Part shown: positions 1-56,723 of the stretch, in pieces | Layout: the number at the start of each line of letters is the position of its first letter | Position numbering within the stretch: the first letter of the stretch is position 1 | Source: Verrucomicrobiia bacterium Tous-C4TDCM | GTDB taxonomy: Bacteria > Verrucomicrobiota > Verrucomicrobiia > Verrucomicrobiales > Akkermansiaceae | Assembly: GCA_002304315.1 (NCBI GenBank) | Contig: NEUO01000004.1 | Coordinates: 1-56,723 of the forward strand | Length of the DNA: 56,723 nt | Reading direction: 5' to 3' | Position numbers and translations under genes: made by a program | Notes under the pieces: model-generated | Told to the model about the DNA's origin: nothing | What the model saw: the letters and a program-made list of their open reading frames with translations, nothing else | Database searches by the model: none

Positions 1-44
1 GTGTATCCGCTGGCACCGACGATGGCTGTCTTGATCCGCTGCAT
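1..44 (-). CDS. argC: N-acetyl-gamma-glutamyl-phosphate reductase, 5' end only
   Basis: Only the first 14 codons lie in the window; the gene runs off the left edge. Read on the minus strand from the ATG at 44, the peptide is MQRIKTAIVGASGYT, the N-terminal dinucleotide-binding start typical of ArgC (AIVGASGYTG). ArgC carries out the NADPH-dependent reduction step of arginine biosynthesis. It is divergent from the tRNA-Pro gene. The identification rests on a short but characteristic motif, so it is good but not certain. Confidence 0.7.
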   Translation of the reverse strand, partial: MQRIKTAIVGASGY

Positions 45-128
45 GGGGAGGCGGACCTTGCATGATTTTCAGGGCTTGCCAATGGGGATTTGCCCTGTTT
101 GGCTGCCCACCCGTCGCCGAAAAGGAAA

Positions 129-202
129 CGGGCTGTAGCGCAGCCTGGTAGCGCACCTGCCTGGGGGGCAGGGGGTCGTGGGTTCGAATCCCGCCAGCCC
201 GA
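129..202 (+). tRNA. tRNA-Pro (anticodon GGG)
   Basis: A 74-nt cloverleaf. The acceptor stem CGGGCTG (129-135) pairs with CAGCCCG (195-201), with discriminator A at 202. The D-arm carries the AGCGCAGCCTGGTAGCGC pattern. The anticodon stem CCTGC/GCAGG encloses the loop CTGGGGG with anticodon GGG. The T-arm contains GGTTCGAATCC. CCA is not encoded. It lies beside a region of phage and restriction-type gene fragments, so it could be an old integration site, but I saw no second copy of its 3' end in the window. Confidence 0.97.
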
Positions 203-285
203 TCTCTTTTATAAGTTGTTGATTTATCGGTCGTTGTGCCGATTCCGGCAGGGGCGGGGCCGGGCGCTGTGCCTTAAACCGTGGC

Positions 286-693
286 CTAATCGCGAACTTC
301 GCCGCATTCCTCCGCGGCGGCTCCCCGGACCCGGGAAAAGTATTCCCCCAGCATGGGGTGGATGATTTCGATCTTGCCCTCTGGCCAAGCATCGAAGGCA
401 TGGACAACGAAAAGCTCGGCCCCTTCCTCGTCGCCATCCCGGAGGCATTCCACGGCGAAGGCTTGGAAGAAGAGTGATGCTGTCTCGCGATCTTCGCGCC
501 CACCATCGCACAAAAGAAACGCCGCCTCCGTTCCAACGTCCCACTTGTCCAAGGGAACACTCAAGGCAACCCTCAATCTCAGAGCCTCGGGGGACGCTTG
601 AGCGGCCGGCGGCATGGCGTCCAGCGTGTCCCATGCGTCTTGCCATGAGGAAAGCTCCGCGGGTCCGCCGGCGTCGGTGTTGGCTGGGTTCAT
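286..693 (-). CDS. TPR-like small protein
   Basis: A 135-aa protein starting at the ATG at 693, 14 bp downstream of the methyltransferase remnant. It has a helical pattern (AWDTLDAMPP, then EALRLRV, KWDVGTEAAFLLC, FFQAFAVECLRDGDEEGAELF) that resembles tetratricopeptide-type proteins common in Verrucomicrobiota. The frameshifted gene at 4324-4775 encodes a relative: ALVELESLPL, EALELRA and ARLLC occur at matching places. No catalytic motif or signal peptide is visible. Its function is unknown; the TPR assignment is by pattern only. Confidence 0.6.
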   Translation of the reverse strand: MNPANTDAGGPAELSSWQDAWDTLDAMPPAAQASPEALRLRVALSVPLDKWDVGTEAAFLLCDGGREDRETASLFFQAFAVECLRDGDEEGAELFVVHAFDAWPEGKIEIIHPMLGEYFSRVRGAAAEECGEVRD

Positions 694-707
694 CGGACTC
701 AAAGTGG

Positions 708-3062
708 TTAGAGCTTCCCGAGACCGCGGAGGGTTTCGAGGATTTCGGCGACTTGGCCGGCGCGTTTCGCGGACTTCTTGCCGAAGCGGGCGGCGATGGC
801 TTCGGGGTCGGGTCCGAGGGCGGGGACGAGCTTTTGAACCGCGGCGACCTGGGCCGCCAGACCGTCCGGCCATGCGAGCTTGTCGGGCAGGCTCGCGGAC
901 TTGGCGGCGGTGGTGCCGGCGCTGAGTTGGATCTCGTCTTGCTCTTCCGCCGGCAAGGCGACGGTGCCGGGTGCCTGGTAGTCGGGCCGGAGCCAGCGGA
1001 CGAGGCCGCGCTTCTCTTCCGCGGCCCGCTCGTGGTTGAGGGTGACGAGGCGGGAGAGGATCTCTTGTTCGAGGGACTCGCGGGATTCGGCGAGCATCTT
1101 GTCAAAGTCCGCGGCGGGATCGAGGTCGGGTTGAATGAGGGTGCCGCTTGCGCGGTCGTAGAGCGTGCATCCGTCGATTGCCACCGCCTTCCATGCCGCC
1201 CCGAGGTCGGGCCAGCCGTAGGCTTCGAAAACGGCCAAGTCGAGATCGTCGTGAATCTGCTTGAGGATCGAGACGAGGCCCTTGTCGTGAATCGCCTTTT
1301 CCTTCGCATTCAGCGGACGGCCGGCGCGGACGGCTTCGAGGACGTTGTAAAGGCCCGTCAAGGTGAGGTCCGGGTGAAGCTCTTGCTGCCGCTTCCGGTG
1401 CGCGTCGAGCCGCTCGCCCAAGTCGCGGATTCGCTGCTTCAAGGGGCCTTCTGCGAGGGCGGGGAAAGGGAAGGGCGCGAAGCAACGCGTGTTGTTGTAG
1501 CGCGGGTCATTTCCCACTCCTAGGCGTCCCCCAGCGGCGAGAGCCCAAACGACATGAGGTGAAGACGAGAGAATTCCTAAAATTGAACCGTCGTCCGAAG
1601 CGATTGCATTGAGGGCTTGGTCCGGAAGAGTGACGGTTGGGATGAAGATGAAGAAGCGGTGTTTCGCAGTCACCGGGGTAGCCACAAAGCGGGAGAGTCC
1701 AGAGAGTTGCCTTCGGAGCGAGGGTTGCGGCTCGCCTAGAATCCACCAATTTTCGCGGTAGGAATCGCGGCTGTTTTGATCTCGAAGGGGTTTAACCGTC
1801 GTCAGGAGATGCTGATACAAGGCCGGCTTTCGGCTTCTCACTTCGGCTTCGCTCCAACCGAAGAAATCAATAACTGAAACCTCGCGGGGGCGGTTCGTGA
1901 CATCCTTCCCATTCAAATAGGGCCGGACCACTTGAGGCACTTCGCTATCGCTCGCGGTGAAGTGTCTCGCTTCGTCCGGCTTCAGAACAAACCCCTCGCC
2001 GATGGTCTGGACGCCACGCGAAACTAGATCGTCGTTGGCGCGGAGGGGTTGGCAGGATGAAACGTCCGCCCCGATTTTGAAGTCTGCCGCAAGGGTGCCC
2101 GTGCTACGCACAACAATCACGTCGTTCTCTCCGTCTTCCCTCGCTTGCTCATACACAACCTTTTCGAGAGTTCCTTCTCCCTTCCCATGTGCGGCAACCG
2201 TCATTGCAATTCTGACATCGGCACCGTCCGCAGAATCAACCCAAGGGTGATCGGGGATGGCGTAACCGAGGTGAAGCGGCTTCTTCTCGTCGGCAAGAAA
2301 GGGCTCAATGACGCGGCGGTTGAAGATCTGGTGAATCGAGTTCGTCGTGATGAAGCCGAAGCGCTTGGCCGTTCTGTCACGGACGAGTTCAGCCGCTTTT
2401 CCCCACCAATACATCACGAAGTCCGAGGACTCGGGAACGTCACCCTTCCACGCCTTCCGCAGTGTCTCGACGTAGCCATTTCCAAGCGCTTCCCGCATGG
2501 CGGCGGCACCAATGAAAGGCGGATTTCCCACGATGACATCGGCGGCCGGCCATTCGGCGCGGCGGGGGTTGGTGTAGTCGAAAACGACTTTCCGGGCGCT
2601 GTCGTCGGGGACTTCGTTTCCCGTGATCGGATGCGGCTTGGTCGTGATGCCGTCCCAAATCGTGACGACTTCGCCGGTGTCCGGGTCTTTCCGCGGGATG
2701 GCTTCATCGTAGGCGAGGACGGCGTCTTGTTGAACGATCGAGGGCGTTTTCGGGAGAAGCGGGCGCTCGTTGGTGTCCGCCTTGCCGGTGGTCTTGCGTT
2801 GCCACTGGAAGAAGCCGATCCACAGGACGAGCTGGGCAATCGCGACGGCGCGGCGGTTGAGTTCCAGTCCGAGGAACTGCCGCGGGCCGATCTTGAAGGA
2901 CGCCATTTCAAAGCCGGCATCGCCCCCGAGTTCCTCGAAGGCTTCGAGCACTTCCGCTTCGAGCCGCTTCATGAGTTCGAGCGAGACGTAAAGGAAGTTC
3001 CCCGAGCCGCAGGCGGGATCGAGGACTTTCAAGGTGCAAAGCTTTCGGTAAATTTGTTGTCG
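708..3062 (-). pseudogene. 5'-truncated DNA methyltransferase (type IIG / MmeI-like)
   Basis: An open frame of about 785 codons without a proper start. It opens directly after the in-frame TGA of the terminase fragment at 3063 and enters the SAM-binding motif almost at once (KVLDPACGSGNFLY, motif I). The amino-methyltransferase motif IV NPPF follows at about residue 170. The middle and C-terminal parts resemble the target-recognition and helical regions of large class I DNA methyltransferases of type IIG restriction-modification systems. Those proteins carry several hundred residues before motif I (often a nuclease and linker domain), which are missing here. The first possible start is a TTG at 3032, so a working product is unlikely. 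The 5' part appears to have been replaced by phage-type sequence. Confidence 0.8.
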
Positions 3063-3539
3063 TCATGCCGCTTCCTCAACGTCGATCACCGGCGGATTGG
3101 CGGATCCCAGCGCGTCGATTGCCGCACGGTGCTGGAATGCCAGTGCCTGAAGCTCGGCAACCGTGTAGTCGGTGAGTGCCTTGCCCTCGTCGCCGGGATT
3201 ACGAGCCAGAAGCCGCCGGTTCTCAAGTCCGTGCCCGGCGCTCTCCAGGACGAAGCGGGCCGCTTGGACTCTTGCGGCGGCGGGCGCTGTCTCGTCGTCG
3301 AGGATGCCCTCTAGCGTCCTGATGGCCTTGTCTGCCAGCGGCCCCGCAAGGCGGGCCTCGCGATGCTCATAGGCCGCCTTCTGAATTTCCGGGTGACGCA
3401 TGAGCCGGCCGGCAGTGACAGACAGCGCGTTGGGGCTCCCGTGAGCGTATCCCGCAGCGCGGGCCGCGTCGCTTTGCGTCATGCCGCCTGCGATATTCTT
3501 CGCAAAGCGGGCCTGCTTGTCTGTGAGACGATCAGCAAG
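3063..3539 (-). pseudogene. Phage terminase small subunit-like fragment
   Basis: The frame reads LTDKQARFAKNIAGGMTQ followed by AARAAGYA, the helix-turn-helix opening of phage terminase small subunits (Terminase_2 type). A basic and acidic helical part follows (DKAIRTLEGILDDE). Translation can be followed upstream to 3680, but residues before about 3539 come from a different gene read out of frame (the AAA+ fragment), so the native start seems to be lost. It shares its reading frame with the methyltransferase remnant, separated only by its own TGA. This suggests a phage-derived piece spliced between two unrelated genes. If translated at all it would start at an internal codon such as the ATG of MTQSD. 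Confidence 0.6.
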
Positions 3540-3734
3540 CCCTTGGGAGCAGGGAGGCCATAGGCTTTGGCGGATGCGGAGAAGGCACCGCCGCGGCGCT
3601 GGAGCCACTCCTTGAGCTGGCCGAGGCCGCCGATGTCGTCGAGGGACGTCGAGGGACGTCGTGGCTTCGACGACTTCCACCAGGCCGTTGCGTTTGAGCG
3701 TGGCTGCTAGGAATTTGCTTTTGACGGGAGGTCC
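3535..3734 (-). pseudogene. AAA+ ATPase fragment (Ycf46-like)
   Basis: On the minus strand after a TAG at 3735-3737 the frame reads KSKFLAATLKRNGLVEVVEA, then TTSLD. After a frame change caused by the 10-bp duplication at 3641-3660 it continues DDIGGLGQLKEWLQRR, then a stretch ending GLPAPKGLLI. This is the segment just before the Walker A loop in Ycf46-type AAA+ ATPases. The Walker A, Walker B and the rest of the ATPase are absent; the sequence runs directly into the terminase fragment. It is a remnant of about 65 codons, not a functional gene. Confidence 0.6.
3641..3660. repeat. 10-bp perfect tandem duplication
   Basis: The unit gagggacgtc occurs twice in a row. Removing one copy restores the frame of the AAA+ fragment (TTSLD-DIGGLG), so the duplication is a frameshifting slippage event inside that remnant. 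Confidence 0.9.
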
Positions 3735-3766
3735 CTAAAACAGCCGTTGGGGGAGTCTTCGCTGCG

Positions 3767-4138
3767 CTACGCCTGCCCAAGCCGGACCGGAGGACGGGGA
3801 AAAGGGGGTTGGTCAAGCCACAGTTTGACATCATCGTCATCCGCCATGGCGGGGACGGTGGCCTTGGTCACGCGGTGGCTGGCGATGAAGCGGCGCGCTT
3901 CGGGGGCGGTGGCGGGGCTGAAAAGTCCCGCATGGAACCAGGGTTTGGAGTCTTCAAGAGGTCCGCGCAGGGCACACATCCTGCGGGCTGCCATGCAAGC
4001 CGACTGAAGGCGGGGATCGCCATGGCTGGCGAGATACTCCAGCCAGGCGTCGGCATGGTCGTTGAGATGCCCTTGCACGAGCCATGAGCGGTTGACGCGT
4101 TTCACCCGATCGAGAGTCGGCAGTGAAGAATGGTGCAT
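3767..4138 (-). CDS. Hypothetical protein
   Basis: A 123-aa protein starting at the ATG at 4138 (MHHSSLPTLDRVKRV). Codon use matches the high-GC third position of its neighbours. Recognisable runs are WLVQGHLNDHADAWLEYL, RRMCALRGPLEDSKPWF and EARRFIASHRVTKATV. It is soluble and mixed in charge, without signal peptide or membrane segment. It lies upstream of the AAA+ remnant on the same strand and divergent from the frameshifted TPR-like gene. I do not recognise the family. The long upstream extension of this frame is not convincing, so the start is chosen at the ATG after which composition becomes protein-like. Confidence 0.45.
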   Translation of the reverse strand: MHHSSLPTLDRVKRVNRSWLVQGHLNDHADAWLEYLASHGDPRLQSACMAARRMCALRGPLEDSKPWFHAGLFSPATAPEARRFIASHRVTKATVPAMADDDDVKLWLDQPPFPRPPVRLGQA

Positions 4139-4323
4139 CGTTTGGGTTGGAAGTCGGAGGGAACGGGAGCTTCGGGGAAATCGCAAATACAGATAATCGC
4201 TGGGTTGGAAGAGAGCCTGGGTCGCGGGGCTGAGAGCAGGCAATGGATCGGTTTTTCGGCCAGCACAAGGATTGCATCCGGCCGGGAATTCCGTAGGCTG
4301 CTGCCGAAGGTCGTGTCCAAAAC

Positions 4324-4775
4324 AATGCAAGCCGCCACCGGATGGCTCGAACTCGGGATTGTCGACGAGGCATTGGTAGAGCTTGAATCGCTGCCGTTGG
4401 ACATGCGGAAGCAGCGTGAGGCCCTCGAATTGAGGGCTCGCCGCGCAGATGGTCATCCAGTCCTCGAATTCCGCCTCGGACACGGCACGCTTGCTGTGCC
4501 TTAAAGCGGCGGATGAACTGGTGTTCTTCCTGCGGGCCGCGTTTTGCCTGTATGAAACCGGGGACACGCTTGCTGCCTGCAACTGGCTCCTGCGCGGACC
4601 CAAGACGCTTTTTGACATGACCACTTTCCACTACGATCTCGCCTGTCATCTGTGGACTTTGGGAGAAAGCAAGCGGGCGCGCAGCCATCTGAAACAGGCG
4701 ATCACAATGGATGAGTCATTCCTCGAAGCCGCACGCGATGACCGCGATCTCGCCGGTATCGGGCCATTGCATTGA
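4324..4775 (+). pseudogene. TPR-like protein, frameshifted
   Basis: Two overlapping frames together make one protein. The first starts at the ATG at 4324 (MQAATGWLELGIVDEALVEL) and ends EALELRAR. The second continues from about 4440 with QMVIQSSNSASDTARLLC, then RAAFCLYETGDTLAACNWLL, FHYDLACHLWTLGESKRARS and a final TPR helix pair. The FHYDLACHLWTLG segment is the classic TPR pattern. The frame changes near 4440, in a GC-rich stretch without a long homopolymer. The first frame otherwise ends at 4504. It is a relative of the intact gene at 286-693. Either a genuine lesion or a sequence error. Confidence 0.65.
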
Positions 4776-4919
4776 TGGATTGTTAACGATCAGTCATCGG
4801 ATCCGGCCAGCCATCCGAGTCACACTCCAACCGGTGGCCGAGTCAAAGGGCAGGGACCGTCTCTCCGCGCGGTCTGCGGGAATGAACCGCGAAGGCGTGG
4901 CCGATGGGTTTCCACTCCA

Positions 4920-6263
4920 TCACTGGGTCTTCTTGTAATCTTCCTTGCGGATGCTTTTTTTCACGGATTCCTGCCAACTCGCCAACGCGACTTTCATCCG
5001 CTGGGTGACTTCCGGTTGGTCAGCCGCGAGATTGGTGGTCTCTCCAGCATCCGCCACCAGATCATACAGCTCGTATTTGTCCTCCGACAATTTGTGGAGT
5101 TTGTAGCGGTTCTCCATCCACACCGCCGGGCCGCCCTGCACACCGTTGTTTCCCGGGTGCCAGAATCCGATGGGTGCTGGTCGTTCCTTCATCCGCCCAT
5201 CCAGCAGAGGCAGGATGCTAATGCCATCGAGAGGCAGGTTCTGATCAGGAACTTTGATGTCCAGCAGATTTACGATAGTTGGATAGATATCACTGGTGCA
5301 AACCGGAACATCGATGACAACCGGTTTGGAAATGCGCGCCGGCCATTCGATGATGCCTGGCACGCGGATGCCGCCTTCCCACAACTGGCCTTTGCAGCCC
5401 CGCAGGCCGCGATTCGAGCCGTTGGTGTAAGGCGCAGCCTTGTCATCGATCCATGCGCCATTGTCGCTGTTGAACCATAGCAGGGTGTTGTCTGCAATGC
5501 CCAGCTTGCGCAGGCCTTGGCGCAGGGCAGCCATGCTGCGATCGACGCCGATGAGTTCCGCATAATAGGCTGAACCCCCGGCCGCCTTGAGATCTTCAGC
5601 CGTTGGTTTGAGCGGGACATGCGGGCTGCCAAACCAAATGACCGACAGGAAGGGCACATTCCTTTTGGCATTCTTCTCGATGAAGGTCAGAGCTTCAGCG
5701 ACGATGGCGTCCGAGCCATCGCCTGGAACGGTTACCAACTCGCCCTTGCGACTGAATGTCCAGTCGGTGTCAAACCAGTTGGATACCGAGAACCATTCAT
5801 CAAAACCGAAATGGCCGGGATGCAGCGGATCGCTGAGCAGCAGCGGCCGGCCCTTGCCGGACGCGCCTCCGCTCAGATGCCATTTTCCGAAATGGCCAGT
5901 GGCATAGCCAGCCTTTTTCACCGCTTGTGCAATGGTCATCTCCTCAATGCGCAGGGGCATGCCCGGCCAATAAACTTCGCTCCGATAGGGATGGCGGCCG
6001 GTCATCACGCTGGCCCGGGTGGGGGAACAACTCGGATGCGCGGAATAGAAGCGGTTGAAGCGCATGCCCGCTGCCGCCATCGCATCCAGCGCGGGAGTTT
6101 GGATCTGCCGCAGGCCGTTGTAGCTGACATCACCCGATCCCTGATCATCGGTCATGCACAGGATGATGTTCGGCTTGCCGGTGGCAGTGGTGGCGGCGGG
6201 GACATCGGCGGCATGGAGGGGCGCGAGCAACAGCATGCCAATAGCTAACAAGTGGTGATTCAT
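4920..6263 (-). CDS. Secreted arylsulfatase-type sulfatase
   Basis: A 447-aa protein with an N-terminal signal peptide (MNHHLLAIGMLLLAPLHA). The sulfatase signature CSPTR, with the formylglycine precursor Cys at residue 79, is followed by ASVMTGRHPYRSEVYW. Metal ligands are suggested by MTDDQGSGD (residues 38-46), KWHLSGG and NSDNGAW. These fit the type I, Cys-type sulfatases that hydrolyse sulfate esters of polysaccharides and need an anaerobic or FGE-type maturase; no maturase is in this window. It is the last gene of the minus-strand run 12376-4920, preceded by a transglutaminase-like gene and two SASA esterases, which suggests work on sulfated, acetylated glycans in the periplasm or outside. 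Confidence 0.93.
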   Translation of the reverse strand: MNHHLLAIGMLLLAPLHAADVPAATTATGKPNIILCMTDDQGSGDVSYNGLRQIQTPALDAMAAAGMRFNRFYSAHPSCSPTRASVMTGRHPYRSEVYWPGMPLRIEEMTIAQAVKKAGYATGHFGKWHLSGGASGKGRPLLLSDPLHPGHFGFDEWFSVSNWFDTDWTFSRKGELVTVPGDGSDAIVAEALTFIEKNAKRNVPFLSVIWFGSPHVPLKPTAEDLKAAGGSAYYAELIGVDRSMAALRQGLRKLGIADNTLLWFNSDNGAWIDDKAAPYTNGSNRGLRGCKGQLWEGGIRVPGIIEWPARISKPVVIDVPVCTSDIYPTIVNLLDIKVPDQNLPLDGISILPLLDGRMKERPAPIGFWHPGNNGVQGGPAVWMENRYKLHKLSEDKYELYDLVADAGETTNLAADQPEVTQRMKVALASWQESVKKSIRKEDYKKTQ

Positions 6264-6300
6264 AAAAATGCGGGTAAGCGGTCGGTCCAAGTGACTTTCC

Positions 6301-8097
6301 TCAGTTGGCCTTGGCCTTGAGTTGGAAATTCTTGAGTGCGATGCCGCGTTTGTGATGTTCGGCATCCACACTCACCGGGGTCTGGATGCGCAAGGTTTGC
6401 TTGCCCTTGGCGAGCGTCAACTCCACCGGCTTGGTTTGCTGCCAGACTCCGAACGCCGGGGCGATGAGCACGGTGGCGAGCAGATTGTCCCCGGAGCAGA
6501 CCTCAAGCAACTGATCCTCGTTGATGCAGGCGGCCTGCATGACGATCTGATAGACCCCCGCAGCGGGGACGTCGAGTGTGTAGTCGGCCCATTGCTCCTT
6601 CATCTGCTGCTGGAAATACACCTGTTTGCCGCCGCCGAACGAATCATGCACCAGGACATTGGGAACCTGTCCGCCCCACGAAATCTTGCCGCCGGTTTTC
6701 GCGAAGCTGGCGGCATCGACCTGAATCCCACCGGACAACGCCTTGCCTGCCGGTGCCAACCTGCTGGGTGATGCGGCCGATGCCGAAAGTCTTGATAGCC
6801 CGCCCTTGGATGCCGCCTTGCCGCCGGGATCCGCTTCGGCCTCTTCCGGCTTCAGTGATGCCGTTAGATCCGTCTTGGAGGTGGTGATGGAATCGTTGAT
6901 CTTGCGGGCGAAGCCCATGATGGCTTCCGCTTTGCCGGCTTCGGTGAGTGCGCTGGCAAACCACCGCAGGTGCTCGACCTGGGAGAATTTCGCCGCATCT
7001 GTGCGCTTCTCGATTCCCTCCAAGAAGGCCGGTCCTTTCAGGGACTCGCCCTTCGTGGCCTCCACCGTGGACTTATCCCAGCCAGCACCATAACCGACCT
7101 TCCAAGCACTGCCGGGCTGCGGTTCGGTCATCGGATTGGCCGCTTTGTAGGCCACACAAGCATGCCCGGGCTGGCCCACGCCGATGGCCGGAATGCCGAA
7201 CGCATGGCAGACCATCACCGACCACGACGAGCGGGGACCGCACTTGCCGCCGCCGGCCAGCACATTCTTGAAATTCTGGTAGCCGCCATTCGGATAGAAT
7301 TGAGGCGGTGCGCCCCGCCGCCAGACCAGGCTGGTCGAGTTCACCACCAATTCATCGGCCCGCAGGTCCGGTCGGAAGTTGTTGATCATTTCCCGTGCCC
7401 AGGTCAAATCGGCGTCGGTGGAGCCGGAGCACAGAATCTTGCTGTATTCCCACACGGTCAGATGGTCGAAACTGGGGAACAGCTCTTGGTTTTCATGTGC
7501 GGTTTTGTAATAGTGGTAGCGCACCAGCGGATCTGCGGGTGTGGCCGCACCGCCCGCACCAATGTTGACCGAGCCGGGCGGCAGGATTGAGATGGCGATG
7601 GCCATCTTCTGATAGATACCGTCCTTCGCTTCGGGGTCGGCCGATTGGATTTTTTGCCAAATGTCCAGCGATGCGGGGTTGAGCGTCCATTTGTTTTCCT
7701 CACGTTTTGCGAGGCTGATTGGCACTGATCCTTCCAGATACAGATCCATGGCCGGGGCGTTTCTCAGCAGCGCTTTGAGGAACGTTTGGTTGGCCGGACT
7801 GGCTTTGGCAAAAGCCCCCAGTTGATCCGCGCCGGTCTTGGTAATGAGCTGGTGCTGGTCAAGAACCATGTGAAACGCCGGGGTATTGAGCAGGGCGGTC
7901 AGTGAGGCTTCATCCGGTTTGGCGGGGGACTTTTGGTTGAGCCAGGGGCTGATCTTGCTCAGGTATCCGGCGAAATCGCCGGAACTGATGGCAGCATCCA
8001 GTACCTGAGCATTCGGCTCCCAGGCGTGGAGCGGGGTGGCAAATACACCGAGTAATGCGGCGACACGCAGTGGATTGAAAGCAGTGGATGTTATCAT
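6301..8097 (-). CDS. Exported transglutaminase-like protein with C-terminal carbohydrate-binding-like domain
   Basis: A 598-aa protein starting at the ATG at 8097, with a hydrophobic signal segment ending at PLHAWEP. The central part has the Cys-His arrangement of transglutaminase-like proteins: AGGGKCGPRSSW (Cys 286) followed by GIPAIGVGQPGHACVAY (His 312). Residues about 470-598 look like a beta-rich ligand-binding domain of the CBM6/35 or YDG type (ADYTLDVPAAGVYQIVM, LTLAKGKQTLRIQT). Between them lies a low-complexity Ala/Ser/Gly linker. It sits 37 bp upstream of the sulfatase and 37 bp downstream of the SASA esterase. The transglutaminase assignment is by motif; substrate unknown. Confidence 0.7.
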   Translation of the reverse strand: MITSTAFNPLRVAALLGVFATPLHAWEPNAQVLDAAISSGDFAGYLSKISPWLNQKSPAKPDEASLTALLNTPAFHMVLDQHQLITKTGADQLGAFAKASPANQTFLKALLRNAPAMDLYLEGSVPISLAKREENKWTLNPASLDIWQKIQSADPEAKDGIYQKMAIAISILPPGSVNIGAGGAATPADPLVRYHYYKTAHENQELFPSFDHLTVWEYSKILCSGSTDADLTWAREMINNFRPDLRADELVVNSTSLVWRRGAPPQFYPNGGYQNFKNVLAGGGKCGPRSSWSVMVCHAFGIPAIGVGQPGHACVAYKAANPMTEPQPGSAWKVGYGAGWDKSTVEATKGESLKGPAFLEGIEKRTDAAKFSQVEHLRWFASALTEAGKAEAIMGFARKINDSITTSKTDLTASLKPEEAEADPGGKAASKGGLSRLSASAASPSRLAPAGKALSGGIQVDAASFAKTGGKISWGGQVPNVLVHDSFGGGKQVYFQQQMKEQWADYTLDVPAAGVYQIVMQAACINEDQLLEVCSGDNLLATVLIAPAFGVWQQTKPVELTLAKGKQTLRIQTPVSVDAEHHKRGIALKNFQLKAKAN

Positions 8098-8134
8098 GGG
8101 AAGTATGGAACTTGTAGGACTAATGCACAGCGCC

Positions 8135-9235
8135 TCATTTGCCTGCGGCATTCGGCGGGCTGAAAGCGTTGAGTTCGGGCGGTAGCGCCTTAGCTCCCTG
8201 ACCCGTCAGCTCCAGCATGGTGTCGGCAAAGGCTTTGCCTAACAGAATGAAAAACCGACCTTCACCGTAGTAGTGGTAACCTTTGTTGGACGTGGCACGC
8301 GCCATCATCGCTTTCTCTTCTGCGGTCATCGGGTCTTCCTTCAGGTCGCGGTCTTTGTTGAGCCAGCCTGCGGTCTGCAGCGCCACCACATCCGGGTGCA
8401 GCAGCGGCGCGCTTTCGATCGCCCGCACATTGCCTTTGAACTCCGGCAACGTGTTCATCGAACGCATGTTGTTGCGGATGTCCCCTTGTTTGCCCGTTTC
8501 ATTGAGCATGCCGTTGACGCCCATGACGCCGACAACCACCTTCATCTCCGGGGCTTTGAAATCCTTGCGCAGGTCCTTGATCAGGCAGGTTAGGTTGGTC
8601 CCATACTCGGCCACCGGCTTGCCGCCTTCGATCATGTCGTTGAAGCCCTGGAACCAGACGAAGCCCGCGATTTCGTAACCGTCTTTTTCGTTGTAGGCGG
8701 GGAAATGCTGCTTAAGATTGGCCAACGTTTCATGGACATTCTGCACCATGCCGCGATATTGCACACCGACATCTTCAGGCTTTTTGCCTTCAGGAATCCC
8801 GGCACTCGGCGGGCGCCAGTTCTGATACAAACTCGTTCCACCAGGTCCGTATTTGAGAAGCAAAACCTGCTCATCCAGCGCCTGACCCATGTAATAACCA
8901 AAGGCATACTCCGGCCCGATGCAATTGCCGGGCTTGCTGTAGTCTTTGCCGCCGCCGCCCAAGCCGATCTGAAGGTTGTGGTAACCCCTGTAGGCCACCC
9001 AGACGTCATCGCGGGTGACGAAATTCTTGCCATCAGGCTTGAAGATCTTGAGCAAGGCAGCCTTCGCCGGATCCTTGTCCTCGCCGAGGAAGTCGATGGT
9101 GCGGATGTCCGCCTGGCCATCCATGTTCGACTGTCCGGCCAGGATGAAGACCTTCACCGGCTTGGCTTGGGCGGCAGAGGCAGCCAGTAACAGTGAGGCA
9201 CCGAGGAGCGTGTGGAAGTTGCAGATGGATGTCAT
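8135..9235 (-). CDS. SASA-domain carbohydrate acetylesterase, exported
   Basis: A 366-aa protein starting at the ATG at 9235, with a signal peptide ending AASAAQA. The SASA (sialate O-acetylesterase / plant DUF303-like) signature FILAGQSNMDGQ gives nucleophile Ser 36. Downstream are GPEYAFGYYM, LLLKYGPGGTSLYQNW and GFVWFQGFND (block III, where family members have QGE or QGF). Such enzymes remove acetyl groups from glycans. Its neighbours are a second SASA protein and a sulfatase, consistent with removing substituents from an algal or host polysaccharide. The block III residue differs from the frequent WHQGE form, seen intact in the neighbour. Confidence 0.88.
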   Translation of the reverse strand: MTSICNFHTLLGASLLLAASAAQAKPVKVFILAGQSNMDGQADIRTIDFLGEDKDPAKAALLKIFKPDGKNFVTRDDVWVAYRGYHNLQIGLGGGGKDYSKPGNCIGPEYAFGYYMGQALDEQVLLLKYGPGGTSLYQNWRPPSAGIPEGKKPEDVGVQYRGMVQNVHETLANLKQHFPAYNEKDGYEIAGFVWFQGFNDMIEGGKPVAEYGTNLTCLIKDLRKDFKAPEMKVVVGVMGVNGMLNETGKQGDIRNNMRSMNTLPEFKGNVRAIESAPLLHPDVVALQTAGWLNKDRDLKEDPMTAEEKAMMARATSNKGYHYYGEGRFFILLGKAFADTMLELTGQGAKALPPELNAFSPPNAAGK

Positions 9236-9319
9236 AGTTTTGTGGTAATGTTTTGTAGTGCTGTGTCTATTGCTCCTGGTGATGATTTGATGGAAACTTT
9301 CGTAATTTCGCGCCAAAAG

Positions 9320-12300
9320 TCACTTGGCCGGACTCTCCAGCGGCACACCAGCGAAGGCCAGTGCGGCGATCAAATTGGTTCCGTAGAGCAACTTGTCAGG
9401 TCTTCCATCCCAACTTTTCCCGGAAACATAGCCAATTATTTTTGAGGTGGAGGGCTCTGATAGTTGCAACGTGATCAAGTTCCCTTTCACCATGGCCGCG
9501 CTGATCGGAGCGGGCTTGCCATCGAGTTCGATCCAGGCTTTGCATTCGTCCGTCCATTGCATGGGTTGGTCGAACTCAAGGGTGATTTCCTTGCCGCCGC
9601 TGCCGGTGAAGCCAGCGCGCTTGAGGTTGGGCGCGGTAAGCACGTGGGTTTTGGCCAGGCCGTAGTGGTCTTGCTCCACGACGGGAACGATCAATTGGGC
9701 GATCTGTTCGTAACCTTCCTTGTCAAAATGGCACAATCCCCGACCGCTGGAGCCGCTGAAGATGCCGAGTGTGGACATGATCCGCATGTTGGAATAGAGG
9801 AAGGGCAGCGAACGCTGGGCCTCTAGCAGCATGTCGCCGGCATCGGTGCCGCCCATATTGCAGCCGCTGGGCCAGATTTGATAGACGTAGTAGTTTTTGA
9901 TGTTCGGGAAGTCTTCCTTCCACGCAGCCGACATGTCGATCCAGTACTGCTGCCAGGATTTCCAATTGTAGTCGCCAGTGGGAGCGCCACTGCCCTGATC
10001 GTTCTCGCCCTGGTGCCACAAAACTCCGCGGATGCCATGGGTAAGTTTGGCGGCGGTAATCCGGGTCAGCAGGCTGCCATAGATCTTGTAAGGGTTGCGG
10101 TAGAACTCGCCGCTGGTGTCGAAATGGTTTTCAGGATTGCGTTGGTGCTGGAAGATCGGGGTGCCGCCGTAGGCTCCATTGATGATGCAGATCGGAATCT
10201 TGTGCTTCTCAACCAGGGTGTTGGCGAGCACCATGCCCCAGGTGCCGATCTGGTGATTTCCATAATTGGGTTTGCCCCAGATATGGGCCCTGACGGCATT
10301 GCCCCAGCCACATTGGGTGGTCCCACTGTGCTGATTGCCATAACTGCGGATCCAGGTTCCGAGCGGCAGTTCCGGATCCTCGGTGGGACCGTTGTTAGGT
10401 CCTGTAGCCTCGGCATTGGATTGCCCGTCGATGATGTAAGCATCACCGCAAATCAAATTGCTCACCGTTTTCAGCACCTTCTGGGTATTCCCGATCTTGG
10501 TGCCGAATTCGACTTTGTATTTGACCAGACCGGGTTTGAGTTTGACGGCAAAGGAATAGGATTTGTCGGTTGCTAGTTTGGCGCTTTCACCTTTGTAGGC
10601 CTTCTCATCCGCATACACTTTGAGAAAGACCGAATCGGCGGCTTCTTCAAGCGTGCCATTGAAATGGAGTGTGCCTTCATTCTTGTCATCACGCGCGTAA
10701 AACTGGTTTTCGACGGGTTGTTCGTCCTTACCCGGAACCCGCTGCACCCATGGGTCCATCTTGGGTTCCGTCACCTGGATCTTGGCAGATGCTGTCGAAT
10801 CGGCACCGCCGTTGTTGACTACCGCACCGATGGTGATTGTTCCACTTTGCTGGGAGCGCTTCAGGATGAGTTTTTCAGAAGTGATCTGCTTGATCACGGC
10901 ACCGCCTGAAACCGTCCAGGTGGTCTTCACATCGCCCGCGCCCTTGGACTTCATGGCGGCCAGATTGCTGATCGTCGGCACCACTTCGATGGTTTCCCGG
11001 CCATTCCATGCGGTGGGTGCCGAGACGGTGACCACAGGTTCCGGAATGTCCTCCTTGATTGTCACCGGGATGTCCTTGGTCTTGGTTCCGGTGGCAAACA
11101 CCGCCTTGACCTGAAGAGTCATGGCGAGATCCTTGGTCACGCGACCGGCTGGCAGCGTGTAGGAGAAACGATCGACAGCGACGAGTGTTTCCACACCGTC
11201 TTTTTTGAGAATCCAGGAGAGCTTTTGTGCGCCACCCGCTTTGACCTGGATCGTGGTGTCCTTGCCTTCCAGCAGAGTGATCGACGTCTGGCTGACGGCG
11301 AAATCCGTACCCGGCTGCACCAAGGGGCCGACCAGGGTTTGCTGGGGATTCTGGTTTTCGTATTGAAGTTTCATCCAATCCGCCGATCGGGCGACGTTCG
11401 AGACACGCACTTCGTCGATTTCGCCGACAAAGCGGTAGTTGCCGCCACGCATCCCGCCGATGTCCATGCAGACATCCTTGACCACCGACATGGCATTGTT
11501 CGATTTCCGGGTATCCTCGAGTTTTCCGTTGACGAAAATCTGACTGGTCCCCTTTTCGAACGTGGCTGCGACGTGATACCACTGACCCATCACCGGAATG
11601 GTCTGGGCAGCCGCGCCGCCGGGGCCATCTGACGCCCAACCGAGACGCGGAGGTGATCCGATGCTGATGCCGATTTCGTTGCCATCACCGGTTTTCCCGT
11701 TCAGACGGGTGGCATATCTGCCGTAGTACACGATGTAGGAGTCGGCACCCTCACTGCGAAACCAGGCTTCCGAGGTGAAGGGGTTGTCGCCGAAAGGAAA
11801 ATTCGTGATGTTCTTGCCGCAATCGATTCCCTGGCCCGCTTCGAAGCGCCTGCCGTCGCCGATGATGCCGGCACCAGCGGTCGTGCCAAGGTTCTGGGGC
11901 GTGACCGAGCCAAGGTCGTCCTTCAAGAGTTCATTCATGTGAATCACGCTAGCAAAACCGTTGTTCGCGCTGAAAACAGCGGAGCCATCGGATTCGCTTA
12001 CGGCATCGGCCTTGCCCCAATGCAACTTCAGTCCCTGACGGGCGTTGCCCTTGATGACCGGGATTTTCACCCAAATGCTTGCGATGCCTTTGGCGGCATC
12101 CCATTGCTCGATCTGATAGGGCAGTGCTTTGCCGTTGGTGGAAAAGCGAATGTCATCGCCGTTGGCCTTGGCCTTGCTGAAATCGAAGAAGTCCTTGTTC
12201 AGCCGCACCAGCAGGGGGAAGTTCTCAACGACGGCTGATTCCGGCAGGTTGGCGCCCTCTGGCGTGGTGAGGATAAAAAGCGGTCCTGCACTTTGCCAGC

Positions 12301-12376
12301 CGGGATACTGAGCGAGAGCAGGAAGGGTGGATAGAGCGAGCCAGATACTGGCTAGGGGGAAAAGTTTCTGGTGCAT
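9320..12376 (-). CDS. Large exported SASA esterase with DUF2341 and LamG-like domains
   Basis: A 1018-aa protein starting at the ATG at 12376 with a signal peptide ending TLPALA. Domain order: a DUF2341-like region (VVENFPLLVRLNKDFFDF, then DDIRFSTNGKALPYQI) at about residues 30-135; a concanavalin A/LamG-like lectin (NPFTSEAWFRSEG, GEIDEVRVSNVARSADW) at about 150-345; two or three Ig-like beta segments; then a C-terminal SASA catalytic domain with IIDGQSNAEATGP (nucleophile Ser) and GVLWHQGENDQG. It is therefore a multimodular polysaccharide-binding acetylesterase. It heads the cluster continuing with 9235-8135, 8097-6301 and 6263-4920. An inverted repeat at 12414-12474 lies in its upstream region. 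Confidence 0.88.
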   Translation of the reverse strand: MHQKLFPLASIWLALSTLPALAQYPGWQSAGPLFILTTPEGANLPESAVVENFPLLVRLNKDFFDFSKAKANGDDIRFSTNGKALPYQIEQWDAAKGIASIWVKIPVIKGNARQGLKLHWGKADAVSESDGSAVFSANNGFASVIHMNELLKDDLGSVTPQNLGTTAGAGIIGDGRRFEAGQGIDCGKNITNFPFGDNPFTSEAWFRSEGADSYIVYYGRYATRLNGKTGDGNEIGISIGSPPRLGWASDGPGGAAAQTIPVMGQWYHVAATFEKGTSQIFVNGKLEDTRKSNNAMSVVKDVCMDIGGMRGGNYRFVGEIDEVRVSNVARSADWMKLQYENQNPQQTLVGPLVQPGTDFAVSQTSITLLEGKDTTIQVKAGGAQKLSWILKKDGVETLVAVDRFSYTLPAGRVTKDLAMTLQVKAVFATGTKTKDIPVTIKEDIPEPVVTVSAPTAWNGRETIEVVPTISNLAAMKSKGAGDVKTTWTVSGGAVIKQITSEKLILKRSQQSGTITIGAVVNNGGADSTASAKIQVTEPKMDPWVQRVPGKDEQPVENQFYARDDKNEGTLHFNGTLEEAADSVFLKVYADEKAYKGESAKLATDKSYSFAVKLKPGLVKYKVEFGTKIGNTQKVLKTVSNLICGDAYIIDGQSNAEATGPNNGPTEDPELPLGTWIRSYGNQHSGTTQCGWGNAVRAHIWGKPNYGNHQIGTWGMVLANTLVEKHKIPICIINGAYGGTPIFQHQRNPENHFDTSGEFYRNPYKIYGSLLTRITAAKLTHGIRGVLWHQGENDQGSGAPTGDYNWKSWQQYWIDMSAAWKEDFPNIKNYYVYQIWPSGCNMGGTDAGDMLLEAQRSLPFLYSNMRIMSTLGIFSGSSGRGLCHFDKEGYEQIAQLIVPVVEQDHYGLAKTHVLTAPNLKRAGFTGSGGKEITLEFDQPMQWTDECKAWIELDGKPAPISAAMVKGNLITLQLSEPSTSKIIGYVSGKSWDGRPDKLLYGTNLIAALAFAGVPLESPAK

Positions 12377-12413
12377 TGGATGATTGGAAGAGAGACATAA
12401 GAATTCGAGACTC

Positions 12414-12474
12414 AAGACGCAAGAAAGGAGAAAGATTTCGCTTCATGACTTTCTCGTCTTTTCGTCGGTCTTGT
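12414..12474. repeat. Intergenic inverted repeat with purine-rich arms
   Basis: The left arm (12414-12435, caagacgcaagaaaggagaa...) is imperfectly complementary to the right arm (12450-12474, ending cgtcggtcttg), with a loop of 14 nt. The arms are built from short GA-rich words. It lies between the beheaded beta-strand gene and the large SASA gene. Similar architecture recurs at 26598, 32568 and 47980. Confidence 0.6.
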
Positions 12475-12479
12475 TGGGC

Positions 12480-14102
12480 TTACGGCTTAGCGGCATTGAT
12501 TCGGGCGAAGAGTTTGGCGCCTGGCGCGGCGTTGATACGCGGGATTTTGACGGTGATGTCATCGGGGGCGGCGGCGTTGCTTGCGACGGTGACGGTCACG
12601 CCGTTGTCAAGGGTGTCGGTGCCGTCCGTGGTCCGAGTGATTGGCACGCTGGTCCAGATGCCGGCGAGATCGATGTCCCACTCCGCGGTCAGGGTGGTTT
12701 CGGCGATGGAGGCATCGGCGCGCTTGAAGGTCAGTTGGAGGTCGGTGGCATCGAGGGATTCGAGCGGGTCGATGGCGGCGGGGTTGTTTTCCGTCTGGGT
12801 GCCGCCAAGGATCCACTGCAGTCCGTTGGGGATGCCGTTGTTGTCGGAATCGAAGTCAAAGGCCGGGTTGGCGAGGCCGGTGGCCCAGGTGTCGTAGGCC
12901 GAAGCACCGCCGCTGGCCACCGTGACGCTGACGGTGGTATCGCTGGTGTTGAAGGTGAGATCGTAATCATTGCCGCCGACGGTGACGGTCTGGGTGGTGC
13001 CGCCGGTGAGCTGCCAGGTGCCGCCGCTCAAGCCGGAATCGGCGGTGATGAGATCGTAGGTGCCTGGAGTCAGTGAAGCCGCGCCGGTGGTATCGAGGGT
13101 GACGGTGACTGTGCCGCTGACGGCTGCGGTTTTGGTGACGGCCAACCGGTCGGTGCCTGCGGTGCCCAGGCTGAACTTGAGGGTCGCGCCGGTGGTGACG
13201 GTTAGGGCCGCGCCCGCGAACGTGCTTTCCTGCACGAGGTTGAAGGTGCTGACAAAGTCGTCGGTCATGTCAAAAGTCCTGGCACCGAGGTTCAAGGACG
13301 CTCCCGCTGTGGCGGTGGCGGTGTTGTCCGCGCTGACGCTGGTGGTGCTGCCCGGCTTGACGGCCAGGGTGCCGGTGCCGGAGACCGCAATGGCGGTGTT
13401 GGCCAAGGACCCCGCCTTGAGATTCAAGATGCCGGCGCTAACAGTGGTGGCGCCGTTGTAGGTACTGGTGCCGGTGAGCGCCAGCGTGCCGACGCCGGAT
13501 TTGGTCAAGCCGCTGATGCCAGATCCAGTTAGATTTCCGCTCATCGTGGCGACGTTCGCACCGACTTGGACTTTCCGGACGGCGGCGTTGAGATTGACCG
13601 GATTTTTGAAATCCAAGGTATTGTTTGCGGTCGTGTGGTTCAGGATCAGGGCGAAGGCACCAGGATTGAAGGGAGCGGTGCCCCAGGTGAGAGCGGTTGG
13701 GCTGGCGAGCGTACCAAAGCAGACGTTGATCGGACCGCCAAAGGCACTGAAGCCCAGGTCGTTCTTCAAGTTGGAGCCGATGTGCATCTGGCCCGCACCT
13801 GCCCCGCCGACACGCACCAGATCCGCGCCGGTTTCGAACACGCCGGCGGTTTCAATGGCAAGGTTGCTGGAGGTGGGCAGGCCGACTCCGTCGTCGGCGC
13901 GGATCATACTCAGTGTATTGCCGAAATTTTTGTAAGCAGTCGATCCACTGTAGCTGTTGGTGCCGGAGAGGATTACGAAGGCGCCCTTGATGACCTCCAA
14001 GCCATTTACGATGCTGACGATATTGCCGCCGATGGTCAAGGGTTTGGCGGTGTTGAGGACGCTATTGCCCCGAAAACTCACGGGGTCAGTCCCGAATGAC
14101 AC
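12480..14102 (-). pseudogene. Autotransporter-associated beta-strand repeat protein, 5' part missing
   Basis: A 540-codon frame whose first residues abut the end of the transposase gene at 14102, with only a GTG there as a nominal start. The content is a run of beta-helix style repeats (GGLTKSGVGTLALTGTSTYNG, ATTVSAGILNLKAGSLANT) of the autotransporter-associated beta-strand type. The C-terminal module (AFDFDSDNNGIPNGLQWILG and a WSVPIT-like beta domain) is usual for verrucomicrobial surface proteins. No signal peptide remains. The 5' half is not found beyond the transposase: the sequence there is an RHS tail. So the insertion was accompanied by deletion or rearrangement. Normally such proteins are large and exported. 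Confidence 0.75.
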
Positions 14103-15391
14103 TAACTTAAGCCGGATTTGGGACGGTTCCTGTGGCCCCGGATGAGCATCTCGTAGCGGGGCTTGGTCAGGAGGTGATAGTTCTTCGGCCTTCGTTTCCT
14201 TGCCCTCGGTTCCTCGCGGTCCGGGCGCAGGGGAACGAGGTCCTTTGCGATGAGTTCGAGCATCGCGTCGAGCATGGCCTTCTGCCTTCGCGGCTGGCCC
14301 CGCAGCGCTTCGAGGCTGCCGCTCCAGTGCCGCAGCGCGTCGGCGGTTCCCTTGAAGCTGATCCGTGTGAGGTCCACCTGATGGTCGTTGGCCGCCTGTT
14401 GCATGATGGCTCGCACGAGGTTGTAAGCGATCGAGTGCATCATGACCTCCTTGTCCACCATGTCGGGCGTCTGGCAGCGCAGCACGTCCATGCCGAGGGT
14501 GATCTTGATCTCCCGGAAATGAAGCTCCACGCTCCAGCGTCGGAAGTAGAGTTCACCGAGCGCCTCAACCGGATAGGCGACGGGATCAAGCAGCGTGGTG
14601 ACCAGCACGATGGTCTGGGTGCGATACCCGCGGGCGGACACGACGAGCTTCACGTGGCGCAGGGTCAGGATAGACGGGAGCGCGTCGTATTCTTCCTGGG
14701 TGCAGCTTTTCGGCCGGAGGGCCGGCTTCTTCCAGGTGAGGAGCCGGTCGCCGGGTCCGAGCCGGGTGCCCTTGCGGAAGTCCACCTTGCGCGTGCCGTT
14801 GAGCCGCATGACCGCGTCCACGCCGGCGGACGACAGCCGCCAGAAGGTGTGGAACGAGCAGAACCCGCGGTCGGCAAGCGCGATGTCGCCCTTTTCCAGG
14901 AGTGCCATGAGGTGGCCGAACAGCATGCTTTCGTGGACGTGGAGGCTGCTTTTTGCAAAGCCCAGCAAAGCCCCGCTGGCCAGCGAGAAGAGGCCGACGA
15001 GGCGCATCAGCGGGAACCCGCAGCCGGGCTTCTGGCTGGAGGACTGGGGATAGGCCTTTTGATTCGCCTCGGTGTCGGGCATCGAGACCGTGGTGCCGTC
15101 GACCAGGCGGCCGCGGCGGCCGCGCCAGAGCTGCGAGGAGGGAACCCGGCTTTCGAGGCGGTCGGCCAGATGGCTGGCGACGGGCTCGATCGCTTCCGGG
15201 TCGAGGCGTTGCCGGGCCTTGGTGTAGGCGCTGGTGGAAGCCGATGCGGCCGATGACTTCGGGTCGCGCAGCAGCCACCAGGCTTGCACCTTGCGGACGA
15301 TGTCGCGGCAGGAGGTCTGAGGGGCAAGGGTCTGGGCAAGGAAGGCCCAGAAGGTCACATGCAGGGTGTAGCGTAAGCGCCCCCCATTCAT
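14085..15391 (-). mobile_element. Remnant of an IS4-type insertion sequence
   Basis: Element inferred from the transposase gene. The transposase-3' side probably ends near 14085-14101 (cattcgggactgacccc on the minus strand), where the interrupted beta-strand gene begins. On the other side no matching terminal inverted repeat was recognised, consistent with truncation. The exact ends and any target-site duplication cannot be fixed by eye. Confidence 0.5.
14102..15391 (-). CDS. IS4-family transposase, probably lacking its N-terminus
   Basis: A 429-aa DDE transposase. Catalytic region candidates: first Asp in LVDGTTVSMPDT, second Asp in DIALADRGFCSF, Glu in YFRRWSVELHFREIKI (the IS4 YREK-like signature). 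It starts MNGGRLRYTLHVTFWAFLAQ; family members usually have about 40-60 further residues before the VTFWAFL motif, so the 5' end is probably cut. The ATG at 15391 lies only 7 bp after the stop of the RHS-linked lipoprotein, supporting a junction there. Its stop at 14102 touches the beheaded beta-strand gene. Likely a defective copy. Confidence 0.85.
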   Translation of the reverse strand: MNGGRLRYTLHVTFWAFLAQTLAPQTSCRDIVRKVQAWWLLRDPKSSAASASTSAYTKARQRLDPEAIEPVASHLADRLESRVPSSQLWRGRRGRLVDGTTVSMPDTEANQKAYPQSSSQKPGCGFPLMRLVGLFSLASGALLGFAKSSLHVHESMLFGHLMALLEKGDIALADRGFCSFHTFWRLSSAGVDAVMRLNGTRKVDFRKGTRLGPGDRLLTWKKPALRPKSCTQEEYDALPSILTLRHVKLVVSARGYRTQTIVLVTTLLDPVAYPVEALGELYFRRWSVELHFREIKITLGMDVLRCQTPDMVDKEVMMHSIAYNLVRAIMQQAANDHQVDLTRISFKGTADALRHWSGSLEALRGQPRRQKAMLDAMLELIAKDLVPLRPDREEPRARKRRPKNYHLLTKPRYEMLIRGHRNRPKSGLS

Positions 15392-15398
15392 CCACAGG

Positions 15399-15605
15399 CT
15401 ATTCGATGAAATCTGTGCCCAATCTATCAGCTTGGTTTGTTTTTCTTAAATATTCGTTCAATTCCTCTCCCGCTTTCGCATCTGATCCATTCTCATTATT
15501 GCCAAAAATCTTTCGATGCGAAGGCAACTCAGGGCTGGACTTACTCTCCGTTTCACTCGGAGAGCACGACGACACAACCACAACAACCAAGGCACATCGT
15601 TTCAT
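15399..15605 (-). CDS. Small lipoprotein coupled to the RHS tail
   Basis: A 68-aa product from the ATG at 15605, which overlaps the RHS stop codon in an ATGA arrangement (translation coupling). The N-terminus [18 protein letters not shown] has a short hydrophobic stretch and a lipobox-like VSSC, suggesting a lipid-anchored protein. The rest is polar ([20 protein letters not shown]). The pairing with an RHS C-terminus suggests an accessory or immunity-type partner, but this is inference. The true 3' end could have been changed by the adjacent transposase junction. Confidence 0.55.
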
Positions 15606-15745
15606 TTCAAGCCCCACCTATTTACCCCATCATTCCCGACGAACCCATAGAGGTTGATTCCCCCTCTTTCCTCAATGGGATCCCTGCTTGGCCACCGCCC
15701 CGTCACCGGATCATAGTACCGGTAACCGTAATAACGAACCTGCAT
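15602..15745 (-). pseudogene. RHS repeat-associated core, C-terminal fragment
   Basis: The last 47 residues of an RHS/YD-repeat protein. The core motif [18 protein letters not shown], then [20 protein letters not shown], is unmistakable, followed by a very short tail ending RWGLK. Upstream the same frame runs into sequence that looks like the C-terminal tail of the neighbouring tyrosine recombinase, so the large N-terminal shell of the RHS protein is missing. The short tail means there is no separate toxin domain. Confidence 0.8.
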
Positions 15746-15854
15746 GTTCTCTGAACCATTCAAGTCATTCGTTTCCAATGATTTGCAAAATCCAGGTGTT
15801 TTCGGTGAAACCGGTCCGTTTGGCAGGATTGGGGCGTTGCCCGCCGGTGGTTCG

Positions 15855-17037
15855 TCATCCGGGTGACCGGGATCGGCGCGATTTGTGGCCGTCTTTGGGG
15901 ACGACTCCTTGGCGATGGGAGCTGTTGCGACGATGACCATTTCCGTGGCGTCGCAGATTGTCAGAGCGGCGGCGGGAGGGGAAGGTCAGAGCGGCGGCGG
16001 GAGGGGAAGGCGGAAGTTCCTCGGGCATCCCACCGTGCGGGTGGCAGCGGGCATGGACTTCCTGAAGAGCCTTGATGCTGACGTGGGTGTAGATCTGAGT
16101 GGTGTCGAGTCGGGCGTGGCCCAGCATCTCCTGGACGTGGCGGATGTCCGCGCCGTTCTCATGCATGTGGGTGGCGCAGGAATGGCGAAACAAATGCGAC
16201 GCACCGGGCTTGGTGATCCCGACGCGCTTCATCTGCTTGGCGACCCAGGTGCCGAGGTAGGCCGGGGTGAAGGCGGTACCGTAGCCGGAGAGGAAGAGTC
16301 CGGTCTCGGTTGGCAGGTAGGCGATCAGCGGCCTGGCCTCGGAGAGGTAGCGTTCGAGCCAGACAACGGCGTGGCCGCCGACCGGGAGCAAGCGGGATTT
16401 GCCGTTCTTCCCGCGCCGGACCAGGAGGGTCCGGGCGTGGGGATCGTAATCGCCGATCTCCAGCCGGGTCATTTCGGTGCGGCGGACGCCGGTGGAGTAA
16501 AACAATTCGAGGGTGGTGCGGTCGCGCAGGCCGAAGGGGCTGTTAACATCGGGAAAGCGCGAGCAGGCGGTCGATCTCTTCCGGGCTGAGCGACTTCGGC
16601 AGGGCGCGGGCCTGCTTGCGGGGCAGGTCGAGGTCGGAGGCGGGATTGGCGGGCAGGATGCCGTCGCGGCAGAGCCAGGCGAAGAAGCGGCGGATGCAGC
16701 CGAGGCGGGCGAGCTGGGTATTGATCGCCAGCGCCTTTCCGCCGCGCGGGGACCGGTAGTGGAAGAGGTAGAGCTGGTATGCCTCCAGCCGGCCGCGGGT
16801 GAACGTGGCGGGATCGTGGTAGCCGTGACTGTCGCACCAGTCGAGGAACTGACGCAAAGCCCAGCGGTGCATCTCGGCGGTGGCGACCGAATAGCCTCGG
16901 GTCTCCAGCCTCAGGAGGAAGCGCGGGACGAGTTCTTGCAGCGTGCCGGAATCGGCGGCGGGTGCCTGCAATTTGCGACGGTGGTCGCACGCCACAGGGG
17001 CATGGGCGCTGAATCTCAAGGTGAAGCGTGGTGGCAT
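15855..17037 (-). pseudogene. Tyrosine recombinase (XerD-like integrase), frameshifted
   Basis: The N-terminal frame (17037-16543) contains the SAM-like core-binding domain and ends PKSLSPEEIDRLLAL. One base out of frame the catalytic domain continues DVNSPFGLRDRTTLELFYST. Catalytic residues are all present: Arg in STGVRRTEM, Lys in RGKNGKSRLLP, HLFRHSCATHMHENG (HxxR), the second His in MLGHARLDTTQ and Tyr in QIYTHVSI. The shift lies at 16551-16556 (gggaaa), where deleting one base restores the reading frame. A second lesion is the 25-bp duplication near the 3' end. The C-terminal boundary is uncertain. Probably inactive, unless the single-base shift is an error. Confidence 0.85.
15961..16010. 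repeat. 25-bp perfect tandem duplication
   Basis: The 25-bp unit beginning tcagagcggcggcggg is repeated exactly at 15961-15985 and 15986-16010. Because 25 is not a multiple of three it shifts the frame of the recombinase tail. With one copy removed, the recombinase frame continues through to the RHS fragment. Confidence 0.92.
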
Positions 17038-17063
17038 GATGGATGCGAAGACATGCCATCATC

Positions 17064-17921
17064 ATGAGTGCCACCACCCGCCGCCGATTCATCGGTTCCG
17101 CCGCCATCCTCTCCGGTGCGGGCATGGTCCGTTCCGCTGCGGGGGTCCCCCTCGCGCAGCCCGACGAGCGAACGGACGGCCTGAAGACGGACGACGCGCA
17201 GGGCAAGAAGGCCGGATGGGCGATCGTTGGACTCGGCCAGCTCGCGCTTGAGGAGATCCTGCCCGCCTTTGCCGGCTGCAAGCGCTCAAAGCCCGTGGCC
17301 TTGGTCAGCGGCCACAGGGACAAGGCGCTGGAGGTCGCCCGGGAGTATGACATCGCCGAAAACGCCATCTATGATTACCAGGATTTTGATCGAATCGCCG
17401 AGGATCCGCGCGTCGAGGTGGTGTATATCTATTCGATCAATGCCGCGCGCTACGTGCTGAACGAGGAACCCGCCGAAGTCACCGCCTATGCCTGCAAGCC
17501 GGAGGACGACCCGCGATTTCGCGAGGTCCCGGAGAGCGTGACCTTCGTGATGCGCTATCCGTCCGGCGCGGTGGCGAGTTGCCTCTGCTCGTTCGGCGTG
17601 TCCGAAAGCCGCCAGTACCGTGTCCATTGCGAAAAGGGCTTCATCGATATGGACCCGGCGTTCAGTTACCGCGGGCTGCGATTGCGGACGAACCGCAAGG
17701 ACGGGGAGGTGGCCGAGTCCGCCGACCTCGTGATCAAGCCGGTCAATCAATTCACCAAGGAGATGGACGGATTTTCCGCCGCGGTGCTGGACGACTCCGA
17801 GGTCATCACCCCGGCCTCGATGGGCATTGCCGACATGAGGATCCTCGCGGCCATCAGCGAGTCGATCCAAAGCGGAACGGCGGTAGGCGTCCTATCGTGG
17901 CCGGAGGCAGGTAAGGATTGA
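17064..17921 (+). CDS. Gfo/Idh/MocA-type oxidoreductase with Tat signal and internal deletion
   Basis: A 285-aa product from the ATG at 17064. It begins with a Tat-like signal (TTRRRFIGSAAIL). The Rossmann motif WAIVGLGQLALEEILPAF identifies the Gfo/Idh/MocA family of NAD(P)-dependent sugar oxidoreductases. At EVVYIYSINAARYVLNEEPA the sequence jumps from the end of the third Rossmann strand straight to the middle of the C-terminal domain. The usual segment with the EKP catalytic motif (about 90 residues) is absent without loss of frame. Family members are normally about 370-380 aa. The product most likely lacks activity. It starts 26 bp from the divergent recombinase remnant. Confidence 0.82.
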   Translation: MSATTRRRFIGSAAILSGAGMVRSAAGVPLAQPDERTDGLKTDDAQGKKAGWAIVGLGQLALEEILPAFAGCKRSKPVALVSGHRDKALEVAREYDIAENAIYDYQDFDRIAEDPRVEVVYIYSINAARYVLNEEPAEVTAYACKPEDDPRFREVPESVTFVMRYPSGAVASCLCSFGVSESRQYRVHCEKGFIDMDPAFSYRGLRLRTNRKDGEVAESADLVIKPVNQFTKEMDGFSAAVLDDSEVITPASMGIADMRILAAISESIQSGTAVGVLSWPEAGKD

Positions 17922-17932
17922 GACGGGGCAAC

Positions 17933-20365
17933 TTACGGCCGTTCGCGGAGCAATTGCCGTAAGATATCGAGGTCGACGGGTTTGACCAAATGGCGATCAA
18001 AGCCCGCCTCTTGAGTGAGCGCGCGGTCCTCGTCCCTGCCATAGCCGGTCATCGCCACGAGGAAAGTTCCCGCCGTGGCCGGCATGGCACGGAGTTGGCG
18101 GGCGACTTCGTAGCCGTCCATGCCAGGCAGGCCGATGTCGAGCAGCACCACGTCGGGCACGAATTCGGCGGCGGCGACGATGGCATCGGGACCGGTGAAA
18201 GCGGTCCGTGTCTCGTGGCCGCGCATGCCTTGGAGCGTGGCCATGGTCCAGGCGGAATCCTCGTTGTCATCGACGATGAGAATCCGGTGCGGGGTGTTGT
18301 GGGCCTCAGCCGCGGGCGGCGGAGCAGGCGCAGCGGCGGCGGCGAGGATGGGCAGGCGGACGATGAATTCGCTGCCGTGGCCGAGTCCTTCGCTGCGCGC
18401 CTCGACACTGCCGCCGTGAAGCTTCACCAGCCGCTGCACGAGGGTCAGGCCGATTCCCAGCCCGCCATGCGCACGATCCAGCGAGCGGTTGGCCTGCACG
18501 AAGAGATCGAAGATGCGCGGGAGCAGCTCGGGCGCGATGCCGATGCCGTTATCGCGCACACGCACAATGACCTCCGGCGGCTCCTCGCCGAGCGGTTCGG
18601 CGCGCTCGGCACGTACGGAAATATGGCAACCTGGCCCGCTGTATTTGCACGCATTGGTCAGGAGATTGCCGAAGACCTGATCGAGCCGGGTGGCATCCGC
18701 GTGAAGGAAAACCGGCTCGGCCGGGAGTTTAATGGTGATTTCCTGGCCGCGCGCTTCGATGCCCCGCTCCGCAAGACTCGCCGCTGCGTCCAGCACGGCT
18801 TCGAGCGCCACCACTTCCAGGCGCAATTCGATCTTTCCCTCGGTGATGCGCGAGACATCGAGCAGATCGTCGATCATCTCGCTCATGTTTTCGATCTGGC
18901 GGCTGAGGATCTCCACGGCCTGCCCGGTCGCCTCCACGGAAGCGCCCGGCGTCTGCAAGATCTCGGTAGCGCTGCGCAGCGGTGCCAGCGGATTGCGCAG
19001 TTCGTGGGCGAGCATGCCCAGGAATTCATCCTTGCTGCGGTCCGCCCGGACGAGATCCGCGGCGCGATCCGCGATGGATCGCTCCAGCGCGTGGCGCTCG
19101 GAAGTATCCGCGAAGTAGCAGACCGCGGCGTACCGCCCATCCGGCAGAGTGAAGCGCTGCACCTCCCATTCATAGGATTCCTCCACGTCGAGATCCCGAC
19201 GCGTCTCGGTGAAGGACGGCGAGACGTAGCGCTCGCCGGTTTCCAGCGTGTGCCGGAAAATGTCCGCGATCCGTCCGCCGACTTTCTCTCCCCAAAGCAC
19301 CTTCACCACTTCGGTGAAATCCAGGCCCACCAGCGGATCGACGTGGGCGAAAATCGGCAAGGCCCGGGTGTTGACCTGTTGCAGCCGGAAATGGTCATCC
19401 ACCACATACATGCCGATCGGGGCGTTCTCAACCAGGCTGGAAAACAGACTCTGGCTCGCTTGCAACGCCTGCTCGGCCCGCTTGCGTGCCGTGATGTCCG
19501 TGAGGTTTTCCAGCACCGCGGCAGGGTGGCCCTCGCCGTCGCGATCCAGCGTCTTGCGGGCGAGCACCGTCAGGCGGCGTCCATCGCGCGCCGTATGCAC
19601 CAGCTCGCCGATCCAGCGGTCTTTCCGGTGCAGCTCGGCGGCCATCTGTTCCACGGGGATCGGGAATTCGGTCTGGAGCAGAAGATGGCTGACCTTCCCC
19701 ATCGCCTCTTCCCGGGACCAGCCATACAGCTGTTCCGCTCCATGGTTCCAATAGCGGATTCGGCTCTCCATGTCGCGCACGATGATGGCGTCGTGGGTCA
19801 GGTCGAGCAGCCGTGCCTTTTCGGCCAGCTCCCGGGCCTTTTGCGAAAGTTCGGCGGTGATCAGCGCGCGGGCGGCGATTTCCTCCCGCAGGCGCGCGTT
19901 CACGTCCTCCGCCGCGTCGGTCAATTGATGCTGGCGCACCGCCCCGAGCAGCAGCGCCTCGTTCAGCGCCATCGCCGTCTCGTGGAAGTGAGCGGTTTCC
20001 GTCACCTGGATCATCATGCCGACGTGGTGCTCGTCCGCCTTCATCGGCCAGATCGTGTAGGACCAGAAGACCGGATGGGGTTTGGCATCCTCCTTCTGGA
20101 TATGGCGCTCGGGCCTTCCCGTGCGGAACACGCGGTCGAGCAGCGTCACGCATTCATCCCGCGCCGGCAGCAGGTCCTGGAGCGGCCGGCCGACGAGGCG
20201 CTCCAGCGGCTGATCCAGCAGCACGCAAAAGGCAGGGTTGGCATAACGCAGGATGTGCGTGGCCCCGTCCACCGTGGCGATCGGCAAAGGCGCGTGCTCG
20301 GTGATCGCGACGCAAAGGCCCGACAAGTCGGGCGGCAGGCCGGCTGGGTTGGATTCCACGCTCAT
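17933..20365 (-). CDS. Multi-PAS hybrid histidine kinase with receiver domain
   Basis: An 810-aa protein from the ATG at 20365. Order: PAS (about 15-125), a coiled-coil stretch (about 135-190), PAS (about 190-300, IRYWNHGAEQLYGWSREEA), PAS (about 305-425, ENAPIGMYVVDDHFRLQQVN), HisKA with the phospho-acceptor His 454 in LGMLAHELRNPLAPLRS, HATPase (LLTNACKYSG, RDNGIGI, GGLGIGL), and a C-terminal receiver domain (ILIVDDNEDSA, phospho-Asp in VVLLDIGLPGMDGYE, MTGYG, LVKP). No membrane segment is visible, so it is a cytosolic sensor. It follows the KaiC-like gene by 7 bp and is the third gene of the operon 22363-17933. No separate output regulator is encoded next to it. Confidence 0.93.
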   Translation of the reverse strand: MSVESNPAGLPPDLSGLCVAITEHAPLPIATVDGATHILRYANPAFCVLLDQPLERLVGRPLQDLLPARDECVTLLDRVFRTGRPERHIQKEDAKPHPVFWSYTIWPMKADEHHVGMMIQVTETAHFHETAMALNEALLLGAVRQHQLTDAAEDVNARLREEIAARALITAELSQKARELAEKARLLDLTHDAIIVRDMESRIRYWNHGAEQLYGWSREEAMGKVSHLLLQTEFPIPVEQMAAELHRKDRWIGELVHTARDGRRLTVLARKTLDRDGEGHPAAVLENLTDITARKRAEQALQASQSLFSSLVENAPIGMYVVDDHFRLQQVNTRALPIFAHVDPLVGLDFTEVVKVLWGEKVGGRIADIFRHTLETGERYVSPSFTETRRDLDVEESYEWEVQRFTLPDGRYAAVCYFADTSERHALERSIADRAADLVRADRSKDEFLGMLAHELRNPLAPLRSATEILQTPGASVEATGQAVEILSRQIENMSEMIDDLLDVSRITEGKIELRLEVVALEAVLDAAASLAERGIEARGQEITIKLPAEPVFLHADATRLDQVFGNLLTNACKYSGPGCHISVRAERAEPLGEEPPEVIVRVRDNGIGIAPELLPRIFDLFVQANRSLDRAHGGLGIGLTLVQRLVKLHGGSVEARSEGLGHGSEFIVRLPILAAAAAPAPPPAAEAHNTPHRILIVDDNEDSAWTMATLQGMRGHETRTAFTGPDAIVAAAEFVPDVVLLDIGLPGMDGYEVARQLRAMPATAGTFLVAMTGYGRDEDRALTQEAGFDRHLVKPVDLDILRQLLRERP

Positions 20366-20372
20366 CGTTTCA

Positions 20373-21929
20373 CTATTTCGCCTTTGGTTCCGGCACGGCA
20401 TCTTCCCGCTTGCCGACACGCGTCGGGATGCCGGTGGTGAGGCCGGTGTAATCGGTCTGGCGCGGCTGGATAATCACCACGCCTTTGTCCGTGATGACGT
20501 ATTCCCGGATGTCTTTGCTATGATTGCCACCGCGCATTTTGATCACGACCATCACTTTGCGAAGCTGGCCGTCGATCTCGACATAGCGCATCCGGATGAT
20601 GTCATCGGTGAGGAAGGAAATCGCGTAATGGCTGAACGGCATCGCGGTGAAGGTGTCCTCCACTTCGACCGTGCTCAGGATGGTGATCCCGGCGCCGGTC
20701 AGCGCGTTGATCATCCGGTAAAGCCACTCGCGGAAGTCCGCGCGGAATCCCGGCGCGAGCGCCATTTCGAAACCGACCAGCGAATCGATGACCAGCCGCT
20801 TGGCGCCGACGCGCGCGATGGCGTCGAGGATTTCCTGCAAGGTTTCATCGACCGAGAGATCGAGCGGGCGGAGGTAGAGGATTTCGAGGGTTCCCTTCTT
20901 CTGCGGCGTCTTGAGATTCAGTCCGAAACCGGAAGCGCGGTCGGCGTAACCCTTGGGGCGTTCCTCGAAGACGGCAATGATTCCGGGTTCCCCCTGGCGC
21001 AGGCCTTCGGCGATGAACTGCGTGGCCAGTGCCGACTTCCCCGTGCCCGATGGTCCCGCGATGAGCAGGCTGTCGCCTTCCAGCAGGCCGCCGCCCAGCA
21101 TCTTGTCCAGTTCGGGAATGCCGATGGAAAGCCGCTGCCGCCGCTCCGACCGCACCTTCTTCTCGACCAGGCCCAGCGTGCGCGAAAACGCCTGCACGCC
21201 CGCCGCGCTGATACGGATCGTATGGAGGCCCGGCACGGACTCCTGCCCGCGCAGCTTCATGACTTGCAGCTTGCGCACCACGGAATTTCTCTCCGGCACC
21301 TGCGACAGCCAGAGCAGCGCGTCGGCGATGGTGAAAACGGGATTGTCTTTGACCTCCTCGGGAGCGTATTCACCGACGAGGAAGGTGGTGGCTTCCCAAC
21401 TGGTCAAAAACTGGGCAAGGCGCTGGATGAAAACCTGCATGTCCAGCTCGCTTGCGCCGCTCATTGCCTTGCGCACCACGGTGCGGAACGAGTCCACCAC
21501 GACGAGGCTCGGGCCGACCGCCTCGACCTGCTTGACGATTTCCTCAAACACCGCGTCGAGGTTCCTTTCAAGGACCACATCGGCCAGATTGATAAAGCGG
21601 ATGGCCCGGCCCAGCTTGGCTTCGTCGAAGAAGGCGAACTGCTGCTGGTAGCGCAGCATCTTCATCGCCGGTTCTCCCAAAACGGTGAAATAGAGCGCGG
21701 GCTTTTTCTCCGTGGCATTGGCGAAGACGATCTGGTGGGCCAGCGTCGTCTTCCCGCAACCGGGAGTGCCGGCGATGATGTTGAACGAAAATTCCGGGAT
21801 GCCGCCGCCGAGGATGTCGTCGAGGCCGCGCACGCCGCTGGGGATTTTGCGGATTACCACCTTTGCCGGCGGCCGCGAGGGCCCTTTCTTGGACTGCGGA
21901 CGTTCCGCAGGAGTTTTAGCCTTTTTCAT
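20373..21929 (-). CDS. Double-domain KaiC-like ATPase
   Basis: A 518-aa RecA-fold protein with two KaiC domains in tandem, as in cyanobacterial KaiC (about 519 aa). Walker A in domain 1 is AGTPGCGKTT (54-62), Walker B LVVVDSF (142-148). Walker A in domain 2 is AGPSGTGKSA (291-300), followed by IIAVFEERPKGY with the catalytic Glu pair. The C-terminal segment AISFLTDDIIRMRYVEI matches the region carrying the KaiC phosphosites; by eye the Ser is kept but the adjacent Thr is Phe. No kaiA or kaiB is in the window. The start ATG at 21929 overlaps the stop of the preceding gene (ATGA). A signalling role with the downstream kinase is inferred. Confidence 0.93.
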   Translation of the reverse strand: MKKAKTPAERPQSKKGPSRPPAKVVIRKIPSGVRGLDDILGGGIPEFSFNIIAGTPGCGKTTLAHQIVFANATEKKPALYFTVLGEPAMKMLRYQQQFAFFDEAKLGRAIRFINLADVVLERNLDAVFEEIVKQVEAVGPSLVVVDSFRTVVRKAMSGASELDMQVFIQRLAQFLTSWEATTFLVGEYAPEEVKDNPVFTIADALLWLSQVPERNSVVRKLQVMKLRGQESVPGLHTIRISAAGVQAFSRTLGLVEKKVRSERRQRLSIGIPELDKMLGGGLLEGDSLLIAGPSGTGKSALATQFIAEGLRQGEPGIIAVFEERPKGYADRASGFGLNLKTPQKKGTLEILYLRPLDLSVDETLQEILDAIARVGAKRLVIDSLVGFEMALAPGFRADFREWLYRMINALTGAGITILSTVEVEDTFTAMPFSHYAISFLTDDIIRMRYVEIDGQLRKVMVVIKMRGGNHSKDIREYVITDKGVVIIQPRQTDYTGLTTGIPTRVGKREDAVPEPKAK

Positions 21930-22363
21930 GATGGGTCGTCGTTGCTGAAATGGGTTTCGTCGAGAGTCAGTTTCGGCCACACGTCGCGCAGCATCCGCAA
22001 GGTGAGACTGCGGCCGATGAATGCTTCCAACAGGCCGAGCAGTTGCGCGAGCAGCACCACGCTCCCCTCGGCGACTTTTTGCAGCTCCGCAGGCGTTCCC
22101 GTCTCCTCAACTCCGCCCAAGGAGCCATCGGCCTGCACTTGCACCGCGCGCAGCGCCGGAGCCTCCGATGCCGCCATTGCAAGGGCTCGTGAGAGAAGCG
22201 CACAAAAGCCGGCCTTGCCCATCAGCGTCGCGAGATGAGGGCGTAGTTTTTCGCAAACCTCAAAGGCGGCCGGAGTGTGCGGTCGGCCTGCCTTTCCCCC
22301 TTGCGTCTCGAAAGCGACGAGTCGCTCGGCGAATTCCCGCATCAAGGGCGTGGCGCGGCTCAT
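21926..22363 (-). CDS. Uncharacterised 145-aa protein, first gene of the KaiC/kinase operon
   Basis: Starts at the ATG at 22363, preceded by a GGGGAG ribosome-binding sequence. It appears helical, with runs EVCEKLRPHLATLMGKAGF, ALLSRALAMAASEAPALRAV and VVLLAQLLGLLEAFIGRSLTL. There is no signal peptide, and the hydrophobic helix near residues 105-125 is too polar for a sure membrane anchor. Its stop codon overlaps the kaiC-like start by four bases, so translation is coupled. I recall similar proteins next to KaiC-like genes in other environmental bacteria, but no function is known to me. It is a candidate partner, input or adaptor of the KaiC-like ATPase. Confidence 0.85.
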   Translation of the reverse strand: MSRATPLMREFAERLVAFETQGGKAGRPHTPAAFEVCEKLRPHLATLMGKAGFCALLSRALAMAASEAPALRAVQVQADGSLGGVEETGTPAELQKVAEGSVVLLAQLLGLLEAFIGRSLTLRMLRDVWPKLTLDETHFSNDDPS

Positions 22364-22726
22364 CGGAAGCTCCCCCGAGCGGAGTTCGTTGGCATTGCCG
22401 TAGGGGGGAAGGGGGCCATTGGACCTGTATGATGGGCGCGTCCGGGGGATGAGCAAGGATCATTCTTTTCCCGTCGGTGCCCGCCGCCCCAACGGAATGC
22501 ATTAGCGAACCACTGTTGTGTCGAGGTGGCTGGAACTCGACCATCTCGTCCAATCCGGTGGCCAAACTCTTATGATATATCACCCTGTCAAATTCCTGAT
22601 GCTCGAATGCAGGAAGGCGCATCGCGACCCGCCATCTTCGCGAAATCGCGTGCCTTTCCTGCCGGCACGGCCTCGCACCGGGGACCCGGCGGGAACCCGC
22701 ACCGTCGGACCGGTCGGGAAGAAGGA
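22364..22726. other. Non-coding gap, 363 bp
   Basis: No convincing gene. Short open frames exist on both strands but lack coherent protein character and ribosome-binding sites. The right half must contain the promoter region of the KaiC operon (reading left) or the tail of the phosphoesterase remnant; I see no clear promoter or hairpin. Confidence 0.5.
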
Positions 22727-23558
22727 TTACTTGGCGACGGGGAGCGCCAGCGGGCGGTCCATCGGGAATTTCCATTTCCAGCCGGCGGCCTCGCGGATCC
22801 GGTAGGCGGCGATGATCCGGTCGCCGGTGATGTGGACGACGAAGAAGCCCTTGGCGGTCTGGCCGGTGTTGACGACCGGCAGTTCGGGAGCGGAGGAACC
22901 TTCGGGTTTGTATTTCAGGATGCCGGTTCCGGTGTGACCGCAGAAGAAGCTGGCGACCGGATAGGGCGCGACGGCGGCATGGAAGACCGCCCAGTCTTCG
23001 GCGTGCCACCAGTCGGTGTCGAAGCCGCAATGGGACAGAATGATCACCGGGCGGTCCTTGCCCGCGGCGTGCTTCTCGAGCGAGGACTTGAGGAAGGTCA
23101 GCGCGCCCTGGGGATCGTGCCAGACGCGGTTGTAGCGGATCTTCGCGTGTTGGGTGTCGGCCGGGTAAATGTTTGCCTGGACGAAGTGGACGTCGTCGAG
23201 GTCGAAGGAGTAGTGCAGGTCTTTCGGGCAGAGCTCCTTCAGCCAGCCGAGTTCCTGACGGCGGAGGTTGCGCTCCTTGAGCTTGGCCTGCATCGAGAAG
23301 CCGTGTTTCTCGGCGCCGACCGGCGGACCGTCGTGGTTGCCGTAGCCGTCGAACACCGGATACTTGAGCAGGCCGCCCTTGCCGGTTAGTCCGAAGTCGC
23401 GGGTGTAGTAGCTCCACTGGAGCTCCGTCTCGCCTTTCTTGTCGCCGTCGTCGATGATTTCTCCGTTTGAAGGTCAGGTCGCGGGCAAGGGCCTGAGCCA
23501 ATGCCGCGAGCAAGAGGGTGGCCGCGAGGCGGCCGAGCCGGGATCTCAGGGGATGCAT
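22727..23558 (-). pseudogene. Metallophosphoesterase with internal deletion and frameshift
   Basis: The N-terminal end from the ATG at 23558 reads MHPLRSRLGRLAATLLLAAL and AQALARDLTF, a signal peptide. Immediately after, one base out of frame, comes EIIDDGDKKGETELQWSYY, then GLLKYPVFDGYGNHDGPP (the GNHD metal-binding block), SHCGFDTDWW and FFCGHTGTGI (GHTG block). Between LTF and EIIDDGD the first metal-ligand block (DxH) and about 40 residues are absent. The gene therefore carries both a deletion and a frame change at about 23462 and is probably dead. An intact but different phosphoesterase follows on the other strand. Confidence 0.8.
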
Positions 23559-23751
23559 GGTTTGGAGCTTGGGCTTCTTCAAGATACCGGTCGAGGGAGC
23601 GGGTTTCATGCACTGGTGTTAGAAAAACGAATATCTCCGTCCGGGTCCGGCAGTTCCCCGGGGCGAGCTTTCGCGAATCGCCCGGTGCCCTTTGCAGGAC
23701 GATCCCAACATTTCGTAAGTGTTCCCGTCGCCCCCGCGGTGAAAAGTGTTC

Positions 23752-24969
23752 ATGAAGGAACTTCAAGGGAGGAGGGAAGTCTTCGGAATCGGCTCGCGGA
23801 TTGGGGCTTTGATTCTGGCCCTGACTTTTCCGTCCCTTGCAGCGGAGCCCGGCGAGGTGGCGGGCTTGATTCTCACGTGGCAGCGGGACCCGTCATCGAC
23901 GATGACCATCGACTGGTACGAGACGTCGCCGCTTGAGAAGCCGGTGTTGCTTCACCGCCGGAAGGGGACCGCTGCTTGGAAGAGCTCGACTCCCGTGGCG
24001 GGCGATTTCCCCCATGCCCCGGGGCGGACGGTTTACCGGGTCGAGCTGACCGGCTTGGAGCCGGACGGGGTCTATGAATTCCGTCCTGCGGAACGGGAGC
24101 GGCCCTATCATTTCCGGACCATGCCGGAGCGCCTGACCCGGAACCTGCGGGTGGTGGCGGGCGGCGACACCGCGCCGGCCGGGGTCTTCGAGAAGATCAA
24201 CGCGATGGCCGCCTCACTGAAGCCGGATTTCATCCTGTGGGGCGGCGATTATTCCTACTCCGACGGCAAGGCGGGCGAGATCAAGAAGGAGATCCTTTGG
24301 CACGAGAACATCCGCGCCCATCTGATCGGCACGGACCGTCGGGTGATCCCCGTGATCGCGGCGATCGGCAACCACGAGGTGAACAGCGCGGTTGCGCCGT
24401 ACTATGAGGCGAACTTCGCGTTTCCCGCGGAGGACACCTATGGCGTGCTGGATTTCGGCGACTACCTCAGCGTGTGGGTACTCGATACCAATCACCGCGC
24501 GCGGATTGCCGGCAAACAGACCGAGTGGTTCGCGGCGTCGCTGGCTGCAAGGGCGAGAGATCCGCGGCGCATCCTGATTCCGGTGTATCACGTGCCAGCC
24601 TATCCCTCGGTGCGCAAGGACGAGGGCACCACGCTCGAGATCCGCCAACACTGGGTGCCGCTTTTCGAGAAGGCCGGTGTCAGCGCCGCTTTCGAGCACC
24701 ACGATCACGCCTACAAGCGGACCCACCCGCTGCTGGGAGGAAAAGTGCAGGACGCCCCGGCGAAGGGCGTCACCTACCTCGGCGACGGCGCGTGGGGAGC
24801 CAGCATTCGCAAGGTCCGGCCGCCGGCGGACGTGCCACACATCGCGAAGTCGCAGTCGGTCAACCACCTGTTCTTCTTCGAGATCGGGCCGGAGGGGCCG
24901 CTGAAGTTCCAGGCGATCAGCGTGACGGGCGAGGTGTTCGACCGCTTCGAACTGCCGCGCCAGCGCTGA
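23752..24969 (+). CDS. Exported purple-acid-phosphatase-like metallophosphoesterase
   Basis: About 405 aa, starting at the ATG at 23752 with a signal peptide ending PSLAAEP. An N-terminal fibronectin-like domain (GLILTWQRDPSSTMTIDWYE, then VYRVELTGLEPDGVYEFR) is followed by a calcineurin-type phosphoesterase domain: GGDTAP, WGGDYSY, AIGNHEVN, PVYHVPAYPS and EHHDHAYKRTHP carry the metal-ligand blocks of purple acid phosphatases. Such enzymes release phosphate from esters in the periplasm. It stands alone on the plus strand. A 9-bp tandem repeat begins exactly at its stop codon. Confidence 0.88.
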   Translation: MKELQGRREVFGIGSRIGALILALTFPSLAAEPGEVAGLILTWQRDPSSTMTIDWYETSPLEKPVLLHRRKGTAAWKSSTPVAGDFPHAPGRTVYRVELTGLEPDGVYEFRPAERERPYHFRTMPERLTRNLRVVAGGDTAPAGVFEKINAMAASLKPDFILWGGDYSYSDGKAGEIKKEILWHENIRAHLIGTDRRVIPVIAAIGNHEVNSAVAPYYEANFAFPAEDTYGVLDFGDYLSVWVLDTNHRARIAGKQTEWFAASLAARARDPRRILIPVYHVPAYPSVRKDEGTTLEIRQHWVPLFEKAGVSAAFEHHDHAYKRTHPLLGGKVQDAPAKGVTYLGDGAWGASIRKVRPPADVPHIAKSQSVNHLFFFEIGPEGPLKFQAISVTGEVFDRFELPRQR

Positions 24970-25010
24970 GCGGCCGGAGCGGCCGGAGCGGCCGGAGCGG
25001 CCGGAGCGGG
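24968..25010. repeat. Five-copy 9-bp tandem repeat gagcggccg
   Basis: Four perfect copies and a partial fifth (gagcggg) start within the TGA stop codon of the phosphoesterase. The region is GC-only apart from one A per unit. Likely a slippage-prone microsatellite. Confidence 0.95.
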
Positions 25011-25360
25011 CTGCGACGAATCACGAAATGCCACGGACTGCGGACCGGTCGCGACGAAGGAGGTGAGTTCCGCTTCGTCCCCGGTGCCGCGTGAAGCGTC
25101 CCGCCGGACGGCATCGCGGCGGGAGCAGAGGACGGCGCTTTGGGGCGATCTCGTCATCGGAGTGGGCGCTCTTTTTCTCACAGACTTCGAATCCGGTGAG
25201 TCCGGCGCGGCGGCCTCCCGTCCCCGGCGACGATGCAGGGGTCTGCGGTGCCATCGCGCTGGCGCATGCGGCCTTGGAATTCTGCATGCCCGGGGACCTT
25301 CGGGACGGCTGCTGACCCAAGTTCTTCGGGGTTTCGACGGGCACCGGACTCGCGCGCCGG
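25011..25360. other. Gap without recognised gene, 350 bp
   Basis: Both strands have open frames here, but their composition (Arg/Pro/Ser-rich on the minus strand) and the lack of any start signal argue against coding. I see no hairpin with a T-run and no tRNA-like fold. It may hold degraded coding sequence. Confidence 0.4.
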
Positions 25361-26516
25361 CTAGCGCGCGCGCAGGTCTAACAGCTTCTCCCCCGCCGCC
25401 CGCAGGATGCCTTCGCTCTTCGCGAAGTGGAAACGGATCAGGTGGTTCACCGGCTCGCGGAAGAAGCTGGAACCCGCCACTCCGGCGACGCCGATCTCCC
25501 TGATCAGCCATTCGGAAGCCACGGTGTCGGTGGCGAAGCCGAGCGAGGAAATGTCGAGCATGACGTAGTAGGCCCCCTGAGGTTCGGTGAAGGGCAGGCC
25601 GAGCTCTCTTAAGTAGCCGAGAGAAGACATCGCGCTTTGCGGTGTAGAGGGAAGTCAAGCCGGCATAGTAGTTGTCGGGCAATTCCAGTCCCGCGACCGC
25701 GGCCTCCTGCAGCGGTGCGGCGGCCCCGACGGTGAGGAAATCGTGGACCTTCCGGGCCTGCGCGATGACCTCCGGCGCGGCATGGACGTAGCCGAGCCGC
25801 CAGCCGGTGATCGAGTAGGTCTTCGACAGCGAATTGCAGGTGATGACCCGCGACGCCGCACCGGGCAGGGCGCAGGCGTAGACGTGCTCGTGCGGCTCGT
25901 AGACGATGTGCTCGTAGGGCTCGTCCATGATCACGAAGGCGTCGTGCTCTTCCGCGAGTTGCAGGATGTAAAGCAGCTCGTCGCGGGTGAAGACCTTGCC
26001 GGTGGGATTGGACGGATTGCAGACGACGATCGCCTTCGGCTTCTGCTCGAAGGCCTTCGCCAGTTCGTCGCGGTCGAAGCCGAAGTCCGGCGGCCGCAGC
26101 GCGACGTAGATCGGCTCGGCACCGGAGAGGATCGCGTCGGCGGCGTAGTTCTCGTAGAAGGGCGAGAAGACGATCACCTTGTCGCCCGGATTGCAGGCGG
26201 TCATCATCGCGACCATCATCGCCTCGGTGCTGCCGCAGGTGACGACCAGGTGCTGGTCGGGATCGACCTCCAGTCCGGTGAAGCGCGAGATTTTCTTCGC
26301 CAGCGCGTCGCGAAAGCGCGGCGCGCCCCAGGTCACGGCATACTGGTGATGCGGCCCGCGGGTCGCGCGTTCCAGCGCGGCGAGCAGTTCTTCCGGCGGA
26401 TCGAAGTCGGGGAATCCCTGGGCGAGATTGATCGCGCCGTGGCGGGTGGCGAGGCGGGAGGTGCCGCGGATCACGGACTCGGTGAAGGCGGACAAGCGGG
26501 TGGCGGTGGCGGGCAT
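25361..26516 (-). pseudogene. Class I/II PLP aminotransferase, frameshifted
   Basis: From the ATG at 26516 the protein shows the fold type I hallmarks: INLAQGFPDFDPPEEL, HHQYAVTWGAPRFRDALA, VVCNPSNPTGKVFT, IMDEPYEHIVYE and the PLP-lysine motif NSLSKTYSITGWRLGY. After KRDVF near 25620 the frame changes by one base; the rest (LRELGLPFTEPQGAYYVMLD and NHLIRFHFAKSEGIL) lies in the next frame and ends at the TAG at 25361. Deleting one base in the cgagagaag stretch restores a continuous protein of about 384 aa, the usual length for methionine/aspartate/kynurenine-type aminotransferases. Either a recent lesion or a sequence error. Confidence 0.88.
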
Positions 26517-26597
26517 GGGTCAGCCCGAAATCGACCCGAGAGAGGGCGCGGGGTCGAGCCTGGAATGTGGATTCGCCGTCCGGCTGAAGAAGATTGG

Positions 26598-26726
26598 GAA
26601 CAACGAAAAAGTCGAAACGAGCGAAAGTAGAAGGCCGCAATCCAGCGGGATCTGAATCCACGGCAGACTTCTATCCGCCAAGGTCAGCAGCCGCAAATTT
26701 CGTTCGTTTCGTCCCTTTCGTTGTTC
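26598..26726. repeat. Intergenic inverted repeat, 29-nt arms built of AACGAAA-like words
   Basis: The left arm begins gaacaacgaaa at 26598; the right arm ends tttcgttgttc at 26726. The two 29-nt arms match at 25 of 29 positions by eye, separated by about 71 nt. Within each arm the words aacgaaa / cgaaacgaa repeat. It lies between the aminotransferase start and the 3' end of the large membrane protein gene. It forms a set with 12414, 32568 and 47980. Confidence 0.85.
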
Positions 26727-26762
26727 AACCGCTTCGGGGAGGGCGCATCGCGGACGGGGCGT

Positions 26763-28856
26763 TCATTCCAGCGCTTCGAGCCTGTTCTGCGCCTTGCGGA
26801 CTTCGTCGAGCAGCTTCGGCTTCCACGTTTCGAGGAATTCCTGGTCGGCGGCGGTGGGGTTGCCGGCGTGGGTGCGGGGGGATTTTTCGAAGCGGTTGAT
26901 GGAGACCAGGTGGCGTTCGTGTTCGCGCAGGGCGACCATCCCGGCGGCGGTGACGAGCAGGGCGGCGAGGACCGGCCCCAAGACGACGCGCAGCCGGAGC
27001 AGACGCTCGGGGAAGCTTTCGCGGGGTGCGGCGAAGTGCCAGACGATCAGGACCAGCAGCCACAGCGCGCCGATGGCCAGACCGCCGGCGATGCCGAGCA
27101 GGGGGAGCTTCGGATTCGCCCAGACGGACGGGACGGCGGGCAGCACGGCGGCGCCGGCCAGCGAGCACAGCAGCATTGCCAGCGGCACCATGCCGAGGTG
27201 AAGCCCGCGTCCGGCCATGCCAAGCGCCCGACCGCGGACGGCGAGCCGCCAGCGGGTGGCTTCGAGCGCGAGCAGCGGCACGGCGAGGATCCAGGTGCCG
27301 TGCAAGATGGCCAGCAGCTTGAAGCGTGGGTCTTCCTCCTGTGCCAGCGGCTGGGTCAGCAGCCCGTGACCCGGCAGCCGGGTGGCGATCGCGTAGAGCA
27401 GCACGGGCAGCCCGAGCGAGATGAGGAAGATGAGAAGATGGTCCGAGCGGCGGAGGACTTGGCCGAGCCGTTCGGCCAAGCGGTCGTAGCCGCGGTTGGA
27501 TTGGAGCACGGCGAGGTGGATCAAGAGCAAGAGGCCGAGCAGAAGCACGCTGCCCCAGCCGATCAGCCGCTCATGCATCGCCCACTCGGCGGCGATGCCG
27601 GGGCGGGTGAGTGCGGGGTCGTGGGAGGGGATCGTGGATGCTTTTGCGGCGAGGCCGCTGGTGGGGGCGGGCGGCGTTGAGGCTGCCCGCAGCGCGGCGG
27701 CACACTCGATCTCAAGGTCTTCAATGGCACGGGCTTCCTTTGCCAAACCCTCTTTGGACAGGTAGCCCGCCAGTGAGAATCCGGAGCGAGAGGAGGAGGG
27801 ATCATCAAAAAGTGCAACCAGTTCCTCACGGGTCTTCGTGGTGAGGAGCGAAGTCCTCAAGGCTTCGATCCAAGCAAGGAGCACTTTGTTCACGATCACC
27901 GGCTCGCTCGGCAGACTCATCATGGCGCCTTGAATGGCCATCAACTTCTCGGTCCTTACCCGAAATCGGGATCCAGATTCGGGCATTTCCCGATTCATGA
28001 ATCGGGTGGCGGCGACCACGTCGGCCCATTGCTCTTCTTCTGGCAGCAATTCAAGCCTTTGGTCCCACGTGGTCCGGGTCGGGTCCTTGAATCGACTTGC
28101 AGCGAAGGTGAGTCCGCTCTGTTGGACGCCGATGTTCAGCTCCACAGTTTCCTTCACCCTGACGGCTTCCCAATGTCGCCCCATCACCCGGGCTTCAAGG
28201 GCAGCATACCAGCCGTTCCCCAGGTCCAACTGATCCCCCTTCTCGACGAAATCCGCCGGTAGCTTGCCGTTGCTTTTCAAGTAACCGAGCGCGGCATCGG
28301 CATAGCGCCCCGGATTCGTCGGTTCGCGCTCCGCCAAGGCCTTCCACCGGTCCTCGGCTTTCTGGGCGGTTAGATCACCGAACAGGATCTCTCCCTCCTC
28401 CGGGCTGACCCGCGAGAGGATGCGGTCCCGGATCACCTGCTGCCCACCGAAGCGGATGAAAACGTGGTCGGGCAATTGATCCGCCTCGGTCACCAGCAGC
28501 AGCTTCAACTCCCGCCGCGCCGCGCCGGGGACGATGAAGGCTGCGGCGACGGCGAGACCGAGGAGCGAGGCGATCAGGAGCCTGGTCTTCCCGAGGCGCG
28601 AAGGTGCTTTGACGGTGCGGAAACGTTCCGTGGTCTCCGCACAGGCCGCGGCGAAGCTTTCCGGCAGCCGGTGCCGCGCGTGGCCGGTCATGTGGCGGAC
28701 CGCTTCGTTGAGGCAGCCGGTCTTGGGCAGCGGCTCCATCAGCGCGCGGCCCAGCTCGTTTTCGGCATCGTCGGGATTCAACAGTGGCAGAATGACGGAA
28801 CGTCGGGCGGTGGCAATCCCGGGGTGGCTTCCCTCGACGGCGTGCAGCCCCGCCAT
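26763..28856 (-). CDS. Large multi-pass membrane protein of unknown function
   Basis: A 697-aa protein. Residues 1-85 are soluble with a TGHARHRLPESFAAACAET stretch. A first membrane helix (LLIASLLGLAVAAAFIV) lies near 90-108. A long extracytoplasmic or soluble part of about 310 residues follows. Then come at least five or six membrane helices from about residue 425 (LIGWGSVLLLGLLLLIHL, LLIFLISLGLPVLLYAIA, GIAGGLAIGALWLLVLIVW, VLAALLVTAAGMVAL), and a charged C-terminal tail. I do not recognise the family; the layout recalls lineage-specific verrucomicrobial inner-membrane proteins. It stands alone between two inverted-repeat or convergent regions. Confidence 0.75.
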   Translation of the reverse strand: MAGLHAVEGSHPGIATARRSVILPLLNPDDAENELGRALMEPLPKTGCLNEAVRHMTGHARHRLPESFAAACAETTERFRTVKAPSRLGKTRLLIASLLGLAVAAAFIVPGAARRELKLLLVTEADQLPDHVFIRFGGQQVIRDRILSRVSPEEGEILFGDLTAQKAEDRWKALAEREPTNPGRYADAALGYLKSNGKLPADFVEKGDQLDLGNGWYAALEARVMGRHWEAVRVKETVELNIGVQQSGLTFAASRFKDPTRTTWDQRLELLPEEEQWADVVAATRFMNREMPESGSRFRVRTEKLMAIQGAMMSLPSEPVIVNKVLLAWIEALRTSLLTTKTREELVALFDDPSSSRSGFSLAGYLSKEGLAKEARAIEDLEIECAAALRAASTPPAPTSGLAAKASTIPSHDPALTRPGIAAEWAMHERLIGWGSVLLLGLLLLIHLAVLQSNRGYDRLAERLGQVLRRSDHLLIFLISLGLPVLLYAIATRLPGHGLLTQPLAQEEDPRFKLLAILHGTWILAVPLLALEATRWRLAVRGRALGMAGRGLHLGMVPLAMLLCSLAGAAVLPAVPSVWANPKLPLLGIAGGLAIGALWLLVLIVWHFAAPRESFPERLLRLRVVLGPVLAALLVTAAGMVALREHERHLVSINRFEKSPRTHAGNPTAADQEFLETWKPKLLDEVRKAQNRLEALE

Positions 28857-28962
28857 GCGAAAACCCGCATTTTCGGCTTAGACCGGGGCGTTTTCCGAAT
28901 TCCTTACAAAAAGTTACCGATGGCCTATTGCATTTTCGCGGATCGTCGCCCTCCTTGCCTCG

Positions 28963-29163
28963 ATGAATGCAAAAACCTTCGACCGGAACGACGAGTTGGC
29001 CTCCAATTTCGTGATTGGCGTGGTTTCGCTGATCCTGATCGCGGCCTATGCCTGCCTGTTCCACGTCTTTCAGTCTGACCGCCAGGAGGGCCGGGCGGCC
29101 ATGGTCGAGCAGGACGCCGGGGCTCCCGCATCTGAGTCCTTTTCGTCTCAGGAAACGGACTGA
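28963..29163 (+). CDS. Small single-pass membrane protein
   Basis: A 66-aa protein from the ATG at 28963. The charged start MNAKTFDRNDELASN is followed by one membrane helix (FVIGVVSLILIAAYACLFHVF) and an acidic, Ser-rich tail. Ribosome-binding sequence is weak. It is divergent from the large membrane protein gene (107 bp apart). Its amphipathic design makes coding likely, but no family is recognised. Confidence 0.5.
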   Translation: MNAKTFDRNDELASNFVIGVVSLILIAAYACLFHVFQSDRQEGRAAMVEQDAGAPASESFSSQETD

Positions 29164-29329
29164 GCTCCTTGCCACGATCTTTTTCGCCCCAGGAATCGAG
29201 GGGTGCAAGCGGCAGGGCTCCCAGTGTCAGGATCGAAAGCACCATCGCCCCGGTGTAGTAGGCGGTACCGCCGAGAATGATCTCGAGGAGAGGCTTCACC
29301 AATATCTCCGCAACGAATTCACCAAGCAT
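29161..29329 (-). pseudogene. Membrane protein fragment, 3' end lost
   Basis: From the ATG at 29329 the sequence MLGEFVAEILVKPLLEIILG, then GTAYYTGAMVLSILTLGALP and LAPLDSWGEKDRGK is a convincing small membrane protein start. After about residue 57 the frame becomes Arg/Pro-rich and runs antisense through the plus-strand small gene, so the native 3' half is probably gone. The two open frames meet tail to tail at 29161-29163. It could be a complete short protein whose real end is shifted. Confidence 0.4.
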
Positions 29330-29450
29330 TGATCGGCGGTGTCAGTGGTGGAGGCCTCTTGATCGTTTCATCGGCCGCCAAGCGAGATGTGTACCGAGGA
29401 ACAGCAGGATCAGGGCCCGATGGGCGAGGTATATGAATTGGAGCGCCCCT

Positions 29451-30821
29451 TCAGACCACGCTGCCATACAGGGTGAAACCGGTGCTGTCCTCGACTTGGA
29501 TATCGAGCATTTGTCCGGTCAGCTTGCGGACGTCGCCGTCGAAGATCAGGATCTTGTTGGTCCCGGTGCGGCCGGTCAGGCGCTGCTTGTTGGTCTTGCT
29601 CGGGCCTTCGCAGAGGACCCGCTGGACGGTGCCGACCAGTTCCTGGTTCTTCGCGATGGCCAGCGCGTTGACGACTTCTAACAGCCGCTGGTTGCGCTCT
29701 TCCTTCACCGTTTCCGGAAGCTGGCGGTCCATCTCGGCGGCCGGGGTGTCCTTGCGCTTCGAGTAGCGGAAGACGAAGGCGTTGTCGAATTCGAGGCGAT
29801 TCACGGTGTCGATGGTCGCCTGGAAGTCCTCTTCCTCCTCGCCGGGGAAGCCGACGATGATGTCGGTGGTGATCGCCAGGCCCGGGCGGGCGGCTTTCAT
29901 CTTCTCGCAGATCTCGACGAACTTCTCGTTCTTGTACGGCCGCCGCATCGCCTTCAGGATCCGGTCGGAACCGCTCTGCATCGGGAAGTGGATGTGCGGG
30001 CAGAGCTTCTGCAGATAGGTGAAGGCGGCGACCAGGTCGTCGCGGTAGCCGATCGGATGCGGCGAGGTGAAACGGATGCGCTCGATGCCTTCGACCGCGT
30101 GGACCGCTTCAAGGAGCTGCACGAAGGGCGACTTGCCGTCGACTTTCTCGAACTCGGTCCGGCCGTAGAGGTTCACGATCTGGCCGAGCAAGGTGACCTC
30201 TTTCACGCCGTGGTCGCGCAGGCGTTTCACTTCATCGACGATCTCCGCGATCGGCCGGCCGCGTTCCTTGCCGCGGGTGTCGGGCACGATGCAGAACGAG
30301 CAGCGCATGTTGCAGCCCTGCATGATCGAGACGAAGGCCGAGGCGTTGAGCTCCTTCGGGATGTGGTCGCGGATGGTGTTCTGGGAGCCGCTTTCCTCCT
30401 CCACGTCGCAGACATTTTCGCCGTGCAGCGAAAGCTCCAACTCGTCCATCCGGCGCTCGAGCCGGCGCTGGAGGATGGTGTCCACGTATTCGAAAACCTT
30501 GTGGTATTTCTGCGTGCCGACCACCACGTCGAGGTGCGGGATCCGCTGGAACAGCTCCGGCCCGCGGCTCTGCGCCATGCAGCCCATGAAGCCGTAAACG
30601 ACGTGCGGTTTGGTGCGGCGCAGCGAGCCCATGCTGCCCATCTTGCCGAGCGCTTTCTGTTCGGCCTGGTCGCGGACCGAGCAGGTGTTGACCAGGACGG
30701 CATCGGCCTCCGCCTCGTCGGCGGTGACCGTGTAGCCGCCTTCGCTGAACATCTGCGCGACCTGTTCGGAATCGCGCTCGTTCATCTGGCAACCGTAAGT
30801 GCGGATGTAGACCTTGGGCAT
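29451..30821 (-). CDS. miaB: tRNA-2-methylthio-N6-dimethylallyladenosine synthase MiaB
   Basis: A 456-aa radical-SAM methylthiotransferase that methylthiolates i6A37 in tRNA. The UPF0004 domain carries the auxiliary cluster cysteines Cys 11 (YGCQMNERDSE), Cys 47 (VNTCSVR) and Cys 81 (GFMGCMAQ). The radical SAM motif CNMRCSFC (Cys 170, 174, 177) follows, then IVGFPGE, YSKRKDTPA and a C-terminal TRAM domain (GRTGTNKILIFDG). Full length for the family. It is followed on the same strand, upstream, by the MoxR-type ATPase gene (64 bp gap). Confidence 0.97.
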   Translation of the reverse strand: MPKVYIRTYGCQMNERDSEQVAQMFSEGGYTVTADEAEADAVLVNTCSVRDQAEQKALGKMGSMGSLRRTKPHVVYGFMGCMAQSRGPELFQRIPHLDVVVGTQKYHKVFEYVDTILQRRLERRMDELELSLHGENVCDVEEESGSQNTIRDHIPKELNASAFVSIMQGCNMRCSFCIVPDTRGKERGRPIAEIVDEVKRLRDHGVKEVTLLGQIVNLYGRTEFEKVDGKSPFVQLLEAVHAVEGIERIRFTSPHPIGYRDDLVAAFTYLQKLCPHIHFPMQSGSDRILKAMRRPYKNEKFVEICEKMKAARPGLAITTDIIVGFPGEEEEDFQATIDTVNRLEFDNAFVFRYSKRKDTPAAEMDRQLPETVKEERNQRLLEVVNALAIAKNQELVGTVQRVLCEGPSKTNKQRLTGRTGTNKILIFDGDVRKLTGQMLDIQVEDSTGFTLYGSVV

Positions 30822-30885
30822 GGTGGGCTGGGGCGCGGACGCTAGCGGGCCGCGGCGGGGCGTTCAAGGCGTTAGAAGACGCCCC

Positions 30886-31806
30886 TCACGGCACCGGCGT
30901 GTTCTCCAAGGCCGCGGCGATCAGCGCGGCGGGTTCGCTGCCGTCGTCGGGCGAGAGGCGGTGGCGGAGGACGGCGGGGAAGAGCGACTGGACGTGGTCC
31001 GGATAGAGGGCCGGCGCGCCGTCGAGGTAGGCGGCGGCGCGGGCGGCGTGCATCAGGGCGAGCGAGCCGCGGACCGAGACCGCGTGATCCGACCCGGCGA
31101 GGCGGCGCAGACTTTCGCAAAGCGCGGTGATGTACCCGGCCAGGGCAGGCGCGACCGTGATCTGCTGGACCGCGGCCTGGAGGGAGAGGACCGCGGCGGG
31201 ATCGAGCAGGGCGGCGCTGACGGTCGAGCTGCCGTTGATTTCCCCGGCGGCGTGGGCGAGCAGGATGCGCTGCTGGATTTCCGCGGCAGGCAGGTCCATG
31301 CGGATCGATAGCAGGAAGCGGTCGAGCTGCGGCTCCGGCAGCGGGAAAGTGCCGTGGCGGTCGGTGTCGTTCTGGGTGGCGATGACGAAAAACGGCGCGG
31401 GCAGCCCGCGGGTCACGCCATCGAGGGTCACCTGCTGCTCGTTCATGCACTCGAGCAAGGCGCTCTGGACGCGCGGCGAGGTGCGGTTGATTTCGTCCGC
31501 CAGCACGCAGTGGGCGAAGACCGGGCCGGGGATGAATTCAAAATCGCCACGGTCCATCCGGTAAAGCGAGTAGCCGAGCAGGTCGGCCGGCAGCAGGTCG
31601 GGCGTGAATTGCACGCGCTTGAACGTCCCGCCGATCGAGGTGGCCAGGGTGTGGGCCAGCGAAGTCTTGCCGATCCCCGGCGCGCCTTCGATCAGCACGT
31701 GGCCGCGGGCGAGCAGGGCGGTCAGCAGCAGGGCCGCGGCTTCTTCCGAGCCGAGCACGGTGGAGACGAGGCGTTCGCGGAGTTGTTCGAGGGCGGCGCG
31801 TGACAT
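30886..31806 (-). CDS. MoxR-family AAA+ ATPase
   Basis: A 306-aa protein from the ATG at 31806. Walker A IEGAPGIGKTSLA, Walker B VLADEINRTSPRVQSALLE and sensor motif VIATQNDTDRHGTFPLPEPQLDRF are diagnostic of MoxR-type AAA+ ATPases, chaperones that often insert metal or activate complexes together with VWA-domain proteins. No VWA or DUF58 gene is next to it, which is unusual. The upstream extension of the frame to 31890 runs into a GC-rich palindrome and is not used. It lies between miaB and purN on the same strand. Confidence 0.92.
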   Translation of the reverse strand: MSRAALEQLRERLVSTVLGSEEAAALLLTALLARGHVLIEGAPGIGKTSLAHTLATSIGGTFKRVQFTPDLLPADLLGYSLYRMDRGDFEFIPGPVFAHCVLADEINRTSPRVQSALLECMNEQQVTLDGVTRGLPAPFFVIATQNDTDRHGTFPLPEPQLDRFLLSIRMDLPAAEIQQRILLAHAAGEINGSSTVSAALLDPAAVLSLQAAVQQITVAPALAGYITALCESLRRLAGSDHAVSVRGSLALMHAARAAAYLDGAPALYPDHVQSLFPAVLRHRLSPDDGSEPAALIAAALENTPVP

Positions 31807-31888
31807 GGGCGCGGGCACTACAGCGGGCCGGGGCGGCTTTGGAAACCATGGAAAACGCGGCGGTGGGTGAAAGTCGGGCCGCCCTCGC

Positions 31889-31956
31889 AAGAGGGGTGCG
31901 GGCGGCTCGCCCGCAGACAGTGAATCGGGGAACGGGCGAGCCGCCCGTTCCCCTCT
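31889..31956. repeat. GC-rich REP-like palindrome
   Basis: The left arm (31889-31913, aagaggggtgcgggcggctc...) and right arm (31933-31956, ...ccgcccgttcccctctt) match at about 23 of 25 positions around a 19-nt loop. It lies between the purN stop and the MoxR gene start on the minus strand, so it could end purN transcription. A single arm, one mismatch apart, recurs at 39575-39600. Confidence 0.88.
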
Positions 31957-31977
31957 TGGGTGTCTTCCCCTCTCCGA

Positions 31978-32556
31978 TCAGATCCCCAGCTCCGCCGCGA
32001 CCTTCCGAATCGCTTCCGGGTAAAGCCGGTGTTCCTCGACTTGGATCCGCTGGTGCAGGGACTCGGCCGTGTCGTCCGGGAAAACCGGGACTTTAGCCTG
32101 GAGAATCACCGGCCCGGTGTCCATGCCGCCATCGACGTAATGCACGGTGCAGCCTGACTCCGTCGCGCCGTCATCGATCGCCTGCTTCCACGCCTGCAAG
32201 CCCGGATAAGCCGGCAGCAGTGCCGGGTGGATGTTGAGGATGCGATCCGGAAATGCTTCGAGCAGCGGCGCCTTCACCAGCCGCATGAAGCCGGCCAGGC
32301 AGACCAGCTCGACGCCCGCCGACTTCAGCGCCGCGGCGGTTTCCGCCTGGGCTTCGTCCGGGAACTTCGTCTTGAAGCCGCGGCAGTCGATGACTCCGGT
32401 CGGCAGTCCCGCCTTGGCCGCACGTTCGAGGATATAGGCGTCCGGGTTGTCGGAAAGCACCAGCGCGATCTCCGCGTCGAGCGAGCCGGCGGCGATCGCG
32501 TCGAGGAGGGCTTGCATGTTGGAACCGGAACCGGAGCCGAGGATGCCGAGGCGCAT
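31978..32556 (-). CDS. purN: Phosphoribosylglycinamide formyltransferase
   Basis: A 192-aa protein from the ATG at 32556, transferring a formyl group from 10-formyl-THF to GAR in purine synthesis. The start motif [19 protein letters not shown], the catalytic block [18 protein letters not shown] (Asn, His) and the C-terminal [19 protein letters not shown] with catalytic Asp are all intact. Full family length. Divergent from the M29 aminopeptidase gene; the 102-bp intergenic space is almost filled by an inverted repeat. Confidence 0.97.
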
Positions 32557-32567
32557 GCGGGGAGAAG

Positions 32568-32645
32568 AAAGTTCCAAGGAGGAAGTTCCAAGTGCCAAAT
32601 GAGGGTTCCCCAACTTGGCACTTGGCCCTTTCGACTTGGCACTTT
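32568..32645. repeat. Intergenic inverted repeat, arms of AAGTTCCAAG-type words
   Basis: The left arm (32568-32599, aaagttccaaggagg...) pairs imperfectly with the right arm (32614-32645, cttggcacttggccc...) around a 14-nt loop. Each 32-nt arm contains two imperfect copies of aagtkccaag. It sits between two divergent genes (purN and the M29 peptidase), so it is not simply a terminator. Confidence 0.85.
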
Positions 32646-32658
32646 AAGCGATAGCGCC

Positions 32659-33759
32659 ATGCACGATCCCCGCGTTGACCAACTCGCCCGCCAGCTTGTC
32701 CGCTACTCGACCTCGCTGAAGAAGGGCGAGAAGTTGCTCATTGATCTTTACGACGTGCCGGACTCGATCGGCCTGGCGCTGGTCCGCGAGGCCCGGGCGA
32801 AGGGCGCGCTGCCCTTCCTGCGGCTCCACAGCTCGCGGCTGACGCGGGAAATGCTGAGCGGTGCCGAGGACACCCAGTACCAGCTCATCGCCAAGCACCT
32901 GCTCGCCGAGATGAAGGACATGGACGCCTACATCGCGGTCCGCGGCAGCCACAACATCGCCGAAAGCAGCGACGTGCCTGGAGCCAACATGACGCTCGCG
33001 ATGAAGCACATGCGCGGGGTGATCGACTGGCGCGTGAAGAAAACCAAGTGGTGCGTCCTGCGCTGGCCGACACCGGCGATGGCCCAGCAGGCCGGGATGA
33101 GCACCGAGGCGTTCGAGGACTTCTATTTCAAGGTCTGCCTGGTCGATTACAAGAGCCTGGTCCCCGCCGCCAACGCCCTCAAGAAGCTGATGGACGCGAC
33201 CGACCAGGTCCACATCACCGGCCCGGGCACCGACCTGAAATTCTCGATCAAGGACATCCCGGCGGTCGTCAGCGCCGGCGAGCACAACATCCCGGACGGC
33301 GAGGTCTTCACCTCGCCGGTGAAGGACTCGGTCGAGGGCTTCATCACCTACAACGCACCGACCATTTACCAGGGCATCCCTTTCGACTCGGTCAAGCTGA
33401 CCTTCGAGAAGGGCAAGATCGTCAAAGCCGAGTCGCCCGGGAAGAACAAGGAGATCAAAAAGATCCTCGATAGCGACGCCGGCGCGCGCTACATCGGCGA
33501 GTTCGCACTGGGCTACAATGCGGCGATCAAGCACCCGATGCGCGACATCCTGTTCGACGAAAAGATCGGCGGCTCCTTCCACTTCACGCCCGGCCAGGCC
33601 TACGAGGAGGCCGACAACGGCAACCGCTCACAAGTCCACTGGGACATCGTCAACATCCAGCGCAAGGACTACGGCGGCGGCGAGATCCGCTTTGACGGCA
33701 AGGTCATCCGCAAGGACGGTGTGTTTTTGCCGAAGTCGATGGCGAAGCTGAACGGGTGA
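32659..33759 (+). CDS. M29-family aminopeptidase
   Basis: A 366-aa metallopeptidase of the thermophilic aminopeptidase (AmpS/PepS) type, starting at the ATG at 32659 ([17 protein letters not shown]). Block [19 protein letters not shown] holds Glu and metal ligands; [40 protein letters not shown] and [19 protein letters not shown] supply the remaining Glu, His and Asp ligands. It removes N-terminal residues from peptides in the cytoplasm. Full length. No operon partner on the plus strand. Confidence 0.93.
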
Positions 33760-33767
33760 TCCGCAGC

Positions 33768-34373
33768 TCAGTAGCCCTTCCAGAACAGGAAAGCGCAGGT
33801 CAGCACGGCGATCCCGTAGCCGAGGCCGGCGAGCGATAGGATCCGCCAGCGCTTGGGGGATGCGGTGGCCCACGTCACCGCGTCGCGGAACAGGTAGGGC
33901 ATGCCGACGCAGTAGAGCGAGGCGACCACCATCGCGAAGGCGAAGATCGGGATCAGCAGCCGGCTCTGGGGGTCCTTGAGGAAGGCGGCCTCGAGCAAGG
34001 GCGCGGCGGCCATCAGGCCGAGCAGTCCGAGCGCGCGGACGGAGAGGAATTCCTTCACCGCCATGCCGACGGCGGCGATCGACAGCGGGACCACGTAGCG
34101 GAGGTATTTTTTCACCCCGTTGAACTCGCCAAGGTCCATCGCCAGCGAGTTGAGAATTCCCTTGCCCGGGAGTGCGACCAGCAACCAGAACCAGATCAAG
34201 CCGACCGCCAGGATCACCCAGCCGAGCTGGTGATCGCGCGGGAATTTTTTCAGGAATCCCTGCACCGGAGCCGGCTTGGCGAGCATCAGGGCGTGCACCA
34301 CGACCAGCCACACGCCGAGCGCGATGCCGGTACCGAACAGGGGCAGGCGCTCGTAAAGATGCATTGAATTCAT
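33768..34373 (-). CDS. Hypothetical multi-pass membrane protein
   Basis: A 201-aa protein starting at the ATG at 34373 (MNSMHLYERLPLFGTGIALG). About six hydrophobic segments: LFGTGIALGVWLVVVHALML, LGWVILAVGLIWFWLLVAL, a segment around VVPLSIAAVGMAVKEFL, LGLLGLMAAAPLLEAAF, LLIPIFAFAMVVASLYCVG and ILSLAGLGYGIAVLTCAFLF. No recognised family motif. It ends 8 bp from the convergent peptidase gene. Confidence 0.7.
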   Translation of the reverse strand: MNSMHLYERLPLFGTGIALGVWLVVVHALMLAKPAPVQGFLKKFPRDHQLGWVILAVGLIWFWLLVALPGKGILNSLAMDLGEFNGVKKYLRYVVPLSIAAVGMAVKEFLSVRALGLLGLMAAAPLLEAAFLKDPQSRLLIPIFAFAMVVASLYCVGMPYLFRDAVTWATASPKRWRILSLAGLGYGIAVLTCAFLFWKGY

Positions 34374-34699
34374 GTGCGCACGGGGATTAGGCCAGTCGGG
34401 ACCGGGGGACAAGGCGGAAAGCGGGGGCGTGAAGGCAGGGCTCATCCATTAAAGGCCGCCGTTCAGGCAATGCCTGCAGATAGGCCGCAGATTACGCGGC
34501 CCAGCGAAAACCGCCGGCGATGGGATCAAGCGGGACGGTGGCGCGGGAAATCCCGCGAGCCGGTACGAAACGCGCATCCCCGACCCGCAGGCTCGACAAA
34601 AGCACGGTCATGGTCCACGCCTCACCGCGTCCGGACCCATCCGTTTCGACCGCCGGGACATCCCACTTCGACCTGCCGAATCCCTGCCACCCGCCTTCC
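34374..34699. other. Gap, 326 bp, divergent promoter region
   Basis: Space between two divergent genes; no coding sequence is convincing. The frame of the phosphorylase can be read upstream to 34520 but is Arg/Ser/Pro-rich and has no ribosome-binding site. I see no riboswitch-like or strong hairpin structure. Confidence 0.5.
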
Positions 34700-36361
34700 A
34701 TGACCGGATCCTTCCTGCCAAAGCCCTTCGCCCACACCTACGAGATCGACCCGAAATTCTCGAAGAGCGCGGTCTATTTCTCCTGCGAATTCGCGATCGA
34801 CCAGATCTTCAAGATCTACTCCGGCGGCCTCGGTTTCCTCGCCGGCTCGCACATGCGCTCGGCCGCGGCGATGCGTCAGAATCTCTGCGGCATCGGCATG
34901 CTGTGGACTTACGGCTACTACGACCAGGCCCGCGGCGAGGAGCGCGAGATGGCGGTGCAGTTCCGGAAAAAGCAATACGCCTTCCTGCAGGACACCGGCA
35001 TCAAGTTCCAGGTCCCGGTCCACGGCCACCCGGTCTGGGTCAAAGCGATGTTCCTGCCCGGCGACATCTTCGGCACCGTGCCGATGTTCTTCCTGAGCAC
35101 CGACATCGACGAGAACGACGGCCTCTCCCGCGCCATCACCCACCGGCTCTACGACAACGACCCGCTGCGCCGGATCGCCCAGTACATCATCCTCGGTGCC
35201 GGTGGCGCGCGGCTGCTGGAGGAACTCGGCGTCGATCCCGAGGTCTGGCACCTCAACGAGGCCCACGGCCTGGCCGCTGCGTTCCGCGTCTACGAGAAAC
35301 ATCGTAGTTCGGACGAAGTGAAGAAGCGCTTTGTCTTCACCACCCACACCCCGGAGGAGGCGGGCAACGAAAAACACGACTTCAAGCTGCTCCACGACTT
35401 CTCGTTCTTCGGCTCCGTCCCGATGGACGAAGTAAAGAAGCTCACCGGCATCGACGGCGACGTTTTCAACCACTCGCTCGCCGCCCTTCGTCTCAGCCAC
35501 CTTTCGAACGCGGTCTCCAGGCTCCATGGAGACGTCTCGCGCAAGATGTGGGAGAGCTTCCCCGGGATCTGTCCGATCACCCACGTCACCAACGCCCAGA
35601 ACGCGAAATACTGGACCGACCGCGGCCTCGAGCACGCGCGATTGGAGGGCAATGCCAGCGAACTCCGCAGCCGCAAGCGCGAGTTGAAATCGCAGCTCTT
35701 CCAGACCGTCGCCAACCAGACCGGCAAGCTCCTCAACCCCGACGTCCTCACGATCGTCTGGGCCCGCCGTTTCGCCGGCTACAAGCGCCCCGACCTGATC
35801 ACCCGCGACATCCGGATGTTCCGCGCGCTGATCAACAACAACGAGAAGCCCGTCCAAATCATCTGGGCCGGCAAGCCCTTCCCCTTCGACTTCGGCGCGA
35901 TCGAGACCTTCAACCACCTCGTCCAGGTGACCAAGGACTTCCCGAACGTCGCGGTGCTGGTCGGCTACGAGCTCGAACTGTCGCGCCTGTTGAAAAACGG
36001 CTCCGACGTCTGGCTGAACAACCCGGTCGTCACCCGCGAGGCCTCCGGCACCTCCGGCATGACCGCCGCGATGAACGCCTCGGTCAATCTCTCGACCTAC
36101 GACGGCTGGGTTTGCGAATTTTCCAAGGACAGCCACAACAGCTTCATCATTCCGCCAGCCGATCCGAGCCTGACCCCCGAGGCGCGCGACCGCCACGACC
36201 TGCTCGGCTTCTACCAGGCGATGGAGGAAAAGATCCTGCCGCTCTACTACGACGACCCCGACGGCTGGGCGAAGCTGGTCTTCAACTCGATGAACGAGGT
36301 GGTTCCCTTCTTCGACTCCGACCGGATGGTCACGGAGTATTACGAGAAGATCTACGCGTGA
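34700..36361 (+). CDS. Alpha-glucan phosphorylase family protein (GT35)
   Basis: A 553-aa protein from the ATG at 34700. Family landmarks are AVYFSCEFAIDQIFKIYSGG with LGFLAGSH (N-terminal), WHLNEAHGLAA, FTTHTPEEAGNEKHDF, WARRFAGYKRPDLITRD, IIWAGKPFPFD and REASGTSGMTAAMNASVNLS. It resembles the short alpha-glucan phosphorylases of glycogen metabolism. In characterised phosphorylases the residue after GTSGM or GTGNM is the Lys that binds PLP; here it is Thr. I recall the same Thr in Bacteroidota homologues, so this is probably a subfamily trait, but it questions PLP-dependent phosphorolysis. No other glycogen gene is adjacent. Confidence 0.88.
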   Translation: MTGSFLPKPFAHTYEIDPKFSKSAVYFSCEFAIDQIFKIYSGGLGFLAGSHMRSAAAMRQNLCGIGMLWTYGYYDQARGEEREMAVQFRKKQYAFLQDTGIKFQVPVHGHPVWVKAMFLPGDIFGTVPMFFLSTDIDENDGLSRAITHRLYDNDPLRRIAQYIILGAGGARLLEELGVDPEVWHLNEAHGLAAAFRVYEKHRSSDEVKKRFVFTTHTPEEAGNEKHDFKLLHDFSFFGSVPMDEVKKLTGIDGDVFNHSLAALRLSHLSNAVSRLHGDVSRKMWESFPGICPITHVTNAQNAKYWTDRGLEHARLEGNASELRSRKRELKSQLFQTVANQTGKLLNPDVLTIVWARRFAGYKRPDLITRDIRMFRALINNNEKPVQIIWAGKPFPFDFGAIETFNHLVQVTKDFPNVAVLVGYELELSRLLKNGSDVWLNNPVVTREASGTSGMTAAMNASVNLSTYDGWVCEFSKDSHNSFIIPPADPSLTPEARDRHDLLGFYQAMEEKILPLYYDDPDGWAKLVFNSMNEVVPFFDSDRMVTEYYEKIYA

Positions 36362-36476
36362 GCTTCCGTCCACCGCTCCGCCGCCAGCCGCTGACTTCTT
36401 ATTGACTTAAGAGTAGCCATCGACTGGGTAAAACAGACTCGATTTCACTTTCATGGAGACTCCCGGTATTATCTCG

Positions 36477-37286
36477 TCAGAGCCGCCCAACTAAAGCGCT
36501 ATGACGTGCAATCAAAGGCCAATCGGTTTCAACTTCTCTTCCAATTATAAGATAATCTATCAAACCCTGCTGATGAAGATCGATAAATCGCAAAAGATCA
36601 CTTTTACGGTGACTCCATTGCTCCTTCCCGTCCACAAATACCGCGTGACTAATAGATCTTCCAATTTTCTCTTCAAACATTCTTAACTCAAGCCCTACAA
36701 GATGGTACTCATAGACAGCATCGCTCATCTTGCTGCCACCTTTGGTTTTACCCCAATATTCTTTGATTTCCCATACCAGTGTAGGATTCTCGAGAGAAGG
36801 CATCGCTCCATCGAGATTTCGGGCACTGACGTGAAGGCCTTTTTCTGAAAACCAAACTGCTCGTCGCTGGGGATCAGGATCGAGGGTAGTTCCCGCCTCT
36901 ATACAAACACTTTTTGCTATTCCGGAAACTGCTGAGATTAACGCTTTCGAAGACTGATGATGCGTCTTATTTTTTGTTGTCGTTGATCCGAACACTAATT
37001 TGCTCTTACCGCAAAAAGAAATTGCTTCCTCTTCACTACGCAAGGAGCCTAGCGCCATTCCGAGCATTTTGGTGGACGCCGGAACATAAGCAATTAAAAG
37101 GTCGATGAGAGCGGGATCAATGGGGAAACTTCGCGCCTGTCCGTTTAAAACCCCTTCCCTTTGCAATGTATTTAGCCAACCTGAAACTGCGGCCGTGCCA
37201 CCTAGTCTCAGTGATCGAAAAAACCGTAAAAGACTCCAGAAATCGTGGTCCCATCGTAGCTCGGAGTATGGTTGGAGGCGAGTCAT
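36477..37286 (-). CDS. Putative type II restriction endonuclease (PD-(D/E)xK-like)
   Basis: A 269-aa protein if started at the ATG at 37286 (MTRLQPYSELRWDHDFW). The frame is open to the ATG at 37391, which would overlap the methylase start codon. Candidate nuclease core: NPTLVWEIKEYWGKTKGGSK, with ExK as in PD-(D/E)xK enzymes, followed by MSDAVYEYHLVGLELRMFEE. The sequence is clearly AT-richer than its neighbours, as is the adjoining D12-type adenine methylase on the other strand, so this is a horizontally acquired restriction-modification pair. The exact family and target site are unknown. Confidence 0.7.
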   Translation of the reverse strand: MTRLQPYSELRWDHDFWSLLRFFRSLRLGGTAAVSGWLNTLQREGVLNGQARSFPIDPALIDLLIAYVPASTKMLGMALGSLRSEEEAISFCGKSKLVFGSTTTKNKTHHQSSKALISAVSGIAKSVCIEAGTTLDPDPQRRAVWFSEKGLHVSARNLDGAMPSLENPTLVWEIKEYWGKTKGGSKMSDAVYEYHLVGLELRMFEEKIGRSISHAVFVDGKEQWSHRKSDLLRFIDLHQQGLIDYLIIGREVETDWPLIARHSALVGRL

Positions 37287-37389
37287 CTGTTGGTAGCGTT
37301 GGGGCGGGCGCGACGCAAAAATCCCTAGAAGCTGTTCATGCGAGCATCTTTTTTCTTGCTTTTGGTCGCCGACCTTTTTCAATGCTCCC

Positions 37390-38255
37390 ATGGTAAGGTT
37401 CAAGAACAATCTCGGCCCGTTCATCAAGTGGGCAGGAGGCAAGCAGAGCATCGCGGACCAACTGCTGCCTTGTTTCCCTGCTGGGTTCACCGGCTTTTAC
37501 GAGCCGTTCGTTGGAGGTGGGAGTGTTTTCATGGCCGCTGACTGGGACCACGCCGTGATCTCTGATGTCAATAGCTGGCTCGTCGATACTTACAAAGCGA
37601 TCCGCGATGACTGGATGCGCGTCGCAAAGCTCCTCGACAGAATGCCCAACGAAAAGGAGTTTTTCCTGAAGTTGAGGTCGAGACATTCTTCCGAATATGC
37701 TGACCAGTTCGAGCGTGCGGCAGCATTTATTTACTTAAACAAGACCTGCTTTAGAGGCCTCTTTCGTGTTAACCGAATGGGATTTTTAATGTTCCCTACG
37801 GTGAGTATGACCGCCGCTACTATGATCCGGAGAATCTTGCTAAAGTATCTTCTCTTCTGGCCAATGTTCAAATCTTCACGGGTGACTTCGAGCTCTGCCT
37901 TGCCACCGCAACTCCGGCCGACTTTGTCTACTTTGACCCACCGTATTACAAACTTGGCGGCTTCTCAGACTTTAATCGATATACTGCAGGGCAATTCAAA
38001 GAGGGTGATCACATTCGCCTTGCAGCACTGTGCAGGGAGCTTGATCAGCGCGAAATTCGGTGGGCGGTTTCAAATAGTGACACACCGTTTACTCGCGAAC
38101 TCTTCCAAGGATTTCAAGCTACCGTAATCAATGCCAGGAGAGAAATCAATCTAAGTGCAAAGGACCGAAATATCGGCGAGCTACTTTTCACCAACTATGA
38201 AATTCCAACGACTCTTCGCCGAGCCAATCAACAATCGGAGCTGGCCTTTGATTAA
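37390..38255 (+). pseudogene. D12-class adenine-specific DNA methyltransferase (Dam-like), frameshifted
   Basis: From the ATG at 37390 the protein opens with LGPFIKWAGGKQSIADQLLP (SAM site) and FYEPFVGGGSVFMA, and reads well to RGLFRVNRMG. At the T5 run at 37783-37787 the frame changes; with one extra T it continues NVPYGEYDRRYYDPENL, the catalytic ADFVYFDPPYYKLGGFSDF (DPPY), AVSNSDTPF and NIGELLFTNYEIP, ending with TAA at 38253-38255. The restored protein is about 288 aa, normal for Dam-like enzymes. In the sequenced state the DPPY domain is not translated. It ends 7 bp from the convergent pabB. Confidence 0.88.
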
Positions 38256-38261
38256 TAATCC

Positions 38262-39533
38262 TCAGAAAGAAATAGGACGAGGAACTTTGTAGTTGGTCAC
38301 CGCGAGCCGGATCCCGGCGGCCTTGTGGAGGGTTTCCTCGTACTCTTTCTCCGGTTCAGAATCGGCGACGATGCCTGCCCCGACATGATAACTCATCGAG
38401 TCCCCTTGGCGGACCAGTGTGCGGATCGCGATGTTGAACTGGCTTTCGCCGTGGTAGCCGAAATAGCCGATCGCTCCGCAGTAAATCCCGCGCGGCACCA
38501 CTTCCAATTCCGCGATGATCTCCATCGCCCGCATCTTCGGCGCACCGGTGATGCTGCCGCCGGGAAAGCAAGCCGCGAGGGCATCCAGGTGATCCACCCC
38601 GTCGTTCAGCCGGCCGCTGACCGTCGACACCATGTGGTGCACCTGGCCGAGCGTTTCGAGCTGGAGCATCTCATCGACTTTCACCGACCCGAACTCGCAG
38701 ACCTGGCCGAGGTCGTTGCGCAGCAGGTCGGTGATCATCACCAGCTCGGCGATTTCCTTCGGGCTGGTCTGCAACTCGTAGGCTGAGCGCCGGTCCTCGT
38801 CGGGATCCGCGAAACGGGGGCGCGTGCCTTTGATCGGCCGGGTCTCGATGCCGCGGCCGGAAAGCCGCAGGAAGGTCTCCGGCGAAGAAGAGAGCAGCTC
38901 GGTGCCGTCGAGCGAAAGGTAGGCCGCCAGCGGTGCGGGAGAACATTCGCGCAAGGTCTCATACAGCGGGAACAAGCCAGGCCCACGGACTTTCGCTGCG
39001 AAGGCCTGGGTCAGGTTCACCTGATAGATATCGCCAGCCACGATCCAATCGTGGATCCGGCGAACCGCGGCGAGGAAGGTCTCGCGCTCCATCAGCGGGC
39101 GGAAGTCACCGATCTCCGGCCGCTTCTGTTCCGGCGCACGCAGTTCCGCGGAAAGCCGGCCACATTCATGCCAGCGCCCGCTTCGATGATCGTGCACCAG
39201 CATTTCGGGAAAATCCCCGAACACGAACTCACCGCCGTAGCCGACCCAGCCACACAGCCCGCCGAGCGGAAAGCCGCGGTCCGGCGCGGGGCCGGCGGCA
39301 CCTCGATCCAGAACGGCCCGGAGCCGCGCACGGTCGGCGGCGTCGTGAATCGAGCCGCGCAGGATTTCCGCGGGCCGTGCGGCGATCACCGAAACCGGCG
39401 CGCCGTAGCTGGCCGGCAGGTGGCCGGCGGTGTCGAAAAACACTAACCCGTCGAGATGCGACAGCGCCGCCGCGACCTCGCACGGCGTCATGCCGTCGAG
39501 CGATGCGGTCCGGGTGACAAGGGCGGCGTCCAC
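38262..39533 (-). CDS. pabB: Aminodeoxychorismate synthase component I
   Basis: A chorismate-utilising enzyme supplying p-aminobenzoate for folate. Landmarks: GDIYQVNLTQAFAAKV, LLSSSPETFLRL, IKGTRPRFADPDEDR, LVMITDLLRNDLGQVCEFGS, HHMVSTVSGRL, FPGGSITGAPKMRAMEII and GYFGYHGESQFNIAIRT. These catalytic blocks are complete. I favour PabB over TrpE because of the PIKGT motif and the short N-terminal domain. The start is uncertain: a GTG at 39533 is chosen because the longer frame to 39623 runs into a REP-like half element at 39575-39600; an ATG at 39491 is another option. Confidence 0.9.
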   Translation of the reverse strand: MDAALVTRTASLDGMTPCEVAAALSHLDGLVFFDTAGHLPASYGAPVSVIAARPAEILRGSIHDAADRARLRAVLDRGAAGPAPDRGFPLGGLCGWVGYGGEFVFGDFPEMLVHDHRSGRWHECGRLSAELRAPEQKRPEIGDFRPLMERETFLAAVRRIHDWIVAGDIYQVNLTQAFAAKVRGPGLFPLYETLRECSPAPLAAYLSLDGTELLSSSPETFLRLSGRGIETRPIKGTRPRFADPDEDRRSAYELQTSPKEIAELVMITDLLRNDLGQVCEFGSVKVDEMLQLETLGQVHHMVSTVSGRLNDGVDHLDALAACFPGGSITGAPKMRAMEIIAELEVVPRGIYCGAIGYFGYHGESQFNIAIRTLVRQGDSMSYHVGAGIVADSEPEKEYEETLHKAAGIRLAVTNYKVPRPISF

Positions 39534-39574
39534 GGACGGAAGGTGGGAGTGCCCCGCCGCGGATTCAAAGGAAA

Positions 39575-39600
39575 AAGAGGGGTGCGGGCGGCTCGCCTGC
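39575..39600. repeat. Half copy of the GC-rich palindrome at 31889
   Basis: 26 nt starting aagaggggtgcgggcggctc match the left arm at 31889-31914 with one mismatch (cgcctgc against cgcccgc). No complementary arm follows within 100 nt. It lies between pabB and the divergent helical-repeat gene. Confidence 0.85.
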
Positions 39601-39696
39601 ATTCCTGCTATGGACTGCGGCATCTTGCCGCCAGCCCAACTTGCCTCCCGAGACTTCCCCTTGCCCCGGAGTTAGCACTTCGATAGTTCCTGTTAA

Positions 39697-41223
39697 GTGA
39701 TCACCAAGGCTCGCTACCTTCTCCCCGTCGCGGCAGCACTCGGCTTTCTCGCCGGCTTCGCCGCGCACCGGCCGAAGGAGACCCCGCCGGTCGTAGCGAC
39801 ACCGGAAAACACTCCGCCGCCCCGCCCCAAGCATCAGGCCAGCCCCGCCGCCGATTCCGCACCGACCCCGCCGCCGGTGGGCATGAAATCCGCCGACACC
39901 CTCGGCGAGCTGCTTGCCATCACGGACGCGGAAGACCTCTACGCCCGCCTCGCGCTGTGGCAGCTCGATGCCCCGGAGGAGGACCTCGCCGCCTTTTGGG
40001 CCGCCTACCGGAAGCGCGACGACCGCGATACCGGCCTCATCGATCTGATCTTCTCGCAGTGGACGAAGACCAACCCGCTTGCCGCGATCGAAGCGGCCAA
40101 GGGCTCCGGCCACGATGGCATCCCGTGGTGGGCCTGGACCATCAAGGACCCCGACGCGGCGATCGCTGCGGTGCGCGGGGCATCGGAGGAAATGTCAGGC
40201 TTCGTGATGCGTGCCATCGGTCAATTCCACCCTGAGCGCGCAATGCAGGTGCTCGAGGAAAACCCCGGCTTCGCCCAGTGGAACGGCATCGAAGGCATCC
40301 TCAACGGCCTGACCCGCACCGACCCCGAGGCCGCGCTCGCCTTCCAGCAGAAGCACGGCCGGATGCGCGATACCGACGCGATCGAAAAGCTGACCCGCGA
40401 GGACCCGCACGGCGCGATGGAGTGGCTCCGCACCCGCTCGCAGGGCGATGATTCTTATTCACGGGAGGCCTTCCTCCGCACCCTGGAGCGCGAGACCCCT
40501 GAAATGCTCGCCGAACTGGCTGCGGCCTGCCCCTCGGGCGAGTTCAAATGGAAACTCGAGAGTGCCGCCTTCCGCCATCTCGCCGAAACCAACCCCACCG
40601 ATGCCCTGGCCCAGGCCCGCGCCGCTACGTCCCCGCGGATTGCCGCGGAGCGGCTTGCGGTGATCGGGAAAGGGCTCTCGGAAAGCGATCCGCGGAAGGC
40701 CTTGGAGATCTTCCATGAACTCTTCAAAGCCTGCCCGGACGCCGGCAACCGGGAGAACTGGACCCGCTACCCGAACGGTGCCAGCGGCGGCAGCTGTTCC
40801 ATCGATGGCGTGCAGCCTTTCATCGACGATCTCGTCGCCGCGGGTCCTCTAGCCGCCCTGAACGCGGCAGCTTTGGGAGCCGATGTCTCGACCTTGAAAC
40901 GCGGGATGGACAGCAGCGCCCTCGCCACCGTCGCCCGGACCTGGGCACGCCAGGACCTCGAGGAATTCGGAGGGTGGCTGGAAGTCCAGGAACCCGGTCC
41001 GCTTCAGGACCACGGGGCCACGATCCTAGTCGAGAGCCTAAACAATCAAGGCGAGTTCGCCCGGGCCCTCGACTGGTCGGCCCGCATGTCCGACGACGCG
41101 TATCGCCGAAGTTCGACACAGAATGCCTTCAGCCAGTGGCAAAGCCGCGATCAGGCGGCGGCTCACCAATGGCTCGAGCAGACCGAGTTGCCCGAGGACC
41201 TGTGCAAGGCGCTCGAACCTTAA
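39697..41223 (+). CDS. Exported helical-repeat protein, first of a tandem pair
   Basis: A 508-aa protein with a GTG start at 39697; the N-terminus is hydrophobic (LLPVAAALGFLAGFAAHR), a signal or anchor, followed by a Pro-rich linker. The rest is made of repeats of the type TDPEAALAFQQKHG, ETNPTDALAQARA, ESDPRKALEIFHELF and SRDQAAAHQWLEQT, which resemble alpha-solenoid repeats of TPR/Sel1 flavour. I know this as a lineage-typical verrucomicrobial family, without assigned function. It is followed after 11 bp by a related protein with the same layout. No catalytic motif seen. Confidence 0.75.
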   Translation: MITKARYLLPVAAALGFLAGFAAHRPKETPPVVATPENTPPPRPKHQASPAADSAPTPPPVGMKSADTLGELLAITDAEDLYARLALWQLDAPEEDLAAFWAAYRKRDDRDTGLIDLIFSQWTKTNPLAAIEAAKGSGHDGIPWWAWTIKDPDAAIAAVRGASEEMSGFVMRAIGQFHPERAMQVLEENPGFAQWNGIEGILNGLTRTDPEAALAFQQKHGRMRDTDAIEKLTREDPHGAMEWLRTRSQGDDSYSREAFLRTLERETPEMLAELAAACPSGEFKWKLESAAFRHLAETNPTDALAQARAATSPRIAAERLAVIGKGLSESDPRKALEIFHELFKACPDAGNRENWTRYPNGASGGSCSIDGVQPFIDDLVAAGPLAALNAAALGADVSTLKRGMDSSALATVARTWARQDLEEFGGWLEVQEPGPLQDHGATILVESLNNQGEFARALDWSARMSDDAYRRSSTQNAFSQWQSRDQAAAHQWLEQTELPEDLCKALEP

Positions 41224-41234
41224 ATCCAAAACCG

Positions 41235-43238
41235 ATGAGACCGCCCCCGATCCATCTCTTGGCGGCAGTTTGCTTCGCCGCCTTCGCCCTCGCCGGTTGG
41301 CAAGCCGCCACGCCTGAAAAGCCGGCAACCCCAAGTGTCACCGAGACGCCTTCCGCCAAAGCCTCCAAACGCGGCCCCCGCACCGCAGGCAAATCCGCGA
41401 TGCCGGAAGACGTCCGCCAGCGCCTCGCCGCGATCCATGCCGCCCGCACGCCGGACGAACGCCTCCGCGCCACCCTCGCGCTGGCCCACAGCCTGCCGGT
41501 CTCCGAAATGGAACGTTGGTATCAGGCCGACTGGTTCGACTTCCACGACAACATGGATTCAAACCTCTTCTCCCGCATCACCCGCGCCCGCTGGCTGGCG
41601 GAAGATCCCGAGGGACTGATGAGCTATTTCCTCCGCCGCAACAACGACAAGACCCACGAGACGGCCGAACGCTGGGCGAGCCAGGACCCGCGCGGCGCGC
41701 TCGCCTTCATGGAGGGCGTGAAAGACAAGGGCGACTTCCAGAAACTCGCCTCCGCCATGGCCGGTCCACTCGCCGAGGCCGATCCCGCGCTGGCCGTCGC
41801 GCTGGTCTTGAAGCTCCAGACGTTGCTTGGCGAAGGCGAAAGCTGGGCCGTTTCCGAGATGATCGAAGAGCTCGCCAACAACTCCCCGGCTCTGCTTGAA
41901 AGCGAGTCCGCCAACTGGCCGGCCGGCCTCCGGGAGACCGCCCGACAGTCCCTGGTCAATGCCTCCCTGAAGAAAGACTTCACAGGAGGGATCGCCACCC
42001 TGCGCGATGTCCCCGATGGCAAGAAGCGCTTCCTCGCCGCGATGGAAAGCGACCGGGACATGATCAAGGAAATGATGAAGAACCCTTCCTCTCTGCCGGA
42101 CGGCTGGTTCGCCGAAGCCGCCTCGGCCAATCCCTATTACCTCGTCAACGAGAACCCCGGCCAGTGGCTCGACACCGACCTCGCCGCGATGGGTTTCAAC
42201 ACAGAGCAATCGCAACGGCTGCTTAGAACTGCCATGAGCTACCTCGGCCAAAAGGATCCCGACCGCGCTCTGGCTCTGCTCGACGGCGACACACTCGACG
42301 CCAACCAGCGGAACAACCTGCTCTCATTCACTCTGTCCTCCCTCGCCTCCAAGGACAAAGCCCGGGCGGAAGCATGGATCGCCACCTTGACCGACCCGCA
42401 GGAGATCGAACAAGCCCGCCAGGCCCTCGAAAACGCCAGCGCAGAGGCCGAGGACAAGACCCCGCCGACCCCTTCCGAATGGCTGACCGGTCTCGTGGAC
42501 AAAGACGAGTCGGCGATGTGGCAATACAACCGTCTCGCGCAAAGCTGGGACCGCGGCCAATCGAACGCCGTCGCCGCCGAATTCGCCGGGCTTCCTGCCG
42601 ACCAGAAGTCCGTGATCGCCGCCAAGCTCGCCGATGACGACCAGAGCGACGCACCCGTCCCACTCCGCGCCGAGGCCATCCGTCACCTGCTCGAAAACCC
42701 CGCCGAGCCCGATCCCGAGGCCGCCCAAAACGGCGAAGAAGTCCAACTCCTCCGCTCCGCCTCGAACCTCGCCAGCACCTGGGGCCGCGAGGACCCCGCC
42801 GCCGCCGGCCGCTGGATCCGCAGCCTGCCCGCCGGCGACGAGCGGCTGTGGGCCGCGAAAAACCTCGCCGGCCAGTGGGCCGAATACGAACCCGCCGCCG
42901 CCCGCCAATGGGCCGCCGGCCTCCCCGCCGACGAGCGCAAGGAAGTCGTCAAATACCTCGAAACCGGCGGCGCGCAGGAGCGCTGCCCCCCCGGGACCGC
43001 CGGTCCTCAGACCGGCCGGACAGCCCTCCCCAATCGTCACCCCAGCAGCTTCCGCAGCGTCGCCGTGATCTCCTCGCGGCCCAGCAGCCCGGCTGCCACG
43101 GCGAGGGTGAGGTTTTCCCAGTCCTCCACATTGAGCGTCTCCTCCGGAAGAAGTCCGTTCTCACTGAGGAAAACGAGACAGGTCGCGAGCGCGACCCGCT
43201 TGTTGCCATCGACGAAGGGGTGGTTGCCGCTCAGATAG
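41235..43238 (+). CDS. Exported helical-repeat protein, second of a tandem pair, with suspect C-terminus
   Basis: From the ATG at 41235: a signal segment (IHLLAAVCFAAFALAGWQ), Pro/Thr-rich linker, then repeats similar to its neighbour (ASQDPRGALAFMEGV, LGQKDPDRALALLDG, REDPAAAGRWIRSLPAGDER, EYEPAAARQWAAGLPADER). Up to about residue 577 (KYLETGG) the protein is coherent. After that it becomes Pro/Arg/Ser-rich and runs about 200 bp antisense to the Doc gene, ending at 43238. A GC-rich palindrome lies at the transition. The native stop was probably lost. Function unknown. Confidence 0.72.
   Translation: MRPPPIHLLAAVCFAAFALAGWQAATPEKPATPSVTETPSAKASKRGPRTAGKSAMPEDVRQRLAAIHAARTPDERLRATLALAHSLPVSEMERWYQADWFDFHDNMDSNLFSRITRARWLAEDPEGLMSYFLRRNNDKTHETAERWASQDPRGALAFMEGVKDKGDFQKLASAMAGPLAEADPALAVALVLKLQTLLGEGESWAVSEMIEELANNSPALLESESANWPAGLRETARQSLVNASLKKDFTGGIATLRDVPDGKKRFLAAMESDRDMIKEMMKNPSSLPDGWFAEAASANPYYLVNENPGQWLDTDLAAMGFNTEQSQRLLRTAMSYLGQKDPDRALALLDGDTLDANQRNNLLSFTLSSLASKDKARAEAWIATLTDPQEIEQARQALENASAEAEDKTPPTPSEWLTGLVDKDESAMWQYNRLAQSWDRGQSNAVAAEFAGLPADQKSVIAAKLADDDQSDAPVPLRAEAIRHLLENPAEPDPEAAQNGEEVQLLRSASNLASTWGREDPAAAGRWIRSLPAGDERLWAAKNLAGQWAEYEPAAARQWAAGLPADERKEVVKYLETGGAQERCPPGTAGPQTGRTALPNRHPSSFRSVAVISSRPSSPAATARVRFSQSSTLSVSSGRSPFSLRKTRQVASATRLLPSTKGWLPLR
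42999..43016. repeat. Short GC-rich hairpin
   Basis: gccggtc (42999-43005) pairs with gaccggc (43010-43016) around a ctca loop. It lies where the helical-repeat protein loses its coherent sequence and between convergent genes. No T-run follows, so it is a REP-like hairpin rather than a typical terminator. Confidence 0.7.
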
Positions 43239-43432
43239 AAGAGATAGGCCGCGGCGATCTCGATCGGTTCGGAAATGAGCGGCGCTCCCATCATCGTCGC
43301 CTGAGGCGCGGCTACCGCGGATTCCAGCAAATCACGCGACCGGATGCCCGTCCCACCACCGTGAGCCGCAAGAACCTGCTCGTGGATCGCCAGCACCGCT
43401 TCCACGGTGGGATGTTTCAAGGCCGCACTCAC
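43037..43432 (-). CDS. Doc-family toxin (Fic fold)
   Basis: A 131-aa protein with a GTG start at 43432 that overlaps the antitoxin stop (GTGA). The Fic/Doc motif HPFVDGNKRVA (residues 71-81) is complete; family enzymes phosphorylate EF-Tu and stop translation. The N-terminal AVLAIHEQVLAAHGGGTGIR and the block YLFYLSGN fit death-on-curing proteins. Its 3' end is convergent with, and overlapped by, the run-on frame of the helical-repeat gene. Neutralised by the upstream AbrB-type protein (inference from order and overlap). Confidence 0.92.
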   Translation of the reverse strand: MSAALKHPTVEAVLAIHEQVLAAHGGGTGIRSRDLLESAVAAPQATMMGAPLISEPIEIAAAYLFYLSGNHPFVDGNKRVALATCLVFLSENGLLPEETLNVEDWENLTLAVAAGLLGREEITATLRKLLG

Positions 43433-43665
43433 GACAGCCGCCGGAAGAGTTCGCTGTTCTTCCCGATGATCCGCTTCGCCGCTTCCGCCGCGGACTCTGC
43501 CGAGATCTGCACCGGATGCATCGGCGTGATCGTGATCGTGCCGCCCGGATGCACCTCCACGTTCACCTCGTCTCCCGGCTTGAGACGGGCAAGCTGCAGC
43601 AGGGTGGAATCGAAGATGAGACCGTGGGAATTGCCGATCTTGGCGATGGTTTTGATCATGGTCAT
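43429..43665 (-). CDS. AbrB/MazE-type antitoxin paired with Doc
   Basis: A 78-aa protein from the ATG at 43665 (a second ATG lies two codons on). The SpoVT-AbrB DNA-binding fold is seen in IKTIAKIGNSHGLIFDSTLL and LKPGDEVNVEVHPGGTITI. The C-terminal ESAAEAAKRIIGKNSELF is the likely toxin-binding helix. Doc is classically paired with a Phd-type antitoxin, so this is the AbrB-type variant of the pair. A TTGACA box ends 21 bp upstream. Confidence 0.88.
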   Translation of the reverse strand: MTMIKTIAKIGNSHGLIFDSTLLQLARLKPGDEVNVEVHPGGTITITPMHPVQISAESAAEAAKRIIGKNSELFRRLS

Positions 43666-43692
43666 ACAATGTTTTACCGGCCGGCGGATGTC
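43666..43692 (-). promoter_or_regulatory. Possible promoter of the toxin-antitoxin operon
   Basis: On the minus strand a perfect TTGACA (43692-43687) is followed after 17 nt by CATTGT directly against the antitoxin ATG. The -10 match is poor (3 of 6). If used, the mRNA would be leaderless or would use the second ATG. Low certainty. Confidence 0.35.
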
Positions 43693-43799
43693 AACGGGCA
43701 CTTTCCCGCGAGCGCAGGACCTCAGACCCGCAGCCGGGATGGACCTCAAGAGATGGCGGGTTCGGCACGAGGCAAGGAACCCGGATGCCGCCGCGACCG

Positions 43800-44627
43800 T
43801 CAGGACACGGCCTTGGCGACGGCTCGCTCCCCGAGGAGGACACGGGGTTTCGGCATCTTCTGGCGGCGCAGGCCGAATTGGCGGACGGCGTGGCGCTGGA
43901 GGTGGGCGATGGCGTCCGCGACGTCGTCGGTGAAGAAGATCAGGTCGGGATCCGACGGGCTGATCGTGCCGGAGTCGGCCATGTGATAGACGAAGTCCAT
44001 CAGCGGCTGCCAATAGTCCTTGCCCATGAGGATGATGGGAAAATTGCGGATTTTCCCCGTCTGGATCAGGGTCATGGTTTCGAACATCTCGTCGAGCGTG
44101 CCCGCGCCGCCGGGGAGGACGACGAAGGCATAGGAATACTTGATGAGGATGGTCTTGCGCGTGAAGAAGTAGCGCATGGTGACCGAGCGGTCGACGTAGG
44201 GATTCACATGCTGTTCGAAGGGCAGCTCGATGTTGACGCCGACGGAACGGCCGCCCGCCTCGTGCGCGCCGCGGTTGCCGGCTTCCATGATCCCCGGGCC
44301 GCCGCCGGTCATGACGGTGAAGCCGATCTCGGCGATGGCGGCACCCATCTTGCGGGCCATCTCGTAGTAGGTGGTGCCGGGCTCGGTGCGGGCGGAGCCG
44401 AAGATCGTCACGGCAGGGCCGACGAAGTGGAGGGTGCGGAAGGCGCGGACGAAATCCAGGCCGACCCGGGCGACGGTCGTTAGGTCGTTGAAGCGGGAGC
44501 GCGGGCCGGCCAGGAAACCGCGGTCGGGGTTTTCCAACTCGAAGCGTTCTTCCTCCCGGATGGCCTCCTCGCTGATGGCGTGCTCGGCAGTGGGTCGGGG
44601 GCAATCGGGGCAATCCGGTGGAGTCAT
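43800..44627 (-). CDS. LOG-family protein (TIGR00730)
   Basis: A 275-aa protein from the ATG at 44627. The Rossmann-like lysine decarboxylase-like fold shows VTIFGSARTEPGTTYYEM, VMTGGGPGIMEAGNRGAHEA and the diagnostic VVLPGGAGTLDEMFETMTLI (PGGxGTxxE). Such proteins act as nucleotide 5'-monophosphate phosphoribohydrolases (cytokinin-riboside type) or PpnN-like nucleosidases. The N-terminal extension with CPDCPRP might bind metal but is short. Monocistronic. Confidence 0.92.
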   Translation of the reverse strand: MTPPDCPDCPRPTAEHAISEEAIREEERFELENPDRGFLAGPRSRFNDLTTVARVGLDFVRAFRTLHFVGPAVTIFGSARTEPGTTYYEMARKMGAAIAEIGFTVMTGGGPGIMEAGNRGAHEAGGRSVGVNIELPFEQHVNPYVDRSVTMRYFFTRKTILIKYSYAFVVLPGGAGTLDEMFETMTLIQTGKIRNFPIILMGKDYWQPLMDFVYHMADSGTISPSDPDLIFFTDDVADAIAHLQRHAVRQFGLRRQKMPKPRVLLGERAVAKAVS

Positions 44628-44885
44628 GGAAGCTGATCTAACATGGTTCACGATCCAGCGCCACGGGGAAACCGAACGCTTGACCGCCAAGCTCTTGGGG
44701 ACGATTGGTTAAGACTTCAAAAGCTTGTCTTCACGATTGATTCATGACAAGTTACCGCCGCGCGGATGCTCCCCAGAAGAAGAAAAAACAGTGATGCCGG
44801 TCGTGTTGGTTGCGTGGGCTTCGAAGTCCACGTGATCGGCGGCGGTCGGGCGGTGCCTGCGGATTCCGGCGGGAGGAGCCTGGAG

Positions 44886-45887
44886 ATGGGATTGAGAATC
44901 GGCTCCGGCGAGACCAAGCAACGGTCGGCGGCATCCCCCGGGCAGCCGGTCCACCGGCTTGGGGCCGCGGACGAGGAGCCGCCCTTGCAAGTCAAGCCGA
45001 TGAGCGAGGCGGGTCCGGCGGAGCCGCGGATCTCCAGCCGCGAGCAGAGGGCCCGGAGAGGGCTGGCGCGCTGGACCGGGTGGATGGCCGTCGCGACCTG
45101 TTTGGCCGTGGTGGCGGCGGTGGCTGGATTGATGCGGGCGGGGAAAGGCAAAGTCTCGAACGCCGCCAGCAACCCCGGATACGTTTTTGAAAAGCAACAG
45201 CACCTGGATCGCGAGCAGGAGTATTTCCTGGTGCACTCCGGGGAACTGATCAAGCAGGCCGAGAAGCTGCTGGAGCGCTACGCCGCGGCGACCTCGTTGG
45301 AGCAAGTGCTGCCGCTTGTCCGTGATGCGGAGCAGGTGAAGGAGCGGATGGCCCGGCTCTGGAAACCCTGGGGCACGGATCCGATGCTGGCGGCGGGCGG
45401 GGAGATCACGTGCTTCGTGCTCGAGGAATCGGCGCGTGCAGGAATCTCATTGAAGGGATACAAGGGCGACTTCAGTCCTTTCGACATGGTGTTCATCCGG
45501 GAAGGGGAGGGACTGACGCTCGATTGGGAGGCGAGCCAAGGCATCGGCGAGGTGCAGATCGCCGAACTGCTGGAGGGCGCGGCGGCGGAGGATCGGGTCG
45601 TCCGGGGAATCATCCAGCCGGCGGAGTTTTACTCGCAGGCCTTTCCCGAGTCCCGATTCCGGTCATTCCGGCTGGTCGATGCCGGCGGGGATCTTTTCGT
45701 CTGGGTCTTCGCTCCTCTCGACTCGGCGGTGGCTTCGGTGCTGAAGACCGAATTCAACGAGGGTTCGCTGTTGCTTGAGAAAAGCGTCCAGATCCCGGCG
45801 TCCGTGCGCTTGTCCGGGACCGGCGGAAGCAGCGGGAAGTGCTACGAGATCACGGAGATGCTTCACAAAGGCTGGGTCAGACCGTAG
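44886..45887 (+). CDS. Single-pass membrane protein, first of a paralogous pair
   Basis: A 333-aa protein from the ATG at 44886, with GGAGG and GGAG upstream. The first 75 residues are polar, then one membrane helix (WTGWMAVATCLAVVAAVAGL), then an extracytoplasmic part with a helical stretch (QEYFLVHSGELIKQAEKLLE) and a beta-rich domain (SRFRSFRLVDAGGDLFVWVF). It is related to the gene 9 bp downstream by layout and by the matching FRSFRLV / EFRLLAR blocks. No known family. The frame upstream to 44766 lacks a ribosome-binding site and was not used. Confidence 0.72.
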   Translation: MGLRIGSGETKQRSAASPGQPVHRLGAADEEPPLQVKPMSEAGPAEPRISSREQRARRGLARWTGWMAVATCLAVVAAVAGLMRAGKGKVSNAASNPGYVFEKQQHLDREQEYFLVHSGELIKQAEKLLERYAAATSLEQVLPLVRDAEQVKERMARLWKPWGTDPMLAAGGEITCFVLEESARAGISLKGYKGDFSPFDMVFIREGEGLTLDWEASQGIGEVQIAELLEGAAAEDRVVRGIIQPAEFYSQAFPESRFRSFRLVDAGGDLFVWVFAPLDSAVASVLKTEFNEGSLLLEKSVQIPASVRLSGTGGSSGKCYEITEMLHKGWVRP

Positions 45888-45896
45888 CAAGGCGTC

Positions 45897-46979
45897 GTGA
45901 GCGACACGAACGGCGCCTGGTATCATTGCACCCGATGCGGCTCTTTGTTCAAAGGGATCGCGGATCCGGAGCAGCGCGGCCTGTGCCCGGACTGTGGTCA
46001 TGACCCGTCCGGCGAAGAACCGCGGGTCGATGCGGGCCCGGTCCGGGTCCGGCGCAAGATCCGCAAAAAGCAGCCGCGAAATCCGTCCGAGCGCGCTGAG
46101 AAAGGCAAAAGCGGGGCCAGGATCCTGATGATTCTGGTGATCGTCTGGGGCTTCCTGCTCGGTGCCGGCGCGATTTACAAGACTCGCGGGGGGCCGTCGG
46201 CCGGGCCTCGGGTGGCGGACTCCGGCGAGCTAACCCGGCAGCAGGTCGAAGACCAGCGGCTGCTCCAGGACAACCTCAATGTGTGCGGCCAGCGCTTGTC
46301 GGAGTTTCTTGCGGCGTCGGATGTGGGAAGCCGCGCCCTGCACGTCGTCGGGGCCTCCCGAGCCGTGCAAAGGATGACCCGGGTCCAGCAATTCAATCCT
46401 GCCTACCTGACGACCGAGAACCTGAAGGTCGAAGAATACCGGGTGATCCACACGCCGGCCGGCCGGGCGATCGAGACCTTTTGGACGCAGGAAGACGGGA
46501 AGCGGATCGAGGTCGTTTACTTCAAAGAGGATGGAGAGTGGAAGATCGACTGGGATGCCTTCGCTCGGGCGGGAACCGAGTCGTGGCCGCTTTTCCTGGC
46601 ACGCCGCGGGCGCGGGGAAGGGGAGTTCCGGCTGCTGGCGCGGGAACGCATCGGGGCGGACGGCCGCGTTGACGATTACATCGGGCTGGTCCTCTATGAA
46701 GCGCGGAACGGCCACCTGGGCGAGGCGGGCGCTCCGTCACCGCAGATCCAGGTGTTGAGGGATTCCGAGACGGGCCGGAGGATCGAAGAGGCCTTCGCGA
46801 TCCGGAAGGAAGACCTCGGACCGTTCGGCAGCCGGCTGGTGAAGCACGATCCGGATGAAATGATCCGCCTACGGGTCCGGGTCAGCCGGAAAGGCGAAGA
46901 CGAGCGGGTGTTCGAGATCGAAGAGCTTATCGACTGCCACTGGCTGGAACTGCCGGAGACGAAGGACCCGGGCAAATGA
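45897..46979 (+). CDS. Zinc-ribbon membrane protein, second of a paralogous pair
   Basis: A 360-aa protein with a GTG start at 45897. The N-terminal zinc ribbon YHCTRCGSLFK (CxxC) with LCPDCGHD (CxxC) is followed by a Lys/Arg-rich linker, one membrane helix (ILMILVIVWGFLLGAGAIY) and a helical plus beta domain (RAIETFWTQEDGKRIEVVYF, EWKIDWDAFARAGTESW). It probably senses or scaffolds at the membrane; function unknown. Its stop lies 7 bp from the convergent aroE gene. Confidence 0.75.
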   Translation: MSDTNGAWYHCTRCGSLFKGIADPEQRGLCPDCGHDPSGEEPRVDAGPVRVRRKIRKKQPRNPSERAEKGKSGARILMILVIVWGFLLGAGAIYKTRGGPSAGPRVADSGELTRQQVEDQRLLQDNLNVCGQRLSEFLAASDVGSRALHVVGASRAVQRMTRVQQFNPAYLTTENLKVEEYRVIHTPAGRAIETFWTQEDGKRIEVVYFKEDGEWKIDWDAFARAGTESWPLFLARRGRGEGEFRLLARERIGADGRVDDYIGLVLYEARNGHLGEAGAPSPQIQVLRDSETGRRIEEAFAIRKEDLGPFGSRLVKHDPDEMIRLRVRVSRKGEDERVFEIEELIDCHWLELPETKDPGK

Positions 46980-46986
46980 CCCGCGC

Positions 46987-47892
46987 TCAGCCCGCCGCCA
47001 GTCCGCGGCGCATGGCGGCGGCGGGATGGCTGCCGGGAAACCAGAGGCGGAAGGCATGGATGCCTTGGTGAAGGAGCATCGAGGCACCATTCGCCGTGAT
47101 GGCGCCGGCGGCCTGCGCGCCGGCCAGGAAAGCGGTTAGAGGCGGCTGATAGATGGTGTCAAAGACCCGCTGCCCGGCGGTGAACGATTCAGGCGGCAGC
47201 GGCGAGGGATCGTCCGCTTTCAAGCCGACGGAGCTGGTGTTGACCAGCAGTTGGCACTGGCGGGCGAGGTCCGGAAGCACCGGGTCGCCGAGGGCAAGGA
47301 CGTCCACCCGGAGGCCGGGATGGTAGCGTCGGATCGAAAGTGCCAGAGCCTCGATCTTGTCCAGGCTGCGGTTCGCCAGCACCAGCCGGCGGACGCCCGC
47401 CCGCGCGCAATGGGCGGCGAGCGCCCCGCCCGCGCCTCCACCCGCGCCGGCGATCAGGACGTCGAGGTCCTTCAGCGGAATGGAAAAAGCCTCGGTGATC
47501 GCAGCCTCGAAGCCGGGGCCGTCGGTGTTGAAGCCACGGGTCGAGTTTTCCTCGAAGCGCACCGTGTTCACCGCACCCATCTCCTGCGCGCCGGGATCGA
47601 TGTCGGTGCACGCGGCCATCGCTTCGAACTTGTGGGGCACGGTGACGTTGCAGCCGATGAAGCCGAGCTCCCGCATGCGGCGGAAGGCTTCCGCGACCCG
47701 GCCGGGGTCCACTTCGATCTTCACGTAGCGAGCCGCGATGCCCGCCTCGTCGAGGGCGGGCTGATGCATCCGCGGCGATGCGGAATGGGCCACGGGGCAG
47801 CCGATCACCGCCAGCCGGGCCGGTATTTCATGGCCCGCGTCGAGGCGCTCGCGGGAGGAAAGGTCGTCGAGGTGGTAAAGGTCGCCGCTCAT
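46987..47892 (-). CDS. aroE: Shikimate dehydrogenase
   Basis: A 301-aa enzyme from the ATG at 47892 (MSGDLYHLDDLSSRERLDAG). Substrate site AVIGCPVAHSASPRMHQPAL (SxS) and FIGCNVTVPHKFEAMA (catalytic Lys), GAVNTVRFE, GFNTDGPGFEAAI (catalytic Asp), NADP-binding IAGAGGGAGGALAAHCA followed by NRS, and LVNTSSVGL are all present. It reduces 3-dehydroshikimate in aromatic amino-acid synthesis. Some verrucomicrobial homologues also start at this Met; a longer frame exists upstream but runs into an inverted repeat. Confidence 0.96.
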   Translation of the reverse strand: MSGDLYHLDDLSSRERLDAGHEIPARLAVIGCPVAHSASPRMHQPALDEAGIAARYVKIEVDPGRVAEAFRRMRELGFIGCNVTVPHKFEAMAACTDIDPGAQEMGAVNTVRFEENSTRGFNTDGPGFEAAITEAFSIPLKDLDVLIAGAGGGAGGALAAHCARAGVRRLVLANRSLDKIEALALSIRRYHPGLRVDVLALGDPVLPDLARQCQLLVNTSSVGLKADDPSPLPPESFTAGQRVFDTIYQPPLTAFLAGAQAAGAITANGASMLLHQGIHAFRLWFPGSHPAAAMRRGLAAG

Positions 47893-47979
47893 GCAAAGGA
47901 AACGTGCGCGCAGCATGGCGGGCAGGTGGCGCTCGTCAATCCGGGGCCGGAACGGGGTAAACCTAAAAGGGAAGTTGAG

Positions 47980-48113
47980 AGTTGAGAGTGGATGGTTGAT
48001 AGCTGAAACAGAAGAGTATACCTCGGAAAGGAACCTCATTCTCCGGGTGAGCCAGAAATCAGGCACAAGCCTCTTATTCTGAACTATCAACAATCAACCA
48101 TAGACTCTCAACT
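47980..48113. repeat. Intergenic inverted repeat with GTTGAGA-type words
   Basis: The left arm, starting at 47980 (agttgagagtggatggttga), matches the complement of the right arm ending at 48113 (agactctcaact) with one small gap; a second inner pairing cagaagag / ctcttattctg lies within. Direct copies of gttgaga precede it. It lies between the aroE start and the recQ 3' end on the minus strand. Confidence 0.82.
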
Positions 48114-48154
48114 CGGTTTTTAGGGTAAGGACCAGGATTGTCGGGAACGCTGGT

Positions 48155-50074
<1,920 letters not shown>

Positions 50075-50125
50075 GCGGAAGGAGATGGCGGGCGCAGCGC
50101 GGCAGGACAAGCCCGGCGTGAAATG

Positions 50126-50248
50126 ACCGGGGGCGCGGAGCCTCCGGCCCGCAGAAGCCACGGTAACGTCGGTCTCGTCACTACGGACCTCAACCGCCTA
50201 CCAAGCCGAAGGGACCGTTCTGCGGGGCAGAGCCTCCGCGCCCCCGGT
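50126..50248. repeat. GC-rich REP-like inverted repeat, 31-nt arms
   Basis: The left arm (50126-50156, accgggggcgcggagcctcc...) and the right arm (50218-50248, ...agcctccgcgcccccggt) match at 28 of 31 positions, with a 61-nt loop. Each arm itself contains the small palindrome cggagcctccg. It lies in the divergent space between recQ and lepB. Confidence 0.88.
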
Positions 50249-50323
50249 GGGAAGTCCGAGCCCGCGGTGCCGTGCCCCAGCCCGGGCTTGCATGGCCGCG
50301 CTTCCGTGTGAAGACTCCCCACG

Positions 50324-51523
50324 ATGTTCGCGCCGAAGTGGAAGAAAGAGGCCAGACTCCTGCACAAGGGAGCGTTGAAGTTCCTCCATTACAAGCGGGA
50401 CCTCCTGAAGCCGGACCGGATCGACGAGATCGAGTCCCGCCGCGGCGACCTGCTGGACGCGATCAAGGCCGGCGACAAGGACAAGGCGGACGAGGCTTCC
50501 AAACAACTCCGTGCGACCTGCGAGCAGGCCTTGCCGCACTTCCCGTCGCAGAACGCCTGGGAAGAGAACGTCGAGGTGATGTTCGTCGCGCTGGTGGTCG
50601 CGCTCGGCCTGCGGGCCTACGTGATCCAGCCGTTCCGCATTCCGACCGGCTCGATGCAGCCGACGCTCAACGGCATCACCATCGAGCAGAGCAAGGATCC
50701 CAATTTCAAGAAGCCGTGGCTCGGCCAGCAGGCATGGGAGCTGGTGACGCGCGGCCGCAGTTACCGGAACATCGTGGCGGAAGCCGACATGTATCCGGTG
50801 GGAGAGCCGGTCGATGCCTCGTGGTTCCTGTTCACCCGGACCAAGGTGAAATTCAGCAATGGCGAGGTGATTTCCTTTCCCGCTGCCGCCGGCGAGGTGC
50901 GGAACCTGATGACCGAGCCGATCGGGCCCGGGGTGGAACAACGCCAGCCGAAGCGCTACCGCAAGGGCGACCCGATCCTCCGCGGCTGGGTCGATACCGG
51001 CGACCTGGTTCTGGTTGACAAGGTGTCCTACCATTTCCGCCGACCGAACCGCGGCGAGGTCTTCGTCTTCGACACCCGCGGCATCGCAACGAGCGGCCGG
51101 GTCAAGGGCCAGATGGCCGGCCAGGACGGCGGCACCCATTACATCAAGCGGCTGTGCGGCGTGCCGGGCGATACCATGGAAATCCGTCCGCCGAACCTTT
51201 GGATCAATGGCGTGATCGCCAAGGAGCCCGGCATCCGGCGCGTGATCGAGGCCCAGGGACTCTACGGTAAGAACAACCCCAACGGCTACGAGCTCGCCCG
51301 CTTCGATCCCTCCCAACCGCGACCGCTCGGGGCCATCGGCGACAAGTTCCACCTCAAGCCCGAGGCCGCCCCCGGCATGCGCGAATACGCGGCGCTGGGC
51401 GATAACACCGGCAACTCGCTCGACTCCCGCTACTGGGGCAGCGTCAAGGAATTCAACCTCGCCGGCCCCGCGCTGTTCTCCCTCTGGCCCTTCACCACCG
51501 GCCACTGGGGTCTCATCCGCTGA
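50324..51523 (+). CDS. lepB: Signal peptidase I
   Basis: A 399-aa inner-membrane protease from the ATG at 50324. One membrane helix (VMFVALVVALGLRAYVI, about 85-101) leads to the catalytic box FRIPTGSMQPTLNG with nucleophile Ser 110. The Lys general base lies in GGTHYIKRLCGVPGD, and the C-terminal GDNTGNSLDSRYWGSV is box E. There is a charged N-terminal cytoplasmic domain and an insertion between boxes B and D, longer than in E. coli. It cleaves signal peptides of the many exported proteins in the window. Confidence 0.95.
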   Translation: MFAPKWKKEARLLHKGALKFLHYKRDLLKPDRIDEIESRRGDLLDAIKAGDKDKADEASKQLRATCEQALPHFPSQNAWEENVEVMFVALVVALGLRAYVIQPFRIPTGSMQPTLNGITIEQSKDPNFKKPWLGQQAWELVTRGRSYRNIVAEADMYPVGEPVDASWFLFTRTKVKFSNGEVISFPAAAGEVRNLMTEPIGPGVEQRQPKRYRKGDPILRGWVDTGDLVLVDKVSYHFRRPNRGEVFVFDTRGIATSGRVKGQMAGQDGGTHYIKRLCGVPGDTMEIRPPNLWINGVIAKEPGIRRVIEAQGLYGKNNPNGYELARFDPSQPRPLGAIGDKFHLKPEAAPGMREYAALGDNTGNSLDSRYWGSVKEFNLAGPALFSLWPFTTGHWGLIR

Positions 51524-51586
51524 CCTTTGCGCAAATGCACGCATGGCCAAGATGGCATTCGACATGCATCGTTTCCCGCCCTCTCC

Positions 51587-52423
51587 ATGAGCGATTCCGC
51601 TGAAATCACCCGCCAGGCGAAGTCGAATCTCGCCTTTGCGCTGCAGATCCTGCCGAAGGAGCGGCGCGACGGGATGATCGCCTTCTACGCGTTCTGCCGC
51701 GTGGTCGATGACCTGGCCGACGACCCGCAGCGGCCGCTCGAAGCCCGCGAGGCCGATCTCCTCGCGTGGAAAGCCGGCCTTGAGAGCGGCTTCGCCGAGC
51801 CCGATGCCTTGCAGCGCGAGGTGGTCGAAATGATCACCCGCTACGAAATTCCGGCCCGCCTGCTGACCGCCATCATCGACGGCTGCCTGATGGACCTGCG
51901 CCCGCAGCGCTTCGGCACCTGGGAAGACCTTTCCCAATACACCTACAAGGTCGCCTGCGCCGTCGGCCTCGCCTCGCTGAAGGTCTTCGGCGCCACCGAT
52001 CCCGCGTCTGAAAAGTACGCGATCGCCCTCGGCCATGCCCTCCAGCTCACCAACATCCTGCGCGATGTCGGCGAGGACCTCGCGAACGGCTGCCGGATCT
52101 ACCTGCCGCTGGCCGATTTTGGCCGCTTTCAATACACGGAAGACGATCTCGTCAGCCGCGTTTACGACGACCGCTTCGCGGCGATGATGGCCTGCCAGGC
52201 AGAGCGCGCCGAGGGCTTGTACCGCGAAGCGGTCGAAGTCATGCCGAAGTCCGATGCCCGCGCGCTGGTGCCGGCCGAGATCATGCGCTCGATCTATCAG
52301 ACCTTGCTGGCGAAGATGAAAAAGGACGGCTTCAAGGTCTTCGACCAGCGTTACGGGCTGTCCAAGGCGCGCAAGATGGCGATCTTTTCCAAACATCTGC
52401 TGGGCCTCGGCTCCGCTGCCTGA
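51587..52423 (+). CDS. Squalene/phytoene synthase family protein
   Basis: A 278-aa trans-prenyltransferase starting at the ATG at 51587. The first Asp-rich motif VVDDLADD (residues 39-46) and the second LTNILRDVGEDLANGCRIYLP are both intact; the YTYKVACAVGLASLKVFG helix and the C-terminal IYQTLLAKMKKDGFKVF fit the family. It joins two prenyl diphosphates head to head (presqualene/squalene for hopanoids, or phytoene for carotenoids). Which one cannot be told from this window, because no partner genes are adjacent. It lies 63 bp after lepB. Confidence 0.9.
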   Translation: MSDSAEITRQAKSNLAFALQILPKERRDGMIAFYAFCRVVDDLADDPQRPLEAREADLLAWKAGLESGFAEPDALQREVVEMITRYEIPARLLTAIIDGCLMDLRPQRFGTWEDLSQYTYKVACAVGLASLKVFGATDPASEKYAIALGHALQLTNILRDVGEDLANGCRIYLPLADFGRFQYTEDDLVSRVYDDRFAAMMACQAERAEGLYREAVEVMPKSDARALVPAEIMRSIYQTLLAKMKKDGFKVFDQRYGLSKARKMAIFSKHLLGLGSAA

Positions 52424-52447
52424 ATAACCCCCGATCCCTTCCGTCCG

Positions 52448-52885
52448 ATGGCCGCCATGAAATCACTCGCCCTGTTGCCGCTGGCCTTTCTGGCCGCCTC
52501 CTGTATCCCGCCGGAGCCACCTTACCGGGACCAGCGCCCGCCCATGCGCAATGGCGAGCCGTATTATCCCTACGGCCCCGGCGGACAAGCTCCCGGCACC
52601 GAGACCGGCACCTTCGAGCCGATCCCGCCGGCCGGCGGTCCCGCCATGCCGCCGCCCCGCGACGCCGGCCCGCGCGCCCCGCAGATCGACCCCTACGGCA
52701 ATCCAGATCCGGATGAGGCTCCCCAGCCGACGCCCCGCCCGACTTACCCGACCGCCAAACGCACCGCCAATCCGAACGAGGTCATCAGCCCCTACTCTCC
52801 TTACAACGTCATCGACGTCCAAGGCTTCAAGAGCGGCGATCTGGCGAAAGATCCTTCGAACAAGAAGATCTTCCGGATTCCCTGA
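52448..52885 (+). CDS. Proline-rich lipoprotein
   Basis: A 145-aa protein from the ATG at 52448 (a second ATG at 52457 is equally possible: MKSLALLPLAFLAASC). The lipobox LAASC marks a lipid-anchored protein. The mature part is Pro/Tyr/Gly-rich (PEPPYRDQRPPMRNGEP) and ends with a conserved-looking block SPYNVIDVQGFKSGDLAKD. It lies 24 bp downstream of the prenyltransferase, probably cotranscribed. Function unknown, envelope location inferred. Confidence 0.8.
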   Translation: MAAMKSLALLPLAFLAASCIPPEPPYRDQRPPMRNGEPYYPYGPGGQAPGTETGTFEPIPPAGGPAMPPPRDAGPRAPQIDPYGNPDPDEAPQPTPRPTYPTAKRTANPNEVISPYSPYNVIDVQGFKSGDLAKDPSNKKIFRIP

Positions 52886-53074
52886 GCGGAGCGGGGAGGT
52901 GCGGTCAGGAACCGGCTCGCGGGCATCATGAAATTCGCCTGCAAGGGAATGAAGTCTCGGCCTCTTGGGACCGGAGAGTAGCGTAACGGGTGATAGCCGA
53001 ACTCCAGGTTCTTGCCGGCGTGGATCTGCGGGGCAGGGGGCGGCTTTTCTCGAGTCACTTCAACCCCCTCCTCC

Positions 53075-55747
53075 ATGAAAACCTCCCTCATTTTCCGCCG
53101 CCCTCTCGTGGCAGGGCTTGCCATGATTTTCCTGCCTCCGGCGGGGGCGCAGCAGTTCAAACGAGCCTATGACCTGGCTCCGGCCCTCGGCTCGACCGCC
53201 TGCACCGTGGATGCCCAGATCCTTGGAAGAACCGTCCAACTCCCCGGCGAACCTCCCACCGCCGGGCTCGGAAACAAATCCTGCATCGCGGATTTGAACG
53301 GGGACGGGGTGGACGATCTGGTGCTCGCGAACTATACGAATGGCGATTCTGGCTACGCGGCGGGAAGGGTGCATGTCTGGTTCGGCGGCGCGGGCTTCGG
53401 AGGACTCATGGACCTGGAAACCAGCCCGGCGGATTTGACCATCCTCGCCGCTTCTCCCGAGGACAAGCTCGGGGCCGACTACAATGTGGGACAGGACACC
53501 CTGGCGACCGGCGATGTGAACGGCGATGGTATCACCGACCTGATCCTGGGCGCGTTCCAAGCGGACGGCCCCGCGGACAGCCGCTCGAATTGCGGGGAAG
53601 CGTACGTGATCTTCGGCAGGGCCGTGTTTCCCGCCATGCTGGATCTGGCAGTGCAGGGACCGGGCGGCGCGGATGTGACGATCCAGGGCGCCTTGCCGGG
53701 CGATTCCTTGACCCGCGGGACCATCGAGACGGCCGATTTGAATGACGACGGCATCGACGACCTGATCCTGCCCGCGATGCGGTTGACGCTCGACCGTCGG
53801 GTCCACGTCCTGTTCGGCCGGCCTGTCTTTCCCGCGGTGATGGACCTCGCGGTCCCGGCAAATACCAGCGTGACGATCGGTGGTGGATCGGTGAGCGGGG
53901 CGTTCAACGGCCTGGTCGGTCAAAACGGTGCCATCGCGACCGCCGACGTGAATGGCGACGGGACAGAAGATCTGATCCTCGGCGACGCGCGGGCCGGTGG
54001 TCCGGCGGAGTCACGGCCGGAAAGCGGCGAGGCCTACATCGTTTTCGGGAGGAAGGCCCCGGCGATGTTTCCGGCGACGCTGGACGTCCAAGTCCAGGGC
54101 AGTGCCGGCGCGGACGTGACGATCCACGGCGGCGCGGAAAACGACTCGCTGGGCGGGACCGGAGTGCTCGTGCTCGCGGATGTGAACGGCGACGGCACCA
54201 CCGATCTGGTGACCGGGGCGCCGGGCACCGATCAGGGCATCACCCAGCCCGACCTCGGCGCGGCCTACGTGGTGTTCGGAAAAAATAGCCCGAACGTCTT
54301 TCCCGCGACGCTGGACTTCGCGATCCAGGGACCCGGCGGGGCCGACGTGACGATCTACGGCAGCGGCTTGGAGAACTACCTGACCTATCACTCCCTCGCC
54401 GCGGGCGACATCAACGGCGACGGGGCCGACGATCTGTTCTTCAGCTCGCGCATTCGCTGGAGTTTCCCGAGTTCGCCAAGTCCCCGGGTCGAAAGCGGCG
54501 AGACCTACATCGTCTTCGGTCGTCCAAGCCCGCAGACCTTTCCGGCGGTGATGAGCGCCGGCGGCGCGGACATCACGCTCTACGGAGGCTACGCGGATCG
54601 CCTCGGCGAATGGGGAACCCTCCAGGTCGGGGACCTGAACGACGACGGGCTCGGAGATCTCCTGATCACCAATTCCGGTGCCGGCGGCCCGTTGGACGCG
54701 CGCCCGTCAGCCGGGGAAGCCTACATCCTCTTCGGCCGCACCGGCGTGTCCGGCGACGATCAGGAAATCGTGGTCGAGCAAGCGCCCGGCAATGGCTTGG
54801 CGGACGGATCTGCCACGGTGGATTTCGGCGTGGTGAATCCCGGCTTCAGCGGTACGCCGGTCACGATCAAGATCAAGAATACGGGTGCGCTTCTCCTCAA
54901 TGTCACGGGCATCAGCACCAGCGGCGGCGAGTCGGGGGAATTCGCGGTCACGTCGCCCACCTTGCCCGACGTGATCTGGCCGGGGCAGGAGATCACCTTT
55001 GACGTGACCTTCACCCCGGGTGCCGAAGGCCCGCGCGGGACGATGCTTCAGATCGCCAGCGACGACGCCGACGAAGCGACCTTTGACATCGTGCTTGCCG
55101 GCACGGGCAACTCGCCGCCGGTGCTCCAGCTTCCGGCGTCACCGGTGGTTGTCACCGCCACCTCGCCTGCCGGAGCGATCGTGAATTTTTCGGTCACCGC
55201 CACCGATGCCGAAGACACGCCGGATCCGACGCCGGTGGCGACGCCGCCCGGCGGCTCGCTTTTTCCGGAAGGCGAAACGTTGGTCAGCGTCGAGGTCACC
55301 GACAGCGGCGGCCTTGTCACGACCGGCAGCTTCACCGTCCGCGTCGATCCAGCGGGCACCTACGCCGCGGCTTGGCGGCAATTGCACTTCGGATCCCCCG
55401 ACAACTCGGGCGACGCCGAAGACGACTTCGATCCCGAACACGATGGCATCCTCAATGTGATGGAGCGCTTCCTGGGACTCGACCCGAATGAACCGGACCG
55501 GCTGCCGGTAGCGCTGGACCGCGATGGCGGAATGCTCGAGTTCACCTATCCGCGGATTGTCGCCGCACTCCCCGAATGCACCTTCACCGTGCAATGGAGT
55601 GACGACCTCACACCCGGTTCTTGGTCATCCGCCGGCGTGACGGAAATGATCCCCAGCGACAATGGCACCACCCAGCAGATCCTGGCTCTCATCCCCGAGG
55701 GAACCGGACGGCGATTCGTCCGACTGCTGGTCACCGCAAACCCTTGA
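53075..55747 (+). CDS. FG-GAP / integrin-alpha-like exported surface protein
   Basis: An 890-aa protein with a signal peptide (MKTSLIFRRPLVAGLAMIFL, ending AGA). Seven FG-GAP-like repeats carry the calcium-loop motif DxNxDGxxDL (DLNGDGVDDL, DVNGDGITDL, DLNDDGIDDL, DVNGDGTEDL, DVNGDGTTDL, DINGDGADDL, DLNDDGLGDL), forming a beta-propeller. An ASPM/SPD-2/Hydin-like domain (FGVVNPGFSGTPVTIKIKNT), an HYR/Ig-like domain, and a C-terminal module with an EF-hand-like spacer (DDFDPEHDGILNVMERFLG) and a beta domain follow. The last module resembles that of the beta-strand repeat protein at 12480, suggesting shared sorting or assembly. Adhesion is the likely role. Confidence 0.85.
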   Translation: MKTSLIFRRPLVAGLAMIFLPPAGAQQFKRAYDLAPALGSTACTVDAQILGRTVQLPGEPPTAGLGNKSCIADLNGDGVDDLVLANYTNGDSGYAAGRVHVWFGGAGFGGLMDLETSPADLTILAASPEDKLGADYNVGQDTLATGDVNGDGITDLILGAFQADGPADSRSNCGEAYVIFGRAVFPAMLDLAVQGPGGADVTIQGALPGDSLTRGTIETADLNDDGIDDLILPAMRLTLDRRVHVLFGRPVFPAVMDLAVPANTSVTIGGGSVSGAFNGLVGQNGAIATADVNGDGTEDLILGDARAGGPAESRPESGEAYIVFGRKAPAMFPATLDVQVQGSAGADVTIHGGAENDSLGGTGVLVLADVNGDGTTDLVTGAPGTDQGITQPDLGAAYVVFGKNSPNVFPATLDFAIQGPGGADVTIYGSGLENYLTYHSLAAGDINGDGADDLFFSSRIRWSFPSSPSPRVESGETYIVFGRPSPQTFPAVMSAGGADITLYGGYADRLGEWGTLQVGDLNDDGLGDLLITNSGAGGPLDARPSAGEAYILFGRTGVSGDDQEIVVEQAPGNGLADGSATVDFGVVNPGFSGTPVTIKIKNTGALLLNVTGISTSGGESGEFAVTSPTLPDVIWPGQEITFDVTFTPGAEGPRGTMLQIASDDADEATFDIVLAGTGNSPPVLQLPASPVVVTATSPAGAIVNFSVTATDAEDTPDPTPVATPPGGSLFPEGETLVSVEVTDSGGLVTTGSFTVRVDPAGTYAAAWRQLHFGSPDNSGDAEDDFDPEHDGILNVMERFLGLDPNEPDRLPVALDRDGGMLEFTYPRIVAALPECTFTVQWSDDLTPGSWSSAGVTEMIPSDNGTTQQILALIPEGTGRRFVRLLVTANP

Positions 55748-55979
55748 GACTTCGCAGCCCGAGCCTCTCCGGATCGACTTGAATTTTCGCCCCGTCGCGG
55801 TGCGAATCTCACTCCTCGATTTCGACGAGGCCATACAAGAAGATGCCCAGATCGGTGTGGAAAACTACGTTGTTTTTCCGGCCCAGACTTGCCGTATGCC
55901 CAAGAAGATGCCAGGCACGCTGTAGCTTGACACCCCGAAAACCTACTGCCACCCTTCCGCCGTCCAAGCTCTTTTCCCG

Positions 55980-56723
55980 ATGAAAACCAGCGACTTGCCT
56001 GTCCTTGACCCGCTCGAACGGATTACCCTGCCGACCTCCCCGAGGCCGGGGCGGATGGAGAGCCTGGGGCGCAAGATGAAGCGCGGGCGGCGGCGGATTC
56101 TGGGGCAGTTCGGCGGGGAGAATTCCGGTGGGCAGGCCTACCATGTGATGAGCCGGACGGCGGGCGGGGAGATGGTGTTCGGGGATGTGGAGAAAGAGGC
56201 ATTCCGGCGGCTGATGTGGCGGCTGGCGAAATTCTCGGGGGTGGAGATTCTGACCTATGCGTTGATGGGCAACCACTTCCACATTCTGGTGAAGGTCCCG
56301 GAGCGGGCGAAGTTCTTGAAGCGCTTCGAGGGCGAGGCTGGGGAGGAGAGGTTGCTGGAGCACCTCTCGCTGCTGTATTCGAAGGCCTACATCTCCTCGC
56401 TGCGGCAGGAGATCGCCCGGGTTCGCGAGGCGGGGCGGGAAGAAGAGGTCGAACTGATCCTCGAAGCCTTCCGCAAGCGCTTCTGCGACCTGTCGTGCTT
56501 CGTGAAGGAGCTGAAAGAGCGCTTTTCCCGCTGGTTCAACAAGCACCACCAGCGTCGGGGAACCTTGTGGATGGACCGCTTCAAGAGCGTGTTGGTGGAA
56601 GACGGCGAGGCGCTGCGGACGATGGCACTCTACATCGATCTGAACCCGGTGCGAGCGGGGCTGGTGGAGGACCCGAAAAACTACCGCTGGACGGGTTACG
56701 GCGAGGCTTGCGGCGGGAGCAAG
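55980..56723 (+). CDS. REP-associated transposase-like protein (RAYT / IS200-type fold), runs off the window
   Basis: 248 residues from the ATG at 55980, open at the right edge. The HUH motif lies in LTYALMGNHFHILVKVPE. The family blocks QAYHVMSRTAGGEMVF, FVKELKERFSRWFNKHHQRRG, TLWMDRFKSVLVEDGE and ALYIDLNPVRAGLVEDPKNY are typical of the TnpA_REP-like group, in which single copies sit at chromosomal loci and are linked to REP palindromes. At the place where many members have a Tyr-rich helix, RFSRWFNK shows Phe and Trp. Long N-terminal extension (about 50 residues). GC-rich palindromes elsewhere in the window could be its substrates (inference). Confidence 0.85.
   Translation, partial: MKTSDLPVLDPLERITLPTSPRPGRMESLGRKMKRGRRRILGQFGGENSGGQAYHVMSRTAGGEMVFGDVEKEAFRRLMWRLAKFSGVEILTYALMGNHFHILVKVPERAKFLKRFEGEAGEERLLEHLSLLYSKAYISSLRQEIARVREAGREEEVELILEAFRKRFCDLSCFVKELKERFSRWFNKHHQRRGTLWMDRFKSVLVEDGEALRTMALYIDLNPVRAGLVEDPKNYRWTGYGEACGGSK

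What the first reader, a model, noticed from the sequence alone, without database searches (positions are those of the whole stretch)
17933..22363. Three-gene KaiC-like / hybrid kinase module with an uncharacterised first gene
Seen in sequence: an ATGA overlap between the 145-aa gene and the KaiC-like gene, and a 7-bp gap to an 810-aa triple-PAS hybrid kinase with a receiver domain. Known: KaiC is an autokinase/ATPase at the heart of the cyanobacterial clock, read out by the kinase SasA. Inferred: here the KaiC-like ATPase may be switched by the small protein and read by the cytosolic kinase, without KaiA or KaiB. The domain-2 EE pair is kept, the phosphosite Ser is kept, and the neighbouring Thr is Phe. 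This is the best candidate for a little-described signalling system in the window.
Basis: partly seen in the sequence, partly recalled or inferred. Interest (0 to 1): 0.72.

Follow-up and report, generated by a model that had tools for sequence, protein, structure and literature searches.

The report
KaiC switch with small partner protein
Bacteria from distant phyla carry a mobile gene set in which a relative of the cyanobacterial clock protein KaiC nearly always travels with a small protein of unknown family and usually with a signalling kinase, hinting at a clock-related switch that still has to be tested.

Summary
In detail: three minus-strand genes encode a 145-aa protein, a double-domain KaiC-like ATPase (ATGA overlap) and, 7 bp on, a triple-PAS hybrid kinase with a receiver. 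Both exceptions are broken or remnant KaiC genes. It is absent from 12 of 12 distant KaiC-like loci. The gene-1-bearing KaiCs form one clade (99/99) that cuts across host kinship, so the cassette has probably moved horizontally. New here: output domains vary, but 11 of 16 downstream genes share a 42-residue stretch not found in sampled genomes without the module, apart from one marginal hit. The small protein matches no Pfam, NCBIfam or PHROG family convincingly; its helical model (pLDDT 83) has no clear PDB match. KaiC beside a kinase without KaiA or KaiB was published in 2011, so this is a new variant of a known kind. That the small protein binds KaiC and the kinase reads it is inference. 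The phosphosite Ser is Ala in the Caballeronia copies, so phosphorylation there cannot be the common signal.

The parts
21926..22363 (-). Gene 1: 145-aa helical protein, family without a name; near-constant upstream neighbour of this KaiC clade
   Evidence: no Pfam/NCBIfam/PADLOC hit; homologues upstream of KaiC; AF2 model pLDDT 83.3, pTM 0.81 (58)
20373..21929 (-). Gene 2: double-domain KaiC-like ATPase, 518 aa
   Evidence: PF06745 1.1e-68, two stretches; best PDB sequence matches are KaiC; clade 99/99 (78)
17933..20365 (-). Gene 3: hybrid histidine kinase, three PAS, HisKA, HATPase_c, receiver, 810 aa
19856..19981 (-). 42-residue stretch 'NEALLLxxxRQHxL' (probably helical) in the kinase, shared by most downstream genes of the module
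21926..21929 (-). ATGA overlap of gene 1 stop and KaiC start
21672..21680 (-). KaiC domain 1, residues L84 G85 E86 at the place of the catalytic Glu pair
   Evidence: VLGE in 17 of 17 clade members with domain 1 visible; alignment in 77
20961..20966 (-). KaiC domain 2 catalytic glutamates E322 E323, kept
20613..20618 (-). KaiC domain 2 phosphosite pair: S438 (S431) and F439 (T432)

Best explanation
A horizontally moving signalling module. KaiC forms the usual double-ring ATPase (inferred from homology). The small helical protein is its dedicated partner and binds the KaiC ring, setting its nucleotide or conformational state in the way KaiA or KaiB do in other systems (inferred). The kinase, or kinase-like output protein, docks on that complex through the conserved NEALL..RQHEL stretch and passes the state on by phosphotransfer, here to its own receiver (inferred). 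Shown: gene order, co-occurrence, a single KaiC clade, tree discordant with host kinship, module-restricted stretch in the kinases, varying output domains. Inferred: binding, direction of control, the signal sensed. Domain 2 keeps a Ser that could be autophosphorylated, but since the Caballeronia copies lack it, the common signal is more likely ATP/ADP state than a phosphorylation cycle.
For: Gene 1 directly upstream in 16 of 18 close KaiC loci with readable upstream DNA and in 0 of 12 distant ones. Of the 8 close loci found through KaiC and not through gene 1, 6 have it. In plasmids, the 4 records with KaiC at 49% or more among the 40 best listed of 292 are the same 4 that hold gene 1. The 14 gene-1-bearing KaiCs put in a tree are one side of a branch, 99/99, in 100% of 200 bootstrap trees. 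Identity matrices of gene 1 and KaiC correlate, Mantel r 0.89, 0 of 5000 permutations as high, n = 14. Kinase stretch: in 190 family genomes strong matches only in 4, all with gene 1 and/or this KaiC; 0 of 65 chosen genomes without the module. Output domains differ: hybrid HK, HisKA_2/HWE, HWE plus separate regulator, GGDEF-HisKA.
Against: No interaction was predicted or measured. The correlation of identities follows also from joint inheritance without contact. G069 and G138 have gene 1 and KaiC but no same-strand kinase next to them; G151 has gene 1 and kinase without KaiC; G129 has KaiC (split over two frames) and kinase without gene 1; downstream genes of G832, G882, G926 and two Caballeronia plasmids lack the stretch, and the third Caballeronia plasmid, whose KaiC is also split, has no annotated same-strand third gene. 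Most matches of the stretch were rows of its own profile, so only the absences elsewhere, a near-copy and one extra kinase are independent; one marginal hit (E 0.006) occurs in G072. The altered domain-1 pair is shared by 12 of 12 distant KaiC-like proteins, so it is no hallmark.
Confidence: 0.5

Rival explanations
1. An ordinary KaiC-histidine kinase pair of the already described heterogeneous group; gene 1 is a chaperone or assembly factor of KaiC with no signalling role.
For: KaiC followed by a kinase without KaiB is known (PMC3164672, passages); gene 1 is less conserved than KaiC, mean identity 32% against 58%.
Against: A chaperone would be expected with other KaiC-like proteins too; 12 of 12 distant ones lack it and the bearers are one clade. 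This is weak evidence.
Confidence: 0.25
2. Gene 1 is itself the sensor (of a small molecule or protein) and KaiC is only an ATP-driven relay between it and the kinase.
For: First gene of the set, low conservation, no known domain; compact helical model.
Against: No ligand-site evidence: 6 columns are invariant over 17 sequences (G49 L56 L111 L112 G117 R123), none of them typical of a cofactor site (my judgement).
Confidence: 0.15
3. A timer (hourglass) module: KaiC phosphorylation at Ser438 with gene 1 in the role of KaiB or KaiA.
For: Ser kept in 14 of 17 clade members, domain-2 EE kept outside Caballeronia; KaiBC hourglass known in Rhodobacter (PMC10076222, passages); a BLUF photoreceptor gene beside two copies.
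Against: Single site, Phe at the second in 17 of 17; Ser is Ala in 3 of 17. No Pfam KaiA or KaiB match among 17 gene-1 proteins at E up to 1.
Confidence: 0.1

Closest known systems
KaiC followed by histidine kinase without KaiB: second and third kaiC contexts of the Ramlibacter genome paper (PMC3164672; passages seen; figures not held)
   Same: Double-domain KaiC directly upstream of a kinase, no KaiB; the SF phosphosite profile is listed for both contexts and AF for the third (Fig. S6 legend)
   Different: The second-context kinase has a receiver-like N-terminal domain; here PAS plus the NEALL stretch. No small first gene is named in the passages, but the Fig. S6 legend lists 'HP, Hypothetical Protein' among neighbours, so a relative may be drawn there unnamed.
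KaiBC hourglass of Rhodobacter sphaeroides (PMC10076222; passages seen)
   Same: KaiC with a small dedicated partner and no KaiA
   Different: Its partner is KaiB; gene 1 matches no KaiB model. Its KaiC belongs to a clade with a C-terminal tail about 50 aa longer; the window KaiC ends at 518 aa without an evident one.
Cyanobacterial KaiABC with SasA (KaiC motifs from PMC5520375, passages; the rest recalled)
   Same: KaiC domains, domain-2 EE and first phosphosite Ser
   Different: No KaiB in the window's genome as held, T432 is Phe, no KaiB-like domain found in the kinase

Membership tests
KaiC (PF06745) double-domain ATPase | Two KaiC domains with Walker A in both | tested here: met
KaiC clock protein (NCBIfam equivalogs) | Score over the curated cut-off | tested here: not met
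   TIGR02655 172.3 against 546.25 bits; NF006799 258.6 against 408
KaiC clock protein | Two adjacent phosphosites (S431, T432) | tested here: not met
   S438 kept in the window, second is Phe in 17 of 17 clade members
KaiABC / KaiBC system | kaiB in the genome | tested here: inconclusive
   For the window's own genome (72% complete) no match. Of 13 module genomes 1 is over the cut-off (G129, same genus) and 1 below it (G451); two complete genomes have none
KaiABC system | kaiA in the genome | not tested
   No KaiA search of genomes was run; gene 1 does not match Pfam KaiA
KaiA or KaiB fold for gene 1 | Structural similarity | tested here: inconclusive
SasA-type KaiC-reading kinase | KaiB-like N-terminal domain | tested here: not met
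   No KaiB among the 10 families listed for the kinase at E up to 1; by sequence only
Second kaiC context of PMC3164672 | Kinase with receiver-like N-terminal domain | tested here: not met
   One receiver stretch, C-terminal 695-806
Module defined here | Gene 1 homologue directly upstream of KaiC | tested here: met

The most novel reading that the evidence does not exclude
A third way to run KaiC: an unrelated small helical protein has taken the regulatory place of KaiA/KaiB, and a plug-in docking helix lets the same KaiC core drive different outputs (phosphorelay or, in Caballeronia by another linker, c-di-GMP), spread as a cassette across phyla.
Probability: 0.35. Interest if true: 0.8.

Novelty: new variant of a known kind. 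Interest (0 to 1): 0.55.

Why it matters
KaiC-like proteins are found in many bacteria without the full clock, and their function is called unclear (PMC11832031, passages). A compact cassette with a near-constant partner, a recognisable stretch in its kinases and interchangeable outputs gives a testable system: purify three proteins and ask whether one changes KaiC and whether KaiC changes the kinase.

Tried and rejected

Counting notes. Close KaiC loci are those whose gene or best piece is 44% or more identical to the window's KaiC: the window, G187, G069, G138, G272, G282, G451 contig 79, G452, G453, G832, G882, four plasmids, the IMG/VR contig (all 16 with gene 1), G129 and the G451 contig 46 remnant (without). 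The KaiC of one gene-1 bearer, plasmid L047, is also split over two frames. G926 was dropped because its contig ends inside KaiC. The 8 found through KaiC alone are G832, G882, three Caballeronia plasmids, the IMG/VR contig, G129 and the G451 remnant. The tree left out the split or cut copies. The 12 distant loci are those held, not all that exist: of 292 plasmid records with a KaiC match only 8 were opened. Searches used E 1e-60 and scored 5 and 7 candidates per genome, so lower-ranked copies may be missed.

Full report
What is there. On the minus strand, genes 22363..21926 (145 aa), 21929..20373 (518 aa) and 20365..17933 (810 aa) follow each other with an ATGA overlap and a 7-bp gap. The second protein has two KaiC domains (PF06745, E 1.1e-68) and the third is a hybrid kinase with three PAS stretches, HisKA, HATPase_c and a receiver with its key motifs in place. 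The first matches nothing in Pfam, NCBIfam or PADLOC.

Is the trio more than chance? In genomes of the window's family, gene 1 is in 5 of 195 and the close KaiC in 5 of 195, the window's genome included in both. Four genomes are shared. G151 has gene 1 and kinase but no KaiC between them; G129 has KaiC, split over two frames in the assembly, and the kinase, but no gene 1. In the phylum sample both searches hit the same 3 of 288, the window's genome included. In the class of the Bauldia genome only that genome itself, 1 of 289, has the close KaiC. In the phylum of the Myxococcales genome 4 of 188 have one of 44% or more, counting that genome and G926, whose contig ends within the gene. Among 72,556 plasmids, 292 have some KaiC match; among the 40 best listed, 4 reach 49% identity, and these are the 4 with gene 1: one Paracoccus liaowanqingii and three from two Caballeronia strains. 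Overall gene 1 is directly upstream of 16 of 18 close KaiC loci with readable upstream DNA and of 0 of 12 distant ones. Of the 8 close loci not found through gene 1, 6 have it. A tree of 26 KaiC proteins puts the 14 gene-1 bearers included on one side of a branch, 99/99 (rooting is arbitrary, and some distant rows have long branches).

Movement. Within that group the Myxococcales and Bauldia proteins group with G069 and G138, which belong to the window's own family, apart from the window and G187 (95/95). The window's KaiC is 71% identical to the Myxococcales one and 69% to that of family member G069. Plasmid copies lie near transposase genes. This points to transfer of the cassette.

The output gene. 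Its domains change: triple-PAS hybrid kinase here, PAS plus HisKA_2/HWE in Bauldia, a 248-aa HWE kinase plus separate regulator in Paracoccus, GGDEF-HisKA in Caballeronia, GAF-like kinases in two Myxococcota (by eye, not scanned), and in G069 and G138 only a convergent BLUF gene. A 42-residue stretch, consensus NEALLLSxLRQHEL, is present in 11 of 16 downstream genes, in some of them without the first PAS. Its profile strongly matches only G000, G129, G151 and G187 among 190 family genomes, with one marginal hit at E 0.006 in G072. In 80 chosen genomes and records it matches 6, all with the module; 8 other module bearers, one genome with a related KaiC (G759) and 65 others have no match. Most positives were rows of the profile, so the independent results are the absence elsewhere, the near-copy in G151 and an extra kinase in G451 (E 1.8e-9). 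These kinases share a feature tied to the module; a docking role is my inference.

KaiC residues. Domain 2 keeps the EE pair (EQ in the three Caballeronia copies). The residue at S431 is Ser in 14 of 17 and Ala in 3 of 17 (Caballeronia); that at T432 is Phe in 17 of 17. Domain 1 reads VLGE in 17 of 17; but 12 of 12 distant KaiC-like proteins also lack EE there. A universal phosphorylation cycle is thus unlikely; nucleotide state is the better guess.

Gene 1 structure. AlphaFold2 with five aligned sequences gave pLDDT 83.3 and pTM 0.81; main helices 6-21, 32-67, 91-116, 118-128. No PDB chain resembles it clearly. This neither shows a new fold nor excludes a known one. Gene 1 and KaiC identities correlate (Mantel r 0.89, n = 14), as expected for genes inherited together.

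KaiB. Of 13 module genomes only G129 has a KaiB over the cut-off, about 4 kb from its KaiC and just upstream of another kinase; G451 has a match below the cut-off. The control search found KaiB-like matches in 6 of 14 known genomes, one over the cut-off.

Known context. The 2011 Ramlibacter paper already grouped KaiC genes into those with kaiB, those with a specific kinase and a heterogeneous rest, and proposed kinases reading KaiC without KaiB (passages). The window module fits the heterogeneous group best but adds a near-constant small partner and a marked kinase. The legend of its Fig. S6 lists hypothetical proteins among neighbours; the figure is not held, so I cannot exclude that gene 1 is drawn there unnamed. 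No paper about that partner appeared in the searches named under Tried and rejected.

Verdict. Real, conserved, probably mobile module; mechanism inferred; new variant of a known kind.

Noticed in passing
window 15858-16505 and 16546-17037 (-): Catalytic and N-terminal parts of a phage-type integrase lie in two separate frames about 0.9 kb beyond the module: apparently a broken tyrosine recombinase.
   Followed up: partly
L011:2894-3442(-), L012:7765-8340(-): A BLUF blue-light sensor gene lies convergent to gene 1-KaiC in G069 and G138, where no kinase follows KaiC.
   Followed up: partly
L010 (G151): Gene 1 and the kinase are present with KaiC absent between them; natural loss or assembly error not resolved.
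   Followed up: partly
L052:2293-2640 and 2644-4731 (G129): A KaiB-hybrid kinase pair about 4 kb from a KaiC that is split over two frames.
   Followed up: partly
L062 (IMG/VR contig): Gene 1-KaiC lies beyond phage-tail-like genes and a transposase-like gene (by eye): probably host DNA next to a prophage.
   Followed up: no
L059 (G451 contig 46): KaiC remnant in two overlapping frames; two kinases with the NEALL stretch lie near it.
   Followed up: no
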